From: Zetaproteobacteria bacterium CG06_land_8_20_14_3_00_59_53
GTDB taxonomy: Bacteria > Pseudomonadota > Zetaproteobacteria > Mariprofundales > Mariprofundaceae
Assembly: GCA_002779605.1 (NCBI GenBank)
Contig: PEWE01000002.1
Location: forward strand, 1 to 64,000
Length of the DNA stretch: 64,000 bases
Direction: 5' to 3'
Part shown: positions 1 through 64,000 of the stretch, in pieces
Layout of the letters: every line of letters starts with the position of its first letter
Position numbering within the stretch: position 1 is the first letter of the stretch
The notes under the pieces: model-generated
Told to the model about the DNA's origin: nothing
Databases searched by the model: none
What the model saw: only the letters and a program-made list of their open reading frames with translations
Translations under genes and position numbers: made by a program

Positions 1-90
1 AAGGTCATCAAACGCATGGCCTATGGGTTCCGCGATAACGAATACTTCTTCCTCAAAATCAAAGCCGCCTTTCCCGGACTTCCGCGATGA
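1..90 (+). mobile_element. Transposase C-terminal remnant (ISL3-like)
   Basis: The window opens inside an open frame that ends with a TGA at 88-90. The visible residues include KRMAYGFRDNEYFFLKI followed by KAAFPG, which I recognise as the C-terminal end of ISL3-type DDE transposases. The last few codons (LPR) overlap, on the other strand, the 3' end of the truncated sensor gene, so the frame appears to run from transposase sequence into host sequence without a visible terminal inverted repeat. That suggests a decayed insertion junction at roughly 70-80. The family assignment rests on about 25 residues, and the rest of the element lies outside the window. Confidence 0.6.
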
Positions 91-365
91 ACCAAAAATT
101 ATTGCCAACCAGCCTCCAGTCTGCCGGGTCCTGTACGTCAAGGGTTTCCAGTAATTCGTTGTCTCCCGCCAGAAAGAGAAGGTCGGACACCACATAGCGG
201 AAATCCCGCCGGATGACTTCCCGCTGAAGGTCGACCAGAGACTCGTTCTTCTCCGTCAGCAACTGGACCTCATAACCGGAATCGATCCTGTAGAACATGT
301 AGGATACCGCGGCGATCATCAGCAGGCCGGGAATAGCGCAGGAAGCTTCGAATGAAGTGCTTCAT
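59..365 (-). pseudogene. Truncated, frameshifted membrane sensor protein
   Basis: A natural start is the ATG at 365-363 (MKHFIRSFLRYS), but this frame must shift by one base near 335 to join the frame read from 319 (GLLMIAAVSYMFYRID). The joined product would have an N-terminal membrane helix and then a periplasmic region of the kind found in sensor kinases and diguanylate cyclases (REVIRRDFRYVVSDLLFLAG, then NNFWFIAEVRER). Such sensors usually continue with a YDQIR-type motif; here the frame stops at once, where transposase sequence begins. I see a gene cut by an insertion and also frameshifted. The output domain is lost, so the original enzyme class cannot be stated. Confidence 0.55.
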
Positions 366-554
366 CTCATCACCGCTGGAAACATCATCCCCATCCGCAA
401 TCCATCCCCCTTGCTGGCTGGCTTCCCGAAGCACAGGTTATGCCTGACATTTTCCAGCTCCCGTCATTTGAGCTATGCGGATTTTCCCTGTGTTCATCGG
501 CAAGTCGTGATATCATCCGGCGGCGTTTATCTGTATGACCACCGAGGAGTTCCC

Positions 555-1796
555 ATGCCCCTGATCCGCCCATTCGCAGCACTCAGACCGGCGAGCGAAC
601 ACGCTGAAGCCGTTCTGGCCCCGCCTTACGATGTGCTGAACAGTGCCGAGGCCAGAGAGCGCGTGACGGGAAAGCCATGGTCCTTCCTGCATGTGTCCAA
701 GGCGGAGATCGACCTGCCCGAGCATACCGACCCGTACGATGCCGCGGTGTATGCAAGGTCCGCCGGAAATTTCCGTCGCATGATCGAGCATGGTGTACTC
801 GTTCAGGACGATGCCCCGTACTACTATGTTTACCGCCTGATCATGGAAGGGCGTACGCAGACGGGCATCGCTGCGGCAGCCTCGGTGGCGGCCTATGATG
901 CAGGACGCATCAAGAGGCACGAATTCACCCGTCCTGCGAAAGAAGATGATCGTGTGCGGCAGATCGAGGCGCTTGATGCGCAGACCGGTCCGGTGTTTCT
1001 GGTCTATGCGGCCGATACTGTGGTGGATGACATCCTTGCCACGGTCGCCCAAGGCACACCGGATATGGACGTGACGGCGGATAGCGGGGTGCGGCACACC
1101 ATGTGGGTGATGCGCGATGCCGGACAGATGGCGACGGTGCGTGCTGCCTTCGAGTCCATGGATTCACTGTATGTGGCTGACGGACATCATCGTTCGGCTG
1201 CAGCCTCTCGCATTGCCGCGATCCGCAAGGCTGCTAATCATTCACATTCAGGTGATGAGCCATATAATTATTTTTTAAGTGTTATTTTTCCGCACGATCA
1301 GATGCATATCCTGGATTATAACCGCGTGATCCGCGATCTGAACGGTATGCAGCCCAATGATTTCATTGCCCGGGTGGCGGAATCTTTCGATATCGAATTA
1401 TCCGATGAGCCGGTGCATCCCGTACAGGCAGGGGAGTTCGGCATGTATCTTGCCGGTAGCTGGTACCGGTTGAATGTCGATGCGGACCTGATCCCGTACG
1501 ATGATCCGGTTGCCCGTCTGGATGTGAGCCTGCTGGCGGCGAATCTGATTGAACCGCTGCTGGGAATCTCCGACCCGCGCCGCGACACGCGCATCGATTT
1601 CATCGGTGGAATCCGGGGGCTGCGCGAGTTGGAAAAGCGTGTTGATTCCGGTGAGATGGCTGTTGCCTTCTCGATGTTCCCGACCTCGATGACCGACCTG
1701 ATGGCGGTGGCCGATTCGGGTGAAGTCATGCCGCCGAAATCCACCTGGTTCGAACCCAAGCTCGCCGACGGGGTGGTTTCCCATATGCTCGACTGA
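555..1796 (+). CDS. DUF1015 family protein
   Basis: The 414-residue product belongs to DUF1015, a widespread family of unknown biochemical role. Typical family features are the early LAPPYDVL motif (about residue 23) and ADGHHR (about residue 207), whose paired histidines look like a catalytic or metal site. I chose the ATG at 555 because GAGGAG lies a few bases upstream and the protein then starts with the usual MPLIRPFAALRP; the open frame extends upstream to 357, but that part looks non-coding. It is cytoplasmic, with no signal peptide. It stands alone ahead of the sucrose operon with a weak hairpin after it, so the neighbours do not clarify its role. Confidence 0.85.
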   Translation: MPLIRPFAALRPASEHAEAVLAPPYDVLNSAEARERVTGKPWSFLHVSKAEIDLPEHTDPYDAAVYARSAGNFRRMIEHGVLVQDDAPYYYVYRLIMEGRTQTGIAAAASVAAYDAGRIKRHEFTRPAKEDDRVRQIEALDAQTGPVFLVYAADTVVDDILATVAQGTPDMDVTADSGVRHTMWVMRDAGQMATVRAAFESMDSLYVADGHHRSAAASRIAAIRKAANHSHSGDEPYNYFLSVIFPHDQMHILDYNRVIRDLNGMQPNDFIARVAESFDIELSDEPVHPVQAGEFGMYLAGSWYRLNVDADLIPYDDPVARLDVSLLAANLIEPLLGISDPRRDTRIDFIGGIRGLRELEKRVDSGEMAVAFSMFPTSMTDLMAVADSGEVMPPKSTWFEPKLADGVVSHMLD

Positions 1797-1800
1797 GCGG

Positions 1801-1822
1801 TCGCCCTTTCCGGGGCGATTTG
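1801..1822 (+). terminator. Weak intrinsic terminator after the DUF1015 gene
   Basis: Inverted repeat TCGCCC/GGGCGA with a six-base loop, followed by only TTTGC. It begins four bases after the stop codon. The short T-run makes it weak. Confidence 0.4.
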
Positions 1823-1871
1823 CAATTCCGGGCTCAGCCTCTAGGGTCTAAGGTTGATGATTGCCAAATAA

Positions 1872-1896
1872 ATCATTGTGTTAGAGATGCAATGAT
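1872..1896. promoter_or_regulatory. Inverted repeat upstream of the sucrose operon
   Basis: A perfect 7-bp inverted repeat, ATCATTG and CAATGAT, separated by 11 bases, lies 54 bases before the galU start. Size and placement suit a dimeric repressor or activator site controlling the sucrose operon. No convincing -35/-10 pair could be fixed around it. The regulator is unknown. Confidence 0.35.
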
Positions 1897-1950
1897 CGGG
1901 GCGATTCGATTCGTCCGGCGGGCAAGTCAAAGGCAGACCGGAGGCAGGAT

Positions 1951-2829
1951 ATGCAAACCAATGATGCTGAGCAGAGCCGGATGCGGGGGCGGAGTGGCTT
2001 GATCGGCAAGTGTCTTTTCCCCGTGGCCGGCTACGGTACCCGCTTTCTTCCTGCTACCAAAGCGCAACCCAAGGAGATGTTGCCGGTTCTCACCAAACCG
2101 CTGATCCAGTACGGGGTGGAAGAGGCGCTGGATGCCGGGATGAACACCATCGCCTTTGTCACCGGGCGCAACAAGCGGGCCATCGAGGATCACTTCGATA
2201 TCACCTACGAACTGGAAGACCAGATCAGCGGCACACACAAGGAGCGTTATCTGCAAAGCATCCGCTCGCTGATCGATCAATGCACCTTCACCTATGTGCG
2301 GCAGACGCAAATGAAAGGGCTGGGCGATGCGGTGCTCACCGGTGAGCCGCTGATCGGCAACCAGCCTTTCGGGGTGATCCTGGCCGATGATCTTTGTTAT
2401 CACGATGGTGACGGCATCCTGGCCCAGATGGCGGATATCTATGCCCGCTACCGCTGCAGTGTGGTCGCCATCGAGGAAGTGCCGGCTGATGAGGTGAGTA
2501 AATACGGTGTGATCGATGGTCAGCTGATGCCGGATGGCAACATCCGTATCAGCAATATGGTGGAGAAGCCCTCGCCGGAAGAAGCACCATCGAATCTGGC
2601 AGTGATCGGACGCTATATCCTGACCCCGGATATTTTCAGGATCCTGCGCACCACACCTGCGGGCAAAGGCGGCGAGGTGCAGCTCACCGATGCACTGATG
2701 CAGCAGGCCAAAGAGGGGCGGGTGATCGGTTATCGTTTCAAAGGCCGGCGCTTCGATTGCGGCAGCATCGAGGGCTTTGTCGAGGCCACGAATTTCTTTT
2801 TCTCGAGCATGGGCAGTGAGCGTTCTTGA
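1951..2829 (+). CDS. galU: UTP--glucose-1-phosphate uridylyltransferase
   Basis: The enzyme makes UDP-glucose from UTP and glucose-1-phosphate. The 292-residue protein carries the nucleotidyltransferase signature GYGTRFLPATKAQPKEM near residues 28-44, the ADDL motif for metal and nucleotide binding, and VEKPSPEEAPSNL, all typical of bacterial GalU. GGAGG lies eight bases before the ATG at 1951. A start at the internal methionine (residue 11) is less likely. It opens the operon for sucrose synthesis, so it probably feeds UDP-glucose directly to the synthase that starts 37 bases after its stop. UDP-glucose will also serve envelope sugars. Confidence 0.93.
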   Translation: MQTNDAEQSRMRGRSGLIGKCLFPVAGYGTRFLPATKAQPKEMLPVLTKPLIQYGVEEALDAGMNTIAFVTGRNKRAIEDHFDITYELEDQISGTHKERYLQSIRSLIDQCTFTYVRQTQMKGLGDAVLTGEPLIGNQPFGVILADDLCYHDGDGILAQMADIYARYRCSVVAIEEVPADEVSKYGVIDGQLMPDGNIRISNMVEKPSPEEAPSNLAVIGRYILTPDIFRILRTTPAGKGGEVQLTDALMQQAKEGRVIGYRFKGRRFDCGSIEGFVEATNFFFSSMGSERS

Positions 2830-2866
2830 TTCTGTACAGACCAACAAGTCCTGAAAGGAGGATCGC

Positions 2867-5017
2867 GTGAAAGACGACAGCCCGAAACACTATATCCTGC
2901 TGATCAGCATCCACGGCCTGATCCGCGGGCATGAACTGGAACTAGGACGCGATGCGGATACCGGCGGGCAGACCAAGTATGTGCTGGATCTGGCGCGCAG
3001 TCTGGCCTCGCATGAAGCTGTCGAACAGGTGGATCTGGTCACCCGCCGTATCGTGGATAGCTCGGTCAGCGAAGATTATGCGCTGGCTCTTGAGGAACTC
3101 GGGCCGAAGGCGCGCATCGTGCGCATCGATGCCGGCCCCGAAGCTTATCTGCCCAAGGAGCAGCTGTGGGACCATCTCGACAGCTTCACCGATAATCTTG
3201 TGCTCTGGCTGAACGAGCAGCCGCGCATGCCGGATCGTATTCACAGTCATTATGCCGATGCGGGCTATGTCGGTGTTCGGCTGGCCAACCTGCTGGGGGT
3301 GCCGCTGATCCACACCGGTCACTCGCTCGGGCGCGACAAACGCAAGCGCCTGCTGGCCAAGGGGCTTTCCCGCGAAGAGATCGAAACCGCCTACAACATC
3401 AAGCGACGCATCGATGCCGAAGAAGAGGTGCTGGCCAATGCCGCACTGGTGGTGACCAGCACGCGTAACGAGATCGAGGAACAATACGAGCTTTATCAGT
3501 ATTACGATCCGACGCGCATGCAGGTGATTCCACCGGGTACCGATATGCAGCAGTTCCACCCGCCGGGGAAAGACGAGCGGATCGATTTTGCCGCGCAGTT
3601 GATGCGTTTTCTCAAGGAGCCGGATAAGCCCGTGATCCTGGCCCTTTCAAGGCCGGACGAGAGGAAGAACATCCTGACTCTGGTGCAGGCCTACGGTGAA
3701 TCACAAGCCTTGCAGCAGGCGGCCAATCTGGTTGTCGTGGCCGGCACCCGTGAGGATATCCGCGAACTGGAGACCGGCGCGCAGAAGGTGCTGACCGATA
3801 TCCTGCTGCTGATCGATGCCTACGACCTGTACGGCAGGGTTGCGGTGCCGAAACATCATCGTCCCGACGAGGTTGCCGAGATCTACCGGCTGGCGTCCGC
3901 CAGCTTCGGCGTGTTCGTGAATCCGGCACTGACCGAGCCCTTCGGCCTGACCATTCTTGAAGCCGCTGCCAGCGGCTTGCCTGTGGTGGCCACCGAAAAT
4001 GGCGGTCCGGTGGATATCATCGGTAACTGTCACAACGGTGCTCTGGTGGACCCGCTCAATCCTGCGGCGATCCGCGATGCCCTGCTGGGCCTGCTCAATG
4101 ACCGGAACCGATGGAAGCAGGCCTCGCGCAACGGCATCGAGGGTGTGCGCAGGCATTACACATGGCGCGCACATACCGACAGCTATATGCAATGTATCGC
4201 CAGCCTGCAGGGTGATGTGCAGCCGGTGCCGGTGCATCAGCCGGTGCCGGGCGTCAGGATGTTCAGGGATCGCGCGCTGTTCACCGATCTGGATCAGAAT
4301 CTGCTGGGCGATCCGGGATCCCTGCAGCAATTCTCCGATGCGGTGCGTCACAACCGCAAGCAGGTGAGCTTCGGTATCGCCACCGGTCGGCGCATCGATT
4401 CGGCGCTGGCGGTGCTGAAGAAATACCATATCCCGCAACCGGACATCCTGATCAGCAGCATGGGGACGCGCATCCACTACGGCAAGGTGCTGACCGAAGA
4501 CGATTACTGGACGGAGCATATCGACCATGACTGGAAGCGGAACCGCATCAGGAATGTGATGGGCAGATTGCCGGGTATCGCCTTGCAACCCAATGCCGAG
4601 CAGAGCGAGTTCAAGATTTCCTACTACTACGACCCGCAGCAGGCGCCTTCTGTGGAGGAGATCATCGCCCTGCTGCGCCAGCGGGAGATCAATGCCAATG
4701 TGGTGTATGCCTTCGGACAGTACATCGACATCGTGCCTTCGCGTGCATCCAAGGGTCAGGCGCTGCGTTATGTGATGCAGCGTTTCGATATCGCGCTGGA
4801 TCATGTGCTGGTGGCCGGCGGTTCGGGTGCCGATATGGACATGATGCGCGGCAACACACTCGCCGTGGTGGTGGCCAACCGTCACCATGAGGAATTATCC
4901 GAACTGGAAGATCTCGAGGGCGTGTTGTTCGCCAGACAATCGCATGCTGCAGGCATCCTTGAAGCTGTGGATTATTACGACTTCTTCGGTCGCTGTGCAC
5001 CTCCGGATACCGAATGA
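2867..5017 (+). CDS. sps: Sucrose-phosphate synthase with degenerate HAD domain
   Basis: This cytoplasmic enzyme joins UDP-glucose and fructose-6-phosphate to sucrose-6-phosphate. The first 460 residues or so form a GT4 glycosyltransferase: the early GGQTKYVLDLARSL glycine loop, HSHYADAGYVG, and TEPFGLTILEAAASGLPVVAT near residue 350. The last 250 residues are a HAD phosphatase-like domain, as in other two-domain synthases (716 residues in all). That domain looks catalytically impaired: motif I reads DLDQN where an active enzyme has Thr at the last place (about residue 472), and motif IV reads GGSGAD instead of GDSGND (about residue 650). The start is GTG at 2867 behind a strong AAAGGAGG. It overlaps the next gene by four bases. 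Confidence 0.93.
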   Translation: MKDDSPKHYILLISIHGLIRGHELELGRDADTGGQTKYVLDLARSLASHEAVEQVDLVTRRIVDSSVSEDYALALEELGPKARIVRIDAGPEAYLPKEQLWDHLDSFTDNLVLWLNEQPRMPDRIHSHYADAGYVGVRLANLLGVPLIHTGHSLGRDKRKRLLAKGLSREEIETAYNIKRRIDAEEEVLANAALVVTSTRNEIEEQYELYQYYDPTRMQVIPPGTDMQQFHPPGKDERIDFAAQLMRFLKEPDKPVILALSRPDERKNILTLVQAYGESQALQQAANLVVVAGTREDIRELETGAQKVLTDILLLIDAYDLYGRVAVPKHHRPDEVAEIYRLASASFGVFVNPALTEPFGLTILEAAASGLPVVATENGGPVDIIGNCHNGALVDPLNPAAIRDALLGLLNDRNRWKQASRNGIEGVRRHYTWRAHTDSYMQCIASLQGDVQPVPVHQPVPGVRMFRDRALFTDLDQNLLGDPGSLQQFSDAVRHNRKQVSFGIATGRRIDSALAVLKKYHIPQPDILISSMGTRIHYGKVLTEDDYWTEHIDHDWKRNRIRNVMGRLPGIALQPNAEQSEFKISYYYDPQQAPSVEEIIALLRQREINANVVYAFGQYIDIVPSRASKGQALRYVMQRFDIALDHVLVAGGSGADMDMMRGNTLAVVVANRHHEELSELEDLEGVLFARQSHAAGILEAVDYYDFFGRCAPPDTE

Positions 5018-5859
5018 AGCCGCTTCTGATCTGTACCGATCTTGACCGGACGCTGATTCCCAATGGTCCGCAAGCGGAGTCGCCCGGGGCGCGCAAGCGC
5101 TTTGCTGCACTCGTCGCACATCCGGATATCAGTCTGGCCTATGTCAGCGGGCGGCATCGTGCGCTGGTCGAACAGGCCATCGAGGCATACAGCCTGCCGG
5201 TGCCGGATTTCGTGGTAGGGGATGTGGGCACGACCATCTACCGTGTCGGGCCGGCGCAGGCATGGCAGCATGATGATGTCTGGGAGGCGAAGATTGCCGC
5301 TGATTGGGCAGGCTTCAGTCATGCCGCATTGGCGCTGTTGCTGGCGGATGTAGCGGGTCTTCGTGTGCAGGAGGCCGAGAAGCAGAATCGTTGCAAGCTC
5401 AGCTACTACACGCCGATGGATGCGGACTTCACGGCTCTCTCCGGACTGGTTGCATCCCGCTTGGGAGATGCAGGCATCCGCTGCAGGGCGATATGCAGCA
5501 TCGATGAGGAAGCCGGCTGTGGTCTGCTCGATATCCTGCCGCAAAGCGCCAGTAAGCTGCACGCCATCGAATGGCTGATCCATGGCAAGGGGTTCGATAT
5601 GGCGCACAGCGTATTCTGCGGCGACAGCGGCAACGATATGGAGGTGCTGACAAGTGCGGTGCCCTCGGTGCTGGTCGCCAATGCCTCCGATGATATCCGG
5701 GCACAGGCCATGCAGCGGGTTGCAGAGACAGGGCATGCCGAGACGCTTTATATCGCCAGCGGGGACTTTATGGGCATGAACGGCAATTATGCAGCGGGCA
5801 TGCTGCAAGGCATCGCGCATTTTCATCCCGACACGCTTGCATGCATGGGGGTGAGCTGA
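5014..5859 (+). CDS. spp: Sucrose-6-phosphate phosphatase (HAD-IIB)
   Basis: The 281-residue enzyme removes phosphate from sucrose-6-phosphate, making the pathway irreversible. Unlike the HAD domain of the preceding synthase, all motifs are intact: DLDRTL near residue 9 (nucleophile and acid/base aspartates plus Thr), SGR near residue 47, and CGDSGNDMEVL near residue 205. It overlaps the synthase by ATGA at 5014-5017 and the kinase by TGATG at 5857-5861, so the three genes are translationally coupled. The intact/degenerate pairing implies that this protein does the dephosphorylation while the synthase's own domain is structural or regulatory. Confidence 0.92.
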   Translation: MKPLLICTDLDRTLIPNGPQAESPGARKRFAALVAHPDISLAYVSGRHRALVEQAIEAYSLPVPDFVVGDVGTTIYRVGPAQAWQHDDVWEAKIAADWAGFSHAALALLLADVAGLRVQEAEKQNRCKLSYYTPMDADFTALSGLVASRLGDAGIRCRAICSIDEEAGCGLLDILPQSASKLHAIEWLIHGKGFDMAHSVFCGDSGNDMEVLTSAVPSVLVANASDDIRAQAMQRVAETGHAETLYIASGDFMGMNGNYAAGMLQGIAHFHPDTLACMGVS

Positions 5860-6764
5860 TGGCGCAGCGCTATCCGACCATCTTCGGTGAGGTGTTGTTC
5901 GATTGCTTTCCGGGCGGTGAACAGGTGCTGGGCGGTGCGCCGTTCAATGTCGCCTGGCATCTGCAGGCCTTCGGTGAATCGCCGCTGTTCATCAGCCGGG
6001 TGGGAAACGACACGCAGGGGAACGAGATCCTCGACGCCATGCTCAAATGGGGCATGCGCACCGATGGTGTGCAGATCGATGCGCAGCTTCCGACCGGACG
6101 GGTGGATGTGTCGTTCAGCGATGGCGAACCGGCTTATGACATCGTGCATCCCAGTGCCTGGGATGCCATCGCCCCGTGTGAAACAAGCGGCGATTGCAGG
6201 TTGATCTACCACGGCTCGCTGGCGCTGCGGGATGCAGGATCGCGTGCGGCACTGGCGCAGTTCAAAGCGCAGGGCGATCCGGCGGTGTTCCTCGATGTGA
6301 ACCTGCGTTCCCCGTGGTGGCGCCGGGACGGGGTGGCCGGTCTGCTGGAAGGTGCCGACTGGGTGAAGCTGAATACTGACGAATTGGCGCTGCTTTCGCC
6401 TTCGGGTGATGCACGCGATGTCATGGCTGAGCATGGACTGCAGGGCCTGATTCTGACGCATGGCGCGGACGGGGCGGAGATTCTGACGGTTGCAGGGGAA
6501 ACGCTCCGCATCAGGCCGGCAGTCACCACACAGGTGGTTGATACCGTCGGGGCAGGGGATGCCTTTGCCTCGGTGATGCTGCTTGGGATGCTCAGGGGAT
6601 GGCCGATGGCGACGACTGCCGGACGGGCCCAGGATTTCGCCAGCCGCATGGTCGCCCGACGCGGCGCTACGGTCAGCGATCCCGGTTTTTACGATGAGGT
6701 GATGAGCGATTGGCTTGCCGATGATATGACACGCGATCAGCCACAGGAGTCCACGCATGTATGA
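5859..6764 (+). CDS. Fructokinase, PfkB family
   Basis: This sugar kinase probably phosphorylates the fructose released by amylosucrase, returning it as fructose-6-phosphate to the synthase. PfkB features are GEVLFDCFPGGEQVLGGAPFN at the N-terminus (a sugar-binding Gly-Gly-Ala), FLDVNLR, and the catalytic signature DTVGAGDAFAS near residue 230. I prefer the ATG at 5859, which overlaps the phosphatase stop and has GGGGGTGAG just upstream, over the in-frame ATG at 5841; this gives 301 residues. Substrate preference for fructose is inferred from the operon and the family. The 3' end overlaps the amylosucrase start by eight bases. Confidence 0.88.
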   Translation: MAQRYPTIFGEVLFDCFPGGEQVLGGAPFNVAWHLQAFGESPLFISRVGNDTQGNEILDAMLKWGMRTDGVQIDAQLPTGRVDVSFSDGEPAYDIVHPSAWDAIAPCETSGDCRLIYHGSLALRDAGSRAALAQFKAQGDPAVFLDVNLRSPWWRRDGVAGLLEGADWVKLNTDELALLSPSGDARDVMAEHGLQGLILTHGADGAEILTVAGETLRIRPAVTTQVVDTVGAGDAFASVMLLGMLRGWPMATTAGRAQDFASRMVARRGATVSDPGFYDEVMSDWLADDMTRDQPQESTHV

Positions 6765-8718
6765 ACAGATCTCGCATTCGCTGCTGAACCGGATTCTCGA
6801 TGAGCTGAAGCCCGAGATCAGGGTGCGCGACCTGCGCCATTTCTATACCCGTCTGGGCGCCAATTTCTATGCCATCTATTCGCTGTTCCATTACCTGTAC
6901 GGCAAGCGCGATGATTTTGACCGGCAGATGCTGCGTCTGGTCGAGGTGATGGCACTGAACTACATCCGGCGTGATAAGGCGTTGAAAAAGCTGGATATCG
7001 AGCGCGAGGCGGGCCACAACTGGTTTCTGAGTCAGGAATGGGTCGGCATGGCCCTCTACAGCGACGGATTCGCAGGGGATCTGCAGGGCCTGCGCGGCAG
7101 GCTGGGATATCTGCAGGAACTCGGCGTGAACATGGTGCATGTGATGCCGATCCTGCAATGCCCGCAGGGTGCAAGCGATGGTGGTTATGCGGTGAGCAAC
7201 TTCCGTGATGTCGATGATCGCGTCGGCACCCTGGATGATCTGCGTCAGCTGTCTTCGGACATGCGCAAACGCAAGGTGTTGCTGACGCTCGATGTGGTGG
7301 TCAATCACACCTCCGATGAACATGAGTGGGCGGTCAAGGCGCGGGCCGGAGAGCAGAAATATCAGGACTACTACTACATCTTCGATAACCGCGATGTACC
7401 CGATATGTTCGAGGAGACCATGCCGGAGATTTTTCCGGAAAACGCTCCGGGGAACTTCACCTTTAACGATGCCATGCAGAAATGGGTGATGACGGTGTTC
7501 AACAACTACCAGTGGGACCTGAATTACAGCAACCCCTCCGTGTTCATCGAGATGATCGACATCATCCTGTTCTGGGCCAATCAGGGTGCGGATATCCTGC
7601 GCATGGACGCCGTCGCCTTCCTGTGGAAAAAGATCGGCACGCGCTGCCAGAACGAGCGCGAGGCGCATCTGATCCTGCAGCTGATGAAAGACTGCTGTCA
7701 GGTGACCGCACCCGGCGTGCTGTTCATCGCCGAGGCGATCGTTGCTCCCGTGGAGATCATCAAATATTTCGGTGAAGATGCGGTGATCGCCAAGGAATGT
7801 GAGATCGCCTACAACGCCACCTTCATGGCGCTGCTCTGGGATGCCGTGGCGACCAAGAATGCCAAGCTGCTCAATCAGGGGATACTCAGTCTGCCGAACA
7901 AGCTGGATCGCGCGACCTGGCTGAATTATGTGCGCTGCCATGATGATATCGGTCTCGGTTTCGACGATGTCGATATCCGGCAGGTAGGCTACGAGCCGTT
8001 CGCCCACCGCAAGTTTCTGGTCGATTATTTCACCGGTGTGTTCGACGATTCCCCGGCGCGCGGGCAACCCTTCGGTCACAACGAGAAAACCGGCGATGCG
8101 CGTATCTCCGGAGAACTGGCCTCACTGGTCGGTCTGGAAAAGGCGCTTGAGCTTGGTGATGCCGAGGCCATCGAGCACAGCATCCGGCTGATCCTGCTGG
8201 TGCACGGCATGATCATGTCGTTCGGCGGTATTCCGCTGCTGTATTACGGTGACGAGATCGGAACCCTGAACAACTACGGTTTTACAAATGACGCGAACAA
8301 GGGCGGGGACAGCCGTTGGATCCACCGCCCGGTCATCGACTGGGAGCGGGCTGAACTGCGACACAAGCGCGGAACCGCCGAGCAGCGTATCTTCGACGGG
8401 CTGAAAAAGATGATTGCGGTACGCAAGTGCATCTCCGCTTTTGCCGACTACAACAACCGCGAACTGCTGGTGACGGATAACCCTCATCTGTTCGTGTTCA
8501 TGCGCAGCGATCCTTTCAGGCAGGGCGAGGATGTGCTGGTGGTGGGTAACTTCGATGCCATGCCGCAGTCGCTGACGCTGGGTGAACTCGGCAAGAGTAT
8601 CTGTTTCGATCCGGCCAGATTGCGTGACCTGAACAGCGGCGAAGCGCCGCGGCTGTTCAAGGATCAGCTGGTTGTACCGCCTTACAGCTTCTACTGGTTG
8701 AGCGACGCGCGGCTGTGA
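6757..8718 (+). CDS. ams: Amylosucrase (GH13 glucan-forming sucrose transglucosidase)
   Basis: Amylosucrase transfers the glucose of sucrose onto an alpha-1,4-glucan and releases fructose. The 653-residue protein matches the family in length. It has the GH13 barrel motifs: DVVVNHT, ILRMDAVAF with the nucleophile Asp at about 284, FIAEAIV with the acid/base Glu at about 326, and RCHDDIG with the transition-state Asp at about 396. These sit almost where the corresponding residues lie in characterised amylosucrases. There is no signal peptide, so it works on cytoplasmic sucrose. It is the last gene of the operon, overlaps the kinase by eight bases, and is followed by a strong terminator. Confidence 0.92.
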   Translation: MYEQISHSLLNRILDELKPEIRVRDLRHFYTRLGANFYAIYSLFHYLYGKRDDFDRQMLRLVEVMALNYIRRDKALKKLDIEREAGHNWFLSQEWVGMALYSDGFAGDLQGLRGRLGYLQELGVNMVHVMPILQCPQGASDGGYAVSNFRDVDDRVGTLDDLRQLSSDMRKRKVLLTLDVVVNHTSDEHEWAVKARAGEQKYQDYYYIFDNRDVPDMFEETMPEIFPENAPGNFTFNDAMQKWVMTVFNNYQWDLNYSNPSVFIEMIDIILFWANQGADILRMDAVAFLWKKIGTRCQNEREAHLILQLMKDCCQVTAPGVLFIAEAIVAPVEIIKYFGEDAVIAKECEIAYNATFMALLWDAVATKNAKLLNQGILSLPNKLDRATWLNYVRCHDDIGLGFDDVDIRQVGYEPFAHRKFLVDYFTGVFDDSPARGQPFGHNEKTGDARISGELASLVGLEKALELGDAEAIEHSIRLILLVHGMIMSFGGIPLLYYGDEIGTLNNYGFTNDANKGGDSRWIHRPVIDWERAELRHKRGTAEQRIFDGLKKMIAVRKCISAFADYNNRELLVTDNPHLFVFMRSDPFRQGEDVLVVGNFDAMPQSLTLGELGKSICFDPARLRDLNSGEAPRLFKDQLVVPPYSFYWLSDARL

Positions 8719-8770
8719 CAAGCCGGAGATGTTCGCTTCACACACTCTTGTAATGGTTTGATATCAAAAC

Positions 8771-8801
8771 AACAACGGGGAGGCATGGCCTCCCCGTTGT
8801 T
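8771..8801. terminator. Bidirectional terminator after the sucrose operon
   Basis: A perfect 14-bp stem (AACAACGGGGAGGC and its complement) with a three-base ATG loop lies between two convergent genes. Runs of A upstream and T-rich sequence at the right arm allow it to work for both strands, though the T-tracts are short. Confidence 0.8.
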
Positions 8802-8816
8802 ACACAACTAGCGAAC

Positions 8817-9405
8817 TTAGAAGTGGTAGGTGGTGTTGACGGTTGCGCCCCACATACGGACCTTGGCATCGGTACCGAACACGGAACCGGCAGCGACCTT
8901 GACCGGGAACATGTACTGCACCCACTCGGCACCGACGGAAACATTGCTGTCCAGCTTGTAATCAACACCGGCACCAAGGGTCAGGCCGGTCCTGGTCACG
9001 CTCTGCGAAGCACCGGCGGAGGTACCCTTGATGCGGGCGGTGGTGGCACCGGCCAGCATAAAGACATCCAGGTTGGAGGCGACTTCGTACTTGCCCTTGG
9101 CCAGGTAGGAGACGAAGAACGGGCTGGAGAAGGTGCGGGACACGCCGCCGATGGTCTTCTTGTTCTTGCCGTTCTTGCCGCTCATGCCGATGCGCAGTTC
9201 GGTTGCGAAATACTCGTTGATATCAACACCGGCCTTGATGTAGCCGCCGAGGGTGGTCTTGGTCTGATCCACGCCGGTTGCCTTGTATTCGGTGTTCAGG
9301 GTGCCCAGCCCAGACCTGCGTAGTAGGAAAGATCCTGTGCCTGTGCGCTGGTGGCTGCTGCGCCGAGGGTCAGTGCTGCCAGTGCGGAAAAACCATTTTC
9401 TTCAT
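8817..9405 (-). pseudogene. Outer-membrane beta-barrel protein, two frameshifts
   Basis: Read from the ATG at 9405 (CAAGGAG upstream) the frame begins MKKMVF, then must shift to continue as SALAALTLGAAATSAQAQ, a clear signal peptide. It shifts again at GLGW/LGTLNTEY before the long remaining frame to 8817. Adding one T to TTTTT near 9390 and one G to GGG near 9309 restores a 196-residue protein. It is rich in alternating Tyr, Gly and Val strands and ends in Phe (NTTYHF), as outer-membrane barrels do, so it is probably an OmpW/opacity-type eight-strand porin-like protein. Both breaks are single-base losses in short homopolymers, so sequencing error is as likely as a true pseudogene. Confidence 0.7.
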
Positions 9406-9520
9406 CTGCAAAACTCCTTGAGTCGGCCATGTGGCCGTATTGATTGCAGCGCACAATAGAAATCGACTCTGAAACAAATCTGAAAAAAACAGGCCGTGCA
9501 GCCATTGGCGTTTTGCGGGT

Positions 9521-10183
9521 TTATGCCTCCCGATCGTATCCGGTGAACGCATTGATCTGCTGCAGCATCTGCCTGAGATCGGCCACCTCGGCTTCGAGAC
9601 GGGCAAGGCGATCCGAAGTGTCGGAAGCCTCTCCTGACGGGACATGCCGGGCCGGTGCCTTAGTCGCAGTGATGTCCGGTTCGCCGCACAACAGCTGGGC
9701 GTAGCGGTCTTCGCGCTGGCCGGCTGCGCGGGGGATGCGTACCAGCAAGGGGTCTTCGCGCGCTATCAACTCGTCGAGTATAGCCTGCAATGCCTCGGCC
9801 GATTCGAATTCCGTCATGCGGCTGGTGTTGATGCGGATCTCATTGAGGGTCAGCAAGCCGCGCAGCATCAGCACGCAGAGTACGGCACGCTGCTTCGAAT
9901 CAAGTCCGAGCTTGCGCGATAGATGGTGTTCGAAACGATCCGCACGGCCGTCCATGCGGGCGGTGACCAGCCCGCGGGTGCGAAGGCCGCCGACCACGCC
10001 GGCAACCTGTCCCTCGCTGAGGTTCATCACAGGCACGCGACTGCTTTTCTGGTTACAGGCCGCAGTCAGTGCCTTCAGGGTGAGGGGATAGTATTCGGGC
10101 GTGGTCATCTGCTTTTCCATCAGACAGCCCAGTACACGCGCCTCGTTGTCCGACAGCATGCCTTTCACATCTTCATCGATCAT
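9521..10183 (-). CDS. yceH: YceH family (DUF480) protein
   Basis: This 220-residue protein matches the YceH/DUF480 family, made of two winged-helix-like repeats. The N-terminal region (NEARVLGCLMEKQMTTPEYYPLT) and QKSSRVPVMNLSEGQV are characteristic, and the C-terminus is a short coiled coil (RLARLEAEVADLRQMLQQI). The function is not established; the fold suggests DNA or protein binding. It starts nine bases after the helicase gene stop on the minus strand, with AAGGAG at good spacing, so it is probably the last gene of a yaeQ-helicase-yceH operon. The region downstream to 9406 holds a T7 run after a weak GGC/GCC stem but no convincing terminator. Confidence 0.88.
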   Translation of the reverse strand: MIDEDVKGMLSDNEARVLGCLMEKQMTTPEYYPLTLKALTAACNQKSSRVPVMNLSEGQVAGVVGGLRTRGLVTARMDGRADRFEHHLSRKLGLDSKQRAVLCVLMLRGLLTLNEIRINTSRMTEFESAEALQAILDELIAREDPLLVRIPRAAGQREDRYAQLLCGEPDITATKAPARHVPSGEASDTSDRLARLEAEVADLRQMLQQINAFTGYDREA

Positions 10184-10192
10184 GTGAACTCC

Positions 10193-11440
10193 TTACCTGC
10201 GCTTTCCCTTCTTTTTTCCCGAGCCTTTCGACATCCATGCATCATGCTCGGCAACCAATGCCTTCAGGTCCATCGCTGACCTGTCGTGTTCCCTGATGAC
10301 CTCGCTATAACCCTTCTTGCTCACCGTGATGACCTCGACGGGTTTGGTGATGAATGCCTCCACGGCTTCAAGCAGCGGTTTCTCCTCGCTGCTGCAAAAG
10401 GAGATGGCCTCGCCTTTGTTTTCGCCGCGTCCGGTACGACCGACGCGATGCACATAATTCTCCGCTTTTTCCGGCAGGTCGTAATTGATGACGAACTGCA
10501 CATCGGGCACATCGATACCGCGTGCGCTGACATCGGTGGCGATCAGGATGCGGCAGGTGTTGTCGCGAAAGGCCTGCATGGCGATGGAACGTTCACCCTG
10601 ATCCTTGTCGCCGTGGATGCTGGCCGAAGCGATGCCGGCCTTCTCCATGGCCTTTTGCACGCGCTCGGCGCGCACCCGGGTGCGCACAAACACGATGACC
10701 TTGTCGTCCGGATGATCGGCGAGAAAACGGCTGAGGAAGATGCGTTTGTCGTCCTGCTCCACAAACATCACGAAATGACTGACATTCTTGGAGATGCGGT
10801 CTTTGGGCGAGACCTGGATGCGAATGGCTGCACTCTTCACCTGCGAATAGGCCAGCTTCCTGATCTCGTCGTTGATGGTGGCGGAGAAGAACAGCGTCTG
10901 GTGGGCGCGGACCAGCATCTTCTTGATGTACCTGATGTCCTCGATGAAGCCGAGGTCGAGCATATGGTCGGCCTCGTCCAGCACCAGCGTACTCACACCC
11001 TCCAGGCGGATCACCTGCTGGTTGATCAGATCGAACATGCGGCCCGGCGTGGCGATCAACACGTCGATACCGTCCTGCAGTCTGGCGATCTGGCGATCCT
11101 GCTCGACACCGCCGTGCAGTGTGAACGTCTTCACGCGGGTGTGCCGGGCGATGCTCTCGAACACCTCGCCGATCTGCACGGCCAGTTCACGGGTGGGGGC
11201 CAGCACGATGCACTTGATGCCGTAGGAGCGTTTGCTGCTCTTGAAACGGTGGATCTTGTCGATGACCGGAATAGCGAAGGCGGCGGTCTTGCCGGTGCCT
11301 GTCTGCGCGATGGCCAGCACATCCTCACCGTTCAGGATCGAAGGGATCGCCTTGAACTGGATATCGGTGGGGCGCACAAAGCCCAGCTGCGCCAGGTTCT
11401 TCTTGATGTCCTCGGATATATAATACTGGTCGAACTTCAT
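10193..11440 (-). CDS. rhlE: DEAD-box RNA helicase, RhlE-like
   Basis: An ATP-dependent RNA helicase of 415 residues that probably remodels rRNA precursors or mRNA. All core motifs are visible in order: the F-x-Q region (LGFVRPTDIQFKAIP), motif I AQTGTGKT, Ia PTREL, II DEAD (LVLDEADHML), III SAT, V ARGID, and VI HRVGRTGR. A basic tail (SKGSGKKKGKRR) follows, as in RhlE, and probably binds RNA non-specifically. The start overlaps the stop of the yaeQ-type gene by four bases. The exact subfamily (RhlE, SrmB or DbpA) cannot be fixed by eye, though no DbpA-type rRNA-binding domain is present. Confidence 0.9.
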   Translation of the reverse strand: MKFDQYYISEDIKKNLAQLGFVRPTDIQFKAIPSILNGEDVLAIAQTGTGKTAAFAIPVIDKIHRFKSSKRSYGIKCIVLAPTRELAVQIGEVFESIARHTRVKTFTLHGGVEQDRQIARLQDGIDVLIATPGRMFDLINQQVIRLEGVSTLVLDEADHMLDLGFIEDIRYIKKMLVRAHQTLFFSATINDEIRKLAYSQVKSAAIRIQVSPKDRISKNVSHFVMFVEQDDKRIFLSRFLADHPDDKVIVFVRTRVRAERVQKAMEKAGIASASIHGDKDQGERSIAMQAFRDNTCRILIATDVSARGIDVPDVQFVINYDLPEKAENYVHRVGRTGRGENKGEAISFCSSEEKPLLEAVEAFITKPVEVITVSKKGYSEVIREHDRSAMDLKALVAEHDAWMSKGSGKKKGKRR

Positions 11441-12000
11441 GCCCTGATACCTGTCCCTTGCGCCCGTTTCCTGAATTCAGGCGATATCTCTACAGCCTGC
11501 TCGCCATTGCTGAACCATAGCTGAGCATCCTGGATCGTGCACTGCAATTGCATGGCCCGCTCGGCCATGCGGCCGATGGCGGCAACCGCAGGCTCGGGGA
11601 TCACCACCACGCTGAGATTATCGAAACGTGCCAGCTTGTTCTTGTGCTGCCCCCACCACGCGTTGCCACTGGACTGCTGGTAGGTATAGATGATGACCTG
11701 CCGCGCTCGGCCGCAGGCCTTGCGGATGCGCTTCTCGTCCGGCTGGCCGAGATCGATCCACAATTCGATCTCGTCACTCAGGCTTTTCTGCCATATGTCC
11801 GGCTCGTCGTCGGAGGACAGTCCACGGGTGAATTGCAGGGATTCGCTTGCGTTCAGCGCGAATGCTATAACGCGTATCATCATGCGCTCGTCGGTTTCCG
11901 ACGGGTGTCGGGCGAGGGTGAGCTGATGCTCTTCATAATAGTTGCGGTCCATGTCGGTGACCTGCAAACGGGCTTTGAAAACAGTTGATTTAAGTGCCAT
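11437..12000 (-). CDS. yaeQ: YaeQ family protein
   Basis: The 187-residue product matches YaeQ, a conserved proteobacterial family with a PD-(D/E)XK nuclease-like fold and no settled function. Signature stretches are MALKSTVFKARLQVTDMDRNY, TDERMMIRVIAFAL, and WIDLGQPDEKRIRKACGRA, where the acidic and lysine/arginine residues of the nuclease-like site lie. It is translationally coupled (ATGA) to the helicase gene downstream. That link to an RNA helicase could mean a role around transcription or RNA, but this is only inference from position. Confidence 0.88.
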   Translation of the reverse strand: MALKSTVFKARLQVTDMDRNYYEEHQLTLARHPSETDERMMIRVIAFALNASESLQFTRGLSSDDEPDIWQKSLSDEIELWIDLGQPDEKRIRKACGRARQVIIYTYQQSSGNAWWGQHKNKLARFDNLSVVVIPEPAVAAIGRMAERAMQLQCTIQDAQLWFSNGEQAVEISPEFRKRAQGTGIRA

Positions 12001-12113
12001 GGCGGGCTTCTAGGGCACAATGGGTCATCAGGCAAGGGTTGGCTGCCGGCGCAGGCTGGATTTGTGCCCGATGCAGGGCAGGATGCCCGCTTTAATGGAA
12101 AACAGGAGATCCG

Positions 12114-13424
12114 ATGAGCGCAGCAGCACCGAGGAACGATCCACATGCCTATAAGCGTCTGCGTCTTTGGCCGCACGCAGCCGATCTGCTGGGCATCATT
12201 CTGAACGGCCCGCCGCCGGCGGATAAACAGATGGATCGTTATTTCCGCTCGCATCGCAAACTGGGCAAGAACGATCGCGGCTTTGTCGCCGAAACGGTGT
12301 ACGGCTGCCTGCGCAGGCTGCGCCTGCTGCGCTGGCTGGTGACCGGTCAGGCGGACTGGGGTGCTCCCAACGATGCGCTGGTCGCCGCCGAGTTGCTGTT
12401 GCAGGGCTATCCGGATGGCGCGCTGGGCAATGCCCTGCTATCCGGCGGTGATGGCTGGAAGCTGCATGATACGGTGCAGCGTATCATCGGGCTCGATACT
12501 GCCGGAATTCCACCGGCCATCCGCGCCAGTATGCCGGACTGGCTGTTCGAACGCCTTGTTGCGCAGTTCGGCGAATCCGATGCGATGCGTCTGAGCGAGG
12601 CCCTGAATCAACCGGCGACACTCGATCTGCGCGTCAACACACTGAAATCCGACCGCGATACCGTGTACCGCCAGCTGACGGAGGAGGGCGCGACACTTGA
12701 GGCCACACCGTACTCGCCGCTGGGTCTGCGCAGTCAGGAGCGCGCCTCGTTGTTCCGCTCCGAGGCCTTCAGCAAGGGGCTGTTCGAGGTGCAGGACGAG
12801 GGCAGCCAGCTGATCGCCATGCTGGTGGAAGCAGGGCGTCGTGAGATGGTGATGGATTTCTGCGCCGGTGGCGGCGGCAAGACACTGGCTCTGGGCGCTG
12901 CGATGCAAGCCACGGGGACGTTGTATGCCTGCGATGTGGCGCACTGGCGACTCAAGGCGCTCAAGCCGAGGCTGGCCCGCGCCGGGCTCTCCAGTGTGCG
13001 CAGCATGGCTCTGGCAAGCGAAAACGATGCGCATCTGAAACGTCTGGCCGGCAAGATGGACCGCGTGCTGGTGGATGCCCCGTGCAGCGGCACGGGCACT
13101 CTGCGGCGCAATCCCGATATCAAATGGCGCAAGCTGGATTTGCCGGAATTGATGCATCTGCAGACGCGGATTCTCGCGGCGGCTGCAGACCTGGTGAAAC
13201 CGGGAGGGCGTCTGGTGTATTCCACCTGCAGCCTGCTGGACGAGGAGAACGGGGGCATTGTACGCGCCTTTCTCGCCGTGCACCCTGATTTCCGGTTGCT
13301 CGATGCGCGCGCTGTTTTTGCCGGACAGGGTGCAATTGTGCCTCTGGAGGGTGAGATGATGCAGCTCTATCCGCACCGTCACGCGACCGATGGCTTTTTC
13401 GCGGCCGCAATGCAGCGCGCATAG
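12114..13424 (+). CDS. RsmB/NOP2-family rRNA cytosine-5 methyltransferase
   Basis: An S-adenosylmethionine-dependent RNA m5C methyltransferase of 436 residues. The first 150 residues resemble the NusB-like helical domain of RsmB (KNDRGFVAETVYGCLRRL). The catalytic part has the SAM loop DFCAGGGGKTLALGAAM (about residue 248), motif IV DAPCSGTGTLRRNPD with one conserved Cys, and STCSLLDEEN with the catalytic Cys. The usual target of RsmB is C967 of 16S rRNA, but other members act elsewhere, so the site is not certain. GGAG lies seven bases before the ATG. It is a single gene ended by a strong terminator. Confidence 0.88.
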   Translation: MSAAAPRNDPHAYKRLRLWPHAADLLGIILNGPPPADKQMDRYFRSHRKLGKNDRGFVAETVYGCLRRLRLLRWLVTGQADWGAPNDALVAAELLLQGYPDGALGNALLSGGDGWKLHDTVQRIIGLDTAGIPPAIRASMPDWLFERLVAQFGESDAMRLSEALNQPATLDLRVNTLKSDRDTVYRQLTEEGATLEATPYSPLGLRSQERASLFRSEAFSKGLFEVQDEGSQLIAMLVEAGRREMVMDFCAGGGGKTLALGAAMQATGTLYACDVAHWRLKALKPRLARAGLSSVRSMALASENDAHLKRLAGKMDRVLVDAPCSGTGTLRRNPDIKWRKLDLPELMHLQTRILAAAADLVKPGGRLVYSTCSLLDEENGGIVRAFLAVHPDFRLLDARAVFAGQGAIVPLEGEMMQLYPHRHATDGFFAAAMQRA

Positions 13425-13451
13425 CAAAGACCGGCAGCAGTCCGGCAAGAA

Positions 13452-13478
13452 AAAAGAGGCCCCTGAGGGGCCTCTTTT
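13452..13478. terminator. Bidirectional terminator
   Basis: A 12-bp perfect stem, AAAAGAGGCCCC and its complement, with a TGA loop lies between convergent genes. T-tracts are present in both directions. Confidence 0.88.
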
Positions 13479-13513
13479 CTTTGTGTGTTACCCGGCAAAC
13501 GGGTGTGCCTGCC

Positions 13514-13813
13514 TTATTCGGCAGGAGCTGCCGGAACTTCAGGCATGGCCGGGACGGCAGCAGCAGCTCCCGCTGCGCTGGTGGCTGCATCGGCGGCTGC
13601 ACCTGTAGCGGCCTCAACGGTCTGGGAGGCGGCTTCAATTGTACCTGCCGTTACATCCGAAGCGGTGGCGGTATCGGTATCGCCTGCGGACTCGGCAGAC
13701 CCGGAAACAGCCGGCATCTCGGGGGCTTCACTCTTCTCCCCCTTGTTGCAGGCTGAAATGGTCAGGGAGCCGGCTGCAAGCAGCGCAATCATCATCAGGT
13801 TGATTTTTTTCAT
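13514..13813 (-). CDS. Small Ala-rich lipoprotein
   Basis: A 99-residue predicted lipoprotein of unknown function. The N-terminus is a textbook lipoprotein signal: MKKI, a hydrophobic run, and the lipobox LTISAC with Cys near residue 23. The mature part (NKGEKSEAPEMPAVSG and on) is low-complexity, rich in Ala, Thr, Ser, Glu and Pro, and resembles a flexible linker rather than a folded domain. The ATG at 13813 has GAGGAAACC upstream; the open frame runs further up to 13945, but that part lacks a signal and looks non-coding. It could be a periplasmic spacer or surface lipoprotein. Lack of sequence complexity prevents a family call. Confidence 0.75.
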   Translation of the reverse strand: MKKINLMMIALLAAGSLTISACNKGEKSEAPEMPAVSGSAESAGDTDTATASDVTAGTIEAASQTVEAATGAAADAATSAAGAAAAVPAMPEVPAAPAE

Positions 13814-13980
13814 GGTGGTATGGTTTCCTCGTGGTGAAACAAGAGTGCCTCGGCACTCGGCGTGGCCCGGAACGGGATCAGCGCACGATATACGCGCTTT
13901 TTGCCTGATCAAGATGGCGCCGTGCAGCGTGTATCTGTTTGCCACGTTACATGCGGCAGGACACCGGATGGTGAAAGCAC

Positions 13981-14009
13981 TTGTTCTATGCCTCCCATCC
14001 CCCTATGAT
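13981..14009 (+). promoter_or_regulatory. Sigma-70-type promoter of the rimP-truB operon
   Basis: TTGTTC at 13981-13986 and TATGAT at 14004-14009 are separated by exactly 17 bases. Transcription should begin near 14016, about 83 bases before the rimP start, and just before a terminator-like hairpin. Confidence 0.65.
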
Positions 14010-14022
14010 TCGCCGCGTTGAA

Positions 14023-14045
14023 AGTGAGCTGCGGCTCGCTTTTTT
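14023..14045 (+). terminator. Terminator-like hairpin in the rimP leader
   Basis: Stem AGTGAGC/GCTCGCT (one G-U pair) with loop TGCG, followed by T5, G, and more T. It starts only about 7 bases after the predicted transcription start and no plus-strand gene lies upstream, so it would act as an attenuator in the leader rather than as the end of another operon. Confidence 0.5.
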
Positions 14046-14098
14046 GTTTTTATGGGCTGTTTGATTACCGTCATTCGCCCTGTTTGCATGGAGGAAAG

Positions 14099-14557
14099 GT
14101 GGAAGGTCGGATTGCCGAATTGCTGGCACCCATAGCCGAGGAACTCGGTCTGGATGTGCTCAAGGTCAGTCTGGGCGGCGGACATCATCAGCAGTTGCTC
14201 AAGATTGTGGTGGATAAAGCGGGCGGCGTTCCGTTTGATCTGCTGGCGCGCGTCAGTCGCGGGATCTCCCTGCAACTGGACGCGGAAGATCTGATCGAGA
14301 ACCGCTACCGCCTGGAAGTGACATCGCCGGGTCTGGACTGGCCACTGAGCAGCGAAGCGGATTTCCGCCGTCACGAAGGCGAGATGCTCAAGGTGTTGTT
14401 CACGGATGGCTCCGCAGTGACCGGGGAGAATCTGGGGCCCTGCGAGGGCGGGTTGCGCCTGGCGCGGGAAGACGGCGGCGAAAAGCTTGTTGCGATGAGC
14501 GATGTCGCCAAGGTCGTACGTACGATCGACTGGAAGCGCGTGAACGACAGTAAGTAA
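14099..14557 (+). CDS. rimP: Ribosome maturation factor RimP
   Basis: RimP helps assemble the 30S subunit. The 152-residue product is of normal length and carries the family pattern IAELLAPIAEELGLDVLKV, a central D-L-L-A-R-V-S-R-x-I motif, and YRLEVTSPGLDWPL. I use the GTG at 14099 because GGAGGAAAG lies immediately upstream; a longer frame from a TTG at 14018 would add a Cys-rich extension from the leader and is unlikely. It is the first gene of the nusA-infB operon, the usual place for rimP in proteobacteria. Confidence 0.9.
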   Translation: MEGRIAELLAPIAEELGLDVLKVSLGGGHHQQLLKIVVDKAGGVPFDLLARVSRGISLQLDAEDLIENRYRLEVTSPGLDWPLSSEADFRRHEGEMLKVLFTDGSAVTGENLGPCEGGLRLAREDGGEKLVAMSDVAKVVRTIDWKRVNDSK

Positions 14558-14596
14558 TTGGATAAGCATGACGAAACAAGGTGAGGATGTGATTGG

Positions 14597-16063
14597 ATGA
14601 ATGCTCAAATGTTGCAAGTAGCTGAAGCAGTCGCCCGTGAAAAGGGTGTGGAAGAGTCTCTGGTCATCGAGGCCATGGAACAGGCCATCAAGACAGCCGC
14701 CCGTCGCACTTACGGTGAAAAAGATGTCGAGGCGAAGATCAATCGTTTGACCGGCGGCATGGATCTGTTCCATGTGCGTACCGTGGTCGAAGATGTTGAG
14801 GACGAACTCAATGAACTGAGCCTGGAGCAGGCACGCGAGATGGACCCTGCAGCCGGGATCGGCACACAGTTCCGCGAGTCCCTGCCGGCCATTGAGCTGG
14901 GCCGTATCGCCGCACAGACCGCCAAGCAGGTTATCAACCAGAAGATCCGCGAAGCTGAACGTGAGCGCGTTGTCGAAGAATACGAGCCGCGCGTCGGCGA
15001 GTTGATCACCGGCATCGTCAAGCGCGTCGAGCGCGGCAATGTGTATGTCGATCTGGGTCGCGGCGAGGCCGTGATGTACCGCGAGGATCTGCTGCCTCGC
15101 GAATCCTATCGTCAGGGCGACCGCGTGCGTGCCTATCTGCGCGAAGTGCGCAATCAGCCGAAGGGGCCGCTGGTATTTATCTCGCGCTCCGATGCCGGCA
15201 TGGTACAGCGCCTGTTCGAACAAGAAGTTCCGGAAGTGCAGGACGGTCTGGTGGTGATCCAGGCGATCGCCCGCGATCCGGGTTCACGTACCAAGATGGC
15301 TGTGATCTCCAACGATAACGGCATCGATCCTGTCGGCGCCTGTGTCGGTATGCGCGGTGCGCGTGTGCAGGCTGTGGTCAACGAACTGCACGGCGAGAAG
15401 ATCGATATCATCGAATGGACGCCGGATACCGTCAGCTTCGTGGTCAATGCGCTGGCACCTGCGGAGATCGAGCGCGTGCTGGTGGATGAAGACAGCAACA
15501 CCATCGAGGTCGCCGTGGCCGAGGATCAGCTGGCTATCGCCATCGGGCGTCGCGGGCAGAATGTGCGTCTGGCTTCCGAACTGACCGGCTGGAAGATCGA
15601 GATCATGACCGCCGGTGAAGAGCGCAAGAAGCGCGTCGAGGAATTCGATGCTGCGCGTCAGGTGTTCGAGGAATGTCTGGATGTGGACGAGGCATTTGCC
15701 ACGCTGCTGTGCAACGAAGGCTTCCTGTCACTGGAGAACCTGGCTTATTGCAGTCTGGAAGAGCTGGTTGCCATTGAAGGTCTGGATGGTGTTACCGCCC
15801 ACGAGCTGCAGAACCGTGCCCGCAACTATCTGTTGCAGCAGGAGCTGGGACGCCCGGAAGCAGCCGAGATCGAAGACAGTCTGATGCAGCTGGACGGCAT
15901 GACCGATGCACTGGCAACCGAACTGGCCATCCGCGGCATCGGCACGGCCGAAGCGATGGCGGATGCCGGCGTGGACGATCTGGTCGGGATCGAGCATGCC
16001 ACACGCGAACAGCTGGAAGCCTTTATTCTGGCTGCGCGCGAGGCTTGCGGCTGGTTCGACTGA
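14597..16063 (+). CDS. nusA: Transcription termination/antitermination factor NusA
   Basis: NusA binds RNA polymerase and nascent RNA, affecting pausing, termination and antitermination. The 488 residues show the usual order: N-terminal polymerase-binding domain (1-125), S1 domain (about 135-200, GELITGIVKRVERGNVYVDLG), two KH domains (about 205-345, with GACVGMRGARVQAV and AIAIGRRGQNVRLAS), and two C-terminal acidic helix-hairpin repeats (about 370-488), as in gammaproteobacterial NusA. The start is the ATG at 14597, with GGTGAGG somewhat distant. NusA often controls its own operon, which fits the hairpin in the rimP leader. Confidence 0.95.
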   Translation: MNAQMLQVAEAVAREKGVEESLVIEAMEQAIKTAARRTYGEKDVEAKINRLTGGMDLFHVRTVVEDVEDELNELSLEQAREMDPAAGIGTQFRESLPAIELGRIAAQTAKQVINQKIREAERERVVEEYEPRVGELITGIVKRVERGNVYVDLGRGEAVMYREDLLPRESYRQGDRVRAYLREVRNQPKGPLVFISRSDAGMVQRLFEQEVPEVQDGLVVIQAIARDPGSRTKMAVISNDNGIDPVGACVGMRGARVQAVVNELHGEKIDIIEWTPDTVSFVVNALAPAEIERVLVDEDSNTIEVAVAEDQLAIAIGRRGQNVRLASELTGWKIEIMTAGEERKKRVEEFDAARQVFEECLDVDEAFATLLCNEGFLSLENLAYCSLEELVAIEGLDGVTAHELQNRARNYLLQQELGRPEAAEIEDSLMQLDGMTDALATELAIRGIGTAEAMADAGVDDLVGIEHATREQLEAFILAAREACGWFD

Positions 16064-16070
16064 GGCCTGA

Positions 16071-16706
16071 TTGATCGAGGCGGGATTGAACCGGCAGAAT
16101 GAGATGCCAGCTCCGGCGGGCATCAAACAACGCAGCTGCCTCGTCTGCCGCAAGCAGGCGGACAAAAGCGGTTTGCTGCGTCTGGTTGCGGATGAAGACG
16201 GGCTGGTATGGCCCGATGTGATGCAGAAGGCCCCCGGTCGTGGTGCCTATGTATGTCTGCAGGGACCATGCCTGTCGCGCATGCATGAGCGCCAGTTCGA
16301 GCGGGCATGGAAGGATAAAAAGATCGCTTCCGGACAGGTGGTGCAGCTGCGCCAGCGCCTGGAACATGCGATGTTGCAGATGTGCCGGCAGGACTTCAGA
16401 CGGCTGCGCAGTTCGCTCGATATCGGGCGGGATGCAGTGATGCATCGCATGTGGAAAAAGGCGCCATTGCTGGTGCTGCTCGCACCGGATGCTGGCGGTG
16501 CGCTGCAACGACAGATAGAAGATGCCTGTGGTAAAAGACAGGCCGCAGGGTTGAAAACGACGCTTGTTATTTTTGGCGATTCGTCAACACTGAGTGACAT
16601 CGTTGAACGCGATGTTGTTTCGGTGCTTGCACTGGATGATTCGCCGGCATGCGCAAGCTTGCGAAATTATTGTCTGATTTACGGGCAATTACGCGAAACG
16701 GAGTAG
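16071..16706 (+). CDS. YlxR (DUF448) protein with L7Ae-like C-terminal domain
   Basis: The first half is a YlxR/DUF448 domain (KQRSCLVCRKQADKSGLLRLV, then the PGRGAYVC motif), a small nucleic-acid-binding fold found between nusA and infB. The second half, about residues 125-200 (LLVLLAPDAGGALQRQIEDAC, then VVSVLALDDSPACASLR), looks like an L7Ae-type RNA-binding domain; such fusions are known in some proteobacteria. Start choice is uncertain: TTG at 16071 has GAGG seven bases upstream and leaves eight bases after nusA, while the ATG at 16104 begins at the conserved domain but lacks a good ribosome site. The role is unsettled; RNA binding or nucleoid association is likely. Confidence 0.8.
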   Translation: MIEAGLNRQNEMPAPAGIKQRSCLVCRKQADKSGLLRLVADEDGLVWPDVMQKAPGRGAYVCLQGPCLSRMHERQFERAWKDKKIASGQVVQLRQRLEHAMLQMCRQDFRRLRSSLDIGRDAVMHRMWKKAPLLVLLAPDAGGALQRQIEDACGKRQAAGLKTTLVIFGDSSTLSDIVERDVVSVLALDDSPACASLRNYCLIYGQLRETE

Positions 16707-16713
16707 GAAACAG

Positions 16714-19700
16714 ATGGCTAAAGTACGAATTCTCGACCTGGCAAAAGACCTCGGCGCCGATGTGGCAGAGGTGATGTCGGCAGCACGCGATTGCGGCATT
16801 ATGGCCAGCGGTCCGGCCAGCATGCTGACACCGGAGGATCGGGAGAAGCTCAGCAGGGCCGTGAAGAGCGAAGGCGAAAAACACGCAGCAGGCGGCAAGC
16901 CCGGTGCGCGCACGCTGACCCTGAACAAGCCATTGGTGGCCGGGCAGTCGCGTCCCGGATCCCGCCCCGATAGCGGTGGTCGCAAAGTGCAGGTCGAGGT
17001 GCGCAGAACCACGCGCCGTGTGTCCGCACCGCCGACGGTCGAGGTCAGGCCAAGTGCAGCACCCGAACCGGTTGCGGCACCCGCCCCGGTCGCGGCACCT
17101 GCGTCGGCAGTAGCCAAACCGGCAGCTGCGGTCGTCAAGCCCAAGATCAGCCCGGCTCAGGCGGCTGCAAAGGCTGTCGCGGACAAAAAGGAACTGGCCG
17201 CTGCACAGGCGCGCGAAGCGTCAAAGCCGGCGGTAACGGCAAGCCCGGCAGCACCGGTTGCCGCACCCGCAGCTGCTCCCGGCTCTACCCCGGCAGCTAC
17301 GACCGCGGCACCTGCTGCCCCGACCCACTCGAATTCACCGATGGCCCATACAACACCAAGGCCTGCAACACCGAGACCAGCAACCGGACGTCCACAGGGC
17401 GCGGCAAGAACCACTGCTGGTGGTCGACCGATGCCGGCAGGTACGCAGCAGCGCGGTCGCCAGCCATCCGCCGCAGGAAGCCAGCAGGGTGCCAACCGTA
17501 CCAGCGGCCCGAGAACAACCATCCGTCGCGGCCTGACCCCCGCGCAGATCGCCGCAGCCAAGGCACCAAGCTCTTCGCTGAAGGACATTGAAGACAAGAT
17601 TAAGAAAGAGCGCATCGAACAGCGTGCCCAGCGCACGCCGAACCGTCCGGATAACCGTCAGGGTGGGCCTGCTGGCGCATCTGCCGCCTCCCGCCAGCCT
17701 TCCAGGGCACCGTCCGTCGCTGTTGCACCGGATCCCGGTGCTGCCGGAGCTCCACCGGGTGCGCCACGTCGCCGTGGTCCGGGTGGTGCAGGCGGTCAGC
17801 AGGGATCATTCCAGCGTCGCCGTCTGTCACCTGCCGAGAAGGCCGCTCGCCGTACCTATTCGGAAAAGCGTCATGTGGTGATGACCGATGAGCAGGAAGA
17901 CCGCATGGCTCGTCTGGCGCGCGGTGATCGCCGCCGCAGGGGTATTTCCAAGGACGACGCTGATTTCGTGAAGCGTGATGTGGAGATTCCGGAGAGCATC
18001 GCCGTATCCGAGCTGGCCAGTCGCATGGCCATCAAGGGTGCTGATGTGGTGCGCAGACTGTTCGAGATGGGCGTGGCTGCCACGGTGAACGAGAATATCG
18101 ACGCCGATACCGCACTGCTGATCGTCGAGGAATTCGGTCATACGGCCAAGATGGTCAACGCATCGGCTGTTGAGAACGTGTTCATCGATGCCGAGCCCGA
18201 AGATGATGACGGCAACACCATGCCGCGTCCGCCGGTCGTCGTGGTGATGGGCCACGTGGATCATGGTAAAACATCCATTCTCGACGCTTTGCGCAAGGCG
18301 CATGTGGCGGACGGAGAAGCCGGTGGTATCACACAGCATATCGGTGCCTATATGGTGAAACTGGAATCCGGCGACCGCGTGGTGTTCATCGATACCCCGG
18401 GCCATGAAGCCTTCACCGGCCTGCGTGCCCGCGGTGCCAAGCTGACCGATGTGGCCGTGCTGGTGGTGGCTGCCGACGACGGTGTGATGCCGCAGACGGT
18501 GGAGGCGCTGAATCATGCGCGTGCAGCCGGCGTGCCGATCATCGTAGCCGTGAACAAGATGGACAAGGACGGTGCCGACCCCGAGAAGGTGATGCGCCAG
18601 CTTGCCGAGCACGAACTGATCTCCGAAGAGTGGGGCGGTACGACCATCTTCGTGAAATGTTCTGCGCATACCGGTGAAGGTCTGGACGAGCTGCTCGAGA
18701 TGCTGGCTCTACAGACCGAGATCCTCGAACTGAAGGCCAACCCGCAGCTGCGTGGTCGCGGTATCGTGATCGAATCCCGTCTCGACAAGGGCCGTGGTCC
18801 GGCGGCTACCGTGCTGGTGCAGAACGGCACCTTCAATACAGGCGATAACGTGGTAGTCGGCACTGTAACCGGTCGTATCCGCGCCATCGTGGATGAAAAC
18901 GGCAAGCAGCACCGCACTGCCGGTCCGTCGATCCCGTTTGAACTGCTGGGTCTGGACTCGGTTCCGGAGGCCGGTCAGGAGATCGTGGTGGTCGAGAACG
19001 AGCGTCAGGCACGTGAAATCATCAGCTATCGTGAGGATCAGAAACGCAAGCTCGGTCTGCAGCAGCAGAAGAGCGTCAGCATGGAGGATCTGTTCGCCTC
19101 GGTTCAGGGCGAGGGTGCCAAGGAAGTGAATGTCCTGATCAAGGGCGATGTGACCGGTTCGGTCGAAGCCATGGCCGAATCGCTGGCCAAGGCAGGCACC
19201 GACGAGGTGCAGGTGAAGATCGTGCACCGTGCCATCGGCGGTATCACCGAATCCGATATCATGCTGGCTTCGGCTTCCAATGCCATCGTCATCGGCTTCA
19301 ATGTGCGTCCGGAAACCAAGGCCAAGAAACTGGCCGAAACCGAAGGCGTGGATGTGCGCTTCTACAAGGTGATCTACGATGCCATCGACGACATGCGCGC
19401 CGCCATGGCCGGTGTGTTGTCTCCGGAACAGCGCGAGAAGGTCATCGGCAGTGCCGAGGTCCGCGAGGTGTTCATGGTTCCGAAGGTCGGCGCTGTGGCC
19501 GGTTGCTACATGACCGACGGCTTCGTGACGCGTGGTGCATCGGCCCGCGTGCTGCGCGACGGTGTGGTGATCAACGATGGCAAACTGGCTTCGCTGCGTC
19601 GCTTCAAGGATGACGTCAAAGAGGTCAAATCGGGCTACGAGTGCGGTATCGGCATCGAGAAGTTCAACGATATCAAGCCGGGCGATGTCTTTGAGTTCTA

Positions 19701-19731
19701 TGTGATCGAGGAATTCGCGGCGACGCTCTGA
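16714..19731 (+). CDS. infB: Translation initiation factor IF-2
   Basis: IF-2 is the GTPase that brings initiator tRNA to the 30S subunit. The 1005-residue protein has an N-terminal IF2_N module ([14 protein letters not shown], 1-55), a long Ala/Pro/Arg-rich linker (about 90-400), a second IF2_N-like module ([15 protein letters not shown], about 425-480), then the G domain: GHVDHGKTS (G1, about 511), DTPGHEAF (G3, about 559), NKMDKD (G4, about 613). Domains II to IV follow, ending at EFAATL. It is longer than E. coli IF-2 because of the linker. GGAGTAGG lies nine bases before the ATG. It starts eight bases after the ylxR stop. Confidence 0.96.
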
Positions 19732-19733
19732 CC

Positions 19734-20093
19734 ATGGCCGATTCGAGAAACTCAGGCAAAGGGCGGCTGTACGCCGATATCCATCGCCTTCTGGCCACGC
19801 TGATGCAGCGCGATATCGCCGACCCGCGTCTGGCCGGTATCAGCATCACGCGGGTCGAGGCGGTGCATGGCGGACAGCAGGTGCGTGTGATGGTGCACAA
19901 ACCGGGCGAGGAGGGCGAGAAGACGATGTGTATCGAGCGCCTGAACCAGCTGGCTTCGCATTTTGCGCATCAACTGCGCCATGCCATGCCCAAGCGGCGC
20001 CTGCCCGGTCTGAAATTCTGCTGGGACGAATCCATCGACGGTGCAGCCAATGTCACGCGCCTGCTGAACAACATGGAATTCGGCGATGATTGA
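19734..20093 (+). CDS. rbfA: Ribosome-binding factor A
   Basis: A 119-residue KH-type protein needed for 16S rRNA 5' end maturation and cold growth. The sequence shows the expected DPRLAGISITRVE strand and the C-terminal RRLPGLKFCWDESIDGAANVTRLL region. It begins two bases after the infB stop and overlaps nrnA by eight bases, so it is surely co-translated in the operon. Confidence 0.9.
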   Translation: MADSRNSGKGRLYADIHRLLATLMQRDIADPRLAGISITRVEAVHGGQQVRVMVHKPGEEGEKTMCIERLNQLASHFAHQLRHAMPKRRLPGLKFCWDESIDGAANVTRLLNNMEFGDD

Positions 20094-21051
20094 TATGCAG
20101 CAGTTGATGGCAGCCATCCGAGACTCACGCGGCATTCTGCTGACCACGCATTGCAATCCCGACGGCGATGGTATCGGTTCGCAGTTGGCTCTGTATCACG
20201 CACTCAGGGCTGGGAACTTTCCCGTGTATATGCACAACAGGGACGCTGTGCCACGCATCTACCGCTTTCTCGAAGGCAGTGAACTGGTCGGTCAGGGACT
20301 GGCGTTTGATGTTGCGGATATCGATCTGATTATCAGTCTGGATGCCGGTTCCCGCGGACGACTGGGTTTTGCCGACAGCTTATTTGCCGGACGGACGCTG
20401 GCCGTGGTGGATCATCACGTCAGCAATACCCGTTTCGGAGACATCAACCTGATCGACGTCTCCGCCTGCTCGACCGGCGCGATGGCTTACGAACTGATTC
20501 GTGCGATGGGCCTGCCTGTCTCGAAAGCGGCGGCCTGCGCCCTGTATGTCACGTTGCTGACCGATACCAGCAGCTTCCGCAATGTCAGCACCACCCCCGA
20601 GGTGCATGAACTGGCTGCAGAACTGGTGCGCGCGGGTGCCGAGCCCTGGCCGATCGCGCGTGCCGTGTATGAGGACCGCAGCCCGGCCTGTTTCAGGCTG
20701 CAGGTGCGTTGCATGCAGACCCTCGAACTGCTGCACGATGGCAGGGTCGCATGGGTGCATGTGGATAACGATATGTATCAGGAAACCGGCAGCGACGGAG
20801 AGGACACCGAGGGATTGATCGATCTGGCAAGGGCCATATCCGGTGTTCTGGTTGCAGTATTCATGCGTCCGGGCGACGATAAGCACAGCTGGAAGGTGAC
20901 TTTCCGCGGAAAGTTCGATGTCGATGTCGGCGAACTTGCCGTATCGTTGGGTGGTGGCGGGCATCGCCATGCTGCAGGGGTCACCATGCAGGGCGATTAC
21001 CATACGATATACAACAAGGTGGAACAGGCAGTTGCAGCAGTCATCGGTTGA
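20086..21051 (+). CDS. nrnA: DHH/DHHA1 phosphoesterase (NrnA-like)
   Basis: A 321-residue DHH-family phosphoesterase that, in characterised relatives, degrades very short RNA or pApA and in some cases 3'-phosphoadenosine 5'-phosphate. The metal-binding motifs are THCNPDGDGIGS (about 20-31), SLDAG, the signature VVDHH (about 106-110), and DTSSF. The DHHA1 domain at the C-terminus contains GGGGHRHAAG. It overlaps rbfA by eight bases. In many bacteria it lies between rbfA and truB, as here. Whether it is mainly an oligoribonuclease cannot be told from sequence. Confidence 0.88.
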   Translation: MIDMQQLMAAIRDSRGILLTTHCNPDGDGIGSQLALYHALRAGNFPVYMHNRDAVPRIYRFLEGSELVGQGLAFDVADIDLIISLDAGSRGRLGFADSLFAGRTLAVVDHHVSNTRFGDINLIDVSACSTGAMAYELIRAMGLPVSKAAACALYVTLLTDTSSFRNVSTTPEVHELAAELVRAGAEPWPIARAVYEDRSPACFRLQVRCMQTLELLHDGRVAWVHVDNDMYQETGSDGEDTEGLIDLARAISGVLVAVFMRPGDDKHSWKVTFRGKFDVDVGELAVSLGGGGHRHAAGVTMQGDYHTIYNKVEQAVAAVIG

Positions 21052-22009
21052 TTCGTCTTTGCCACAGGAGGCCAGTGGCGTTGTCTTTCTCGACAAGCCC
21101 ATCGGCTGGACTTCGCGCCAGGCGGTGAACGAGGTCGCGCGCCTGTATTCCGTCAAAGGCAGAAAAATGATCAAGGCCGGCCATGCCGGCACCCTAGATC
21201 CTCTGGCTACCGGCATGCTGCCGATCATGGTCGGCGAGGCGACGCGATTCTCCGGTGTCGGTATCAATGCCGACAAGTCCTATCGCTTCACCTGTGATCT
21301 GAGTTTCCAGACCGATACGCTGGATGCCGAGGGTGAAGTCACGGAGCGCTTCGATGTCGCCATCACGCCGGCTGATATCGAAAAGACAGTGAAACGCTTC
21401 ACCGGCGATATCGAACAGCAGCCGCCATCCTATTCGGCCATCCATGTGAATGGCGAAAGGGCGCACGACATCATGCGCAAGGGCGGGGAAGTGGAACTTC
21501 CGACGCGTCCGGTGAGGATTCATTCGCTGAAGCTGATCTCCTTTGAATCACCGTTGCTGACGCTTGAGGTGCATTGCTCCAAGGGTACCTATGTGCGTTC
21601 GCTGGCCCGCGATATCGGTCTGGCGCTCGGTGTCGGCGGTTGCGTGACCGTACTGCGCAGGCTTTCAACGGCCGGCTGGCCGGAAGTGGTGATGGTGGGC
21701 TTCGATCAATTGAAGGCTGCGCCTGAGGCCTGCCTGTTGCCGCTGCCGCAGTGGCTGCGCCATCTGCCGCGACTGAAGCTGCAGCAGGCCGATGCGCTGC
21801 GTTATGCACAGGGGCAGCGCATCCAGCTGTCGCGCGGCAACGAGGGCGAATACGCGGTGTTCTGCGCCGCCGATCCCTCGACCCCTGATGCGGAACCGCT
21901 GTTGCTCGGCACCGGTATCATCAAGCCCGGGATCCAGCGCATGATTCTGCACCCGCTACGGGTATTACCGTCGGCTCTGCCCGGCCTGATGGCCCAGCAG
22001 GACAATTAA
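21032..22009 (+). CDS. truB: tRNA pseudouridine-55 synthase
   Basis: TruB makes pseudouridine-55 in the T-loop of tRNAs. Family motifs are GVVFLDKPIGWTSRQAV, the catalytic KAGHAGTLDPLATG with the active-site Asp in TLDP, and SYSAIHVNGERAHD. A C-terminal PUA-like extension follows (about 250-325). The start is unclear because no ATG lies near the domain start. The TTG at 21032 has AAGGTGG nine bases upstream and overlaps nrnA by 20 bases; the TTG at 21059 lacks a ribosome site. It is the last gene of the operon. Confidence 0.88.
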   Translation: MQQSSVDSSLPQEASGVVFLDKPIGWTSRQAVNEVARLYSVKGRKMIKAGHAGTLDPLATGMLPIMVGEATRFSGVGINADKSYRFTCDLSFQTDTLDAEGEVTERFDVAITPADIEKTVKRFTGDIEQQPPSYSAIHVNGERAHDIMRKGGEVELPTRPVRIHSLKLISFESPLLTLEVHCSKGTYVRSLARDIGLALGVGGCVTVLRRLSTAGWPEVVMVGFDQLKAAPEACLLPLPQWLRHLPRLKLQQADALRYAQGQRIQLSRGNEGEYAVFCAADPSTPDAEPLLLGTGIIKPGIQRMILHPLRVLPSALPGLMAQQDN

Positions 22010-22037
22010 AGACTGTATGGATTGATCGTCCGGGGAA

Positions 22038-22060
22038 TTGACCGTCCGGACGACGGTCGG
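22038..22060. terminator. Hairpin between convergent genes
   Basis: GACCGTC and GACGGTC form a 7-bp stem with a five-base loop, between the truB stop and the end of the minus-strand transglutaminase gene. There is no T-run, so termination would have to depend on Rho or on stem strength. Confidence 0.35.
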
Positions 22061-22070
22061 AATTGTTGCC

Positions 22071-22958
22071 TCAGACGTCGTTGACGATGCGCACAAGCAC
22101 GGCAACATTGAGCGTCTGCTGAACATCGCCTGCAAACAGGCCTTTCAGCGGTTGTACATCGAAGTAATCCCGACCGAAGGCCGTGCGCACATACTGCCAG
22201 TCCACCAGCTTGTCGTTGGTCGGATCGATGCCCACCCAGCCATGGCCTTCATGCCACGCCTGCACCCAGGCATGGGTGGCGGAAGCGCCGCGCAGATGCT
22301 CGCCGAGCTCGCCCTTGGCTGGCTCGAAGATATAGCCGCTGACATAGCGCGACGGCACACCCGCTTTTCGCAATACCCCGATCATGGCATGCGCCATGTC
22401 CTGACAGACACCGCCGCCCTTGTTGAACAATTCCTTCGGACTGGAATGCACATGCGTCACATCCGGGTCGTAACGGAAGGTACGATGGAAATAACGCGCC
22501 ATCTCGAACAGGGCAGCGGCGAATTCATCCGGCTGCATGTCCATGCTGATGCCTTCACCCATCGGCACGCTGGCGTATTCGGGTATGTTTGGCACGCCTG
22601 GCGACCAGCACAGGTATTCGGTCCAGCGCTGGGCGTAGGGGCGCGGATCGGGCTTTGACTCTGGGCCGCAGCTGATGGCATTGGTGGTTTCAACGATGGA
22701 GTGCGCGACGATCTCCAGGGTGTCGTGCGGCTCGATGATATTGAAATGGTGTACCAGATTGCCGAAATGATCGTTGTGGGTGGCAGTCGGCACGTTCGGT
22801 TTAACCGTGATCTCATGCTGCAGAACCTTCTGCAGCCCGGTATTCACCGGGGACATACGCAGTTCGTTGAGCGACATCGTCACCGGTTCGCTGTAGGTGA
22901 AACGCGTGCTGTGCGTTACCTCAAGGGTGATATGCTCTCCCGGTGCCAGTATCTTCAT
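22071..22958 (-). CDS. Transglutaminase-like peptidase/transferase
   Basis: A 295-residue protein with an N-terminal beta domain (TRFTYSEPVTMSLNELRMSP) and a transglutaminase-like core. The Cys-His-Asp triad is visible in GGVCQDMAHAM, ATHAWVQAW and GIDPTND. The start at 22958 (MKILAPGEH) overlaps the alpha-E stop by ATGA; the open frame extends upstream, but only within alpha-E sequence. In this context the enzyme probably cleaves or transfers a peptide bond built by the ATP-grasp partner. It lacks a signal peptide. The substrate is unknown. Confidence 0.88.
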   Translation of the reverse strand: MKILAPGEHITLEVTHSTRFTYSEPVTMSLNELRMSPVNTGLQKVLQHEITVKPNVPTATHNDHFGNLVHHFNIIEPHDTLEIVAHSIVETTNAISCGPESKPDPRPYAQRWTEYLCWSPGVPNIPEYASVPMGEGISMDMQPDEFAAALFEMARYFHRTFRYDPDVTHVHSSPKELFNKGGGVCQDMAHAMIGVLRKAGVPSRYVSGYIFEPAKGELGEHLRGASATHAWVQAWHEGHGWVGIDPTNDKLVDWQYVRTAFGRDYFDVQPLKGLFAGDVQQTLNVAVLVRIVNDV

Positions 22959-23965
22959 CGTATGCCTGCCTGCTGTTGCTGCGGAATCTGTATCGAGATC
23001 AGGTTCTTGTTGGAATCGGACATGGTCACCGTGGTGGAGTTGAAGAATGAGTGATTGATCATATCGTCTATGGTATGGCAACGCAGTTGAACCGAATCCA
23101 GATAGTCCTTCAGACTGGATTTCTGTAGCTGCTCAAGCGCTGCGCCGCCACGCAGGTCATCGAGGAAGTATTCGGCCTCCCGGAGAAGAGCGTATTGATC
23201 CCTGTTGACGGTGCCGATGCCTTTCAGCGACTTCACCACCTGCTTGATGCTGAAGTGGACTGAACGCGGGAAGCGCGGATCGAGATTCAACAGCCGTAGT
23301 ACCAGTTCCGGATTGATGCGCGCCTTGTACTGGCGGCGATAGGCTTCGTAGCCGGAAACCGAGCGCAGCAGCGCCTGCCACTGGTGATAATCCAGCGGCT
23401 TGCCCACTTCATCCAGACTCGGAAGAAGCAGGTGGTATTTGATTTCAAGGATGCGGGTGGTCATGCGGGCCCGTTCGAGTCCGACGCCCAGACGCAGGAA
23501 GTTCCACGACTCACCGTGGCTCATGGTGTTATCCACCAGGCCGTGGAAGGCGCTGCAGAACTGCCGGACATCGGCGAGAAACTCGATGTGATTGCTCAAT
23601 CTTCCGGCGCGTTCGACATCCTGATACATCCTGTTCAGCGACAGCCACATCTCCTCACTGATGCGCTCGCGGATGGTGCGTGCCATCTCGCGGGCCTGAC
23701 CGATACAGGCACGGATAGAATACGGGTTGTCGGCATCGGCGATCAGGAAGTCCATCACCGATTGCTCGGTCACTTCATCAAAACGCTTGTCGAAGGCCTC
23801 GCGCGAATGGGTGATGGCCAGCATCGGCGACCAGACATCCAGTTCGGAGAAATACCCCTGTTCGAGGCTCATGCGGCGGTTCACATCGAGGATGCGGGCG
23901 ATATTCTCGGCGCGCTCGATCTGCTGGCCGAGCACATAAACATTGCGGGCGATACGACTAAGCAT
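22955..23965 (-). CDS. Alpha-E domain protein (DUF403)
   Basis: The 336-residue alpha-helical protein begins MLSRIARNVYVLGQQIERAENIARIL, a clear alpha-E/DUF403 opening; the family usually reads A-x-x-xYWxGRxxERAEN, so several aromatic positions are changed here. The protein is all-helical with many conserved Glu and Arg. GGAGGTACCCC precedes the ATG at 23965. It overlaps the ATP-grasp gene by eight bases and the transglutaminase gene by four. The family has no proven activity; genomic association points to a partner of the ATP-grasp ligase. Confidence 0.88.
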   Translation of the reverse strand: MLSRIARNVYVLGQQIERAENIARILDVNRRMSLEQGYFSELDVWSPMLAITHSREAFDKRFDEVTEQSVMDFLIADADNPYSIRACIGQAREMARTIRERISEEMWLSLNRMYQDVERAGRLSNHIEFLADVRQFCSAFHGLVDNTMSHGESWNFLRLGVGLERARMTTRILEIKYHLLLPSLDEVGKPLDYHQWQALLRSVSGYEAYRRQYKARINPELVLRLLNLDPRFPRSVHFSIKQVVKSLKGIGTVNRDQYALLREAEYFLDDLRGGAALEQLQKSSLKDYLDSVQLRCHTIDDMINHSFFNSTTVTMSDSNKNLISIQIPQQQQAGIR

Positions 23966-25442
23966 GGGGTACCTCCGCATTCTGCGGATACAGCACCCAG
24001 GTATCCTTGCTGCCTCCGCCCTGTGAGGAATTGACCACCAGACTGCCCTGACGCAGTGCCACACGGGTCAACCCGCCGGGCAGCACCTTCACATCACCCT
24101 TCACATCGCAGACCGCATAAGGGCGCAGATCCACATGGCGCGGGAAGAAGCCTTTCTGCCCGTCCTGTTCGACCCATGTAGGGTGGGTGGAGAGCTGCTG
24201 GATGGGCTGGGCGATGTAGTGATCCGGATTGGCGGCGATGGCCACACGGAAATCGGCCAGTTCCTGTTTGCTTGCCGCACTGCCGACCAACAGGCCGTAA
24301 CCGCCGGATGCGTCGGTCGGCTTGACCACCAGTTCGGGCAGATGGTCGAGGATGTAGGCCAGATCTTTCTCGCGGCTGCCGAGATAGGTCGGGATGATGG
24401 GGAGAATCGGTTCCTGATCGAGATAATAGCGGATGATCTCGGGCGTATAGGCATACAGCGCCTTGTCGTCAGCCACACCGTTGCCGGGGGCATTGGCCAG
24501 CGCGACATTGCCGGCTCTGTATGCATTCATCAGGCCCGGTACGCCGAGCATGGAATCCGGGCGGAAGGCCAGCGGATCGAGAAACTCGGTATCGATGCGA
24601 AGATAGATCACATCCACGCGCTGCAGACCGCGGGTGGTTTTCATGTACACCACATCGCGATCCACCAGCAGATCCTGTCCCTCGACGAGCTCAGCGCCCA
24701 TCTGATTGGCCAGGAAGGAGTGTTCGAAGTAGGCGGAGTTGTAGATGCCGGGGGTGAGCACGGCGACGTTCGGGTTGTCCTGTGTGGACAGCGAGGCCAG
24801 CGAATCGAACAGCATCTGCGGGTAGTGATCCACCGGACGCACCTTGTACTGGTTCAGCAGTTTGGGTTGCACACGTCCCATCACCCAGCGGTTCTCGATC
24901 ACATAGGATACGCCGGACGGCACGCGCAGATTGTCTTCCAGCACATGGAATTCGCCGGTGGCATTGCGGATAAGATCGATGCCGCCGATATGCACATGCA
25001 TACCTCCGGGGGGATTCAGACCGCTCATTTCGCGACAGTACAGCGACGACATCATCACCTGCGCTGTGGGAACCATGCCGTCTTTGAGAATCTTCTGTTC
25101 GTGATACACGTCTTCAAGGAACATGTTCAGCGCCTGCATGCGCTGTACCACGCCGGCCTCAACCTTGTCCCAGTCGGGTGCGCTGATGATGCGCGGCATC
25201 AGGTCGAAGGGGAAAATCTTCTCGGTGCCGCGCGCATCGGAATACACGGTGAAGGTGACACCCTGATTGAGCATGGAGAGGTCGGCCGAATGTTGCAGGC
25301 TTTCCACACCGTCCACACCCTGTGCCTCGAAATGCCGCACCGCCTGCCGGTAGATGGCACGCAGCTCGTCGGAGGAAGCATAGGCTTCGTCGAACGGCGC
25401 GGCTCCGGCGGAGCTGAACAGTGGGGATGGATTCTCATTCAT
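23958..25442 (-). CDS. Circularly permuted ATP-grasp ligase
   Basis: The 494-residue protein matches the circularly permuted ATP-grasp group (formerly DUF404/DUF407). Visible family segments are IFPFDLMPRIISAPDW, HVLEDNLRVPSGVSYV, TPGIYNSAYFEHSFLA, KPTDASGGYGLLVG (ATP lysine and glycine loop) and HVDLRPYAV. Such enzymes form amide bonds with ATP, probably adding amino acids to an unknown carrier or peptide. I use the ATG at 25442 (MNENPSPLF); upstream frame to 25658 has no ribosome site and runs into the divergent promoter region. It leads the trio. Confidence 0.88.
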   Translation of the reverse strand: MNENPSPLFSSAGAAPFDEAYASSDELRAIYRQAVRHFEAQGVDGVESLQHSADLSMLNQGVTFTVYSDARGTEKIFPFDLMPRIISAPDWDKVEAGVVQRMQALNMFLEDVYHEQKILKDGMVPTAQVMMSSLYCREMSGLNPPGGMHVHIGGIDLIRNATGEFHVLEDNLRVPSGVSYVIENRWVMGRVQPKLLNQYKVRPVDHYPQMLFDSLASLSTQDNPNVAVLTPGIYNSAYFEHSFLANQMGAELVEGQDLLVDRDVVYMKTTRGLQRVDVIYLRIDTEFLDPLAFRPDSMLGVPGLMNAYRAGNVALANAPGNGVADDKALYAYTPEIIRYYLDQEPILPIIPTYLGSREKDLAYILDHLPELVVKPTDASGGYGLLVGSAASKQELADFRVAIAANPDHYIAQPIQQLSTHPTWVEQDGQKGFFPRHVDLRPYAVCDVKGDVKVLPGGLTRVALRQGSLVVNSSQGGGSKDTWVLYPQNAEVPHA

Positions 25443-25598
25443 GATTTCGAACCTATCAATACGTTGATGCGAATCAACCACACTTTCCCATCGGAGATTC
25501 AATGCAAATGGGATTGCAGATTTGCCATACAGCCAGCTTCGGGCAGAATCGCGCGCCACGATTGATAAAGATTCATTTCGACATACAAGGAGAGCAGC

Positions 25599-26075
25599 AT
25601 GGGTTTGTTCGGCAAGGCACCGCAGGCCGGAGGCAAGGATATTCCGGAAGGCAATCACATCCTGATGGAAACCGAAGAGGGCAGCATTAAAATCGAACTA
25701 TACCCGGATGTCGCTCCGAACACGGTCGCCAACTTCAAGGCACTGACCGCCAGTGGATTTTACGACGGACTCGGCTTTCATCGTGTGATTCCCGGCTTCA
25801 TGGCGCAGGGCGGTTGCCCGCGCGGTGACGGCACCGGCGGTCCCGGCTACAAGGTGAAGGCCGAATTCAACAAGATCAAACACGAGCGCGGCATCCTTTC
25901 CATGGCCCGTTCCTCCGATCCGGATTCCGCCGGCAGCCAGTTCTTCATCTGCTATGCGGCACATCCGCATCTGGATCAGCAGTACACGGTGTTCGGCAAG
26001 GTCACCGAGGGCATGGATGTGGTGGATAATATCGTCAACGGCACCGGCATCACCAAGGTCAGCGTATTGCCGTGA
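25599..26075 (+). CDS. ppiB: Peptidyl-prolyl cis-trans isomerase, cyclophilin type
   Basis: A 158-residue single-domain cyclophilin that catalyses proline isomerisation during folding. It shows TEEGSIKIELYPDVAPNTVANF, the active-site stretch FHRVIPGFMAQGG, and SAGSQFFICYA, with His in place of the Trp commonly found near HLDQQYTVFGKV (PHLD), which in other cyclophilins lowers cyclosporin binding. No signal peptide is present, so it is cytoplasmic. AAGGAGAGCAGC precedes the ATG. The next gene starts at a GTG overlapping its stop codon. Confidence 0.9.
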   Translation: MGLFGKAPQAGGKDIPEGNHILMETEEGSIKIELYPDVAPNTVANFKALTASGFYDGLGFHRVIPGFMAQGGCPRGDGTGGPGYKVKAEFNKIKHERGILSMARSSDPDSAGSQFFICYAAHPHLDQQYTVFGKVTEGMDVVDNIVNGTGITKVSVLP

Positions 26076-26506
26076 ACCTGACTCCGGACAGGGCAGGCAT
26101 TCCGCAGTCCTTGTGCGACACCCTCGGGGGTCGCAGAAGCTGGATGGAGCTGCTTGCCCTGCTGGAGCAACTTCCCGCTGAGCCGCCGCAGGTCAGCGAT
26201 GCACAGTTGCGTGCCGGATGGGATGATTTCGTCCCGACCCTGACCACCAGTTGCGAAGCAGCGGGTGGCATTCTGGGACAGGTGCTGGTCTGCATCGGGC
26301 GGCATCGCCCGGAGCTGATCGAGTCCATGCTCACCGACGCGCTCGATCCTTTGTTCTGCATCGAGGTGGATACGCCTGAAGCCATCCTGCACTGGTACGA
26401 GGCGAACCGGCACCTTGATGCGCAGAGCAAAGCGTGGATCAGGGACAATCTTCCGGAGTTCCTGGAGCGTTTCGATTTTACCAGCCTGGGCTTTGACGAC
26501 GATTGA
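26072..26506 (+). CDS. Hypothetical protein
   Basis: I do not recognise this 144-residue protein. It starts at GTG 26072, overlapping the isomerase stop by four bases, so it is probably co-translated with it. The product is soluble, acidic (ends FDDD), mainly helical, with two Cys (SLCDTLGG and TTSCEAAGG) and several Trp (SWMELLALLEQL, GWDDFV). No membrane segment or signal peptide is visible. Codon use matches the neighbours. A role linked to protein folding or rRNA modification is possible from position only. Confidence 0.7.
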   Translation: MNLTPDRAGIPQSLCDTLGGRRSWMELLALLEQLPAEPPQVSDAQLRAGWDDFVPTLTTSCEAAGGILGQVLVCIGRHRPELIESMLTDALDPLFCIEVDTPEAILHWYEANRHLDAQSKAWIRDNLPEFLERFDFTSLGFDDD

Positions 26507-26545
26507 CCGCATGCCGATGCGCATGCCAAGGATGTTTTAAACACC

Positions 26546-27712
26546 ATGGAAATCAATGAGATAGAACACCATGCTCAGGCGGAACATACGGCAGCCGACG
26601 GGCTTGCCTGCTTTGCTGTGGTGGTGCCCGGCCTCGAGAAGATCGCCGCAGCAGAGCTGAATACATTGGCTGTTCATGCTGTGCAGGTCGTCGAGGGCGG
26701 GGTGAATTTCACCGGCAGCATGGATGCGCTGTGCCGCATCAACCTGCGCGCCCGGAGCATCACCCGTGTGCTGGTGCGCCTGGCCGGTTTCAAGGCGCTG
26801 TCCTTTCCCGAGCTGTTCAACAAGGCGCAGAAGCCTGCATGGGAGCGTTACATTTCCGCAGGCCGCGCGGTAACGGTGAAGGCAAGCTGCCACAGCTCAA
26901 AGCTGATGCATTCGGGCCGTGTGGAGCAGGCTGTGCTGGATGGCATTGCGGAAAAGCTTAACAAGGCGGACATCAGCCTAGGTGACAGCGGAGATGCGCA
27001 GCTCATCACCGTGCGACTTGAGCACGATCAGTGCGTTATCAGCATCGATAGCTCCGGCGAACGTCTTGATCGCAGGGGTTATCGCCTGCTCACAGGTCTC
27101 GCACCGATCCGTGAAACCGTGGCCGCTGCCATGCTGCAATGGATGGACTGGAAGCCTGAAGAACCTTTGCTTGTGCCCATGTGCGGCTCCGGCACCTTCG
27201 CCATCGAGGCCGCACTGATCGGGCAGGGCAGGGCGGCCAATCTCGCGCATGACTTCGCTCTGCTGCATTGGCCCGCGCTGCATCAGAAGCGCTGGAAGCG
27301 AGTGCAGGACAAGGCCGCAGGCATGCAGAGGGACCTTTCCCTCAATATTCTCGCCAGCGACTCGGATGAGGCCGTGCTCGGACAGGCCGTCAGCAATGCT
27401 GCACAGGCTGGCGTGGCGGATGTCATCCGCTTCGACAGACAGGATGTGCGTGCCTTGCAGCCACCGAAAGGCTCACAAGGCGGAGTGATCGTCTGCAACC
27501 CGCCCTACGGCGATCGTATCAGGGGCGACGCGACAGTCCTGTACAGGGATATCGGCAAGCTATTGAAACAGGATGCCTTCAAGGGCTGGCGCATGGCCAT
27601 CATCGTCCCGGACCCTGAATGTGAGAAGGCACTGGGCCTGGCGGCCAAACGCCGCATGAAGATCAAACACGGCGGCAAATGGGTTCGCGTGCTGCACCTG
27701 CGAAGGGTTTGA
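26546..27712 (+). CDS. THUMP-domain RNA N2-guanine methyltransferase (RlmL N-terminal type)
   Basis: A 388-residue SAM-dependent methyltransferase. An N-terminal THUMP domain (about 20-165, with SITRVLVRLAGFKA) binds RNA, and the UPF0020 catalytic domain follows: RRGYRLLTGLAPIRETVAAAML, MCGSGTFAIEAAL (SAM loop, about 215), and the catalytic CNPPYGDRI motif (about 317). This is like the N-terminal half of E. coli RlmL, which makes m2G2445 in 23S rRNA; the C-terminal RlmK half is absent. The ATG at 26546 has AAGGA about 12 bases away. The exact rRNA target is inferred. Confidence 0.87.
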   Translation: MEINEIEHHAQAEHTAADGLACFAVVVPGLEKIAAAELNTLAVHAVQVVEGGVNFTGSMDALCRINLRARSITRVLVRLAGFKALSFPELFNKAQKPAWERYISAGRAVTVKASCHSSKLMHSGRVEQAVLDGIAEKLNKADISLGDSGDAQLITVRLEHDQCVISIDSSGERLDRRGYRLLTGLAPIRETVAAAMLQWMDWKPEEPLLVPMCGSGTFAIEAALIGQGRAANLAHDFALLHWPALHQKRWKRVQDKAAGMQRDLSLNILASDSDEAVLGQAVSNAAQAGVADVIRFDRQDVRALQPPKGSQGGVIVCNPPYGDRIRGDATVLYRDIGKLLKQDAFKGWRMAIIVPDPECEKALGLAAKRRMKIKHGGKWVRVLHLRRV

Positions 27713-27717
27713 GTTGC

Positions 27718-27882
27718 ATGGCAAGGAAGATGCCGGTACCGGATGCGGAGACGAGTGCTCGGCGTTTGCGTGAGCAGCAAAGTAAAGCGGTTGCAGACGA
27801 ATTCGAGAGACTGATTGCCGAGGGTAAAAATATTCAGGATATGCGACGGCTGAGAAGTTATGGCATCAAACCAAATGGATGA
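27718..27882 (+). CDS. Small basic hypothetical protein
   Basis: A 54-residue protein begins at ATG 27718, six bases after the methyltransferase stop, with GAAGGG upstream. It is highly charged and helical (RRLREQQSKAVADEFERLI) and ends in a short basic tail. No family is recognised. It may be the last gene of the preceding operon, since a T-run hairpin lies just downstream. Confidence 0.5.
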   Translation: MARKMPVPDAETSARRLREQQSKAVADEFERLIAEGKNIQDMRRLRSYGIKPNG

Positions 27883-27897
27883 TCCGGAATAATAGCT

Positions 27898-27922
27898 AAG
27901 GCGCCCTTTAGACGCTTTTTTT
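27898..27922 (+). terminator. Intrinsic terminator
   Basis: Stem AAGGCG/CGCTTT with a nine-base loop, one G-U pair, followed by a continuing run of T. It lies 15 bases after the small gene. Confidence 0.5.
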
Positions 27923-28033
27923 GATGGGTGAAGCTTCTTACTTGTGGAGATTCAGGATTATATGGGGTGATCGAACGCGACAACCGGTAAGAGAATGGCA
28001 GTTGGCTTCCTGTTTTGAGGGGGAAAAGAATAT

Positions 28034-28062
28034 TTGACATACCGTTTAAGAAAAGCCTAGGG
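28034..28062 (+). promoter_or_regulatory. Candidate promoter of the secreted Cys-rich gene
   Basis: A perfect TTGACA at 28034-28039 is followed 18 bases later by TAGGGT, a weak -10. The predicted start is near 28069, directly before the G8 tract. Confidence 0.35.
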
Positions 28063-28073
28063 TGGATTATTCA

Positions 28074-28081
28074 GGGGGGGG
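28074..28081 (+). repeat. G8 homopolymer in the ribosome-binding site
   Basis: Eight consecutive G lie two bases before the ATG at 28084. The tract serves as the ribosome-binding sequence and is prone to slippage, so the spacing could vary between cells. Confidence 0.6.
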
Positions 28082-28083
28082 AT

Positions 28084-28428
28084 ATGAAAAAATCAATGAT
28101 GATTGTTTGTGCAATTGTATTTGCGTTTGTGAGTACGTCGGCTATTGCTGCCAACGTTAACTCAGTCGCTAATACCGCAGTACACGGGAATTTTGTTATA
28201 CAGGAATTGAGTAACGGAAATATTGCTGTTACTCCGCTTGATGCCAAGAAGAAAAAGAAGACGAAGTTTAAAGTTTGCAGCCATATGTGTAACGATGGAA
28301 CAGTTGTTTACTGCTCCGTCCCGAAAGGAAGCAAATGTTCATGTACAGAGTCTGATTGTCCGCCCCCAGGAAATGGGCCTATTATTCTTACTCCAAGTGG
28401 TGGGTTGCCAACAAACACAATGCCCTAA
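28084..28428 (+). CDS. Secreted Cys-rich hypothetical protein
   Basis: A 114-residue protein with a clear signal peptide (MKKSMMIVCAIVFAFVSTSAIA). The mature part has a Lys run (DAKKKKKTKFK) and then six Cys within about 32 residues (VCSHMCNDGTVVYC, KCSCTESDC), followed by a Pro/Gly-rich tail. I recognise no family. The close-set cysteines suggest disulfides or metal binding. The gene is AT-rich compared with its neighbours, with codons such as AAT, GTT, ATT and AGT, which suggests recent acquisition. It stands alone between two terminators. The true start is ATG 28084, since the signal peptide begins there. Confidence 0.65.
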   Translation: MKKSMMIVCAIVFAFVSTSAIAANVNSVANTAVHGNFVIQELSNGNIAVTPLDAKKKKKTKFKVCSHMCNDGTVVYCSVPKGSKCSCTESDCPPPGNGPIILTPSGGLPTNTMP

Positions 28429-28465
28429 CATATAATCGGATATCCTCTGGATATCACCCATCAAT

Positions 28466-28493
28466 AAAAAAGGCGCCTTGCGGCGCCTTTTTT
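28466..28493. terminator. Bidirectional terminator
   Basis: GGCGCC stems around a TTGC loop, flanked by A6 on the left and T6 on the right, between the secreted gene and the end of typA. Confidence 0.9.
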
Positions 28494-28509
28494 GCTTGAA
28501 AGGTTAAGC

Positions 28510-30318
<1,809 letters not shown>

Positions 30319-30589
30319 GAGTCTTCCTGGATGCTGCTGTTTGAGTTAGGCCTGTCGTAAGGCGCGCGCATGGTAACAGCTTGCCCAACAATTAAAAGGA
30401 AAGCTTACTGGGCTGAATCGCATGGCTGAATAGTGCCACAGGGAGGGGATGGGCTGGGAGATTCAGGTGATCACCGAAGGCATCGGCAGCCTTTGCATCG
30501 GCGATTTCTTTTTTCTGCTTCAACAACCTTTATGAGGCTTTTGCAGTTCTTTGTATTCACTGGGATAATTCAAATTCGCACCGCTAACG

Positions 30590-30966
30590 AGGGTGTGTGT
30601 GATATCAGCAGTTTTGATGCGCTTCATTTGATGAACTTGATTACCTGGGGCTGATCCGGTTTCCGACCGTGCTCGGCGGCGTGGTGCCGCTGATCAATCT
30701 GCCGGGCGTACCCGCGGGTTGACTGAAATTAACCGGACATGTGCTGGCTGATTTTTTTCTGGGGCGCAACAGGCACTGGAAAGACCCGGCCATCCCCGCT
30801 CTGAATCCGCAACTCGCATTACCCGATCGTCCGATACCCTCGACTGGGGTTATCGCAAAGGCTGCACGCTTGCCGAATACGTGAATTGTGTGGCGATGTG
30901 CTTGGTATGATCAAGAAGCAATGGAGCCGCAATCTGCGCGGGCCCAACGGCAAGGTCATCTGGCAT
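30590..30966 (+). pseudogene. pstS: Decayed phosphate-binding protein PstS
   Basis: Fragments of PstS remain in order. ELDYLGLIRFPTVLGG begins near 30633 and runs through VVPLINLPGV, an in-frame TGA, then LKLTGHVLADFFLG, NRHWKDPAIPALNPQLALPD. The reading then jumps to LDWGYRKGCTLAEYVN near 30838, and after a further frameshift to MIKKQWSRNLRGPNGKVIW (30907-30963), the C-terminal region of PstS. The middle of the gene (roughly 150 residues) is missing, and the N-terminal part upstream is lost or unreadable. Faint DISSFDAL similarity starts near 30605. The upstream stretch 30319-30589 holds the typA promoter region and no recognisable gene. Confidence 0.75.
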
Positions 30967-31046
30967 GTAAGCGGAAAACAGGTGCGCTGCAGGGGGCCTC
31001 CGCGACTGATGGTTGTGCTTGGCTGCGCTGCCCATAGCCTGCGGGC

Positions 31047-33029
<1,983 letters not shown>

Positions 33030-33129
33030 TGTCAGGTGGCATAGACTTCCAGCTATCAGCGGCACTTAAGTCACTCTGACGGTAGCGCCTTGAATTGCCA
33101 CCAGTTCATCACACACTTTTGAGCTCTTC

Positions 33130-33366
33130 AAAATATCGGCGGTTTGCGACGCCACGCGGCAGCCAGCCAAGCTTGGAGAACAAGATCAGCGTGCGTGGCT
33201 GCATCGACAAGCCCAGCAGCAGTCGCGGGAACAGATCAATCCCCCCGGGAGACAACCATCTTTCATGGGTTGTCACAACCGAAGGCGCTCCGCCCTAGGT
33301 CCCCGGCCTTCTGCCACAACCAATCTGCGGTTTCAGGCCGTCCTCGTGCATCAAACGACCAACACA
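33130..33366 (-). mobile_element. IS3-family transposase (orfB) relic
   Basis: On the minus strand the reading GRLMHEDGLKPQIGCGRRPG, an in-frame TAG, then GGAPSVV matches the start of IS3-type OrfB. It is followed without the usual spacer by THERWLSPGGIDLF and LLGLSMQPRT, then after a frameshift ADLVLQAWLAAAWRRKP. These correspond to the region around the second catalytic Asp in intact transposases. A stop, a deletion and a frameshift make it dead. I found no terminal repeats or target duplication. The rest of the stretch from 33030 to 33444 shows no gene. Confidence 0.7.
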
Positions 33367-33444
33367 AATGGGCCACAGGATTCTCTCAGGTCCTTCAGAT
33401 CATGGTGAATTTTGCGCGAAGATCGGTTACCAGAGGCGCGCCAT

Positions 33445-34029
33445 TTACACTTCACTCAGGGCAAAAGCCTTGACCTGATCGAAGGGGAGATGGTCGCCTT
33501 CATCCTTGCCGTAGTAGGCGGTGCGGATGATGCCGCGTTCATCGACAAGGAAATCGGCGGGCATGATGGTCATGTCGCCTTTGATGCGGGTCGGGAGATA
33601 GCCCTTGGCCATGGCCTTGATGAGCGTGGGCATGCGGGTGACCATACCCTTGAGCACACCGGATATGGAGCGCTCGATGGCATATTCGCGGTAGTAACGG
33701 GCTTCTTCGTCGGCCAGCACGGGAAATATGGCATCATGCCCGGAGACATAGCGTTGCAGATTTTCCAACGGAGAATGAAAAATGGCGACAATGCTGAAAC
33801 TCCCCCCAAGCTTGCTGTAATTGCTCACCAGCTCATGCATGCGCAGATTGCAGAACGGGCAGGCTGCAAAGCGGAAGAAGGAAAGCATGTAGCGTTGACC
33901 GCGCATGGCTTCGAGGCTGAAAGTGGAGCCATCGATGGCGAAGAGCGTGATGGGCGTGACCTTATCGCCCGCTTTCTTTTTTCCGTGCATGTTTTCTGAG
34001 TCAGTGTTTGCGGTAGTGCTCGAATCCAT
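33445..34029 (-). CDS. Peroxiredoxin-like (AhpC/TSA family) protein
   Basis: A 194-residue thioredoxin-fold protein. The key motif is FRFAACPFCNLRMHEL (about residue 55), a CxxC at the place where AhpC/TSA-like proteins keep the peroxidatic Cys. DFLVDERGIIRTAYYGKD completes the fold. I place the start at ATG 34029, because GAGGAG sits eight bases upstream, inside the end of the pentaheme cytochrome gene; the overlap is 29 bases. No signal peptide is visible, so it is probably cytoplasmic although co-transcribed with three exported proteins. Function may be peroxide removal or thiol exchange. Confidence 0.78.
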   Translation of the reverse strand: MDSSTTANTDSENMHGKKKAGDKVTPITLFAIDGSTFSLEAMRGQRYMLSFFRFAACPFCNLRMHELVSNYSKLGGSFSIVAIFHSPLENLQRYVSGHDAIFPVLADEEARYYREYAIERSISGVLKGMVTRMPTLIKAMAKGYLPTRIKGDMTIMPADFLVDERGIIRTAYYGKDEGDHLPFDQVKAFALSEV

Positions 34030-35224
34030 CGAATGGCTCCTCATGCTCATAAAGTTGGTAATCGTTCTGCTCGGCACCGTCCTGTGCCAGTAGAATCAGC
34101 CGGCCAGCATCGCCCTGTAAACCTTCGTCCAGCAGATCGCGGTACAGGCCTTTGTAGAAGTTGTCTGGGATGACATCCACGCGGAAACGAACGGAGCGCG
34201 CCTGCGAGGGCAGGGCTGCCAGTTCATACGATCTTTTCTCGCCGGGCAGCATGCGGGTGTCGCTGATCTCCTGCCAGCCATTGTCATAAGCCACATGGCG
34301 GCCGATTTCCCATTCTTTCTGCTTCAATACATTCCCCTGTGCATCCAGTGCTTCGATGCTTACAGTCACCTTCGGCGTGACATATGTGGGGAAGGCATGG
34401 CCAATGCGGATTGATGCGATGCTGAGGCTGGCTGTTCCGTGATCAATGCCGGATGCAATATCCAACCCTTCGCGTACTGTGGCGGGGTCGTGGATGCCTT
34501 TGAAAAGATGTTTCCTGTCAGGCATGTGACAGCTCTGACAGTGCACACCTTCGCTGGCAAAGCGACTCTGCTTCCATTCTTCCATAGTGTTCTCCAGCGG
34601 CTTGCCGTTGATGGCGTATTCCTCGGGGAATTGGTGGCAGGACGCGCAGAATTGCGATTGTTCGAATTCCTTGCTTCCGGTGAAGCCGCCATGTGCGGGT
34701 CCGTCGATCTTGCCTGACCGGCCTGTATTCCGCTGCGGAGGGCCGAAGCGCTGCCAGCCGCGCACATGGCAGGCCGCGCATGTAACCCCTGCATGGCGTA
34801 GCGGCAGGTGGGAATTCCGAAGCTCCGCATCACTGTTAAAACCCTGCTGCTGTTGCAGCTTAAGTTTCAGCGAGGCCGTTAATTGCTTCATATCCTTATA
34901 TTTCTGCTCGGCCAGTGGTGCGTGGCACTTCAGACAATCATTGTTGTCGCTTAGATCCTGTTGCGGAAACTGGCCGATCAGACCGGGCGAGAAGGCGCGG
35001 GCATGCATGCTGGCTTTCCAGTCAGCGAATTGCGCCGCGTGGCACTGGGCGCATGCCTCGGGCGAAAGATCACGCTCTATCGCCTGCCAGTCGTGCGGTG
35101 AAGCGCCTTCAGTGGCCGCAGGATGGCTCCAGTAGGCCGCGGGCAGATCTGCGTGCACAGCCGCAGCCGTTAAGGCGATACCGGCGATTCCAAGGGCGAG
35201 CGGAGCAAACAGCTTTCTGAGCAT
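34001..35224 (-). CDS. Exported pentaheme c-type cytochrome
   Basis: A 407-residue protein with a signal peptide (MLRKLFAPLALGIAGIALTAAAVHA). It carries five CxxCH heme sites: CAQCH (58), CLKCH (97), CAACH (149), CASCH (193) and CQSCH (229). Heme spacing and flanks (EGVHCQSCHMPD) resemble cytochrome c554-type multiheme proteins. The last 170 residues have no heme site and look like a beta-sandwich (SIRIGHAFPTYVTPKVTVSIEA). It should carry electrons in the periplasm. The ATG at 35224 starts the signal peptide; the frame is open further upstream but not coding-like. The electron partner is unknown. Confidence 0.82.
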   Translation of the reverse strand: MLRKLFAPLALGIAGIALTAAAVHADLPAAYWSHPAATEGASPHDWQAIERDLSPEACAQCHAAQFADWKASMHARAFSPGLIGQFPQQDLSDNNDCLKCHAPLAEQKYKDMKQLTASLKLKLQQQQGFNSDAELRNSHLPLRHAGVTCAACHVRGWQRFGPPQRNTGRSGKIDGPAHGGFTGSKEFEQSQFCASCHQFPEEYAINGKPLENTMEEWKQSRFASEGVHCQSCHMPDRKHLFKGIHDPATVREGLDIASGIDHGTASLSIASIRIGHAFPTYVTPKVTVSIEALDAQGNVLKQKEWEIGRHVAYDNGWQEISDTRMLPGEKRSYELAALPSQARSVRFRVDVIPDNFYKGLYRDLLDEGLQGDAGRLILLAQDGAEQNDYQLYEHEEPFDGFEHYRKH

Positions 35225-35269
35225 GGATATATATTTCCCGGTATGGTTTGGAATGGCAGGGCAAACACT

Positions 35270-35311
35270 GGGCGGCACATGCGGGAGGGAGGGAGGATGC
35301 ATGCGCCGCCC
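35270..35311. other. Long hairpin with G-rich loop between cytochrome genes
   Basis: Two 13-base arms (GGGCGGCACATGC and GCATGCGCCGCCC) pair with one mismatch. The loop on the plus strand is GGGAGGGAGGGAGGAT, a repeat of G-runs. It lies between the monoheme stop and the pentaheme start in the transcribed minus strand, where no T-run follows. Confidence 0.6.
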
Positions 35312-35317
35312 GTCCGG

Positions 35318-35821
35318 TTAGCGATGTTCGCGCTGGTACTGTATGCGGTATGCCCGATAGAAGGCGGCCATGGCGGTCAATTCTTTCGAATTGGCATCGA
35401 ATGGCTTTCCCTGCATCGGATTTAGCATACAGAAGTTGATCATCTGATCGAGAGTGACCACATCGCCGACCATCTCGACATAGTGCGGGAAGGTCTGGTT
35501 TTTATCGAAGTGCAGACGCTCAAAACCGGAATGGCAGGACAAGCAGGCCACACCCGCCTTCCCCAGCGATTCATCCTTCCACATTGAAGCACCGGTATCG
35601 GCTGCCTGGCGGAAACTTTGGAAGGCATGCTCGCGGATCATGGCGCGCCCGTTGGCATCGGTCAGCCTGCCGTCGGTTTTCATGCCGCCACCCGGGTTGC
35701 AGGGGTTGGCGATCGGCTTTATCGAGCATGGATTGCACGGGTTGGCGGTCTGCGCTTGCAAAGGAGCGGCCATTGCCAGCATGGCGAAGGCCACCGAGGA
35801 TAGTGTCGCAATTTTCTTCAT
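35318..35821 (-). CDS. Exported monoheme cytochrome with N-terminal NPC repeats
   Basis: A 167-residue protein with a signal peptide ending LQAQ. The mature N-terminus holds three Asn-Pro-Cys units (residues 27-29, 30-32 and 39-41). One heme site, CLSCH, lies at 93-97. The C-terminal part (INFCMLNPMQGKPFDANSKEL) resembles the distal region of SoxA/TsdA-type cytochromes, where Met or Cys can bind heme iron; Cys 131 or one of the Met residues is a candidate ligand. AAGGAAG precedes the ATG, 12 bases after the NPC-repeat gene. Its NPC repeats match those of that neighbour, which suggests the two proteins interact. The function is not known. Confidence 0.8.
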   Translation of the reverse strand: MKKIATLSSVAFAMLAMAAPLQAQTANPCNPCSIKPIANPCNPGGGMKTDGRLTDANGRAMIREHAFQSFRQAADTGASMWKDESLGKAGVACLSCHSGFERLHFDKNQTFPHYVEMVGDVVTLDQMINFCMLNPMQGKPFDANSKELTAMAAFYRAYRIQYQREHR

Positions 35822-35833
35822 GGCTTTTCTTCC

Positions 35834-36109
35834 TTAGTGCTGACTGCACGGATTATTCGACTTCATCATGTCCATGCTGCCCGTATCGCATGGATTCCCG
35901 TGTTTTTTGCTATTCTTCATATCCTTCATCTCTTTCATATCGCACGGGTTGGGGTTCTTGCCCATGTCGCATGGATTATGCTTTTCCATACTTTTTATAT
36001 CGCAGGGATTGCAGGGGTTGTGGTTGTCTGCCACGGCTGTGCCGGAAAATCCGAGCATGGCCATCAGTGCGATGGCGGGGATAATGTTAATCATACGTTT
36101 TCTATTCAT
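35834..36109 (-). CDS. Small exported protein with six NPC repeats
   Basis: A 91-residue protein. After the signal peptide (ending GTAVADN) the mature chain is built from Asn-Pro-Cys units: NPCNPCD, HNPCDMG, NPNPCDM, GNPCDTG and NNPCSQH, six in all. Lys, Met and Asp fill the spacers. I know no named family with this layout. Cys and Met density suggests metal (copper or iron) or heme-related binding, or surface disulfide cross-linking. GGAGGAAAACC precedes the ATG at 36109; upstream frame is not coding-like. It is the first gene of the cytochrome operon. A small 5-bp hairpin lies at 36141-36155 in the presumed leader. Confidence 0.78.
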   Translation of the reverse strand: MNRKRMINIIPAIALMAMLGFSGTAVADNHNPCNPCDIKSMEKHNPCDMGKNPNPCDMKEMKDMKNSKKHGNPCDTGSMDMMKSNNPCSQH

Positions 36110-36263
36110 GGTTTTCCTCCAATCGGTTGGGTTGCTAGCTCCCGCAGTACGCGGGTTCAGGGAAGTTGTCGGCGCGTGATTTGATATCTTACAGGGCAGA
36201 ATGTTCGCCCTTATCGGAAAAGCCTGCGGTTGACTCCGTGTCGGCCTGATTGAGAGTACCGGC

Positions 36264-36926
36264 ATGGATATCAACGCGATTCTTCACGGGATAAGTATCT
36301 GGGCGCTGCCGGTGATGCTGGCCATCGTGCTGCATGAGGTGGCGCACGGCTGGATGGCCGACAAGCTGGGCGACGACACGGCGCGCTGGATGGGAAGGCT
36401 CACGCTGAATCCCATCAAGCATATCGATCCCATCGGTACGATCCTGGTGCCGGCGATGCTGCTGGTGTTCGGCTCGCCGATCCTTTTCGGCTATGCCAAA
36501 CCGGTGCCGGTGAACTTCCGCAAGCTCAGGCACCCCAAGCGCGACATGGTGTGGGTGGCGCTGGCCGGTCCTGTCACCAATGTGCTGCTGGCGATTGCCT
36601 CGGCGGCGCTGCTGGCCCTGATGGTGCAGCTTCCGGAGGATATGGTGTGGCTGGCGCAGCCTGTGGCCTCGATGTGCCAGGCCTCGATCATCATCAATAT
36701 GGTGCTGTGCATCTTTAATCTGATCCCGTTGCCGCCGCTGGACGGGGGCAGGGTGGCTGTCGGTCTGCTGCCGGGGCGGCTTGCCTACTATGTGTCCCGC
36801 ATCGAACCGTATGGTTTCATCATCATCGTGGCGCTGCTGTTCATGGGAGTGCTGCAACAGATCATCGGCGGACCGGTGATGGGCAGTGCCAATTTCCTGA
36901 TCAATGCGGCCATGGGCACAGGCTGA
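36264..36926 (+). CDS. Site-2 protease family membrane metalloprotease
   Basis: A 220-residue multi-pass membrane protein of the M50 family, related to short rhomboid-like site-2 proteases. The zinc site is HEVAH (about residues 24-28) plus NLIPLPPLDGGRV (about 153-165), whose Asp is the third zinc ligand. A conserved AGPVTNVLLAI segment lies between. It has no PDZ domain, unlike RseP encoded downstream. The substrate is unknown. GAGAG lies eight bases before the ATG. It stands alone between the divergent cytochrome operon and rpsB. Confidence 0.87.
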   Translation: MDINAILHGISIWALPVMLAIVLHEVAHGWMADKLGDDTARWMGRLTLNPIKHIDPIGTILVPAMLLVFGSPILFGYAKPVPVNFRKLRHPKRDMVWVALAGPVTNVLLAIASAALLALMVQLPEDMVWLAQPVASMCQASIIINMVLCIFNLIPLPPLDGGRVAVGLLPGRLAYYVSRIEPYGFIIIVALLFMGVLQQIIGGPVMGSANFLINAAMGTG

Positions 36927-36951
36927 CAGCAGCCCGCAACGCTTTTTGTGC

Positions 36952-36980
36952 TTGATTCGCAGGGCCTGTTTCTGTAGAAA
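36952..36980 (+). promoter_or_regulatory. Promoter of the rpsB-tsf operon
   Basis: TTGATT at 36952-36957 and TAGAAA at 36975-36980 are 17 bases apart. Transcription would start near 36987, leaving a leader of about 90 bases with CCGG repeats, where autogenous control by S2 is common in other bacteria. Confidence 0.55.
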
Positions 36981-37079
36981 GCGCGCCACTTCACACACCG
37001 CCCCACATAACGATTGTGCCGGCTGTTGTTTCAACCGGTACCGGGTGGTGGAGGGAACAAACAATCGGAGGTAGACGTA

Positions 37080-37901
37080 ATGTCTCAATTCACCATGAAG
37101 CAACTGCTTGAGGCCGGTGTTCATTTCGGCCATCAGACCCGCCGCTGGCACCCCAAGATGGCACCGTACATTTTCGGTCAGCGTAACGGCATCCATATCA
37201 TCGACCTGCAGAAAACCCTGAAGATGGCTAACGAGGGCTATCAGTTCATGCGCGAGCTCGCCGGCGCCGGCGGCCGTGTGCTGTTTGTCGGCACCAAGCG
37301 TCAGGCCCGCGACGCCGTGCGCGAAGAGGCCCTGCGTGCAGGCCAGTACTATGTGAACCACCGCTGGCTGGGCGGCACCCTGACCAACTTCGCCACCGTG
37401 CAGCAGTCGGTCCGCAAGATGAAAGACATCCAGCGCCAGAAGGAAGAGGGCGTTCTGGAACATATGACCAAGAAAGAAGGCCTGGATCTGGAGCGCAAGC
37501 TCGAGAAGCTGGAACGCTCACTCGGCGGTATCCGCGACATGCTGAGCCTGCCGGACTGCCTGTTCGTGGTCGATCTGCGCAAGGAAGGCCTGGCAGTCGC
37601 CGAGGCCAAGCGTCTGGGTATCCCGGTTGTGGCCGTGGTTGACTCCAACTGCGATCCGTCAGGCGTTGACTACATTATCCCGGGCAACGATGACGCCATC
37701 CGCGCCATCCGCCTGTTCTGCAGCAAGATGGCCGATGCACTGCTCGAAGGCGGCGAATCATGGCGTCTTGAGAATGCCGATGAAGCCGAGATCGAAGCCA
37801 CCGGTCTGGTGAGCGAGGGTGCCGATTTCGGTGCCGACGCCGATTTCGCAGCCGCTGCTGCGGCCAAGGAAGACGATCTCGAAGAGGCCGCCGGCAAATA
37901 A
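37080..37901 (+). CDS. rpsB: 30S ribosomal protein S2
   Basis: The 273-residue protein begins [19 protein letters not shown] and contains the conserved HIIDLQKT, the [10 protein letters not shown] box and [13 protein letters not shown]. It is somewhat longer than E. coli S2 because of an acidic, Ala-rich C-terminal tail. GGAGG lies eight bases before the ATG at 37080; the in-frame region upstream is leader. It pairs with tsf as in nearly all bacteria. Confidence 0.96.
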
Positions 37902-37941
37902 GCCCCCCTTATTCACTACATAATCCCTGTTGGAGGATTTA

Positions 37942-38835
37942 ATGGCCCAGATTACGGCTGCTGATGTAAAAAAACTGAGAGAGATGACCGGCGCAGGCAT
38001 GATGGACTGCAAGAAGGCGCTGGCTGCCTGTGACGGCGATCTGGACGCTTCTGTCGATTACCTGCGTAAGCATGGTCTGGCTGCGGCTTCCAAGAAGGCC
38101 GGCCGTGTGGCTGCCGAAGGCGTGGTGGCTGCCCTTGCCGACGGCGAGAACGGCGTGGTCATCGAAGTGAACGCGGAGACAGATTTCTCCAGCAAAAACG
38201 ACACCTTCACTTCTTTTGTGAATGCTGTTGCCGAGCTCGCACTGAGCAATAAGCCGGCCGATCTGGATGCCCTGAAGGCTCTCGATCTGAATGGCTCTTC
38301 CGTGCAGGACACACTGACCCGTCTGATCGCCACCATCGGCGAGAACATGGCGATCCGTCGTTACGAACTGGCAACGGTTCCGGGCGGTGTGGTGTCGGCT
38401 TATGTGCATGGCGCCGGCAAGATCGGTGTGCTGATCGGTATCAAGGGCGGCAATTCCGCAGCCCTGCAGGATCTGGGCCGCGGTATCGCCATGCATGTGG
38501 CTGCCGTGAATCCGCAGTACATCAAACGCGAGCAGGTTTCCGCCGATGCGGTCGAGCGTGAGCGTGCAGTGCTCTCCGAGCGTGCAGCTGCTTCCGGCAA
38601 GCCGGTCGAGATCGTTGACAAGATCGTCACCGGTCAGCTGAGCAAGTTCTACTCCGAGGTATGCCTGCTGGAGCAGGAATATGTGATGGACAGCGACAAG
38701 ACCGTGGGCAAGGCCGTCAAGGCCGTGCAGGCGGACGCCGATGTGGTTGTCATGCAGCGTTTCCAGCTTGGTGAAGGCATCGAGAAGGAAGAGACGGACT
38801 TTGCGGCAGAGGTGGCTGCTCAGATCAATGGCTGA
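37942..38835 (+). CDS. tsf: Elongation factor Ts
   Basis: EF-Ts exchanges GDP for GTP on EF-Tu. The 297-residue product opens with the UBA-like domain and has the EF-Tu contact TDFSSKND (about 80-87) and the [13 protein letters not shown] motif. A typical dimerisation and C-terminal region follow. GGAGGA precedes the ATG at 37942. Its stop overlaps the pyrH start by eight bases. Confidence 0.96.
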
Positions 38836-39589
38836 GTCCCCGGTTTCCGCCTCGGCGAATCAGGCTTCAGGGCAGCACCCGTACAAGCGGGTGCTGCTGA
38901 AGCTTTCCGGCGAAGTGCTGATGGGGGATACCGATTACGGTATCGAACCGGCCACCATTGAGCGTCTGGCTCTCGAACTGATTGATGTGCACAAATCCGG
39001 CGTACAGCTGGCTGTGGTCATCGGCGGGGGGAATATCTTCCGCGGCATGACCGGATCGGCGCGCGGTATGGACCGGGCGAGTGCCGACTATATGGGCATG
39101 ATGGCCACCATCATGAACGCCATTGCCCTGCAGGATGCCATCGAGCGCAACGGTGCCTATGTCCGTGTGATCTCGGCACTGCATGTGCGTGAGGTTGCCG
39201 AACCGTATATCCGTCGTCGTGCGATCCGGCATCTGGAGAAGGAGCGCATCGTCATTTTTGCGGCGGGTACCGGCAATCCATATTTCACCACCGATACGGC
39301 TGCCAGTCTGCGAGCCATGGAGATCGGGGCCGATGTGGTGCTCAAGGGTACCAAGGTGGATGGCGTGTATTCTGCAGATCCGAAGAAGGACCCTGAGGCT
39401 CGTCGTTACGAAACCGTTTCCTTTACCGATGCGCTCACCAAAAAGCTGGGTGTCATGGATTCCACTGCATTGTCGCTTTGCCGCGACAACGATATGCCTA
39501 TCATTGTGTTTGATGTGAACACTCCGGGTAATCTGTTGCGCGCGGTCCACGGCGAGCCTGTCGGGACACTGGTGCGGGAACTCGGTTGA
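38828..39589 (+). CDS. pyrH: UMP kinase
   Basis: This kinase converts UMP to UDP for pyrimidine synthesis. The 253-residue protein shows the amino-acid-kinase fold with [22 protein letters not shown], and the C-terminal [15 protein letters not shown]. It has a short N-terminal extension ([15 protein letters not shown]) over E. coli PyrH. The ATG at 38828 lies within the tsf end, so the two are coupled; starting later in the extension would lack any visible ribosome site. Confidence 0.93.
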
Positions 39590-39634
39590 CCGTTCAGGTT
39601 TGACAGATCAGGGCTGAAAGATGAGGGGTGAGAT

Positions 39635-40180
39635 ATGATGAAAGATATTGAATCGCGCATGAAAAAAACCATCAGTGTTCTCAAAGAGGACCTGACCCGA
39701 ATCCGTACCGGTCGGGCCAATGCTTCGCTGCTGGATCACCTGCGTGTGTCCTACTACGGCAGCGATCTGCCGATCAGCCAGGTGGCCAATCTTTCGGTGC
39801 CCGAGCCGCGCACGATCGTCATCGCGCCGTGGGAGAAGCCCATGCTCGGCACCATCGAGAAAGCGATTCTTGCATCTGACATCGGTATCACACCGAGCAA
39901 TGACGGCGTGATCATCCGCCTGACCCTGCCGGAACTGACCGAGGACCGTCGCAAGGAATTCGTCAAGCAGGTCAAGCAGATCGGCGAGAAGGCCCGTGTC
40001 GCCGTGCGCAATATCCGCCGAGATGCCAATGAAGAGGTCAAAAAACAGGTCAAGGACGATGGCCTTCCCGAAGACGAAAGCAAGCGCCGCCAGGATCAGA
40101 TCCAGCAACTGACGGATCAGTACATTGCCGAAATCGAGCATGTGCTGGAGCGCAAAGAGCACGACATTCTGACCGTCTGA
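39635..40180 (+). CDS. frr: Ribosome recycling factor
   Basis: The 181-residue factor splits terminated ribosomes together with EF-G. Conserved blocks are RTGRANASLLD, LPISQVANLSVPEPRT and RKEFVKQVKQIGEKARVAVRNIRRDAN. Length is near the usual 185. GAGGGGTGAGAT precedes the ATG at 39635; M2 is an equally possible start. Spacing to pyrH is 45 bases without a terminator. Confidence 0.95.
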   Translation: MMKDIESRMKKTISVLKEDLTRIRTGRANASLLDHLRVSYYGSDLPISQVANLSVPEPRTIVIAPWEKPMLGTIEKAILASDIGITPSNDGVIIRLTLPELTEDRRKEFVKQVKQIGEKARVAVRNIRRDANEEVKKQVKDDGLPEDESKRRQDQIQQLTDQYIAEIEHVLERKEHDILTV

Positions 40181-40220
40181 TGCGGTCTTCCCATCACCGG
40201 CATCCGGGTGCCTGCTCCTG

Positions 40221-40970
40221 ATGCAAAACAACAGCTCTCTGCCGCATCATGTGGCCGTTGTCATGGACGGCAACGGCCGCTGGGCCAAGTCGAGAGGCCT
40301 GCCGCGTCTTGAAGGCCACCGCCGCGGTGCGGCCAAGGCCCGGCAGATCGTCGAATGGGCTGCCGATGCGGGTATCAAACAGATATCCCTGTTCGCATTT
40401 TCCACTGAAAACTGGTCGCGCCCGAAGGTCGAGGTGCGTGGTCTGATGTCCATGCTGGCCACTCTGCTGCCGCGCGAGATACCGGCCATGCAGCAGAAAG
40501 GCGTGCGCGTGCGCGCACTCGGTGACATCAGCGCTCTGCCCGACAAGGCGCAGAAGGCCATCGAACGCGCCTGCCGCGAAACAGCCGGCAACGGCCGCAT
40601 TGAACTGGTTCTATGCCTGAATTACGGCGGGCAGCAGGAGGTGCTGGCCGGTGCCAGGCGCATGCTCGCATGGGCTGCCGGGCAGGAAGATGCACAGGCC
40701 GCACTGGCATCGATCGATGAGAAGGGTTTCCGTGAGTTTTTATGGTGTGCCGGACTCGCACCTGTCGATCTGTTGATCCGCACCGGCGGAGAACACCGCA
40801 TTTCCAACTTCTTCCTGTGGGATGTGGCGTATAGCGAGCTGTACTTCAGCGACCGCTACTGGCCTGATTTCGAGCAGGCCGATCTGCAGGCTGCGCTGGA
40901 TGATTATGCACGCCGCGAACGTCGCTTCGGAAAGATCAGCGAGCAACTTGCGGACAAGGGCAAGCCATGA
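40221..40970 (+). CDS. uppS: Undecaprenyl diphosphate synthase
   Basis: The cis-prenyltransferase makes the C55 carrier lipid for peptidoglycan and O-antigen. In 249 residues it shows MDGNGRWAKSRGLPRLEGH with the catalytic Asp, FSTENWSRP, and C-terminal RTGGEHRISNFFLWDVAYSELYF. It overlaps cdsA by four bases. No strong ribosome site precedes the ATG. Confidence 0.94.
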   Translation: MQNNSSLPHHVAVVMDGNGRWAKSRGLPRLEGHRRGAAKARQIVEWAADAGIKQISLFAFSTENWSRPKVEVRGLMSMLATLLPREIPAMQQKGVRVRALGDISALPDKAQKAIERACRETAGNGRIELVLCLNYGGQQEVLAGARRMLAWAAGQEDAQAALASIDEKGFREFLWCAGLAPVDLLIRTGGEHRISNFFLWDVAYSELYFSDRYWPDFEQADLQAALDDYARRERRFGKISEQLADKGKP

Positions 40971-41794
40971 GTGAACTGCTCAAGCGCATTCTGACCGCAT
41001 CCATCCTTGCACCGCTGGCTGTCTGGTGGCTGTTGTTCGCGCCCTCGCCGTGGTTCGAGGTGCTGCTCGGCATGCTGGGTCTGGCGGCCATGTTCGAATT
41101 GATCGTCATGCTGGCGCTGCCCGGACGTATCGCCTATGTGTTCAGCGGTGCAGCCGGCATCGCATTGTTAATTGTCTCGCAACAGGTGGCAGCGGTGATT
41201 CTGCTGCTCAGCGTGCTCTGGTTGGGCGTGTTCATGCTTGCCGTGCGCCGTGAATCCGCGATGCCTGTAGCCGAACAGACGCATCGTTTCGCTCTCGGTT
41301 GCTGGATGACCGTCTGGCTGCTGCTGTTTGTCTGGGTGACGGGCGTGCTGCATCACCTGCCTTCGGGGCATCTGTTCATGCTCGGCGCCTTTGTCGGCGT
41401 GTGGGCTGCGGATATCGGCGCCTATTTCGCGGGCCGGGCCTTTGGAAAAAACAAGTTGTGTCTGCCGATCAGTCCGGGCAAATCCGTTGAGGGTGCTATT
41501 GCGGGTGCCGTATGCGGCATACTTGCATCCGGCTCCATCTGGACGAGTTATACGGACCTGGCGATGCTGCCGGCGATGCTGATCGGTCTGGCTCTGGTCA
41601 TCACCGCGGTGCTCGGCGATCTGGGCGAGTCGGCCATCAAGCGCGCGGTCGGCGTGAAGGACAGTGGTCGCATGCTGCCCGGACACGGCGGCCTGCTGGA
41701 TCGGGTCGATGCGCTGCTTCCGGCAGTGGCCGTGGCCGGCGTGCTCTACCTGTTTGCCGGCGGGGCGCTGGGCATATCGCGGGTGGCCCTGTGA
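40967..41794 (+). CDS. cdsA: Phosphatidate cytidylyltransferase
   Basis: This integral membrane enzyme makes CDP-diacylglycerol for all phospholipids. The 275 residues contain about eight membrane segments, and the signature DLGESAIKRAVGVKDSGRMLPGHGGLLDRVD (split here around residues 208-240) lies near the C-terminus, with conserved Asp residues for metal binding. KSVEGAIAGAVCG precedes it. It is coupled to uppS by ATGA and to dxr by GTGA. Confidence 0.92.
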   Translation: MSELLKRILTASILAPLAVWWLLFAPSPWFEVLLGMLGLAAMFELIVMLALPGRIAYVFSGAAGIALLIVSQQVAAVILLLSVLWLGVFMLAVRRESAMPVAEQTHRFALGCWMTVWLLLFVWVTGVLHHLPSGHLFMLGAFVGVWAADIGAYFAGRAFGKNKLCLPISPGKSVEGAIAGAVCGILASGSIWTSYTDLAMLPAMLIGLALVITAVLGDLGESAIKRAVGVKDSGRMLPGHGGLLDRVDALLPAVAVAGVLYLFAGGALGISRVAL

Positions 41795-42945
41795 AGCGCA
41801 TTACCATTCTGGGGGCGACCGGCTCCATCGGATCAAGCACTGCCGATGTGGTGCTGCGCCATGCCGATCAGTTCACCGTGCATGCACTGGTGGGGCATCG
41901 CAACCACCAGCGCATGCTGCAACTGGCGCATGCGCTGAAGCCTGCATGGGTCATCATGACCGATGCGCAGGCGGCTGCCGAATTGCAGGGCAATCTGCCC
42001 GATGGATGCAGACTGGGCAGCGATATGGATGCCGCCGTTGCCGCATCCACCGATGCATCGGTGGATATCGTGCTGGCGGCGATGGTCGGGGCTGTAGGGC
42101 TTCCTGCCGCACTGGCCGCAGTGCATGCGGGCAAGCGCGTGGCGCTGGCCAACAAGGAATGCCTGGTGACGGCAGGGCGGTTGTTCATGCAGGCCGCAAA
42201 AGACAGCGGGGCAGTCGTGGTGCCGGTGGATTCCGAGCATGCGGCTGTTCACCAGTGTCTGGTCGGTCACGACGCAGGTTCGATCCGCCGCATCATCCTG
42301 ACGGCTTCGGGCGGCCCGTTCCGCGACCGGGAGCCCTCCACCATGGAAGACATCACGCCGGAGCAGGCCGTGGCGCATCCCAACTGGGATATGGGCGCGA
42401 AGATCAGTGTGGATTCTGCCACCATGATGAACAAGGCGCTGGAGCTGATCGAGGCCCGATGGTTGTTTGATGTCGCACCCGACAAACTCTCCGCCATCAT
42501 CCATCCGCAGAGCATCATCCACGGCATGGTTGAATACACCGACGGTTCGGTGGTCGCACAGCTGGCGGAACCGGATATGCGCGGCCCCATCGCCTATGCC
42601 CTGCGTATGAGCCCGAGGCTTGCATCGGGCATCGATTTTCTTGATCTGGCAACGCGCGGCAGGCTCGATTTCCAGGCTGTGGACGAGGCCCGTTTCCCGT
42701 CCATGCGGCTGGTGAAATCCGTGCTCGCCGGGGCCGATTCACTGGCTGTGGCATTCAATGCCGCCAATGAAACAGCCAATCAGGCATTCCGCGACCGACG
42801 CATCGGTTTTATGGACATCGTGCGGGTCGTGGAGCAGGTGATGCAGGGCTGCGAAGATGTTTCCGTTCATTCGCTGGATGAGGTATGGTCCCGCGACCAC
42901 GAAAGCCGCGTCATGGCGGAATCACACATCCGGAGGATCACTTGA
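41791..42945 (+). CDS. dxr: 1-deoxy-D-xylulose 5-phosphate reductoisomerase
   Basis: Dxr makes methylerythritol phosphate, the committed isoprenoid step, which feeds the neighbouring uppS. The 384-residue product has the NADPH loop LGATGSIGSSTADVV, ANKECLVTAG, VDSEHAAVHQCL (metal site Asp, Glu), and TASGGPFRDR. The GTG start at 41791 overlaps the cdsA stop; a longer upstream frame lies wholly inside cdsA. TTGA couples it to rseP. Confidence 0.94.
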   Translation: MKRITILGATGSIGSSTADVVLRHADQFTVHALVGHRNHQRMLQLAHALKPAWVIMTDAQAAAELQGNLPDGCRLGSDMDAAVAASTDASVDIVLAAMVGAVGLPAALAAVHAGKRVALANKECLVTAGRLFMQAAKDSGAVVVPVDSEHAAVHQCLVGHDAGSIRRIILTASGGPFRDREPSTMEDITPEQAVAHPNWDMGAKISVDSATMMNKALELIEARWLFDVAPDKLSAIIHPQSIIHGMVEYTDGSVVAQLAEPDMRGPIAYALRMSPRLASGIDFLDLATRGRLDFQAVDEARFPSMRLVKSVLAGADSLAVAFNAANETANQAFRDRRIGFMDIVRVVEQVMQGCEDVSVHSLDEVWSRDHESRVMAESHIRRIT

Positions 42946-44300
42946 TCGAAACCCTGCACACTGTGGCGGCTTTTGTCGTTGCTATTGCACTGCTGATCGC
43001 AGTGCACGAGTTCGGACATTTCATCGTCGCGCGCAAACTTGGCGTGAAAGTGGAGAAGTTTTCCATCGGCTTCGGTCCGGCACTGTTATCCTGGCGCAGC
43101 CAGGATAAGGAAGTACTGTATGTGATCGCTGCCATCCCGCTTGGCGGCTATGTGAAGATGCTCGGCGAGAATCCCGATGAGCAGGGCGATGAGGCCAAGG
43201 TGGAACTTTCCGAGGAAGACCGCCTGCGATCTTTCGATGTACAGCCGGTATGGAAACGCGCCTCGATCGCTGTTGCCGGTCCACTGTTCAATTTCCTGTT
43301 CGCCATCGTTGCCTACATGATCGTCGGTTGGGGCGGCCAGTCGGTACTGCCGCCAGTGATCGGTCACGTGGCACCGGCGTCTCTTGCCGAACAATCCGGC
43401 CTGTTGGAACAGGATCGCATCCTCACAGCGCAGGGTGTTGCGGTTCATTCCTGGCAGCAGGTCGAAGAGATCGCCAAGGATCGTGTCGGACACAGCCTTT
43501 CCCTGCTGGTGAACCGCGGCGGAAGCGAGCGCAGTGTGGAGATCGATGTACCGCAGACCGCGCTTGATCCGCTGCTGATTAATGTTGCTGCCGACAATAT
43601 CGGCATGGGCCCGGGTACGCAGGTGGTGGTTGCCGATGTGGTCAAGGATTCTCCTGCCGATCTGGGAGGCTTGCGGGCCGGTGATGTGGTGATCGATATT
43701 TCAGGCTCTCCGGTTTCAGGTATTTCCGCGTTCATCGACGAGATTCGTGCGCATGCGGGCAAAACCGTTCCCATCAGCGTGAAGCGTGGCGATGTGCTGG
43801 TGAATCTTGCGATTTCCCCGCAGGTGGATAACAACGGTCACGGACGCATCGGTGCAAAGATGGCGACACGTTCCATGCTGCCGCCGGAAATCTATCATAT
43901 GAGTCCGATAGAAGGCGTGAAGTACGGCTTTGTGCGCACCTGGGAAATGACTTACATGACACTCGATGTGCTGGGCAAGATGCTGACCTCGGCGATTTCC
44001 CCGGAGAATCTCGGTGGGCCGATTGCGATCGCACAGATTGCCGGCAAGACAGCCGAACTGGGTCTGATCGCATTCATTTCCTTTCTGGCGCTGATCTCGG
44101 TGAATCTGGGTGTATTGAACCTGTTGCCGATTCCGGTGCTGGATGGCGGCCATCTGATCTATCTGGCCATCGAGAAGTTGAAAGGTTCGCCGCTTTCACC
44201 AAAGCTGATGGAGCGCACACAGATCGTCGGCATTGTACTGATCGGGGCTTTGATGATCTTTGCCTTCTATAATGATATTTCACGCTGGTTGAAGGGGTAG
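42942..44300 (+). CDS. rseP: RIP metalloprotease RseP
   Basis: A 452-residue inner-membrane zinc protease that cleaves anti-sigma factors and leftover signal peptides. HEFGH (about residues 22-26) supplies two zinc ligands and NLLPIPVLDGGHL (about 392-404) the third. Two PDZ domains lie between them, the second with GLRAGDVVIDISGSPVSG. I use the TTG at 42942: CGGAGGATCAC lies just before it, and it overlaps the dxr stop; no ATG fits. Position between dxr and bamA is classic. Confidence 0.92.
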   Translation: MIETLHTVAAFVVAIALLIAVHEFGHFIVARKLGVKVEKFSIGFGPALLSWRSQDKEVLYVIAAIPLGGYVKMLGENPDEQGDEAKVELSEEDRLRSFDVQPVWKRASIAVAGPLFNFLFAIVAYMIVGWGGQSVLPPVIGHVAPASLAEQSGLLEQDRILTAQGVAVHSWQQVEEIAKDRVGHSLSLLVNRGGSERSVEIDVPQTALDPLLINVAADNIGMGPGTQVVVADVVKDSPADLGGLRAGDVVIDISGSPVSGISAFIDEIRAHAGKTVPISVKRGDVLVNLAISPQVDNNGHGRIGAKMATRSMLPPEIYHMSPIEGVKYGFVRTWEMTYMTLDVLGKMLTSAISPENLGGPIAIAQIAGKTAELGLIAFISFLALISVNLGVLNLLPIPVLDGGHLIYLAIEKLKGSPLSPKLMERTQIVGIVLIGALMIFAFYNDISRWLKG

Positions 44301-44307
44301 GCGCTGC

Positions 44308-46647
44308 ATGGTTGGCGTGATGAACAAATACGGTTTTTTTCTATTTATGGGGCTCTTTTTGCTCGTTCCGGCAACGACGTATGCCGGGGACACGGCCGCA
44401 TCTCAATCAGCAAGCACGAATGATGCAGCGTCCGTGGCTGACATCCAGCCGATCGATACCATCGCCTCGATCGATGTGTCGGGCAATAAGGCGGTTGAGG
44501 TCGATGCCATTCTTGAGCGTATGCGTACCAAGGTGGGTGATAAGCTGGATCGCAAGCTCATCAGCCGTGATGTCCGGAAGCTTTATGCGACAGGATTCTT
44601 CAAGGATATCTCGGTCGCAGGTGCGGTTCGCTCCGACGGCAGGCATCTGACCATCCATGTAGTCGAAAACCCGGTGATTGCCTCGATCGAATACGATGGC
44701 CTGAAATCGGTCAAAGAAAAAGACCTGAAGATGCGCATGAAGCTCAAACCCGGGCATATCTTCAACACACCGGAACTTCAGGCCGACATCAACACGCTGC
44801 GCAAGGGTTATCTGAAAAAAGGCTATTATCAGGTGGATGTTCAGCCCGTGCAGAAGCTGCGAGATGATGGTCGCGTGGACCTGACCATGAAGATTTATGA
44901 AGGCGATGTTACCCGCATCAAGCGCATTCACTTCATCGGCAATGAGGCATTTGATAGCGACACACTCGCCGGCGTGATCGCCTCACGTACCGCCGATCTG
45001 CCTGCGTGGTTCAGCGATCGCGATGTGTTTGACCGCAAGCGCCTGGATGCCGACCAGCAGATCATGATGCAGCACTATATGAACAAGGGCTATCTTGATG
45101 CCAAAGTGGAATCGACACTGCTGCAGCTATCCCCGGACAGGCAATGGTTCTACGTGACCTTCTCCATTCACGAAGGGCCGCAGTATCAGGTCAGCAGCAT
45201 TGAAATCACGGGTGATATGGTTCCGGACAGGGAAACTCTGCTGCCTCTGCTGCAATTGCAGGCGGGCGATACCTATTCGCTTGAAAAGTTGCGTGACAGC
45301 ATCACCGATATCACCACGCGGGTAGGCGACGAGGGTTATGCATTTGCCACCGTGACCCCGGAATTCGAACGCTTCCCCGATCAGAAGCGCGTCAATCTCA
45401 AGCTGAATATCGAGAAGGGCAGGGAAGTGTATGTCGAGCGCATCGAGATCAGCGGCAATACCAAGACCGAAGACAATGTGGTACGTCGCGAGATGCGGCA
45501 GCTCGAAGGCTCGCGTTTCTCCAGCAGCAATCTGGAGGAGAGCAAGAAACGTATCGGCAGGCTCGGATACTTTGACGATGTGCGCATTTCCATGCCGCGC
45601 GGCACAGCACCCGACAAGGTAGATCTGAAGCTCGGTGTGAGCGAGAAATCGACCGGTTCATGGTCGTTCGGTGTGGGCTATTCCCAGCTTGAAAAGGTGT
45701 TCTTCCGCAGCACTATCAAGCAGAACAACTTCCTGGGCAAGGGCTATTCGACGAACCTGTCCGGCGATCTGGGCGCAAAAACCCAGAACTTCAGCGCCAG
45801 CGTGACCGACCCGTATTTCATGGGTGAAGACTTCAGCGCTTCGATCAACGGATTCAAGCGGCAGACAACGCTGCAGAGCCTTAACTCCTACAAGGAAAAC
45901 AGCTTCGGTGGTGGCGTGGGCTTCGGCTTGCCGATCACCGACAACCTGACCTACAACCTTTCCTACCAGTATACGCAGACAAATATTTTCGACGTGCTGC
46001 CCGGTGCTTCCCGTTTGCTGCTCAACCAGATCGGCAAGCAAAGCACGGGTGAGCTAAGCAACTCGCTCACTTGGGACAGTCGCGACAGCGCCATCAATGC
46101 GCGCAGCGGTTCGGTGATGTCCGGCGGAACGAGCATAGCTGGTCTCGGCGGAACGAACCGTTTTTACACAGCCTCGGTCGAAGCTAGGTCATATTTCGAC
46201 CTGGGCAACGACTTCATCCTGAATCCCGGCACCCGCGCTGCCTATATCAAGGGTTACAATCGCAAGGCCGTGCCCATCAACCGCAGGCTCTCGCTGGGCG
46301 GTATCGGCACGGTGCGAGGCTTCGACTCATCGGGTATCACGATCCGTGATCCGCTGACCAACGATATTCTGGGCGGTAATAAATCCGCTTCGGCCAGCCT
46401 CAACCTGTTTTTCCCCTTGCCGTATATCCGCACCTCGGGCTTCCGCGGAGTTGCCTTCTTTGATGCCGGCGATGTCGCCGATTTCAATCAGATGCTGAGT
46501 TTCGGAAGGACACGCCTTACAACAGGCTTCGGTATGGAATGGCTTTCCCCGATCGGTCCGCTTGGGTTATCATGGGGCATTGTGTTGCGCGACCGTCAGG
46601 GTGACGTGCGCAGAAACTTCGAATTTGCTTTAGGCCAGACATTTTAA
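44308..46647 (+). CDS. bamA: Outer-membrane protein assembly factor BamA
   Basis: BamA inserts beta-barrel proteins into the outer membrane. The 779-residue protein has a signal peptide (ending ATTYAG), five POTRA repeats (about 45-430, such as IASIDVSGNKAVEVDAIL and VYVERIEISGNTKTEDNVV), and a 16-strand barrel. The lid loop VRGF motif is present (GGIGTVRGFDSSGI), and the protein ends in Phe (FALGQTF). The start could be ATG 44308 or 44320. AGGGG upstream favours the first. Confidence 0.95.
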   Translation: MVGVMNKYGFFLFMGLFLLVPATTYAGDTAASQSASTNDAASVADIQPIDTIASIDVSGNKAVEVDAILERMRTKVGDKLDRKLISRDVRKLYATGFFKDISVAGAVRSDGRHLTIHVVENPVIASIEYDGLKSVKEKDLKMRMKLKPGHIFNTPELQADINTLRKGYLKKGYYQVDVQPVQKLRDDGRVDLTMKIYEGDVTRIKRIHFIGNEAFDSDTLAGVIASRTADLPAWFSDRDVFDRKRLDADQQIMMQHYMNKGYLDAKVESTLLQLSPDRQWFYVTFSIHEGPQYQVSSIEITGDMVPDRETLLPLLQLQAGDTYSLEKLRDSITDITTRVGDEGYAFATVTPEFERFPDQKRVNLKLNIEKGREVYVERIEISGNTKTEDNVVRREMRQLEGSRFSSSNLEESKKRIGRLGYFDDVRISMPRGTAPDKVDLKLGVSEKSTGSWSFGVGYSQLEKVFFRSTIKQNNFLGKGYSTNLSGDLGAKTQNFSASVTDPYFMGEDFSASINGFKRQTTLQSLNSYKENSFGGGVGFGLPITDNLTYNLSYQYTQTNIFDVLPGASRLLLNQIGKQSTGELSNSLTWDSRDSAINARSGSVMSGGTSIAGLGGTNRFYTASVEARSYFDLGNDFILNPGTRAAYIKGYNRKAVPINRRLSLGGIGTVRGFDSSGITIRDPLTNDILGGNKSASASLNLFFPLPYIRTSGFRGVAFFDAGDVADFNQMLSFGRTRLTTGFGMEWLSPIGPLGLSWGIVLRDRQGDVRRNFEFALGQTF

Positions 46648-46674
46648 TTGGTGACTATCTCCAAAGGAGTGAAT

Positions 46675-47187
46675 ATGAATATTCGCATGTTAATCCCCGG
46701 AATGCTTGCTTTCGGCCTGTTGGCCTCATCCGGGGCCGGTGCGGCCGAGATGAAGATCGTGTATGTCGATGTGAAGAGTGCCATCGAGAATACCGCGAAA
46801 TTCCGCGACGGACTGCAGCATCTTGAGGGCATCAAGAATGCCAAACAGAAAGAGCTGGAAGGCCTGCGCGATAAAATCAACCAGATGGACAAGGATCTGC
46901 TGAATCAGTCCATGGCCATGTCGCCGGACAAGCTTGCGGAAAAGCAGCAGGAAGTGGACGATATGAAAACCGACTTCCAGCGCAAACTGCAGGATGCCCA
47001 GCGCGCCATGGAGCTTGAAAAGAACCGCCTTCTGCAGGGCGTGTACACCAAGTTCGGGGAAAAGATCCAGGAGTTCGCCGCCAAGAAGGGCTACGATTAT
47101 ATCCTGACCAAGCCTTCCGTGCTGTACGTCAAACCCGCGCTTGATGTGACCGACGAGGTAACCAAGCTGCTTGACGCAAGCAAGTAA
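46675..47187 (+). CDS. skp: Periplasmic chaperone Skp/OmpH family
   Basis: A 170-residue periplasmic chaperone that holds unfolded outer-membrane proteins for BamA. The signal peptide ends GAGAAE, followed by KIVYVDVKSAIENTAKF and a long charged coiled coil (about 50-130) that forms the tentacles. AAAGGAGTGAAT precedes the ATG at 46675, 27 bases after bamA. It lies between bamA and lpxD as in most proteobacteria. Confidence 0.9.
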   Translation: MNIRMLIPGMLAFGLLASSGAGAAEMKIVYVDVKSAIENTAKFRDGLQHLEGIKNAKQKELEGLRDKINQMDKDLLNQSMAMSPDKLAEKQQEVDDMKTDFQRKLQDAQRAMELEKNRLLQGVYTKFGEKIQEFAAKKGYDYILTKPSVLYVKPALDVTDEVTKLLDASK

Positions 47188-47190
47188 GCT

Positions 47191-48210
47191 ATGACCAACC
47201 GGGCTCTGACCCTTGGCGAGGCCGCCCGACTGGTGTCGGGCAGCCTGCATCACGCCGGGGAAGATGATGTCGTCACGGGTGTCAACACACTTGCCGAGGC
47301 CGATGCAACACAGGTCTCGTTCCTTGCCAACCGCAAATACGCAAAAGACTTCGCGGCCTCAAAGGCCGGGGTGATCCTGCTTGCCGGAGAGACGCTGCCG
47401 GAAGCCGCCCGTCCGCTGATCCGCGTCAAAGACCCGTACCTCGCCTTTGCCCTGCTACAGCGTCACTTTCATCCCGATGTGCTGGCCTCCGGCCAGCGCC
47501 ATCCATCGGCTGTGATCGATGCCTCGGCGCGCCTGGCGCCTGATGTCGATGTTGGTGCACAGGTCGTTATCGGCGCGAACGTCAGTATCGCGGCCGGCAG
47601 CAGGATCGGTGCCGCTTGTGTGCTTGAGGATGGGGCTCAAATCGGCGAAAACTGTCTGCTGCACTCCCGTTCAACCATCGGTGCTGACTGCGTTCTGGGT
47701 AACCGTGTGATCATTCAGGTTGGGGCTGTGATCGGCTCCGACGGTTTCGGTTACGCATGGAGCGGTCGCGAACATCTGAAGATTCCGCAGGTCGGCCGTG
47801 TCGTGCTTGAGGACGATGTCGAAATCGGCGCCAACACCTGTATCGATCGCGGAGCAATCGGTGATACGGTCATTCGTCGCGGTGTGAAGCTGGATAACCT
47901 TATCCAGATCGGTCACAACGTTGATATCGGCGCATTCAGCATCATGGCAAGTCAGGTAGGTGTTTCAGGCTCCACAACAGTGGGGCAGGGCTGCCAGTTC
48001 GGCGGTCAGGTCGGAACGGCCGGTCACATCAAGATCGGCGACGGCTGCAAGATCGCAGCCAAGAGCGGCGTGGCAGGCGATCTGGAAGCAGGTGGAACCT
48101 ATGCCGGCATCCCTGTGATGCCGCATAAGGTCTGGCTGAAGGTATCGGCCATCCTGCCGCGCCTTCCGGGCCTGTGGGGCAAGCTTTCCGCATTGGGATT
48201 CAAATCATGA
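47191..48210 (+). CDS. lpxD: UDP-3-O-acylglucosamine N-acyltransferase
   Basis: LpxD adds the second acyl chain in lipid A synthesis. The 339-residue protein has an N-terminal uridine-binding domain ([15 protein letters not shown]), then a left-handed beta helix of hexapeptide repeats. The catalytic His is in [11 protein letters not shown] (about 239), and the C-terminus is helical. It begins three bases after skp and overlaps fabZ by four. Confidence 0.94.
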
Positions 48211-48680
48211 GCAGTACGAAGGGGCGTGCCGTGTCCGGATCGATGAATATTGATGATATTATGAAGCTGCTTCCGCATCGCTATCCCTTTTTGCTAGTGG
48301 ATCGCGTGCTGGATTTCGAGATCGAGAAGTCGATTCGTGCGGTGAAGAACGTCACCTACAACGAACCCCAGTTCATGGGGCATTTCCCGGACCATCCGGT
48401 GATGCCTGGCGTGATGATGGTGGAAGCCATGGCACAGGTGGGTGGCATACTCGCCTTCCAGTCGATTCCGAACGCGCGTGACTATCTGGTGTACTTCACC
48501 GGTATCGACAAGGTTCGCTTCCGCCGTCCGGTTCGCCCCGGCGATCAGATCATCTTCGAACTCACTCTGCTGCGCCGCCGCGGCCTGGTCTGGAAATTCC
48601 ACGGCAAGGCACTGGTGGATGGCGAACTGGCTTGTGAGGGCGAGTTGATGGCTACCCTGATGCCGCGGACCGACATATGA
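48207..48680 (+). CDS. fabZ: 3-hydroxyacyl-ACP dehydratase FabZ
   Basis: FabZ dehydrates beta-hydroxyacyl-ACP in fatty acid elongation and competes with LpxA/LpxD for the same substrate. The hot-dog fold motif [19 protein letters not shown] carries the catalytic His and Glu (about 60-78). The ATG at 48207 overlaps the lpxD stop and gives 157 residues; the methionine at 48243 would start nearer the conserved [16 protein letters not shown]. It overlaps lpxA by four bases. Confidence 0.94.
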
Positions 48681-49483
48681 GTATGATCCATGCGAGTGCG
48701 GTGATCGCCAAAGGCGCGGTCATTGCAGCCAATGTGAAGATCGGTCCATATTGTGTGATCGGCGAACATGTGAGTCTGGGCGAGGGTTGCGAGCTGATGT
48801 CCCATGTGGTGATCGGCGGGCACACGACCATCGGGAAGGGAAACCGCTTTTTCCCCTTCGCGGCAGTCGGCATGGAACCGCAGGACCTGAAGTATCACGG
48901 CGAGCCTTCCCGCGTCGAGATCGGTGATAACAACACCTTCCGTGAAAACGTCACGGTGAATTGCGGCACGGAGGGTGGCGGCATGCTGACCAGTGTCGGC
49001 AAAAGCAATCTGATGATGGCCTATGTCCACATCGCACATGATTGCCACATCGGCAATGAGATCGTGATGGCCAACTGCGCCACACTGGCAGGTCATATCA
49101 CGATTCAGGACGGAGCCATCATCGGCGGCATGTCGGCGATTCATCAGTTCGTGCGTGTCGGTCGCTTTGCGATGATCGGTGGCATGAGCGGTATCGGCAA
49201 GGATGTTCCGCCTTTCTGCCTGACTGCGGGCGGCTACCGACCCGGCCTGGCTGGCCTGAACATCATCGGTTTGAAACGGCGCAGCTTCAATCTCGATGAT
49301 ATTGCACGCCTGAAGCAGGGCTATCGCATTCTGTTGCAGGGATCCGGCAGCATGAAGGACAAGATCGCGCGAGCCGAACAGGAGCTGGAAGCGCATCCGC
49401 TGATCGACGAGTTGATTGATTTCGTCCGCCATGCCGAGCGTGGGCTTGTGATGCACAGGCGAGATGACCACGACGAATCATAA
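48677..49483 (+). CDS. lpxA: UDP-N-acetylglucosamine O-acyltransferase
   Basis: LpxA starts lipid A synthesis by acylating UDP-GlcNAc. The 268 residues form a beta-helix of hexapeptide repeats, with the catalytic His in [13 protein letters not shown] (about 125) and a helical C-terminus ([23 protein letters not shown]). It is coupled to fabZ by ATGA and overlaps lpxI by 20 bases. Confidence 0.94.
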
Positions 49484-50303
49484 CCTGCCGGCCAGACTCG
49501 GTCTGGTCGCAGGCTACGGGTCGTTTCCGCTCGAACTCGCCGCAGTCCTGCAGAAGCAGGGCGTCGAGGTACATAGCATCGCAGCGCGTGAGGAAACCTT
49601 CCCGGAGATCGAGAACTATTCCGCCTCCACCTGCTGGCTGCATGTCGGCCAGTTGGGCGGCATGATCAAAGCCTTCAAGGCAGCGGGTGTGGACTCCGTG
49701 ATCTTCGCCGGCAAGGTGCAGAAGCTTCACCTGTTCCGCAATTTCCGACCCGACCTGACCGCAATCAAGGCGCTGGCGCTGCTGCCAGACCGGCGCGACG
49801 ACACCATCATGCATGCCATTGTCGGTCTGCTGGCCAAGGCAGGCATCACGGTCCGTCCGCAGGTGGAATTCGCCGGCGAGATGCTGGCAGGGGCGGGGCA
49901 TTTGTTCGGCCCGAAGCCCTCGAAGGACATGATGCACGATATCCGCTTCGGCTATACGCAGGCCGCCGGCATCGCGGCGCTGGATATCGGCCAGACCGTG
50001 GTTGTTCAGCAGGGCGCCGTGCTAGCCGTGGAAGCCATCGAGGGTACGGACGAAGCCATCAAGCGAGGCGGGAATCTGGGCAACGGCAAGGCCACGGTGG
50101 TGAAGGTGGGCAAACCTGAACAGGACCTGCGCTTCGACGTACCAGCCTTTGGTCCGGACACACTGGAAACCATGCATGCCTCAGGTTGTCGCACGCTGGC
50201 CGTGGAGGCCGGAATCACGCTGATGATCGAACGGCACCGCATCGCCGAGATGGCCGAGCGCTACCGCATCTGTATCTATGGTTACCACCCTGAATCAATC
50301 TGA
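49464..50303 (+). CDS. lpxI: UDP-2,3-diacylglucosamine pyrophosphatase LpxI
   Basis: LpxI (DUF1009) cleaves UDP-diacylglucosamine to lipid X and UMP, replacing the unrelated LpxH of E. coli. The 279-residue protein shows LGLVAGYGSFPLELA at the N-terminus and the C-terminal block AVEAIEGTDEAIKRGG with the conserved acidic catalytic residues. ACAGGCGAG precedes the ATG. The position between lpxA and lpxB is that seen in LpxI organisms. Confidence 0.92.
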   Translation: MTTTNHNLPARLGLVAGYGSFPLELAAVLQKQGVEVHSIAAREETFPEIENYSASTCWLHVGQLGGMIKAFKAAGVDSVIFAGKVQKLHLFRNFRPDLTAIKALALLPDRRDDTIMHAIVGLLAKAGITVRPQVEFAGEMLAGAGHLFGPKPSKDMMHDIRFGYTQAAGIAALDIGQTVVVQQGAVLAVEAIEGTDEAIKRGGNLGNGKATVVKVGKPEQDLRFDVPAFGPDTLETMHASGCRTLAVEAGITLMIERHRIAEMAERYRICIYGYHPESI

Positions 50304-50312
50304 GCCTCCGGA

Positions 50313-51443
50313 GTGAAGGTTTTTATCTCTGCCGGTGAGGCATCCGGAGATATGCATGCAGCGACCGTTATCAGGGCACTGCTGGTGATGTATCCGAAAG
50401 CCGAGATTCGGGGCATTGCCGGTCCTGCGATGCGTGAGGCCGGTTGCCGCGCTGTGGCCGACATGCACGAGCTCAATGTGATGGGTGTTGTGGATGTTCT
50501 GAAATCCCTGCCGCGCATCCGCGACGTCCGCCGCAGGGTGCTGGAGCATCTGGCGGCGGATCCCGCAGATGTAGTGATACTGGTCGATTTTCCCGGTTTC
50601 CATATCAATATCGGCAAATTCATCCGCCGCATGGGCATCCCGGTGCTGCAATATATTGCACCGAAATTATGGGCCTGGGGTTCATGGCGCGCAAAAAAGC
50701 TGCGCAACTCGCAGGATAGACTGGCCAGCATTCTGCCGTTCGAGCCGGCATGGTTTGAGCAACACGGCATCAAGGCTGAATACGTCGGCAATCCGAGCGC
50801 TGTTGCATGCCGCCAGGGCTGGAGCCGGATGGCGTTTTTCGGGCATGCCGGCCTGAAGGATTCCGTTAAGGTGCTGGCTATCCTGCCCGGAAGCAGACCT
50901 TCGGAGCTGGCGCATCATGTGCCGCTGCTGGCCTCCGTATGGCAGGACTTGCGTGCCGCGCATCCGGACCTTCAGGCGCTGGTTCCACTGGCTCCGGGTG
51001 TGGATGTGGCAAGCCTGGCACCGCTGACGGAGCAGGCAGGGGTGCATACGATAAGGCGCATGCAGGATGGTTACCGCCTGCACGCAGATGCGGCTATCGC
51101 CGTTTCCGGTACGGCCACACTGGAACTTGCGCTGTGGGATGTCCCGACGTTGTTGGTATATCGAACCTCGGTATTCACGGTGTTCATGGCTCGACGAGTG
51201 GTGAAGTTGGTGCATATCGGACTGGCCAATCTGCTTCTTGGCCGAACCGCCATGCCTGAGCTGATTCAGGAACAGGCCGATAGGGAACACATTGTCCGCG
51301 AAATCAATGAACTGCTGTTTAATCCTGATGCAGTGCAAAAACAGAAGAACGATTTTGCCGAACTTCGCGCTTTGCTGGGGGAAACCGATCCTGCAGCGGG
51401 TGTTGTCCGCCTGGCTACCGAGCTGGCTTCAAGAAAAAGCTAG
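50313..51443 (+). CDS. lpxB: Lipid-A-disaccharide synthase
   Basis: LpxB joins lipid X to UDP-diacylglucosamine. The 376-residue glycosyltransferase (GT19) shows VFISAGEASGDMHAA, VDFPGFHINIGK, the YIAPKLWAWGSWRAKKL signature (about 113-129), and ILPGSRPSEL. It starts at GTG 50313, ten bases after lpxI, with the weak CCTCCGGA upstream. It ends the envelope run and converges on tadA, with no clear terminator between. Confidence 0.93.
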   Translation: MKVFISAGEASGDMHAATVIRALLVMYPKAEIRGIAGPAMREAGCRAVADMHELNVMGVVDVLKSLPRIRDVRRRVLEHLAADPADVVILVDFPGFHINIGKFIRRMGIPVLQYIAPKLWAWGSWRAKKLRNSQDRLASILPFEPAWFEQHGIKAEYVGNPSAVACRQGWSRMAFFGHAGLKDSVKVLAILPGSRPSELAHHVPLLASVWQDLRAAHPDLQALVPLAPGVDVASLAPLTEQAGVHTIRRMQDGYRLHADAAIAVSGTATLELALWDVPTLLVYRTSVFTVFMARRVVKLVHIGLANLLLGRTAMPELIQEQADREHIVREINELLFNPDAVQKQKNDFAELRALLGETDPAAGVVRLATELASRKS

Positions 51444-51444
51444 A

Positions 51445-51918
51445 TCAGGTTGTTTTCCTGCCTGTGCGGCGGGATGCGAAGAAATCGCGCAACAGCGAAC
51501 CGCACGCCTCGGCGAGAATCCCGCCTGTCACCTCCGGCTGATGATTCAAACGGGAATCAGACAGGATATGATACAATGACTCGACTGCCCCGGTTTTCGG
51601 ATCGCTCGCGCCATATACCACCCGTCCGATGCGGGCATGCACAATCGCGCCGGCACACATCGTACACGGTTCCAGCGTGACATACATGGTGCTGCCGGCC
51701 AGACGATAGTTGCCAACAGCCTCGCAGGCTGCCCGGATAGCGCGCATTTCGGCATGTGCAGAGGCATCGTTCAGGGTGATCGGCGCATTATGCGTGGCAT
51801 GCATTGAACCATCTTTCAGGACAAGCACTGCACCGACCGGAACCTCTCCGCTTTTCCCTGCGATTTCAGCCTGTTGAAGGGCAAGGCTCATGTAATGACT
51901 ATCGCTTTGAACACTCAC
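51445..51918 (-). CDS. tadA: tRNA-specific adenosine deaminase TadA
   Basis: TadA converts the wobble adenosine-34 of tRNA-Arg to inosine. The 157-residue protein has the zinc-deaminase motifs ASAHAEMRAI (catalytic Glu, His ligand) and LEPCTMCAGAIVHARI (two Cys ligands). The start is GTG 51918 with AAGGA eight bases upstream, overlapping the permease stop by GTGA. The frame is open far upstream, but only as shadow of oppC. Confidence 0.92.
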   Translation of the reverse strand: MSVQSDSHYMSLALQQAEIAGKSGEVPVGAVLVLKDGSMHATHNAPITLNDASAHAEMRAIRAACEAVGNYRLAGSTMYVTLEPCTMCAGAIVHARIGRVVYGASDPKTGAVESLYHILSDSRLNHQPEVTGGILAEACGSLLRDFFASRRTGRKTT

Positions 51919-52733
51919 CGCTGGTTCCTTAAGCGAGGATCCAGAGCATCGCGCAGTCCTTCGCCAAGCAGGTTGTAACCCAGCACGGTGATCAGGATGG
52001 CCAGACCCGGATAGAAGGACAACCACCAGGCGATCTGAATGTTGTCCTTGCCCTCGGTGAGAATGTTGCCCCAGGAAGCATCCGGGGGCTGTACACCGAG
52101 ACCGAGGAAGGAGAGCCCCGATTCGATCAGCACGGCGCCGGCGATGCCCAGCACAGCGGAGACCAGGATCGGTCCCATGGCATTGGGCAGAAGATATCGC
52201 CATACCAGACGCAGCGAGGGTACGCCGAGGCTTTCGGCGGCAAGCACGAACTCGCGGTGGCGCAGGGACATCAATTCGGCGCGCACCAGTCGGGCCACAC
52301 CCATCCATGAGGTCAGGCCGATGACGATCATGATGTTCCAGATGGAAGGCTCGAGAAATGCGATCACGGCCAGGATCAGGAAGAAAGTGGGGAAGCACAG
52401 GACCATATCGGTAGCGCGCATCACCACGGCATCGGCCCGTCCGCCCACATAACCCGCCAATGCACCCAGCATCACACCGATGGCGATGGCGATACCGACG
52501 GCAACAAAACCCACGGCAAGCGACACCCGCGCACCGTAAAGCATGCGCGATAGCACATCCCGGCCCAGGGTATCGGTGCCGCACCAGTGTTCGATCGAGG
52601 GGGGCAGGAGTATCCATTTCACATTGATCAGGTTGGGGTCGAAAGGAGCGATCCACGGGGCCAGCACAGCAAGTACCGCCACCGTGGCGACAATGGCTCC
52701 ACCGATCAACATCAAAGGGTGTCTTGCCATCAT
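51915..52733 (-). CDS. Peptide-type ABC transporter permease, OppC-like
   Basis: A 272-residue inner-membrane permease with about six helices. The typical OppC/DppC opening ([10 protein letters not shown] and [24 protein letters not shown]) and the EAA loop ([25 protein letters not shown]) are visible. I chose ATG 52733, overlapping the OppB-type stop. With its partner it should form a channel for peptides, nickel or similar solutes. No binding protein or ATPase gene adjoins. Confidence 0.88.
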
Positions 52734-53710
52734 TTGCCGCCGTGTCTGATGCGTGGATCGGCCCATGCATAAGCCACATCAGCAAGCAGATTACCCAGCA
52801 GCGTGAGCACAGCGCCGATCACCGTGATACCCATGACAAGAGGATAATCGCGCGCCATCACCGCGCCGTAAAACAGCAGGCCCATGCCGGGAATGGAGAA
52901 CAGCTGCTCGACGATCACCGAACCGCCGATGAGTCCGGGAACAGACAAACCGAGCAGGGTGATGATGGGTAAAAGGGCATTCTTCAGAGCATGCCGGTAG
53001 CGGATGGTATTCTCCGGCAGGCCCATGGCGCGTGCGGTGGTAATGTAGTCGGAGCGGATCACCTCCAACATGCCGGAGCGCATAAAGCGGCTCATGCCCG
53101 CGAGTCCGCCGATAGCCGAGACAAACACCGGCAGCATCAGATGCTGAGCCAGATCCCATCGCTGCTGCCAGAAACCCATCTGTTTCCAGTCGTAATCGTG
53201 GATGCCGGAGATCGGCAGCCAGGACAGCTGTACGCCGAAGGCCATCATCAGCAACAGACCGAGCCAGAAAGAGGGGATGGCAAAGCCGATGAATACGAAC
53301 ACCGTCATGCCGCGATCGAACCAGGAATCGCGCCGTACGGCCGACAACACACCGATGGGGATGGCAATGGCGAAGATAAAGGCTATGGCCAGCACATTGA
53401 TCCAGATGGTGATGGGCAGGCGCTCAACCACCTTGTCCAGCACCGGCCGGTGATCCGATGCAAACGACTCGCCGAAATCCAGCACGGCCAGACGTTGCAG
53501 CCAGTTCCAGTATTGTTCGTAGAGCGGTTTATCCAGACCGTAATAGGCTCTCAGGCGATTGATATCCTCGGCCGACACCTTGGGATTGAACTCCTGCCCG
53601 ACCACCACAGGCTCGCCGGGCGCCACATGCATGATGCCGAACGAGATGATGGTGATGCCGAACAGCAGGGGGATCATGCCGGCCAGTCGCTTGAGCAGAT
53701 AGCGCTTCAT
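52730..53710 (-). CDS. Peptide-type ABC transporter permease, OppB-like
   Basis: A 326-residue permease. It starts [24 protein letters not shown], a typical OppB/DppB first helix, and has a large periplasmic loop (about 35-100) and the EAA loop [29 protein letters not shown]-like [19 protein letters not shown] follows. I use the ATG at 53710 with AGGATGACGCGC upstream; ATG 53719 is also possible. It leads the oppBC-tadA run. Confidence 0.88.
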
Positions 53711-53862
53711 GCGCGTCATCCTAGGAGTGATGCGTCGGGAATGCATCCATCCCGTGCGGGCGAATATAATATTCAAATGCTTTAAATGTCCGATGCTTGA
53801 CAGCACATGAGGTAACAATGCATGTTTGACTTATTGTTCAATTCACGGGGAGGGGCATCTGA

Positions 53863-54162
53863 ATGAATAAAATATTGATAGCTGGGTTTGCGGCGATCGT
53901 CTTTGCTCTGACTGTGCCTCTAACACTTCAGTCTGTTCCCGGTTCATATCCGTCTGCCATGGCGGAGGAGGCAGCGGACCACGTTTCGCAAATGCGATTG
54001 ACCTTGAAAAAACTGACCGATGCGATGGCCAGTATGAATGATTTCGATGAACTGGAAAAAGCCGGCATGCCTAAAGCCAGTGTGGACCGCATGCGTTCAG
54101 CGATGCAGATGAAGATCAACCAGATGATGGACGAAGTCATTCAGGAAATTCATAAGCTGTAA
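53863..54162 (+). CDS. Small exported helical protein
   Basis: I do not recognise this 99-residue protein. It has a probable signal peptide (MNKILIAGFAAIVFALTVPL) and a cleavage near SAMAEE. The mature part is about 60 residues of charged, Met-rich amphipathic helix (HVSQMRLTLKKLTDAM, SMNDFDELEKAGM). GGGGAGGGG precedes the ATG. A perfect TATAAT at 53765-53770 and a TTGACA at 53797-53802 are upstream, but neither has a good partner. It precedes another exported unknown by 30 bases and is probably co-transcribed with it. Confidence 0.65.
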   Translation: MNKILIAGFAAIVFALTVPLTLQSVPGSYPSAMAEEAADHVSQMRLTLKKLTDAMASMNDFDELEKAGMPKASVDRMRSAMQMKINQMMDEVIQEIHKL

Positions 54163-54191
54163 TAGCACATTCGATGGGGAGGGATAAGTTT

Positions 54192-54740
54192 ATGTTCAGG
54201 ATCAGTTCAAAGGTTTCAAACAGTTTGATTGTTGCGGGGCTCGCACTGCAGGGGTTCCTGTTCGCAGGTCTCGGTGTGGCACAGGCCGGCGATGCGAGAC
54301 ATGTCAATTTTGCTGCCTTCGAGAAAGATAAGGCCGACTTTGAATACGAAGCGATTGTGGTCGGAAAATTTGCGGATTTCATCCACGCCATGGATGGTGC
54401 CCAGGTGCTGCTGATTTCCCATACGGCGGATGCCATCAACGGCGACGTCATCAATATCCAGCAGGATGTGCTGCGTGAAAACAAGGGGCAACTGGGCGAC
54501 TTCGGTATCAATTGCCAGATGAGTTTTGTCGACGAAAGCACCCCGCAGAACACTTCCTACGCTATCGGTGGATTGTGCAAGATCATTCAGGTCGGTGGTG
54601 GCAAGGATATCAGGCTTTCCGCAGTGATTCCGATGGCCAGTCTTCCGGATACGGCCCAGGGTGTGGATGCATGGGTTGAGTTGTATGAAGACGAGACCAC
54701 TGGCATCGCATTCTACGCCAACGTCAGTGGAGGTCGTTAA
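54192..54740 (+). CDS. Exported hypothetical protein
   Basis: A 182-residue protein. The signal peptide (SLIVAGLALQGFLFAGLGVAQAGD) follows a short basic N-terminus. The mature chain has two Cys, perhaps a disulfide (GINCQMSF and GGLCKII), and much beta character. No family is recognised. ATG 54192 is chosen because GGGAGGGAT lies eight bases upstream; an earlier ATG at 54174 overlaps that site. Together with the preceding small protein it could form a periplasmic pair. Confidence 0.65.
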   Translation: MFRISSKVSNSLIVAGLALQGFLFAGLGVAQAGDARHVNFAAFEKDKADFEYEAIVVGKFADFIHAMDGAQVLLISHTADAINGDVINIQQDVLRENKGQLGDFGINCQMSFVDESTPQNTSYAIGGLCKIIQVGGGKDIRLSAVIPMASLPDTAQGVDAWVELYEDETTGIAFYANVSGGR

Positions 54741-54747
54741 TTAAACC

Positions 54748-55044
54748 TCAGCCACCCGGTGGAGTCGAGAAGATTTCCGCCCGCCGGGGGCTTTTCAGCT
54801 TGCTGAACCAGACTTGTTTTCCGGCCTGCGTTTCAATGAATTCAACCATACCGTTCACATCGACTTCAGCGCTGCAATGCAGCTCGTAGATCTCCATGAA
54901 CGTGGTTTTGTCCGGTTGGCTGCGTATCAGCAGCCTTGCAGGGATGCCGAGTACATGTCCGATAGAGCCGACCCATGTCTGCAATTCCCGCGCCATGCTT
55001 GCATCGGCGTGATACCAGATAAAAGCCGAAGATGAATCAGGCAT
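54748..55044 (-). CDS. DUF4936 family protein
   Basis: A 98-residue soluble protein with the DUF4936 pattern: FIWYHADASMARELQTWV at the N-terminus, ARLLIRSQPDKTTFMEIYE in the middle. The fold is probably ferredoxin-like. The function is unknown. Its start overlaps the end of ygfZ by eight bases, and this pairing with a YgfZ-type protein is seen in other proteobacteria as far as I recall. Confidence 0.7.
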   Translation of the reverse strand: MPDSSSAFIWYHADASMARELQTWVGSIGHVLGIPARLLIRSQPDKTTFMEIYELHCSAEVDVNGMVEFIETQAGKQVWFSKLKSPRRAEIFSTPPGG

Positions 55045-56014
55045 GGCACGGCTCCAGAACCCTTATGACAGAACCATTTTCAAGATGCAGCGGCATATCT
55101 TCTTGCACTGTGCTGATTGGTAACAGGGCGATGCCGAAACACTGCCTGTCCTGATCAAAGGCCATGCTGCGCAGTTCACCGATACGTCCGGTCGAGACCA
55201 CGGGGCAGGGAAGTGTTTGCGGTGGATGTTCCGCTTGCATATCGGGCAGTAGAACCCTGTAGAGCTTCTTCTTGATGCCGCCGCGCCAGTGCATGCGGCC
55301 GGTGACCTCTTGCCCGACATAACACCCCTTATCAAAGGATACCCCGTCAAACTCGATCAGGTTGGCATTGAGCGGATGCAGCGAGACATCCCATTCGGAG
55401 CCGAAACGGGGCAGGCCGCGGATGATACGCAAGGCCTCACATTGATCCTCGCTTACCCGGTCAGATAAACGCTGTGCAAGCCAGTCATGCCTGCCGATGA
55501 TCCAGTAGCCGGGAGGTTGCTTCGGCATGAGCAGCGCAAACACATCTTCGTCCGGGTGTCTGCTGCGCGACAGCCATGTTTCTCCCGGCTCGGGCAGGCC
55601 GATATCCGCAAGCGCGCGGGTAGCTCCCGTACCTTGCACGGAGTACACAGCATAGGCATCCATAATACCGATGCGCATCTGATAGCCGAGGGCAAAACGC
55701 CGCAAGCGGGCTACGGTTTCCGGCGCTACATACGATGGCGTAAGCAGAATCAACTCATCTCCGGCAGCCTGCAGGATATACAATTCGCTGACCGCCTTGC
55801 CCTGCGGCGATAGCAGGCAGGCATGAATTCCCTGCTCGGGCTTGAGCCGTGCAATATCCTGCGTAATCTGTCCCTGCAGATATTCGCGCAGCCCCTGGCC
55901 CGATGCCTTGAGCACGCTCCAGCATGTACTTTCGGACACAATGTGGTTGAGCAGGAGTGTTTCCGCTGTTTGCGGAGTAAGGGCAGGGGCACCTGTTTGA
56001 GCGTGATGATTCAT
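55037..56014 (-). CDS. ygfZ: YgfZ/GcvT-like folate-binding Fe-S cluster protein
   Basis: A 325-residue tetrahydrofolate-binding protein that helps repair or assemble iron-sulfur enzymes, including radical-SAM proteins. The signature KGCYVGQEVTGRM (about residues 215-227) contains the conserved Cys. An N-terminal GcvT-like region (LREYLQGQITQDIARL) precedes it. The neighbour thiC is an Fe-S radical enzyme, divergently transcribed, which fits. No good ribosome site precedes the ATG at 56014. Confidence 0.87.
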   Translation of the reverse strand: MNHHAQTGAPALTPQTAETLLLNHIVSESTCWSVLKASGQGLREYLQGQITQDIARLKPEQGIHACLLSPQGKAVSELYILQAAGDELILLTPSYVAPETVARLRRFALGYQMRIGIMDAYAVYSVQGTGATRALADIGLPEPGETWLSRSRHPDEDVFALLMPKQPPGYWIIGRHDWLAQRLSDRVSEDQCEALRIIRGLPRFGSEWDVSLHPLNANLIEFDGVSFDKGCYVGQEVTGRMHWRGGIKKKLYRVLLPDMQAEHPPQTLPCPVVSTGRIGELRSMAFDQDRQCFGIALLPISTVQEDMPLHLENGSVIRVLEPCHA

Positions 56015-56070
56015 GGGCGAAGCCTATACCCGACTGACCGCCTCGGATATAGTTGCGCCTAGTAAAGTAA

Positions 56071-57970
<1,900 letters not shown>

Positions 57971-58013
57971 TTCGCTGAATTGCTTATTGCCCTCATTGCA
58001 CAGGAGACAGCCC

Positions 58014-58472
58014 ATGCTGAAAGCGCGTGACATCATGAATGCACAACCGGCGTATTGCGATATGGATACGCCGCTCTCCGAGATTGCGCGGCGTTTTGCC
58101 GATCAGGGCATCAGCGGGCTTCTGGTGGTCAACGAAGACAGGCGTCTGCTCGGCGTGCTGACCGAATCGGACCTGATCGACCAGCAGGCCAAGCTGCATG
58201 TGCCAACGGCCATTGCCATATTCGATATGGTCATCCCTCTGGGGGAAGGGCGTTTCGAGCGCGAGCTTGATCGCATGCAGGCGCTGACAGCCGGCGATCT
58301 GATGAGTGGTCCGGCCACCACGGTCGGGCTCGACACCGGACTGAACGAGATCGCCGCCCTGATGAATGACAGCGAACTGCATTGCATTCCCGTGGTGGAT
58401 GGAGACAACATCGAAGGGGTGATCACCCAGCACGATGTCATTCGCGCGCTGGCCCGTCGTCAGGCCGGCTGA
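58014..58472 (+). CDS. CBS-domain protein
   Basis: A 152-residue protein made of two CBS repeats (KARDIMNAQPAYCDMDTPLSEIARRF and GDLMSGPATTVGLDTGLNEIAALM). Such tandem pairs bind adenosine nucleotides and act as energy sensors, usually attached to or acting on a partner. The second half of each shows the expected GVITQHDVIRAL ending. AGGAGACAGCCC precedes the ATG at 58014. The partner cannot be told; tsaE is 13 bases downstream. Confidence 0.85.
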   Translation: MLKARDIMNAQPAYCDMDTPLSEIARRFADQGISGLLVVNEDRRLLGVLTESDLIDQQAKLHVPTAIAIFDMVIPLGEGRFERELDRMQALTAGDLMSGPATTVGLDTGLNEIAALMNDSELHCIPVVDGDNIEGVITQHDVIRALARRQAG

Positions 58473-58485
58473 ATGCCGTTTTTCT

Positions 58486-58920
58486 ATGCATAAACGCCTG
58501 AACTCCGAGGCCGAAACCATTGAATTTGCAAATGAAATGTCTGCACGGCTGAAGCCGGGGGATGTGGTTGCAATCAGCGGTGATTTGGGTGCCGGCAAGA
58601 GTGTGCTGGCGCGTGCGATGATGCGCGCACTGGGGGTGAGCGATACCGCCCTGCCCAGTCCGACCTACACCATCATTCAGGAATACGAGGGCAGGGGATG
58701 CCGTGTCGCGCATATGGACTGGTATCGCCTGAGTGACGAGAGCGAACTTGGTGCCATCGGGGTGCGCGAGTATTTCATGCCACCCTGGATATGCCTGATC
58801 GAATGGCCGGAGCGCGCCTACGGACTGCTATCCGGCTCGACGATTCACCTGAATCTGCAATGCATCGAGGGCGCTCCTGAAGCCCGCATGCTTGAAGCAA
58901 ATGACCGGATCTGGACCTGA
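58486..58920 (+). CDS. tsaE: tRNA t6A ATPase subunit TsaE
   Basis: TsaE is the ATPase that supports t6A37 modification with TsaB and TsaD. The 144-residue protein has Walker A GDLGAGKS (about 28-35), TYTIIQEYEG and MDWYRLSDESEL, family hallmarks. I use ATG 58486 (MHKRLNS) although no strong ribosome site is seen. After its stop, a four-base CCCC/GGGG hairpin (58933-58944) without a T-run is the only possible terminator. Confidence 0.88.
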   Translation: MHKRLNSEAETIEFANEMSARLKPGDVVAISGDLGAGKSVLARAMMRALGVSDTALPSPTYTIIQEYEGRGCRVAHMDWYRLSDESELGAIGVREYFMPPWICLIEWPERAYGLLSGSTIHLNLQCIEGAPEARMLEANDRIWT

Positions 58921-59038
58921 AACTTTTTTCATCCCCGTGAGGGGCATCACATTGTATTTATCCCGATAGTTGCATGCTTTGCTGGTCGGATGCGGATTCG
59001 TCCGACAGATGACAAACAGCAGCAAGCAGGGGAATATC

Positions 59039-59377
59039 ATGCCATACAACACTCAGAAGTTTTTCAACGAATTCCGCCAGATGGTCGATCTGTTCTGGTG
59101 GAGCTTCATCAAAGCGCCTGCAGCTTTCATTGCTGCATGGGCTTTTTTCAGCATGATGAGCAACCCTGCCAATGTGGCTTCCCAGAGTATGGAGATCGCC
59201 CGTAACGGTGGCGGTCTGCCGCCTGAGCTGATGACCGGTGTTGTAACTGTCTGGTTCCTCAGCGGTTGTACTATGCTGGGTGTGGCCCTGTTTGTCCGAA
59301 TTGTTTTCAAGGTGCGCCTGTTTCAGTCGCGTGAAGAAGCGGATCGCAGCAACTCCAGCTTTGTTTTCCACCCTTAA
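59039..59377 (+). CDS. Small two-helix membrane protein
   Basis: A 112-residue protein with two hydrophobic helices (about 20-45, WWSFIKAPAAFIAAWAFFSMM; and about 68-95, MTGVVTVWFLSGCTMLGVAL). It also has a short polar C-terminus (REEADRSNSS). I recognise no family. AGGGGAATATC precedes the ATG at 59039, and a strong terminator follows, so it is a separate unit. Confidence 0.65.
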   Translation: MPYNTQKFFNEFRQMVDLFWWSFIKAPAAFIAAWAFFSMMSNPANVASQSMEIARNGGGLPPELMTGVVTVWFLSGCTMLGVALFVRIVFKVRLFQSREEADRSNSSFVFHP

Positions 59378-59397
59378 GTCATAATCTTCCTGCATTC

Positions 59398-59426
59398 AAA
59401 GCCGGCCTTTTGGCCGGCTTTTTTTT
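59398..59426 (+). terminator. Strong intrinsic terminator
   Basis: AAAGCCGGCC and its complement form a 10-bp stem with a TTTT loop, followed by a run of T. It lies 20 bases after the small membrane gene. Confidence 0.92.
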
Positions 59427-59505
59427 GCTTCAGAATCATTGTGATTCACGCTGCTGGGTGTAAGTCCCTGTTATGTGCGACATATGGACATGTTAATCTT
59501 GCCCG

Positions 59506-60672
59506 GTGCATAACGAAGCGTTGAAACAATCCATCATCAAGCTCGCTGCCGGACAAGGGTTCGAGTTGTGCTGCTTCACCCGGCCTCGTATCGATGGCAA
59601 ACATACCCGAGCCCTTGAATGCTGGGTCGAGCAGGGCATGCATGGCGACATGCGATGGATGGCCGACGCGGAAAGATGCGAACGCCGAAAAAACCCTGCA
59701 ACGATGCTAGATGAAGTGCGCACAGTGGTCAGCGTGGGCATGCGTTACTCGCCACCGGCCTATGCACTGGACGAAGTAAATGCGGCACAAGGCCGGGGGG
59801 TGATTTCGGCTTATGCGCATGGCGATGATTACCATGACATCATGAAGGCACGCCTTGAAGCTCTGGCGCGGGAGCTGGATCAGCTGCTCGGCCGGCACGA
59901 TCAGCGGGTCTATGTGGATACTGCGCCGGTGCTCGAACATGCACTGGCCGAAGATTCCGGCCTCGGCTGGCAGGGCAAGCATTCGCTGACACTGAACAGG
60001 CAGCTGGGTTCATGGTTCCTGCTCGGCGAACTGTTCACGACAGCAGATATAAAAGAGGATGATAAAGCCTCCTTTCATTGCGGCACATGCAGCGCATGCA
60101 TCGATATCTGTCCGACGCGTGCCATCGTCGCTCCGTTTGTCGTCGATGCACGTTTGTGCATCTCCTACCTGAGCATCGAGTACAAGGGCTCGGTCCCCCG
60201 GCGATTAAGGCCATTGATCGGTAATCGCATCTACGGTTGCGACGATTGCCAGATGGTTTGTCCCTGGAACGGCGGCCTTCCACCGCCTGTCAGCGATTTC
60301 CTTTCTCCCAGGGGGGAGAATTGCCTGCCGGAACTTGCTAGCTTGCTTCTGCTGGATGACGCTGCATTCAGATCACGCTTTGTAAAAAGCCCGGTGAAAC
60401 GCATCGGCCGAGAGCGATTTATACGCAACTGCTGCATTGCGGCCGGGAACAATGGTGAGCAATCGCTGCTGACTGCTCTGTGGTCGCTGGCCATGCAGGA
60501 TGATTCGGCGATCGTTCGCGAACATGCCGTATGGGCGCTGGGAATGTTGAGCCGAGCGGAAAATTCGCATGCTGCAATGCAACGCTTGAGTGTCATGCAG
60601 GGCAGCGAAACGGACGCTAATGTGCGCGAAGAGATTTCGCTAACTATTAAAGAAATAAAGGAAAGTATATGA
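59506..60672 (+). CDS. queG: Epoxyqueuosine reductase
   Basis: QueG performs the last step of queuosine synthesis on tRNA, using cobalamin. The 388-residue protein carries two 4Fe-4S motifs, CGTCSACIDICPT (about 191) and CDDCQMVCPW (about 245), with CISYLSIEY between them. A C-terminal HEAT-like repeat region (about 300-385, AMQDDSAIVREHAVWALG) follows. It starts at GTG 59506. Its stop overlaps the gph start by ATGA. Confidence 0.9.
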   Translation: MHNEALKQSIIKLAAGQGFELCCFTRPRIDGKHTRALECWVEQGMHGDMRWMADAERCERRKNPATMLDEVRTVVSVGMRYSPPAYALDEVNAAQGRGVISAYAHGDDYHDIMKARLEALARELDQLLGRHDQRVYVDTAPVLEHALAEDSGLGWQGKHSLTLNRQLGSWFLLGELFTTADIKEDDKASFHCGTCSACIDICPTRAIVAPFVVDARLCISYLSIEYKGSVPRRLRPLIGNRIYGCDDCQMVCPWNGGLPPPVSDFLSPRGENCLPELASLLLLDDAAFRSRFVKSPVKRIGRERFIRNCCIAAGNNGEQSLLTALWSLAMQDDSAIVREHAVWALGMLSRAENSHAAMQRLSVMQGSETDANVREEISLTIKEIKESI

Positions 60673-61328
60673 ATCAACCCAAGGCTTTTATCTTCGATCT
60701 CGACGGCACGCTGGTGGATGCGTTGCCGGATATCCGTGCGAACGCCAATCGTGCGCTCAACTCGTTGGGCTATGACTTCGAGCTTTCACTGGACGAAACA
60801 AGACCGCATGTCGGTGGCGGAGCCCAGAAGCTGGCATCCAATGTATTGGGTAAGCCGATGGATGATCCGGAGACCATGGCGCTGTACCACGCCTTTGCAG
60901 ACATCTACGAAAAACATCCGGCTGATTTCAGCGTACCGTTTCCCGGTGTGATGCATGTGCTGGATGTACTGCGGGACAAGGGGATTCCGATGTGCTGTGT
61001 AACCGCCAAGCCAGCCAAGGCAAGGATCAAGGTGCTTGATGCCCTGGGCCTGACTTCCTACCTCACGCTGGCTCTGTCCCCTGAGGATGGCTTTGCCAAG
61101 AAACCGGCGCCGGACATGCTGGTGGAGTGCTGCCGGGTCATGGGTGTTTCACCGGCGGATACGGTGATGGTCGGCGACACACGTTTCGATATCGAGGCCG
61201 GCTTTAATGCCGAGTGCCTGAAGGTGTGTTACTGCGAACATGGATATCAGGACCTGCCCGAGGAATTCGAGGGCCGCGTCATGCGCCTGAAGAACTTCAC
61301 CGATCTGCTGAACCTGCTGCATGACTAA
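60669..61328 (+). CDS. gph: Phosphoglycolate phosphatase
   Basis: A 219-residue HAD-superfamily phosphatase. The motifs are FDLDGTLVDALPDIR (about 8-22), CVTAKP (motif II), KKPAPDML (motif III Lys) and VGDTRFDIEAG (motif IV). Sequence and cap size fit phosphoglycolate phosphatase, which is needed for 2-phosphoglycolate salvage from DNA repair or from Rubisco. It overlaps queG by four bases and thiE by eight. Confidence 0.85.
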   Translation: MNQPKAFIFDLDGTLVDALPDIRANANRALNSLGYDFELSLDETRPHVGGGAQKLASNVLGKPMDDPETMALYHAFADIYEKHPADFSVPFPGVMHVLDVLRDKGIPMCCVTAKPAKARIKVLDALGLTSYLTLALSPEDGFAKKPAPDMLVECCRVMGVSPADTVMVGDTRFDIEAGFNAECLKVCYCEHGYQDLPEEFEGRVMRLKNFTDLLNLLHD

Positions 61329-61971
61329 TACCTCACGCCATATCGATGGGATTTACGGCATCCTGCCGAACGGTTTGGAAACTGCCGAATTGCTTCGTAT
61401 GGCAGGATCGGCATTGAAGGGTGGCGTGAAAACCCTGCAACTGCGCGACAAGGGCAGGGGGTACAAGGAATCTTTGAAGCGGGCGAGGGCACTATGCCAC
61501 CTGACAAAGGAGCATGGAGCGCGCTTTATCGTGAATGATTCGTTGCAACTGGCATGCGAAAGCGAGGCCGATGGCGTGCATCTCGGGCGAGAAGACATGC
61601 TGAGCATCGCGGCCTTCCGCCCGGAGATCGGTGATGAGATGATAGTTGGCATTTCTTGTCAGGCCGATGCGGCCTTTGCCCGGCATGTGCTGAACGAGGG
61701 AGCCGATTATATCTCCTTCGGCGCGATTTTCGCGACCGCAACCAAACAGGAAGCCATCCCGATCGGCTTACCGCGACTGGCCAAGGCCCGACAGATCTTT
61801 CCCGGGGCGAATATCTGCGCCATCGGCGGGTTGACACTGGAGTCATTGCCTGCCGTGCGCAAAGCCGGAGCCGATTTTGCTGCTGTTGTATCCTCGTTGT
61901 TCGCAGCAAGGGATATTGAAGCTCAGGCCCGCATCATGGTGGAAACATGGTACAACGCCCCGTCTGCCTGA
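61321..61971 (+). CDS. thiE: Thiamin-phosphate synthase
   Basis: ThiE couples the pyrimidine and thiazole halves of thiamin. The 216-residue TIM barrel shows LQLRDKGRGYKESL, VNDSLQLACESEADGVHLGRED, and SCQADAAFA with GADYISFGAIFATATKQ. Its start overlaps gph by eight bases, and its end overlaps thiD by 25. With thiC and thiD it gives most of the pyrimidine branch in this window. Confidence 0.9.
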   Translation: MTNTSRHIDGIYGILPNGLETAELLRMAGSALKGGVKTLQLRDKGRGYKESLKRARALCHLTKEHGARFIVNDSLQLACESEADGVHLGREDMLSIAAFRPEIGDEMIVGISCQADAAFARHVLNEGADYISFGAIFATATKQEAIPIGLPRLAKARQIFPGANICAIGGLTLESLPAVRKAGADFAAVVSSLFAARDIEAQARIMVETWYNAPSA

Positions 61972-62684
61972 GTATTGGTGGTTCGGATTCCTGCGGCGGA
62001 GCCGGCATTCAGGCCGATCTGCGCATGTTCGCCGGGCATGCTGTCATCGGATGCTCCGCCATAACCGCCCTTACTGCCCAGAATCCCCGTGAAATCAACC
62101 GTATCGAAGCTGTGCCGCTGGCACAGCTGGATGCCGAGATGCATGCCATCTTTGATTATTGCGAGGTTGCAGCAGTGAAAACCGGCATGCTGCTGGATGC
62201 CGACCGTATCGCGGTGGTCGCTGCAGCATTGCAACAACGGCATGCTCACAAAGCGCTGGTGATTGATCCTGTCATGATCGCCAGCAGTGGCCGCCGCTTG
62301 CTCGACGCGCCAGCGGTGAACACCCTGCTCGAAGCGCTTGTTCCGCTGGCAACACTGCTCACACCCAATCTGGACGAGGCTGCTGTGTTGCTGAACAGGC
62401 CTGTATCAGATGCCATACATGATAGCCGCGAATTGGTCGACTTATGTGGATGTGCCGTACTGCTCAAGGGCGGACACGCCGAAGGTCAGGTGCTTCAGGA
62501 TATCCTGTGCGACGCTTCCGGGAATATCAGCATGATCGAGCACCCCAGGCTGGACTGGAGTGAGGCAGATGCCCACGGGAGCGGCTGCCGTCTGGCTGCA
62601 AGCATTGCGGCCAATCTTGCAAAGGGAAAGGCTCTGGCGGATTCCGTACAGCGGGCGGTGGCTTTTTGCAGCCCTTCAAAGTAA
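61947..62684 (+). CDS. thiD: Hydroxymethylpyrimidine (phosphate) kinase
   Basis: ThiD phosphorylates the hydroxymethylpyrimidine made by ThiC to the diphosphate used by ThiE. The 245-residue ribokinase-fold protein shows SIGGSDSCGGAGIQADLRMF, AVKTGML, DPVMIASSGRRLL and HGSGCRLAASIAANL (anion hole). GGTGGAAAC precedes the ATG at 61947. The matS-like site begins two bases after its stop. Confidence 0.9.
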   Translation: MVQRPVCLSIGGSDSCGGAGIQADLRMFAGHAVIGCSAITALTAQNPREINRIEAVPLAQLDAEMHAIFDYCEVAAVKTGMLLDADRIAVVAAALQQRHAHKALVIDPVMIASSGRRLLDAPAVNTLLEALVPLATLLTPNLDEAAVLLNRPVSDAIHDSRELVDLCGCAVLLKGGHAEGQVLQDILCDASGNISMIEHPRLDWSEADAHGSGCRLAASIAANLAKGKALADSVQRAVAFCSPSK

Positions 62685-62686
62685 GC

Positions 62687-62699
62687 GTTACCCTGTCAC
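62687..62699 (+). promoter_or_regulatory. Near-matS site upstream of the MatP-like gene
   Basis: GTTACCCTGTCAC differs by one base from the perfect-arm site inside the gene and is followed by the same GCAA. It lies 27 bases before the start codon, where bound protein could repress the gene. Confidence 0.5.
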
Positions 62700-62726
62700 G
62701 CAAATAAGCAAAAACGGGAAGGGTGT

Positions 62727-63110
62727 ATGGCGCGACCCAAATACCAGATCACACCTGCGGACAGCAGCTTTGCGCGCCGCTGGATCGAAGGGAAACTCTC
62801 CAATCCGGCCTGGCTGGGTGCGGATCGTTCCTGGCAGGCCCATCAGAACCTCGTTGAACGCATCGAAACTGCGGTAGAACTGAATGCATGGTGCGTACAT
62901 TGGCTGGATAGCAGACACTGGGCGCAGCTCAAGAACGCGGTGCGCGCAGCACGCAAGAGGGCAAAAACAGACGACACCGTTTCCGTGACCCTGTCACGCA
63001 ATGCATGGGGAATACTTAGTTACTGGGCTGAACGCGATGCCTGTACGCTATCCGGTGTGATCGAACAAAGACTCGGCGGTAAGCAAACCAACGATCACGC
63101 TTGCGATTAA
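62727..63110 (+). CDS. MatP-like ribbon-helix-helix DNA-binding protein
   Basis: A 127-residue protein whose layout follows MatP of enterobacteria: an N-terminal helical bundle, then a basic linker (LKNAVRAARKRAKT, like the MKQTIRARRKRH of MatP), then a ribbon-helix-helix (VSVTLSRNAWGILSYWAERDACTLSGVIEQRL; MatP has KSIDLEFIVWQRLAGLAQ, TLSETIVQL). MatP condenses the Ter region by binding matS. The C-terminal coiled coil of MatP is missing here. GGGAAGGG precedes the ATG. Two matS-like sites lie upstream and within. The similarity is by eye and may reflect only the shared fold. Confidence 0.6.
   Translation: MARPKYQITPADSSFARRWIEGKLSNPAWLGADRSWQAHQNLVERIETAVELNAWCVHWLDSRHWAQLKNAVRAARKRAKTDDTVSVTLSRNAWGILSYWAERDACTLSGVIEQRLGGKQTNDHACD
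62985..62997. promoter_or_regulatory. matS-like palindrome within the MatP-like gene
   Basis: GTGACCCTGTCAC has the perfect GTGAC/GTCAC arms of matS (consensus GTGACRNYGTCAC), with one mismatch in the spacer. I saw no other copy with both perfect arms elsewhere in the window. Confidence 0.5.
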
Positions 63111-63127
63111 TCTGCTTGCGGTTCTGC

Positions 63128-63922
63128 CTACTCGGTCTGCAGGCGCTTGGCTTCAAGGTAGAGAAGCTCCATATTGTCCAGCGACATGCCATCCAGATTT
63201 AAACCCCGGCTTTCCGCCAGTGCTTCCATACCGCGGAAACGCTCTGAAAACTTGCGGTTGGTATGCATCAGGGCCAGTTCTGCATCGACATCCAGTTTTC
63301 GCCCAAGATTGACCAGCGTGAAAAGCACGTCTCCGAATTCGTCCTGCAGGCGAGCATGGGAGGCATTCTGTTTCACCTCATGCTCAAGCTCGCCGAGTTC
63401 TTCATGCATCTTTGCGATAACATCACTGGCCTGTGTCCAGTCGAAACCCACCCGGGAAGCCCTGCGCTGGATCTTGTGTGCACGCGCCAGAGCCGGAAGC
63501 GGGGGGATCTCATCCATCAGACTTGTCCGTTGAGCATGCTCTTCGTCTTTCAATGACTCCCATTGTCTGCCGAGATCTTCGGTCTGCACGGATGAAAAGA
63601 CATGCGGGTGCCGGTTGATCATTTTGGATATCAGGGTGCCGGCGACGTCATCCAGATTGAACTGATTCCTTTCACCGGCAATGCAGGCATAAAACAGAAC
63701 CTGAAACAGAAGGTCACCGAGTTCAGCCTGCAACTGTCTCCAATTATCCTGCTGTACCGCCAGTTCGATGGCTTCGAACACCTCGTGGACTTCCTCGAGC
63801 GTGTAGGTGCGAAGTGACTCAAGCGTCTGTTCCGCATCCCATGGACATTCCTTACGCAGTACATTCATAAGCTCTTTTAACTTGTCGTAATAATTATCTT
63901 TACTGTGAATTCTATCCGGCAT
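63128..63922 (-). CDS. mazG: Nucleoside triphosphate pyrophosphohydrolase MazG
   Basis: MazG hydrolyses nucleoside triphosphates to monophosphates and is thought to lower ppGpp or clear damaged nucleotides. The 264-residue protein has two MazG domains; the first shows CPWDAEQTLESLRTYTLEEVHEVFEAI and ELGDLLFQVLFYA with the metal-binding EExxE and ExxD, the second EELGELEHEV and DEFGDVLFTLVNLGR. The ATG at 63922 has GGAGATGAC upstream; a longer frame to 63997 is not coding-like. Confidence 0.92.
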   Translation of the reverse strand: MPDRIHSKDNYYDKLKELMNVLRKECPWDAEQTLESLRTYTLEEVHEVFEAIELAVQQDNWRQLQAELGDLLFQVLFYACIAGERNQFNLDDVAGTLISKMINRHPHVFSSVQTEDLGRQWESLKDEEHAQRTSLMDEIPPLPALARAHKIQRRASRVGFDWTQASDVIAKMHEELGELEHEVKQNASHARLQDEFGDVLFTLVNLGRKLDVDAELALMHTNRKFSERFRGMEALAESRGLNLDGMSLDNMELLYLEAKRLQTE

Positions 63923-63942
63923 GTCATCTCCATATGACTTTA

Positions 63943-63958
63943 CATAATATACATTATG
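63943..63958. promoter_or_regulatory. Palindrome upstream of mazG
   Basis: CATAAT and ATTATG are 6-bp inverted arms around ATAC, 21 bases before the mazG start on the minus strand. The AT-rich site could be an operator or contain the -10 element. Confidence 0.3.
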
Positions 63959-64000
63959 CGACTCTTTAAAAAAGAGCAGGAATGCGATGTGGGTCACTTG

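Follow-up and report, generated by a model that had tools for sequence, protein, structure and literature searches.

Cysteine arrays with a SoxA/TsdA-type monoheme and a pentaheme cytochrome: a candidate extracytoplasmic electron-transfer module of Zetaproteobacteria and other lineages

Positions 1-64,000 of contig PEWE01000002.1 (hereafter the window, i.e., the whole 64,000-nucleotide stretch that was analyzed) came from a genome of Mariprofundaceae (Zetaproteobacteria). The window contained a run of four minus-strand genes that encode a small NPC (Asn-Pro-Cys)-repeat protein, a monoheme cytochrome with an NPC tail (NPC-cytochrome), a pentaheme cytochrome, and a redoxin (Table 1). This locus raises the question of which of these genes belong together, and of what cysteine repeats on a small exported protein and on a cytochrome would do in electron transfer.

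Table 1. Coordinates and main characteristics of the features of the gene run.
Feature	Position	Strand	Characteristics
NPC-repeat protein, 91 aa	35834..36109	-	Sec signal peptide; six NPC, comprising all six Cys
NPC-tailed monoheme SoxA/TsdA-fold cytochrome, 167 aa	35318..35821	-	PF21342, E=6e-13; SoxA (1h31) and TsdA by profile/fold
Pentaheme cytochrome, 407 aa	34001..35224	-	Five CXXCH; top fold match 5ze8
AhpC/TSA-type, SelL-related redoxin, 194 aa	33445..34029	-	PF00578, E=1e-15; CPFC motif
Divergent intergenic region, 154 bp	36110..36263	.	Expected promoter region of the minus-strand run

Gene run, cytochrome pair, and NPC arrays

Coordinates and translations bore out the positions that the first-pass annotation had given for the four genes, together with the export signal and the six NPC repeats of the small protein (which hold all of its cysteines), the three NPC repeats at the mature N-terminus of a cytochrome with one CXXCH, and the five CXXCH motifs of the third protein. 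Along the run, the genes were spaced by 12 nt, by 93 nt, and by a 29-nt overlap, with the redoxin start lying inside the pentaheme gene, as had also been noted. The ATG at 35224 is a likelier start for the pentaheme cytochrome than position 35302. The run was flanked by uvrB and an M50 peptidase gene, both on the opposite strand (the latter starting at 36264, plus strand), and no minus-strand sigma-70-like site was detected by a simple scan of 36110..36263.

The redoxin, a relative of the AhpC/TSA superfamily, scored 68 bits against the SelL-related model NF040769, below the cut-off of 120. Because it contained no evident signal peptide, a cytoplasmic location is predicted for it, in contrast to the other three proteins. 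Members of its family were present in seven of the 78 zetaproteobacterial genomes, and were located near the unit in three. This distribution ruled out the redoxin as a core partner, and its proposed place in an electron-transfer chain was not sustained; it is an accessory, local extra.

The conserved core consists of the NPC-cytochrome and the pentaheme cytochrome. Both were found in 54 loci from Zetaproteobacteria, "Deltaproteobacteria," Nitrospirota, and other lineages, always on the same strand and almost always adjacent. The distance between the two genes was mostly 230 bp or less, with frequent overlap; five zetaproteobacterial loci had larger gaps (370-3431 bp), one of which held two extra genes between the cytochromes. 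All NPC-cytochromes of these loci but one carried NPC repeats (L096 has a broken frame). A search with the NPC-cytochrome identified relatives in 39 of the 78 zetaproteobacterial genomes, and 36 remained after matches to the NPC repeats or the signal peptide only and one weak match were dropped; all 36 also harbored the pentaheme cytochrome, a strong association when kinship is ignored. The search also matched 31 named loci, of which one belonged to Mariprofundaceae and the rest to Deltaproteobacteria, Nitrospirae, Nitrospinota, Tectomicrobia, and other metagenome-assembled genomes. The distance matrices of the two cytochromes were correlated (r=0.95 overall, 0.84 within Zetaproteobacteria, and 0.93 outside, kinship ignored), and none of 2000 permutations reached the observed value in either the zetaproteobacterial or the remaining subset, which indicates that the pair travels together. 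The pentaheme cytochrome occurred without the NPC-cytochrome in 10 zetaproteobacterial genomes; thus, it can function on its own or with a different partner. The NPC-cytochrome was found without a pentaheme gene in the available sequence of seven stretches from outside Zetaproteobacteria (L033, L035, L037, L040, L042, L051, and L055). Two of these (L040 and L051) end at a contig edge, and the genome of L042 has a second, paired copy.

The small NPC protein had no Pfam or NCBIfam match above cut-off. Its 64-residue mature part contained six NPC, a number that was reached by none of 200,000 composition-preserving shuffles (mean, 0.10), and the same held for the three NPC in the 27-residue tail of the NPC-cytochrome (0/200,000; mean, 0.09). 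A free NPC gene was located within 1.5 kb of the NPC-cytochrome gene in 22 of the 58 loci with enough upstream sequence. Where there was room upstream, homologous NPC genes preceded the NPC-cytochrome in 14 of 30 zetaproteobacterial loci and were near it in 8 of 28 others, and three loci that lacked an NPC-cytochrome (L099, L145, and L159) harbored a free NPC protein adjoining the pentaheme cytochrome. The latter was present in 40 of the 43 zetaproteobacterial genomes that bear NPC arrays (a strong association, kinship ignored). Together with the paired loci, these counts agree with the earlier proposal that NPC repeats and cytochromes are associates. In one zetaproteobacterial genus, an OmpA-domain protein had NPC repeats as its tail, and such repeats also occurred on a protein with a lipobox, whereas in NPC-cytochromes from outside Zetaproteobacteria they were N-terminal and often also C-terminal to the heme domain. 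The arrays are therefore modular, existing as free proteins and as parts of a cytochrome, a lipoprotein, or an OmpA-like protein, and the latter two carriers make the location at the cell surface that had been suggested before plausible. In the AlphaFold model of the NPC-cytochrome, residues 60-167 were confident and the NPC part was of low confidence and disordered-looking. Disordered-looking arrays on such varied carriers behave as a tether or scaffold segment would.

The monoheme cytochrome and sulfur chemistry

SoxA-family cytochromes with a Cys-ligated heme are known for thiosulfate chemistry. The NPC-cytochrome, in which the NPC cysteines follow the signal peptide at residues 29, 32, and 41 and the heme motif CLSCH occupies residues 93-97, scored 49 bits against the SoxA/TsdA domain model PF21342 (cut-off of 27) and thus belongs to that domain family. 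Its best sequence-profile match was the N-terminal domain of SoxA (PDB 1h31, E=1.9e-14), which was also the best fold match, and the best fold matches of its AlphaFold model were SoxA and TsdA. All 55 members of the NPC-cytochrome family matched the SoxA model (TIGR04484); the protein of the window did so over the N-terminal half only (profile positions 5-86 of 212) and, at 43 bits (cut-off, 110), falls outside that family. H97 and C131 were invariant in 55/55 sequences, and M117, M127, P135, and M136 were also invariant across the NPC-cytochromes. In an alignment with TsdA, H97 and C131 fell on His53 and Cys96, which are the active-site heme ligands of that enzyme (PMC6879331). The residues that hold thiosulfate in TsdA, namely, Arg109, Arg119, and Ser127 (precursor numbers, offset by 27 from the mature protein; PMC4423706), aligned with M117, M127, and P135, respectively.

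These comparisons identify the NPC-cytochrome as a half-SoxA/TsdA domain and predict a His/Cys-ligated heme, for which C131 would be the distal ligand; it appears to have retained the reactive type of heme site and to have lost the known substrate pocket. Because Arg/Arg/Ser was swapped for an invariant Met/Met/Pro, canonical thiosulfate chemistry is unlikely, and these active-site differences ruled out membership in the thiosulfate dehydrogenases (TsdA). TsdA (PDB 4wq7 and 4v2k) shares the domain fold and the pair of heme ligands with the NPC-cytochrome, although the latter lacks a second cytochrome domain. SoxA of SoxAX has the CXXCH and the aligned conserved Cys in common with it; in contrast, the NPC-cytochrome is single-domain, lacks the catalytic half as well as a SoxX or SoxYZ partner, bears an NPC tail, and is paired with a pentaheme cytochrome.

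One alternative is the oxidation of sulfur compounds, in which this SoxA/TsdA-like cytochrome would conjugate a sulfur species such as thiosulfate to a thiol, with the NPC cysteines replacing the SoxY arm and the pentaheme cytochrome replacing the second heme or SoxX as the acceptor. The catalytic-type Cys ligand in every family member is consistent with such a role, as are the cysteine S-thiosulfonate that TsdA forms on its equivalent Cys heme ligand (PMC4423706) and the many thiols that the arrays place on one polypeptide with a heme domain. However, the substrate residues of TsdA are replaced, the match to SoxA covers the half that is not catalytic, and the host genome contained neither a SoxY match nor a second SoxA/TsdA domain. 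The oxidation of sulfur compounds is unlikely.

Metal handling, iron oxidation, and peptide modification

In the periplasm, the arrays could instead buffer Cu(I) or a comparable element (a metal or a metalloid such as arsenic), with the cytochromes oxidizing the metal or taking up its electrons, so that the system would resemble bufferins or a metallothionein coupled to redox chemistry. The dense cysteines with Met, Asp, and Lys in the spacers would suit this function, as would the three Met (M117, M127, and M136) that are invariant together with the Cys at the predicted heme site. Genes for arsenic metabolism point in the same direction, as many Mariprofundus-like genomes and a few other zetaproteobacterial genomes showed the order ArsS, a peroxiredoxin-like gene, ArsM, and then the cytochrome unit. 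On the other hand, ArsS was present in 63 of the 78 zetaproteobacterial genomes regardless of NPC genes, and outside Zetaproteobacteria no copy was seen next to the unit; these observations ruled out ArsS and ArsM as obligate partners or as NPC maturases. In the host genome, ArsS was located on a different contig from the unit, and approximately half of the remaining carriers of the unit had it elsewhere in the genome. MNIO genes, which in most loci were accompanied by a DUF2282 peptide in the manner of bufferin operons, were detected in none of the 36 zetaproteobacterial genomes with an NPC-cytochrome and in 10 of the 42 without (Fisher's test, 0.0014, uncorrected). This exclusion points weakly to a shared role in metal handling, although it weakened to p=0.047 in the strictest subset (the complete genomes of one family), with kinship ignored. 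No metal transporter recurred as a neighbor; a Crp/Fnr regulator on the same strand was observed in nine loci from outside Zetaproteobacteria. Soft-metal handling is unlikely.

All five CXXCH motifs were conserved in 49 pentaheme cytochromes, and five further histidines were conserved as well (H74, H178, H239, H245, and H276; four invariant and one at 96%). This is what five bis-His hemes would need, and all hemes are predicted to be of this type. The structure model (pLDDT of 91) had as its top Foldseek match the pentaheme cytochrome c552 of Thermochromatium tepidum (PDB 5ze8; E=1.8e-16, TM 0.58-0.61), and a profile of the 49 sequences matched c552 at 4e-17 and MccSep (9wt8) at 5e-17. With five CXXCH and the 5ze8 fold, the protein belongs to the cytochrome c552/ExtKL (PHC) family, which the literature places with ExtKL and relates to the archaeal nanowire cytochrome AvECN (PMC11976967). 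The first-pass annotation had recognized neither this family nor the SoxA/TsdA fold with a Cys-ligated-type heme in the neighboring cytochrome. As in c552, ExtKL, and MccSep, a beta domain that bears a GHxxP-like motif follows the CXXCH heme domain. In contrast to these three, the pentaheme cytochrome is linked to NPC proteins; it scored 60 bits against the ExtKL equivalog NF040886, under the curated cut-off of 250. It differs from MccSep in having an invariant Tyr (Y281) at about the position of Sec325, which ruled out MccSep-like selenocatalysis.

The Zetaproteobacteria are Fe(II) oxidizers, and Fe(II) oxidation or mineral-directed extracellular electron transfer would match their lifestyle. 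The relationship of the pentaheme cytochrome to nanowire cytochromes and to ExtKL of Geobacter, which was proposed to act in extracellular electron transfer (PMC11976967), also argues for this function. However, the pair was missing from approximately half of the zetaproteobacterial genomes, including G046, G048, and G055 that are 99% complete, and is therefore not core to iron oxidation. Furthermore, no porin or other trans-envelope partner recurred near the pair, and ExtI (the porin) and ExtM/N did not recur among the neighbors of the pentaheme cytochrome. A role in Fe(II) oxidation or in electron transfer to minerals is clearly unlikely.

It is very unlikely that the NPC proteins are RiPP precursors with enzyme-modified cysteines: the NCBI model "Cys-every-fifth RiPP peptide CefA" (NF038108) matched two NPC-cytochromes (one at 42 bits, cut-off of 30) and one zetaproteobacterial locus, and the radical-SAM protein ArsS adjoins the unit in some Zetaproteobacteria, but the NPC protein of the window fails the CefA model (the best score in the host genome was 13.9 bits, elsewhere on the contig), no maturase recurred within approximately 6 kb outside Zetaproteobacteria, ArsS is common whatever the NPC content, and maturation by MNIO enzymes is ruled out by their absence from all 36 zetaproteobacterial genomes with an NPC-cytochrome. 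Across 398 genomes of the phylum, the CefA model yielded a single match at E<=1e-6, in a zetaproteobacterial genome. CefA and bufferins (MNIO RiPPs) are exported Cys-repeat peptides like the NPC proteins, whereas the NPC system has no recurrent maturase.

A proposed two-cytochrome module

The reading that we prefer, and to which we give about an even chance, is a two-cytochrome electron-transfer module outside the cytoplasm (periplasmic or at the surface), in which the Cys arrays serve as tethers. The monoheme cytochrome with its His/Cys heme would exchange electrons with the neighboring pentaheme "wire" cytochrome. The gene pairing, the conserved residues, and the folds were observed; the contact between the two proteins, the direction of flow, and the role of NPC are inferences. 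The flexible NPC arrays on the monoheme protein, with their counterparts on a companion that is free or lipid-anchored, may act as tethers, with disulfide bonds or soft-metal (e.g., copper) thiolate links joining the cytochromes to each other and to the envelope. The arrays may also present a thiol or a metal for oxidation or reduction by the Cys-ligated heme, and the redoxin would be accessory to the module. The 10 zetaproteobacterial genomes with only the pentaheme cytochrome, the stretches with only the NPC-cytochrome, and the lack of a recurrent porin or other trans-envelope partner for electron entry or exit argue against this reading. We would place the function no further than at electron transfer outside the cytoplasm, with tethering through thiols or metal. 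A more specific version is clearly improbable in full, namely, that the disordered NPC arrays of the half-SoxA cytochrome, of free or lipid-anchored peptides, and of OmpA-type proteins cross-link or bind metal as a thiolate scaffold that exchanges electrons with the nanowire-family pentaheme cytochrome, which would constitute an undescribed cytochrome wiring outside the cell membrane in several phyla.

A six-NPC repeat like that of the small NPC protein occurs in CdeC of Clostridioides difficile, for which ordered self-assembly is partly disulfide-dependent (PMC7677010). The likeness is an analogy of the motif only, with no homology claimed, and CdeC is an exosporium protein without cytochromes, unlike the system described here. 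The literature on NPC-repeat cytochromes and on CefA yielded nothing relevant except CdeC, and no named system with this gene set was found in the former, in line with the initial assessment of the locus. Both cytochrome families are known; their combination with each other and with NPC arrays was found nowhere described.

In Zetaproteobacteria as well as in lineages of several phyla from groundwater and vents, a SoxA-type heme site that has Met in place of substrate residues is thus steadily located beside a wire-type pentaheme cytochrome and Cys arrays. This module offers a testable case in which extracytoplasmic electron transfer would involve either a new substrate or a new principle of anchoring, as well as a functional hook for "hypothetical" NPC-repeat proteins and for the CefA label of NCBI.

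MNIO genes in the Zetaproteobacteria

Among the 78 zetaproteobacterial genomes, MNIO (PF05114) genes were confined to those without the NPC-cytochrome, the monoheme SoxA/TsdA-fold protein with an Asn-Pro-Cys (NPC) repeat tail, and occurred in 10 of 42 such genomes vs. none of the 36 that encode it. At most of these loci, the MNIO gene was part of a bufferin-type operon that also encodes a DUF2282 peptide.

Gene neighborhoods

In Mariprofundus-like genomes, the NPC genes were immediately preceded by genes encoding an ArsS radical SAM protein and ArsM, which were often accompanied by a peroxiredoxin-like gene. At locus L086, the NPC-cytochrome and pentaheme cytochrome genes were separated by a pair of additional genes, encoding proteins of 592 aa and 465 aa. 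The window also contained a cluster for sucrose synthesis and use.

Positions of the features discussed
Feature	Location	Genome or content
MNIO (PF05114) loci, examples	L174, L177, L179, L182 and others	zetaproteobacterial genomes G071, G060, G062, G003
ArsS/ArsM-NPC arrangement	L070, L076, L078, L082, L087, L090, L099	
NPC-cytochrome, two extra genes, pentaheme	L086 1655-6896	genome G021
Sucrose cluster	window 2867-8718	sucrose-phosphate synthase with phosphatase domain; second sucrose phosphatase; PfkB-family kinase; alpha-amylase/amylosucrase-like gene
NPC-cytochrome	L045 7563-8462	32 NPC
NPC-cytochrome	L056 7194-8789	35 NPC
OmpA-domain (PF00691) protein with NPC tail	L143 237-1130; L148 5191-6108	

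Unusual NPC proteins

In one zetaproteobacterial genus, an NPC-repeat tail formed the C-terminal end of an OmpA-domain protein with a lipoprotein-like sequence. The NPC-cytochrome at L056 ended in a glycine-rich hydrophobic stretch followed by RRRNK, a C-terminus that, judged from its sequence, resembles a cell-surface sorting signal. Almost all repeats of the L045 NPC-cytochrome were located within a perfect NPCAA array, and this protein scored above the cut-off of the NCBI model "Cys-every-fifth RiPP peptide CefA" (NF038108). The proteins named by this model may be unmodified tether proteins.
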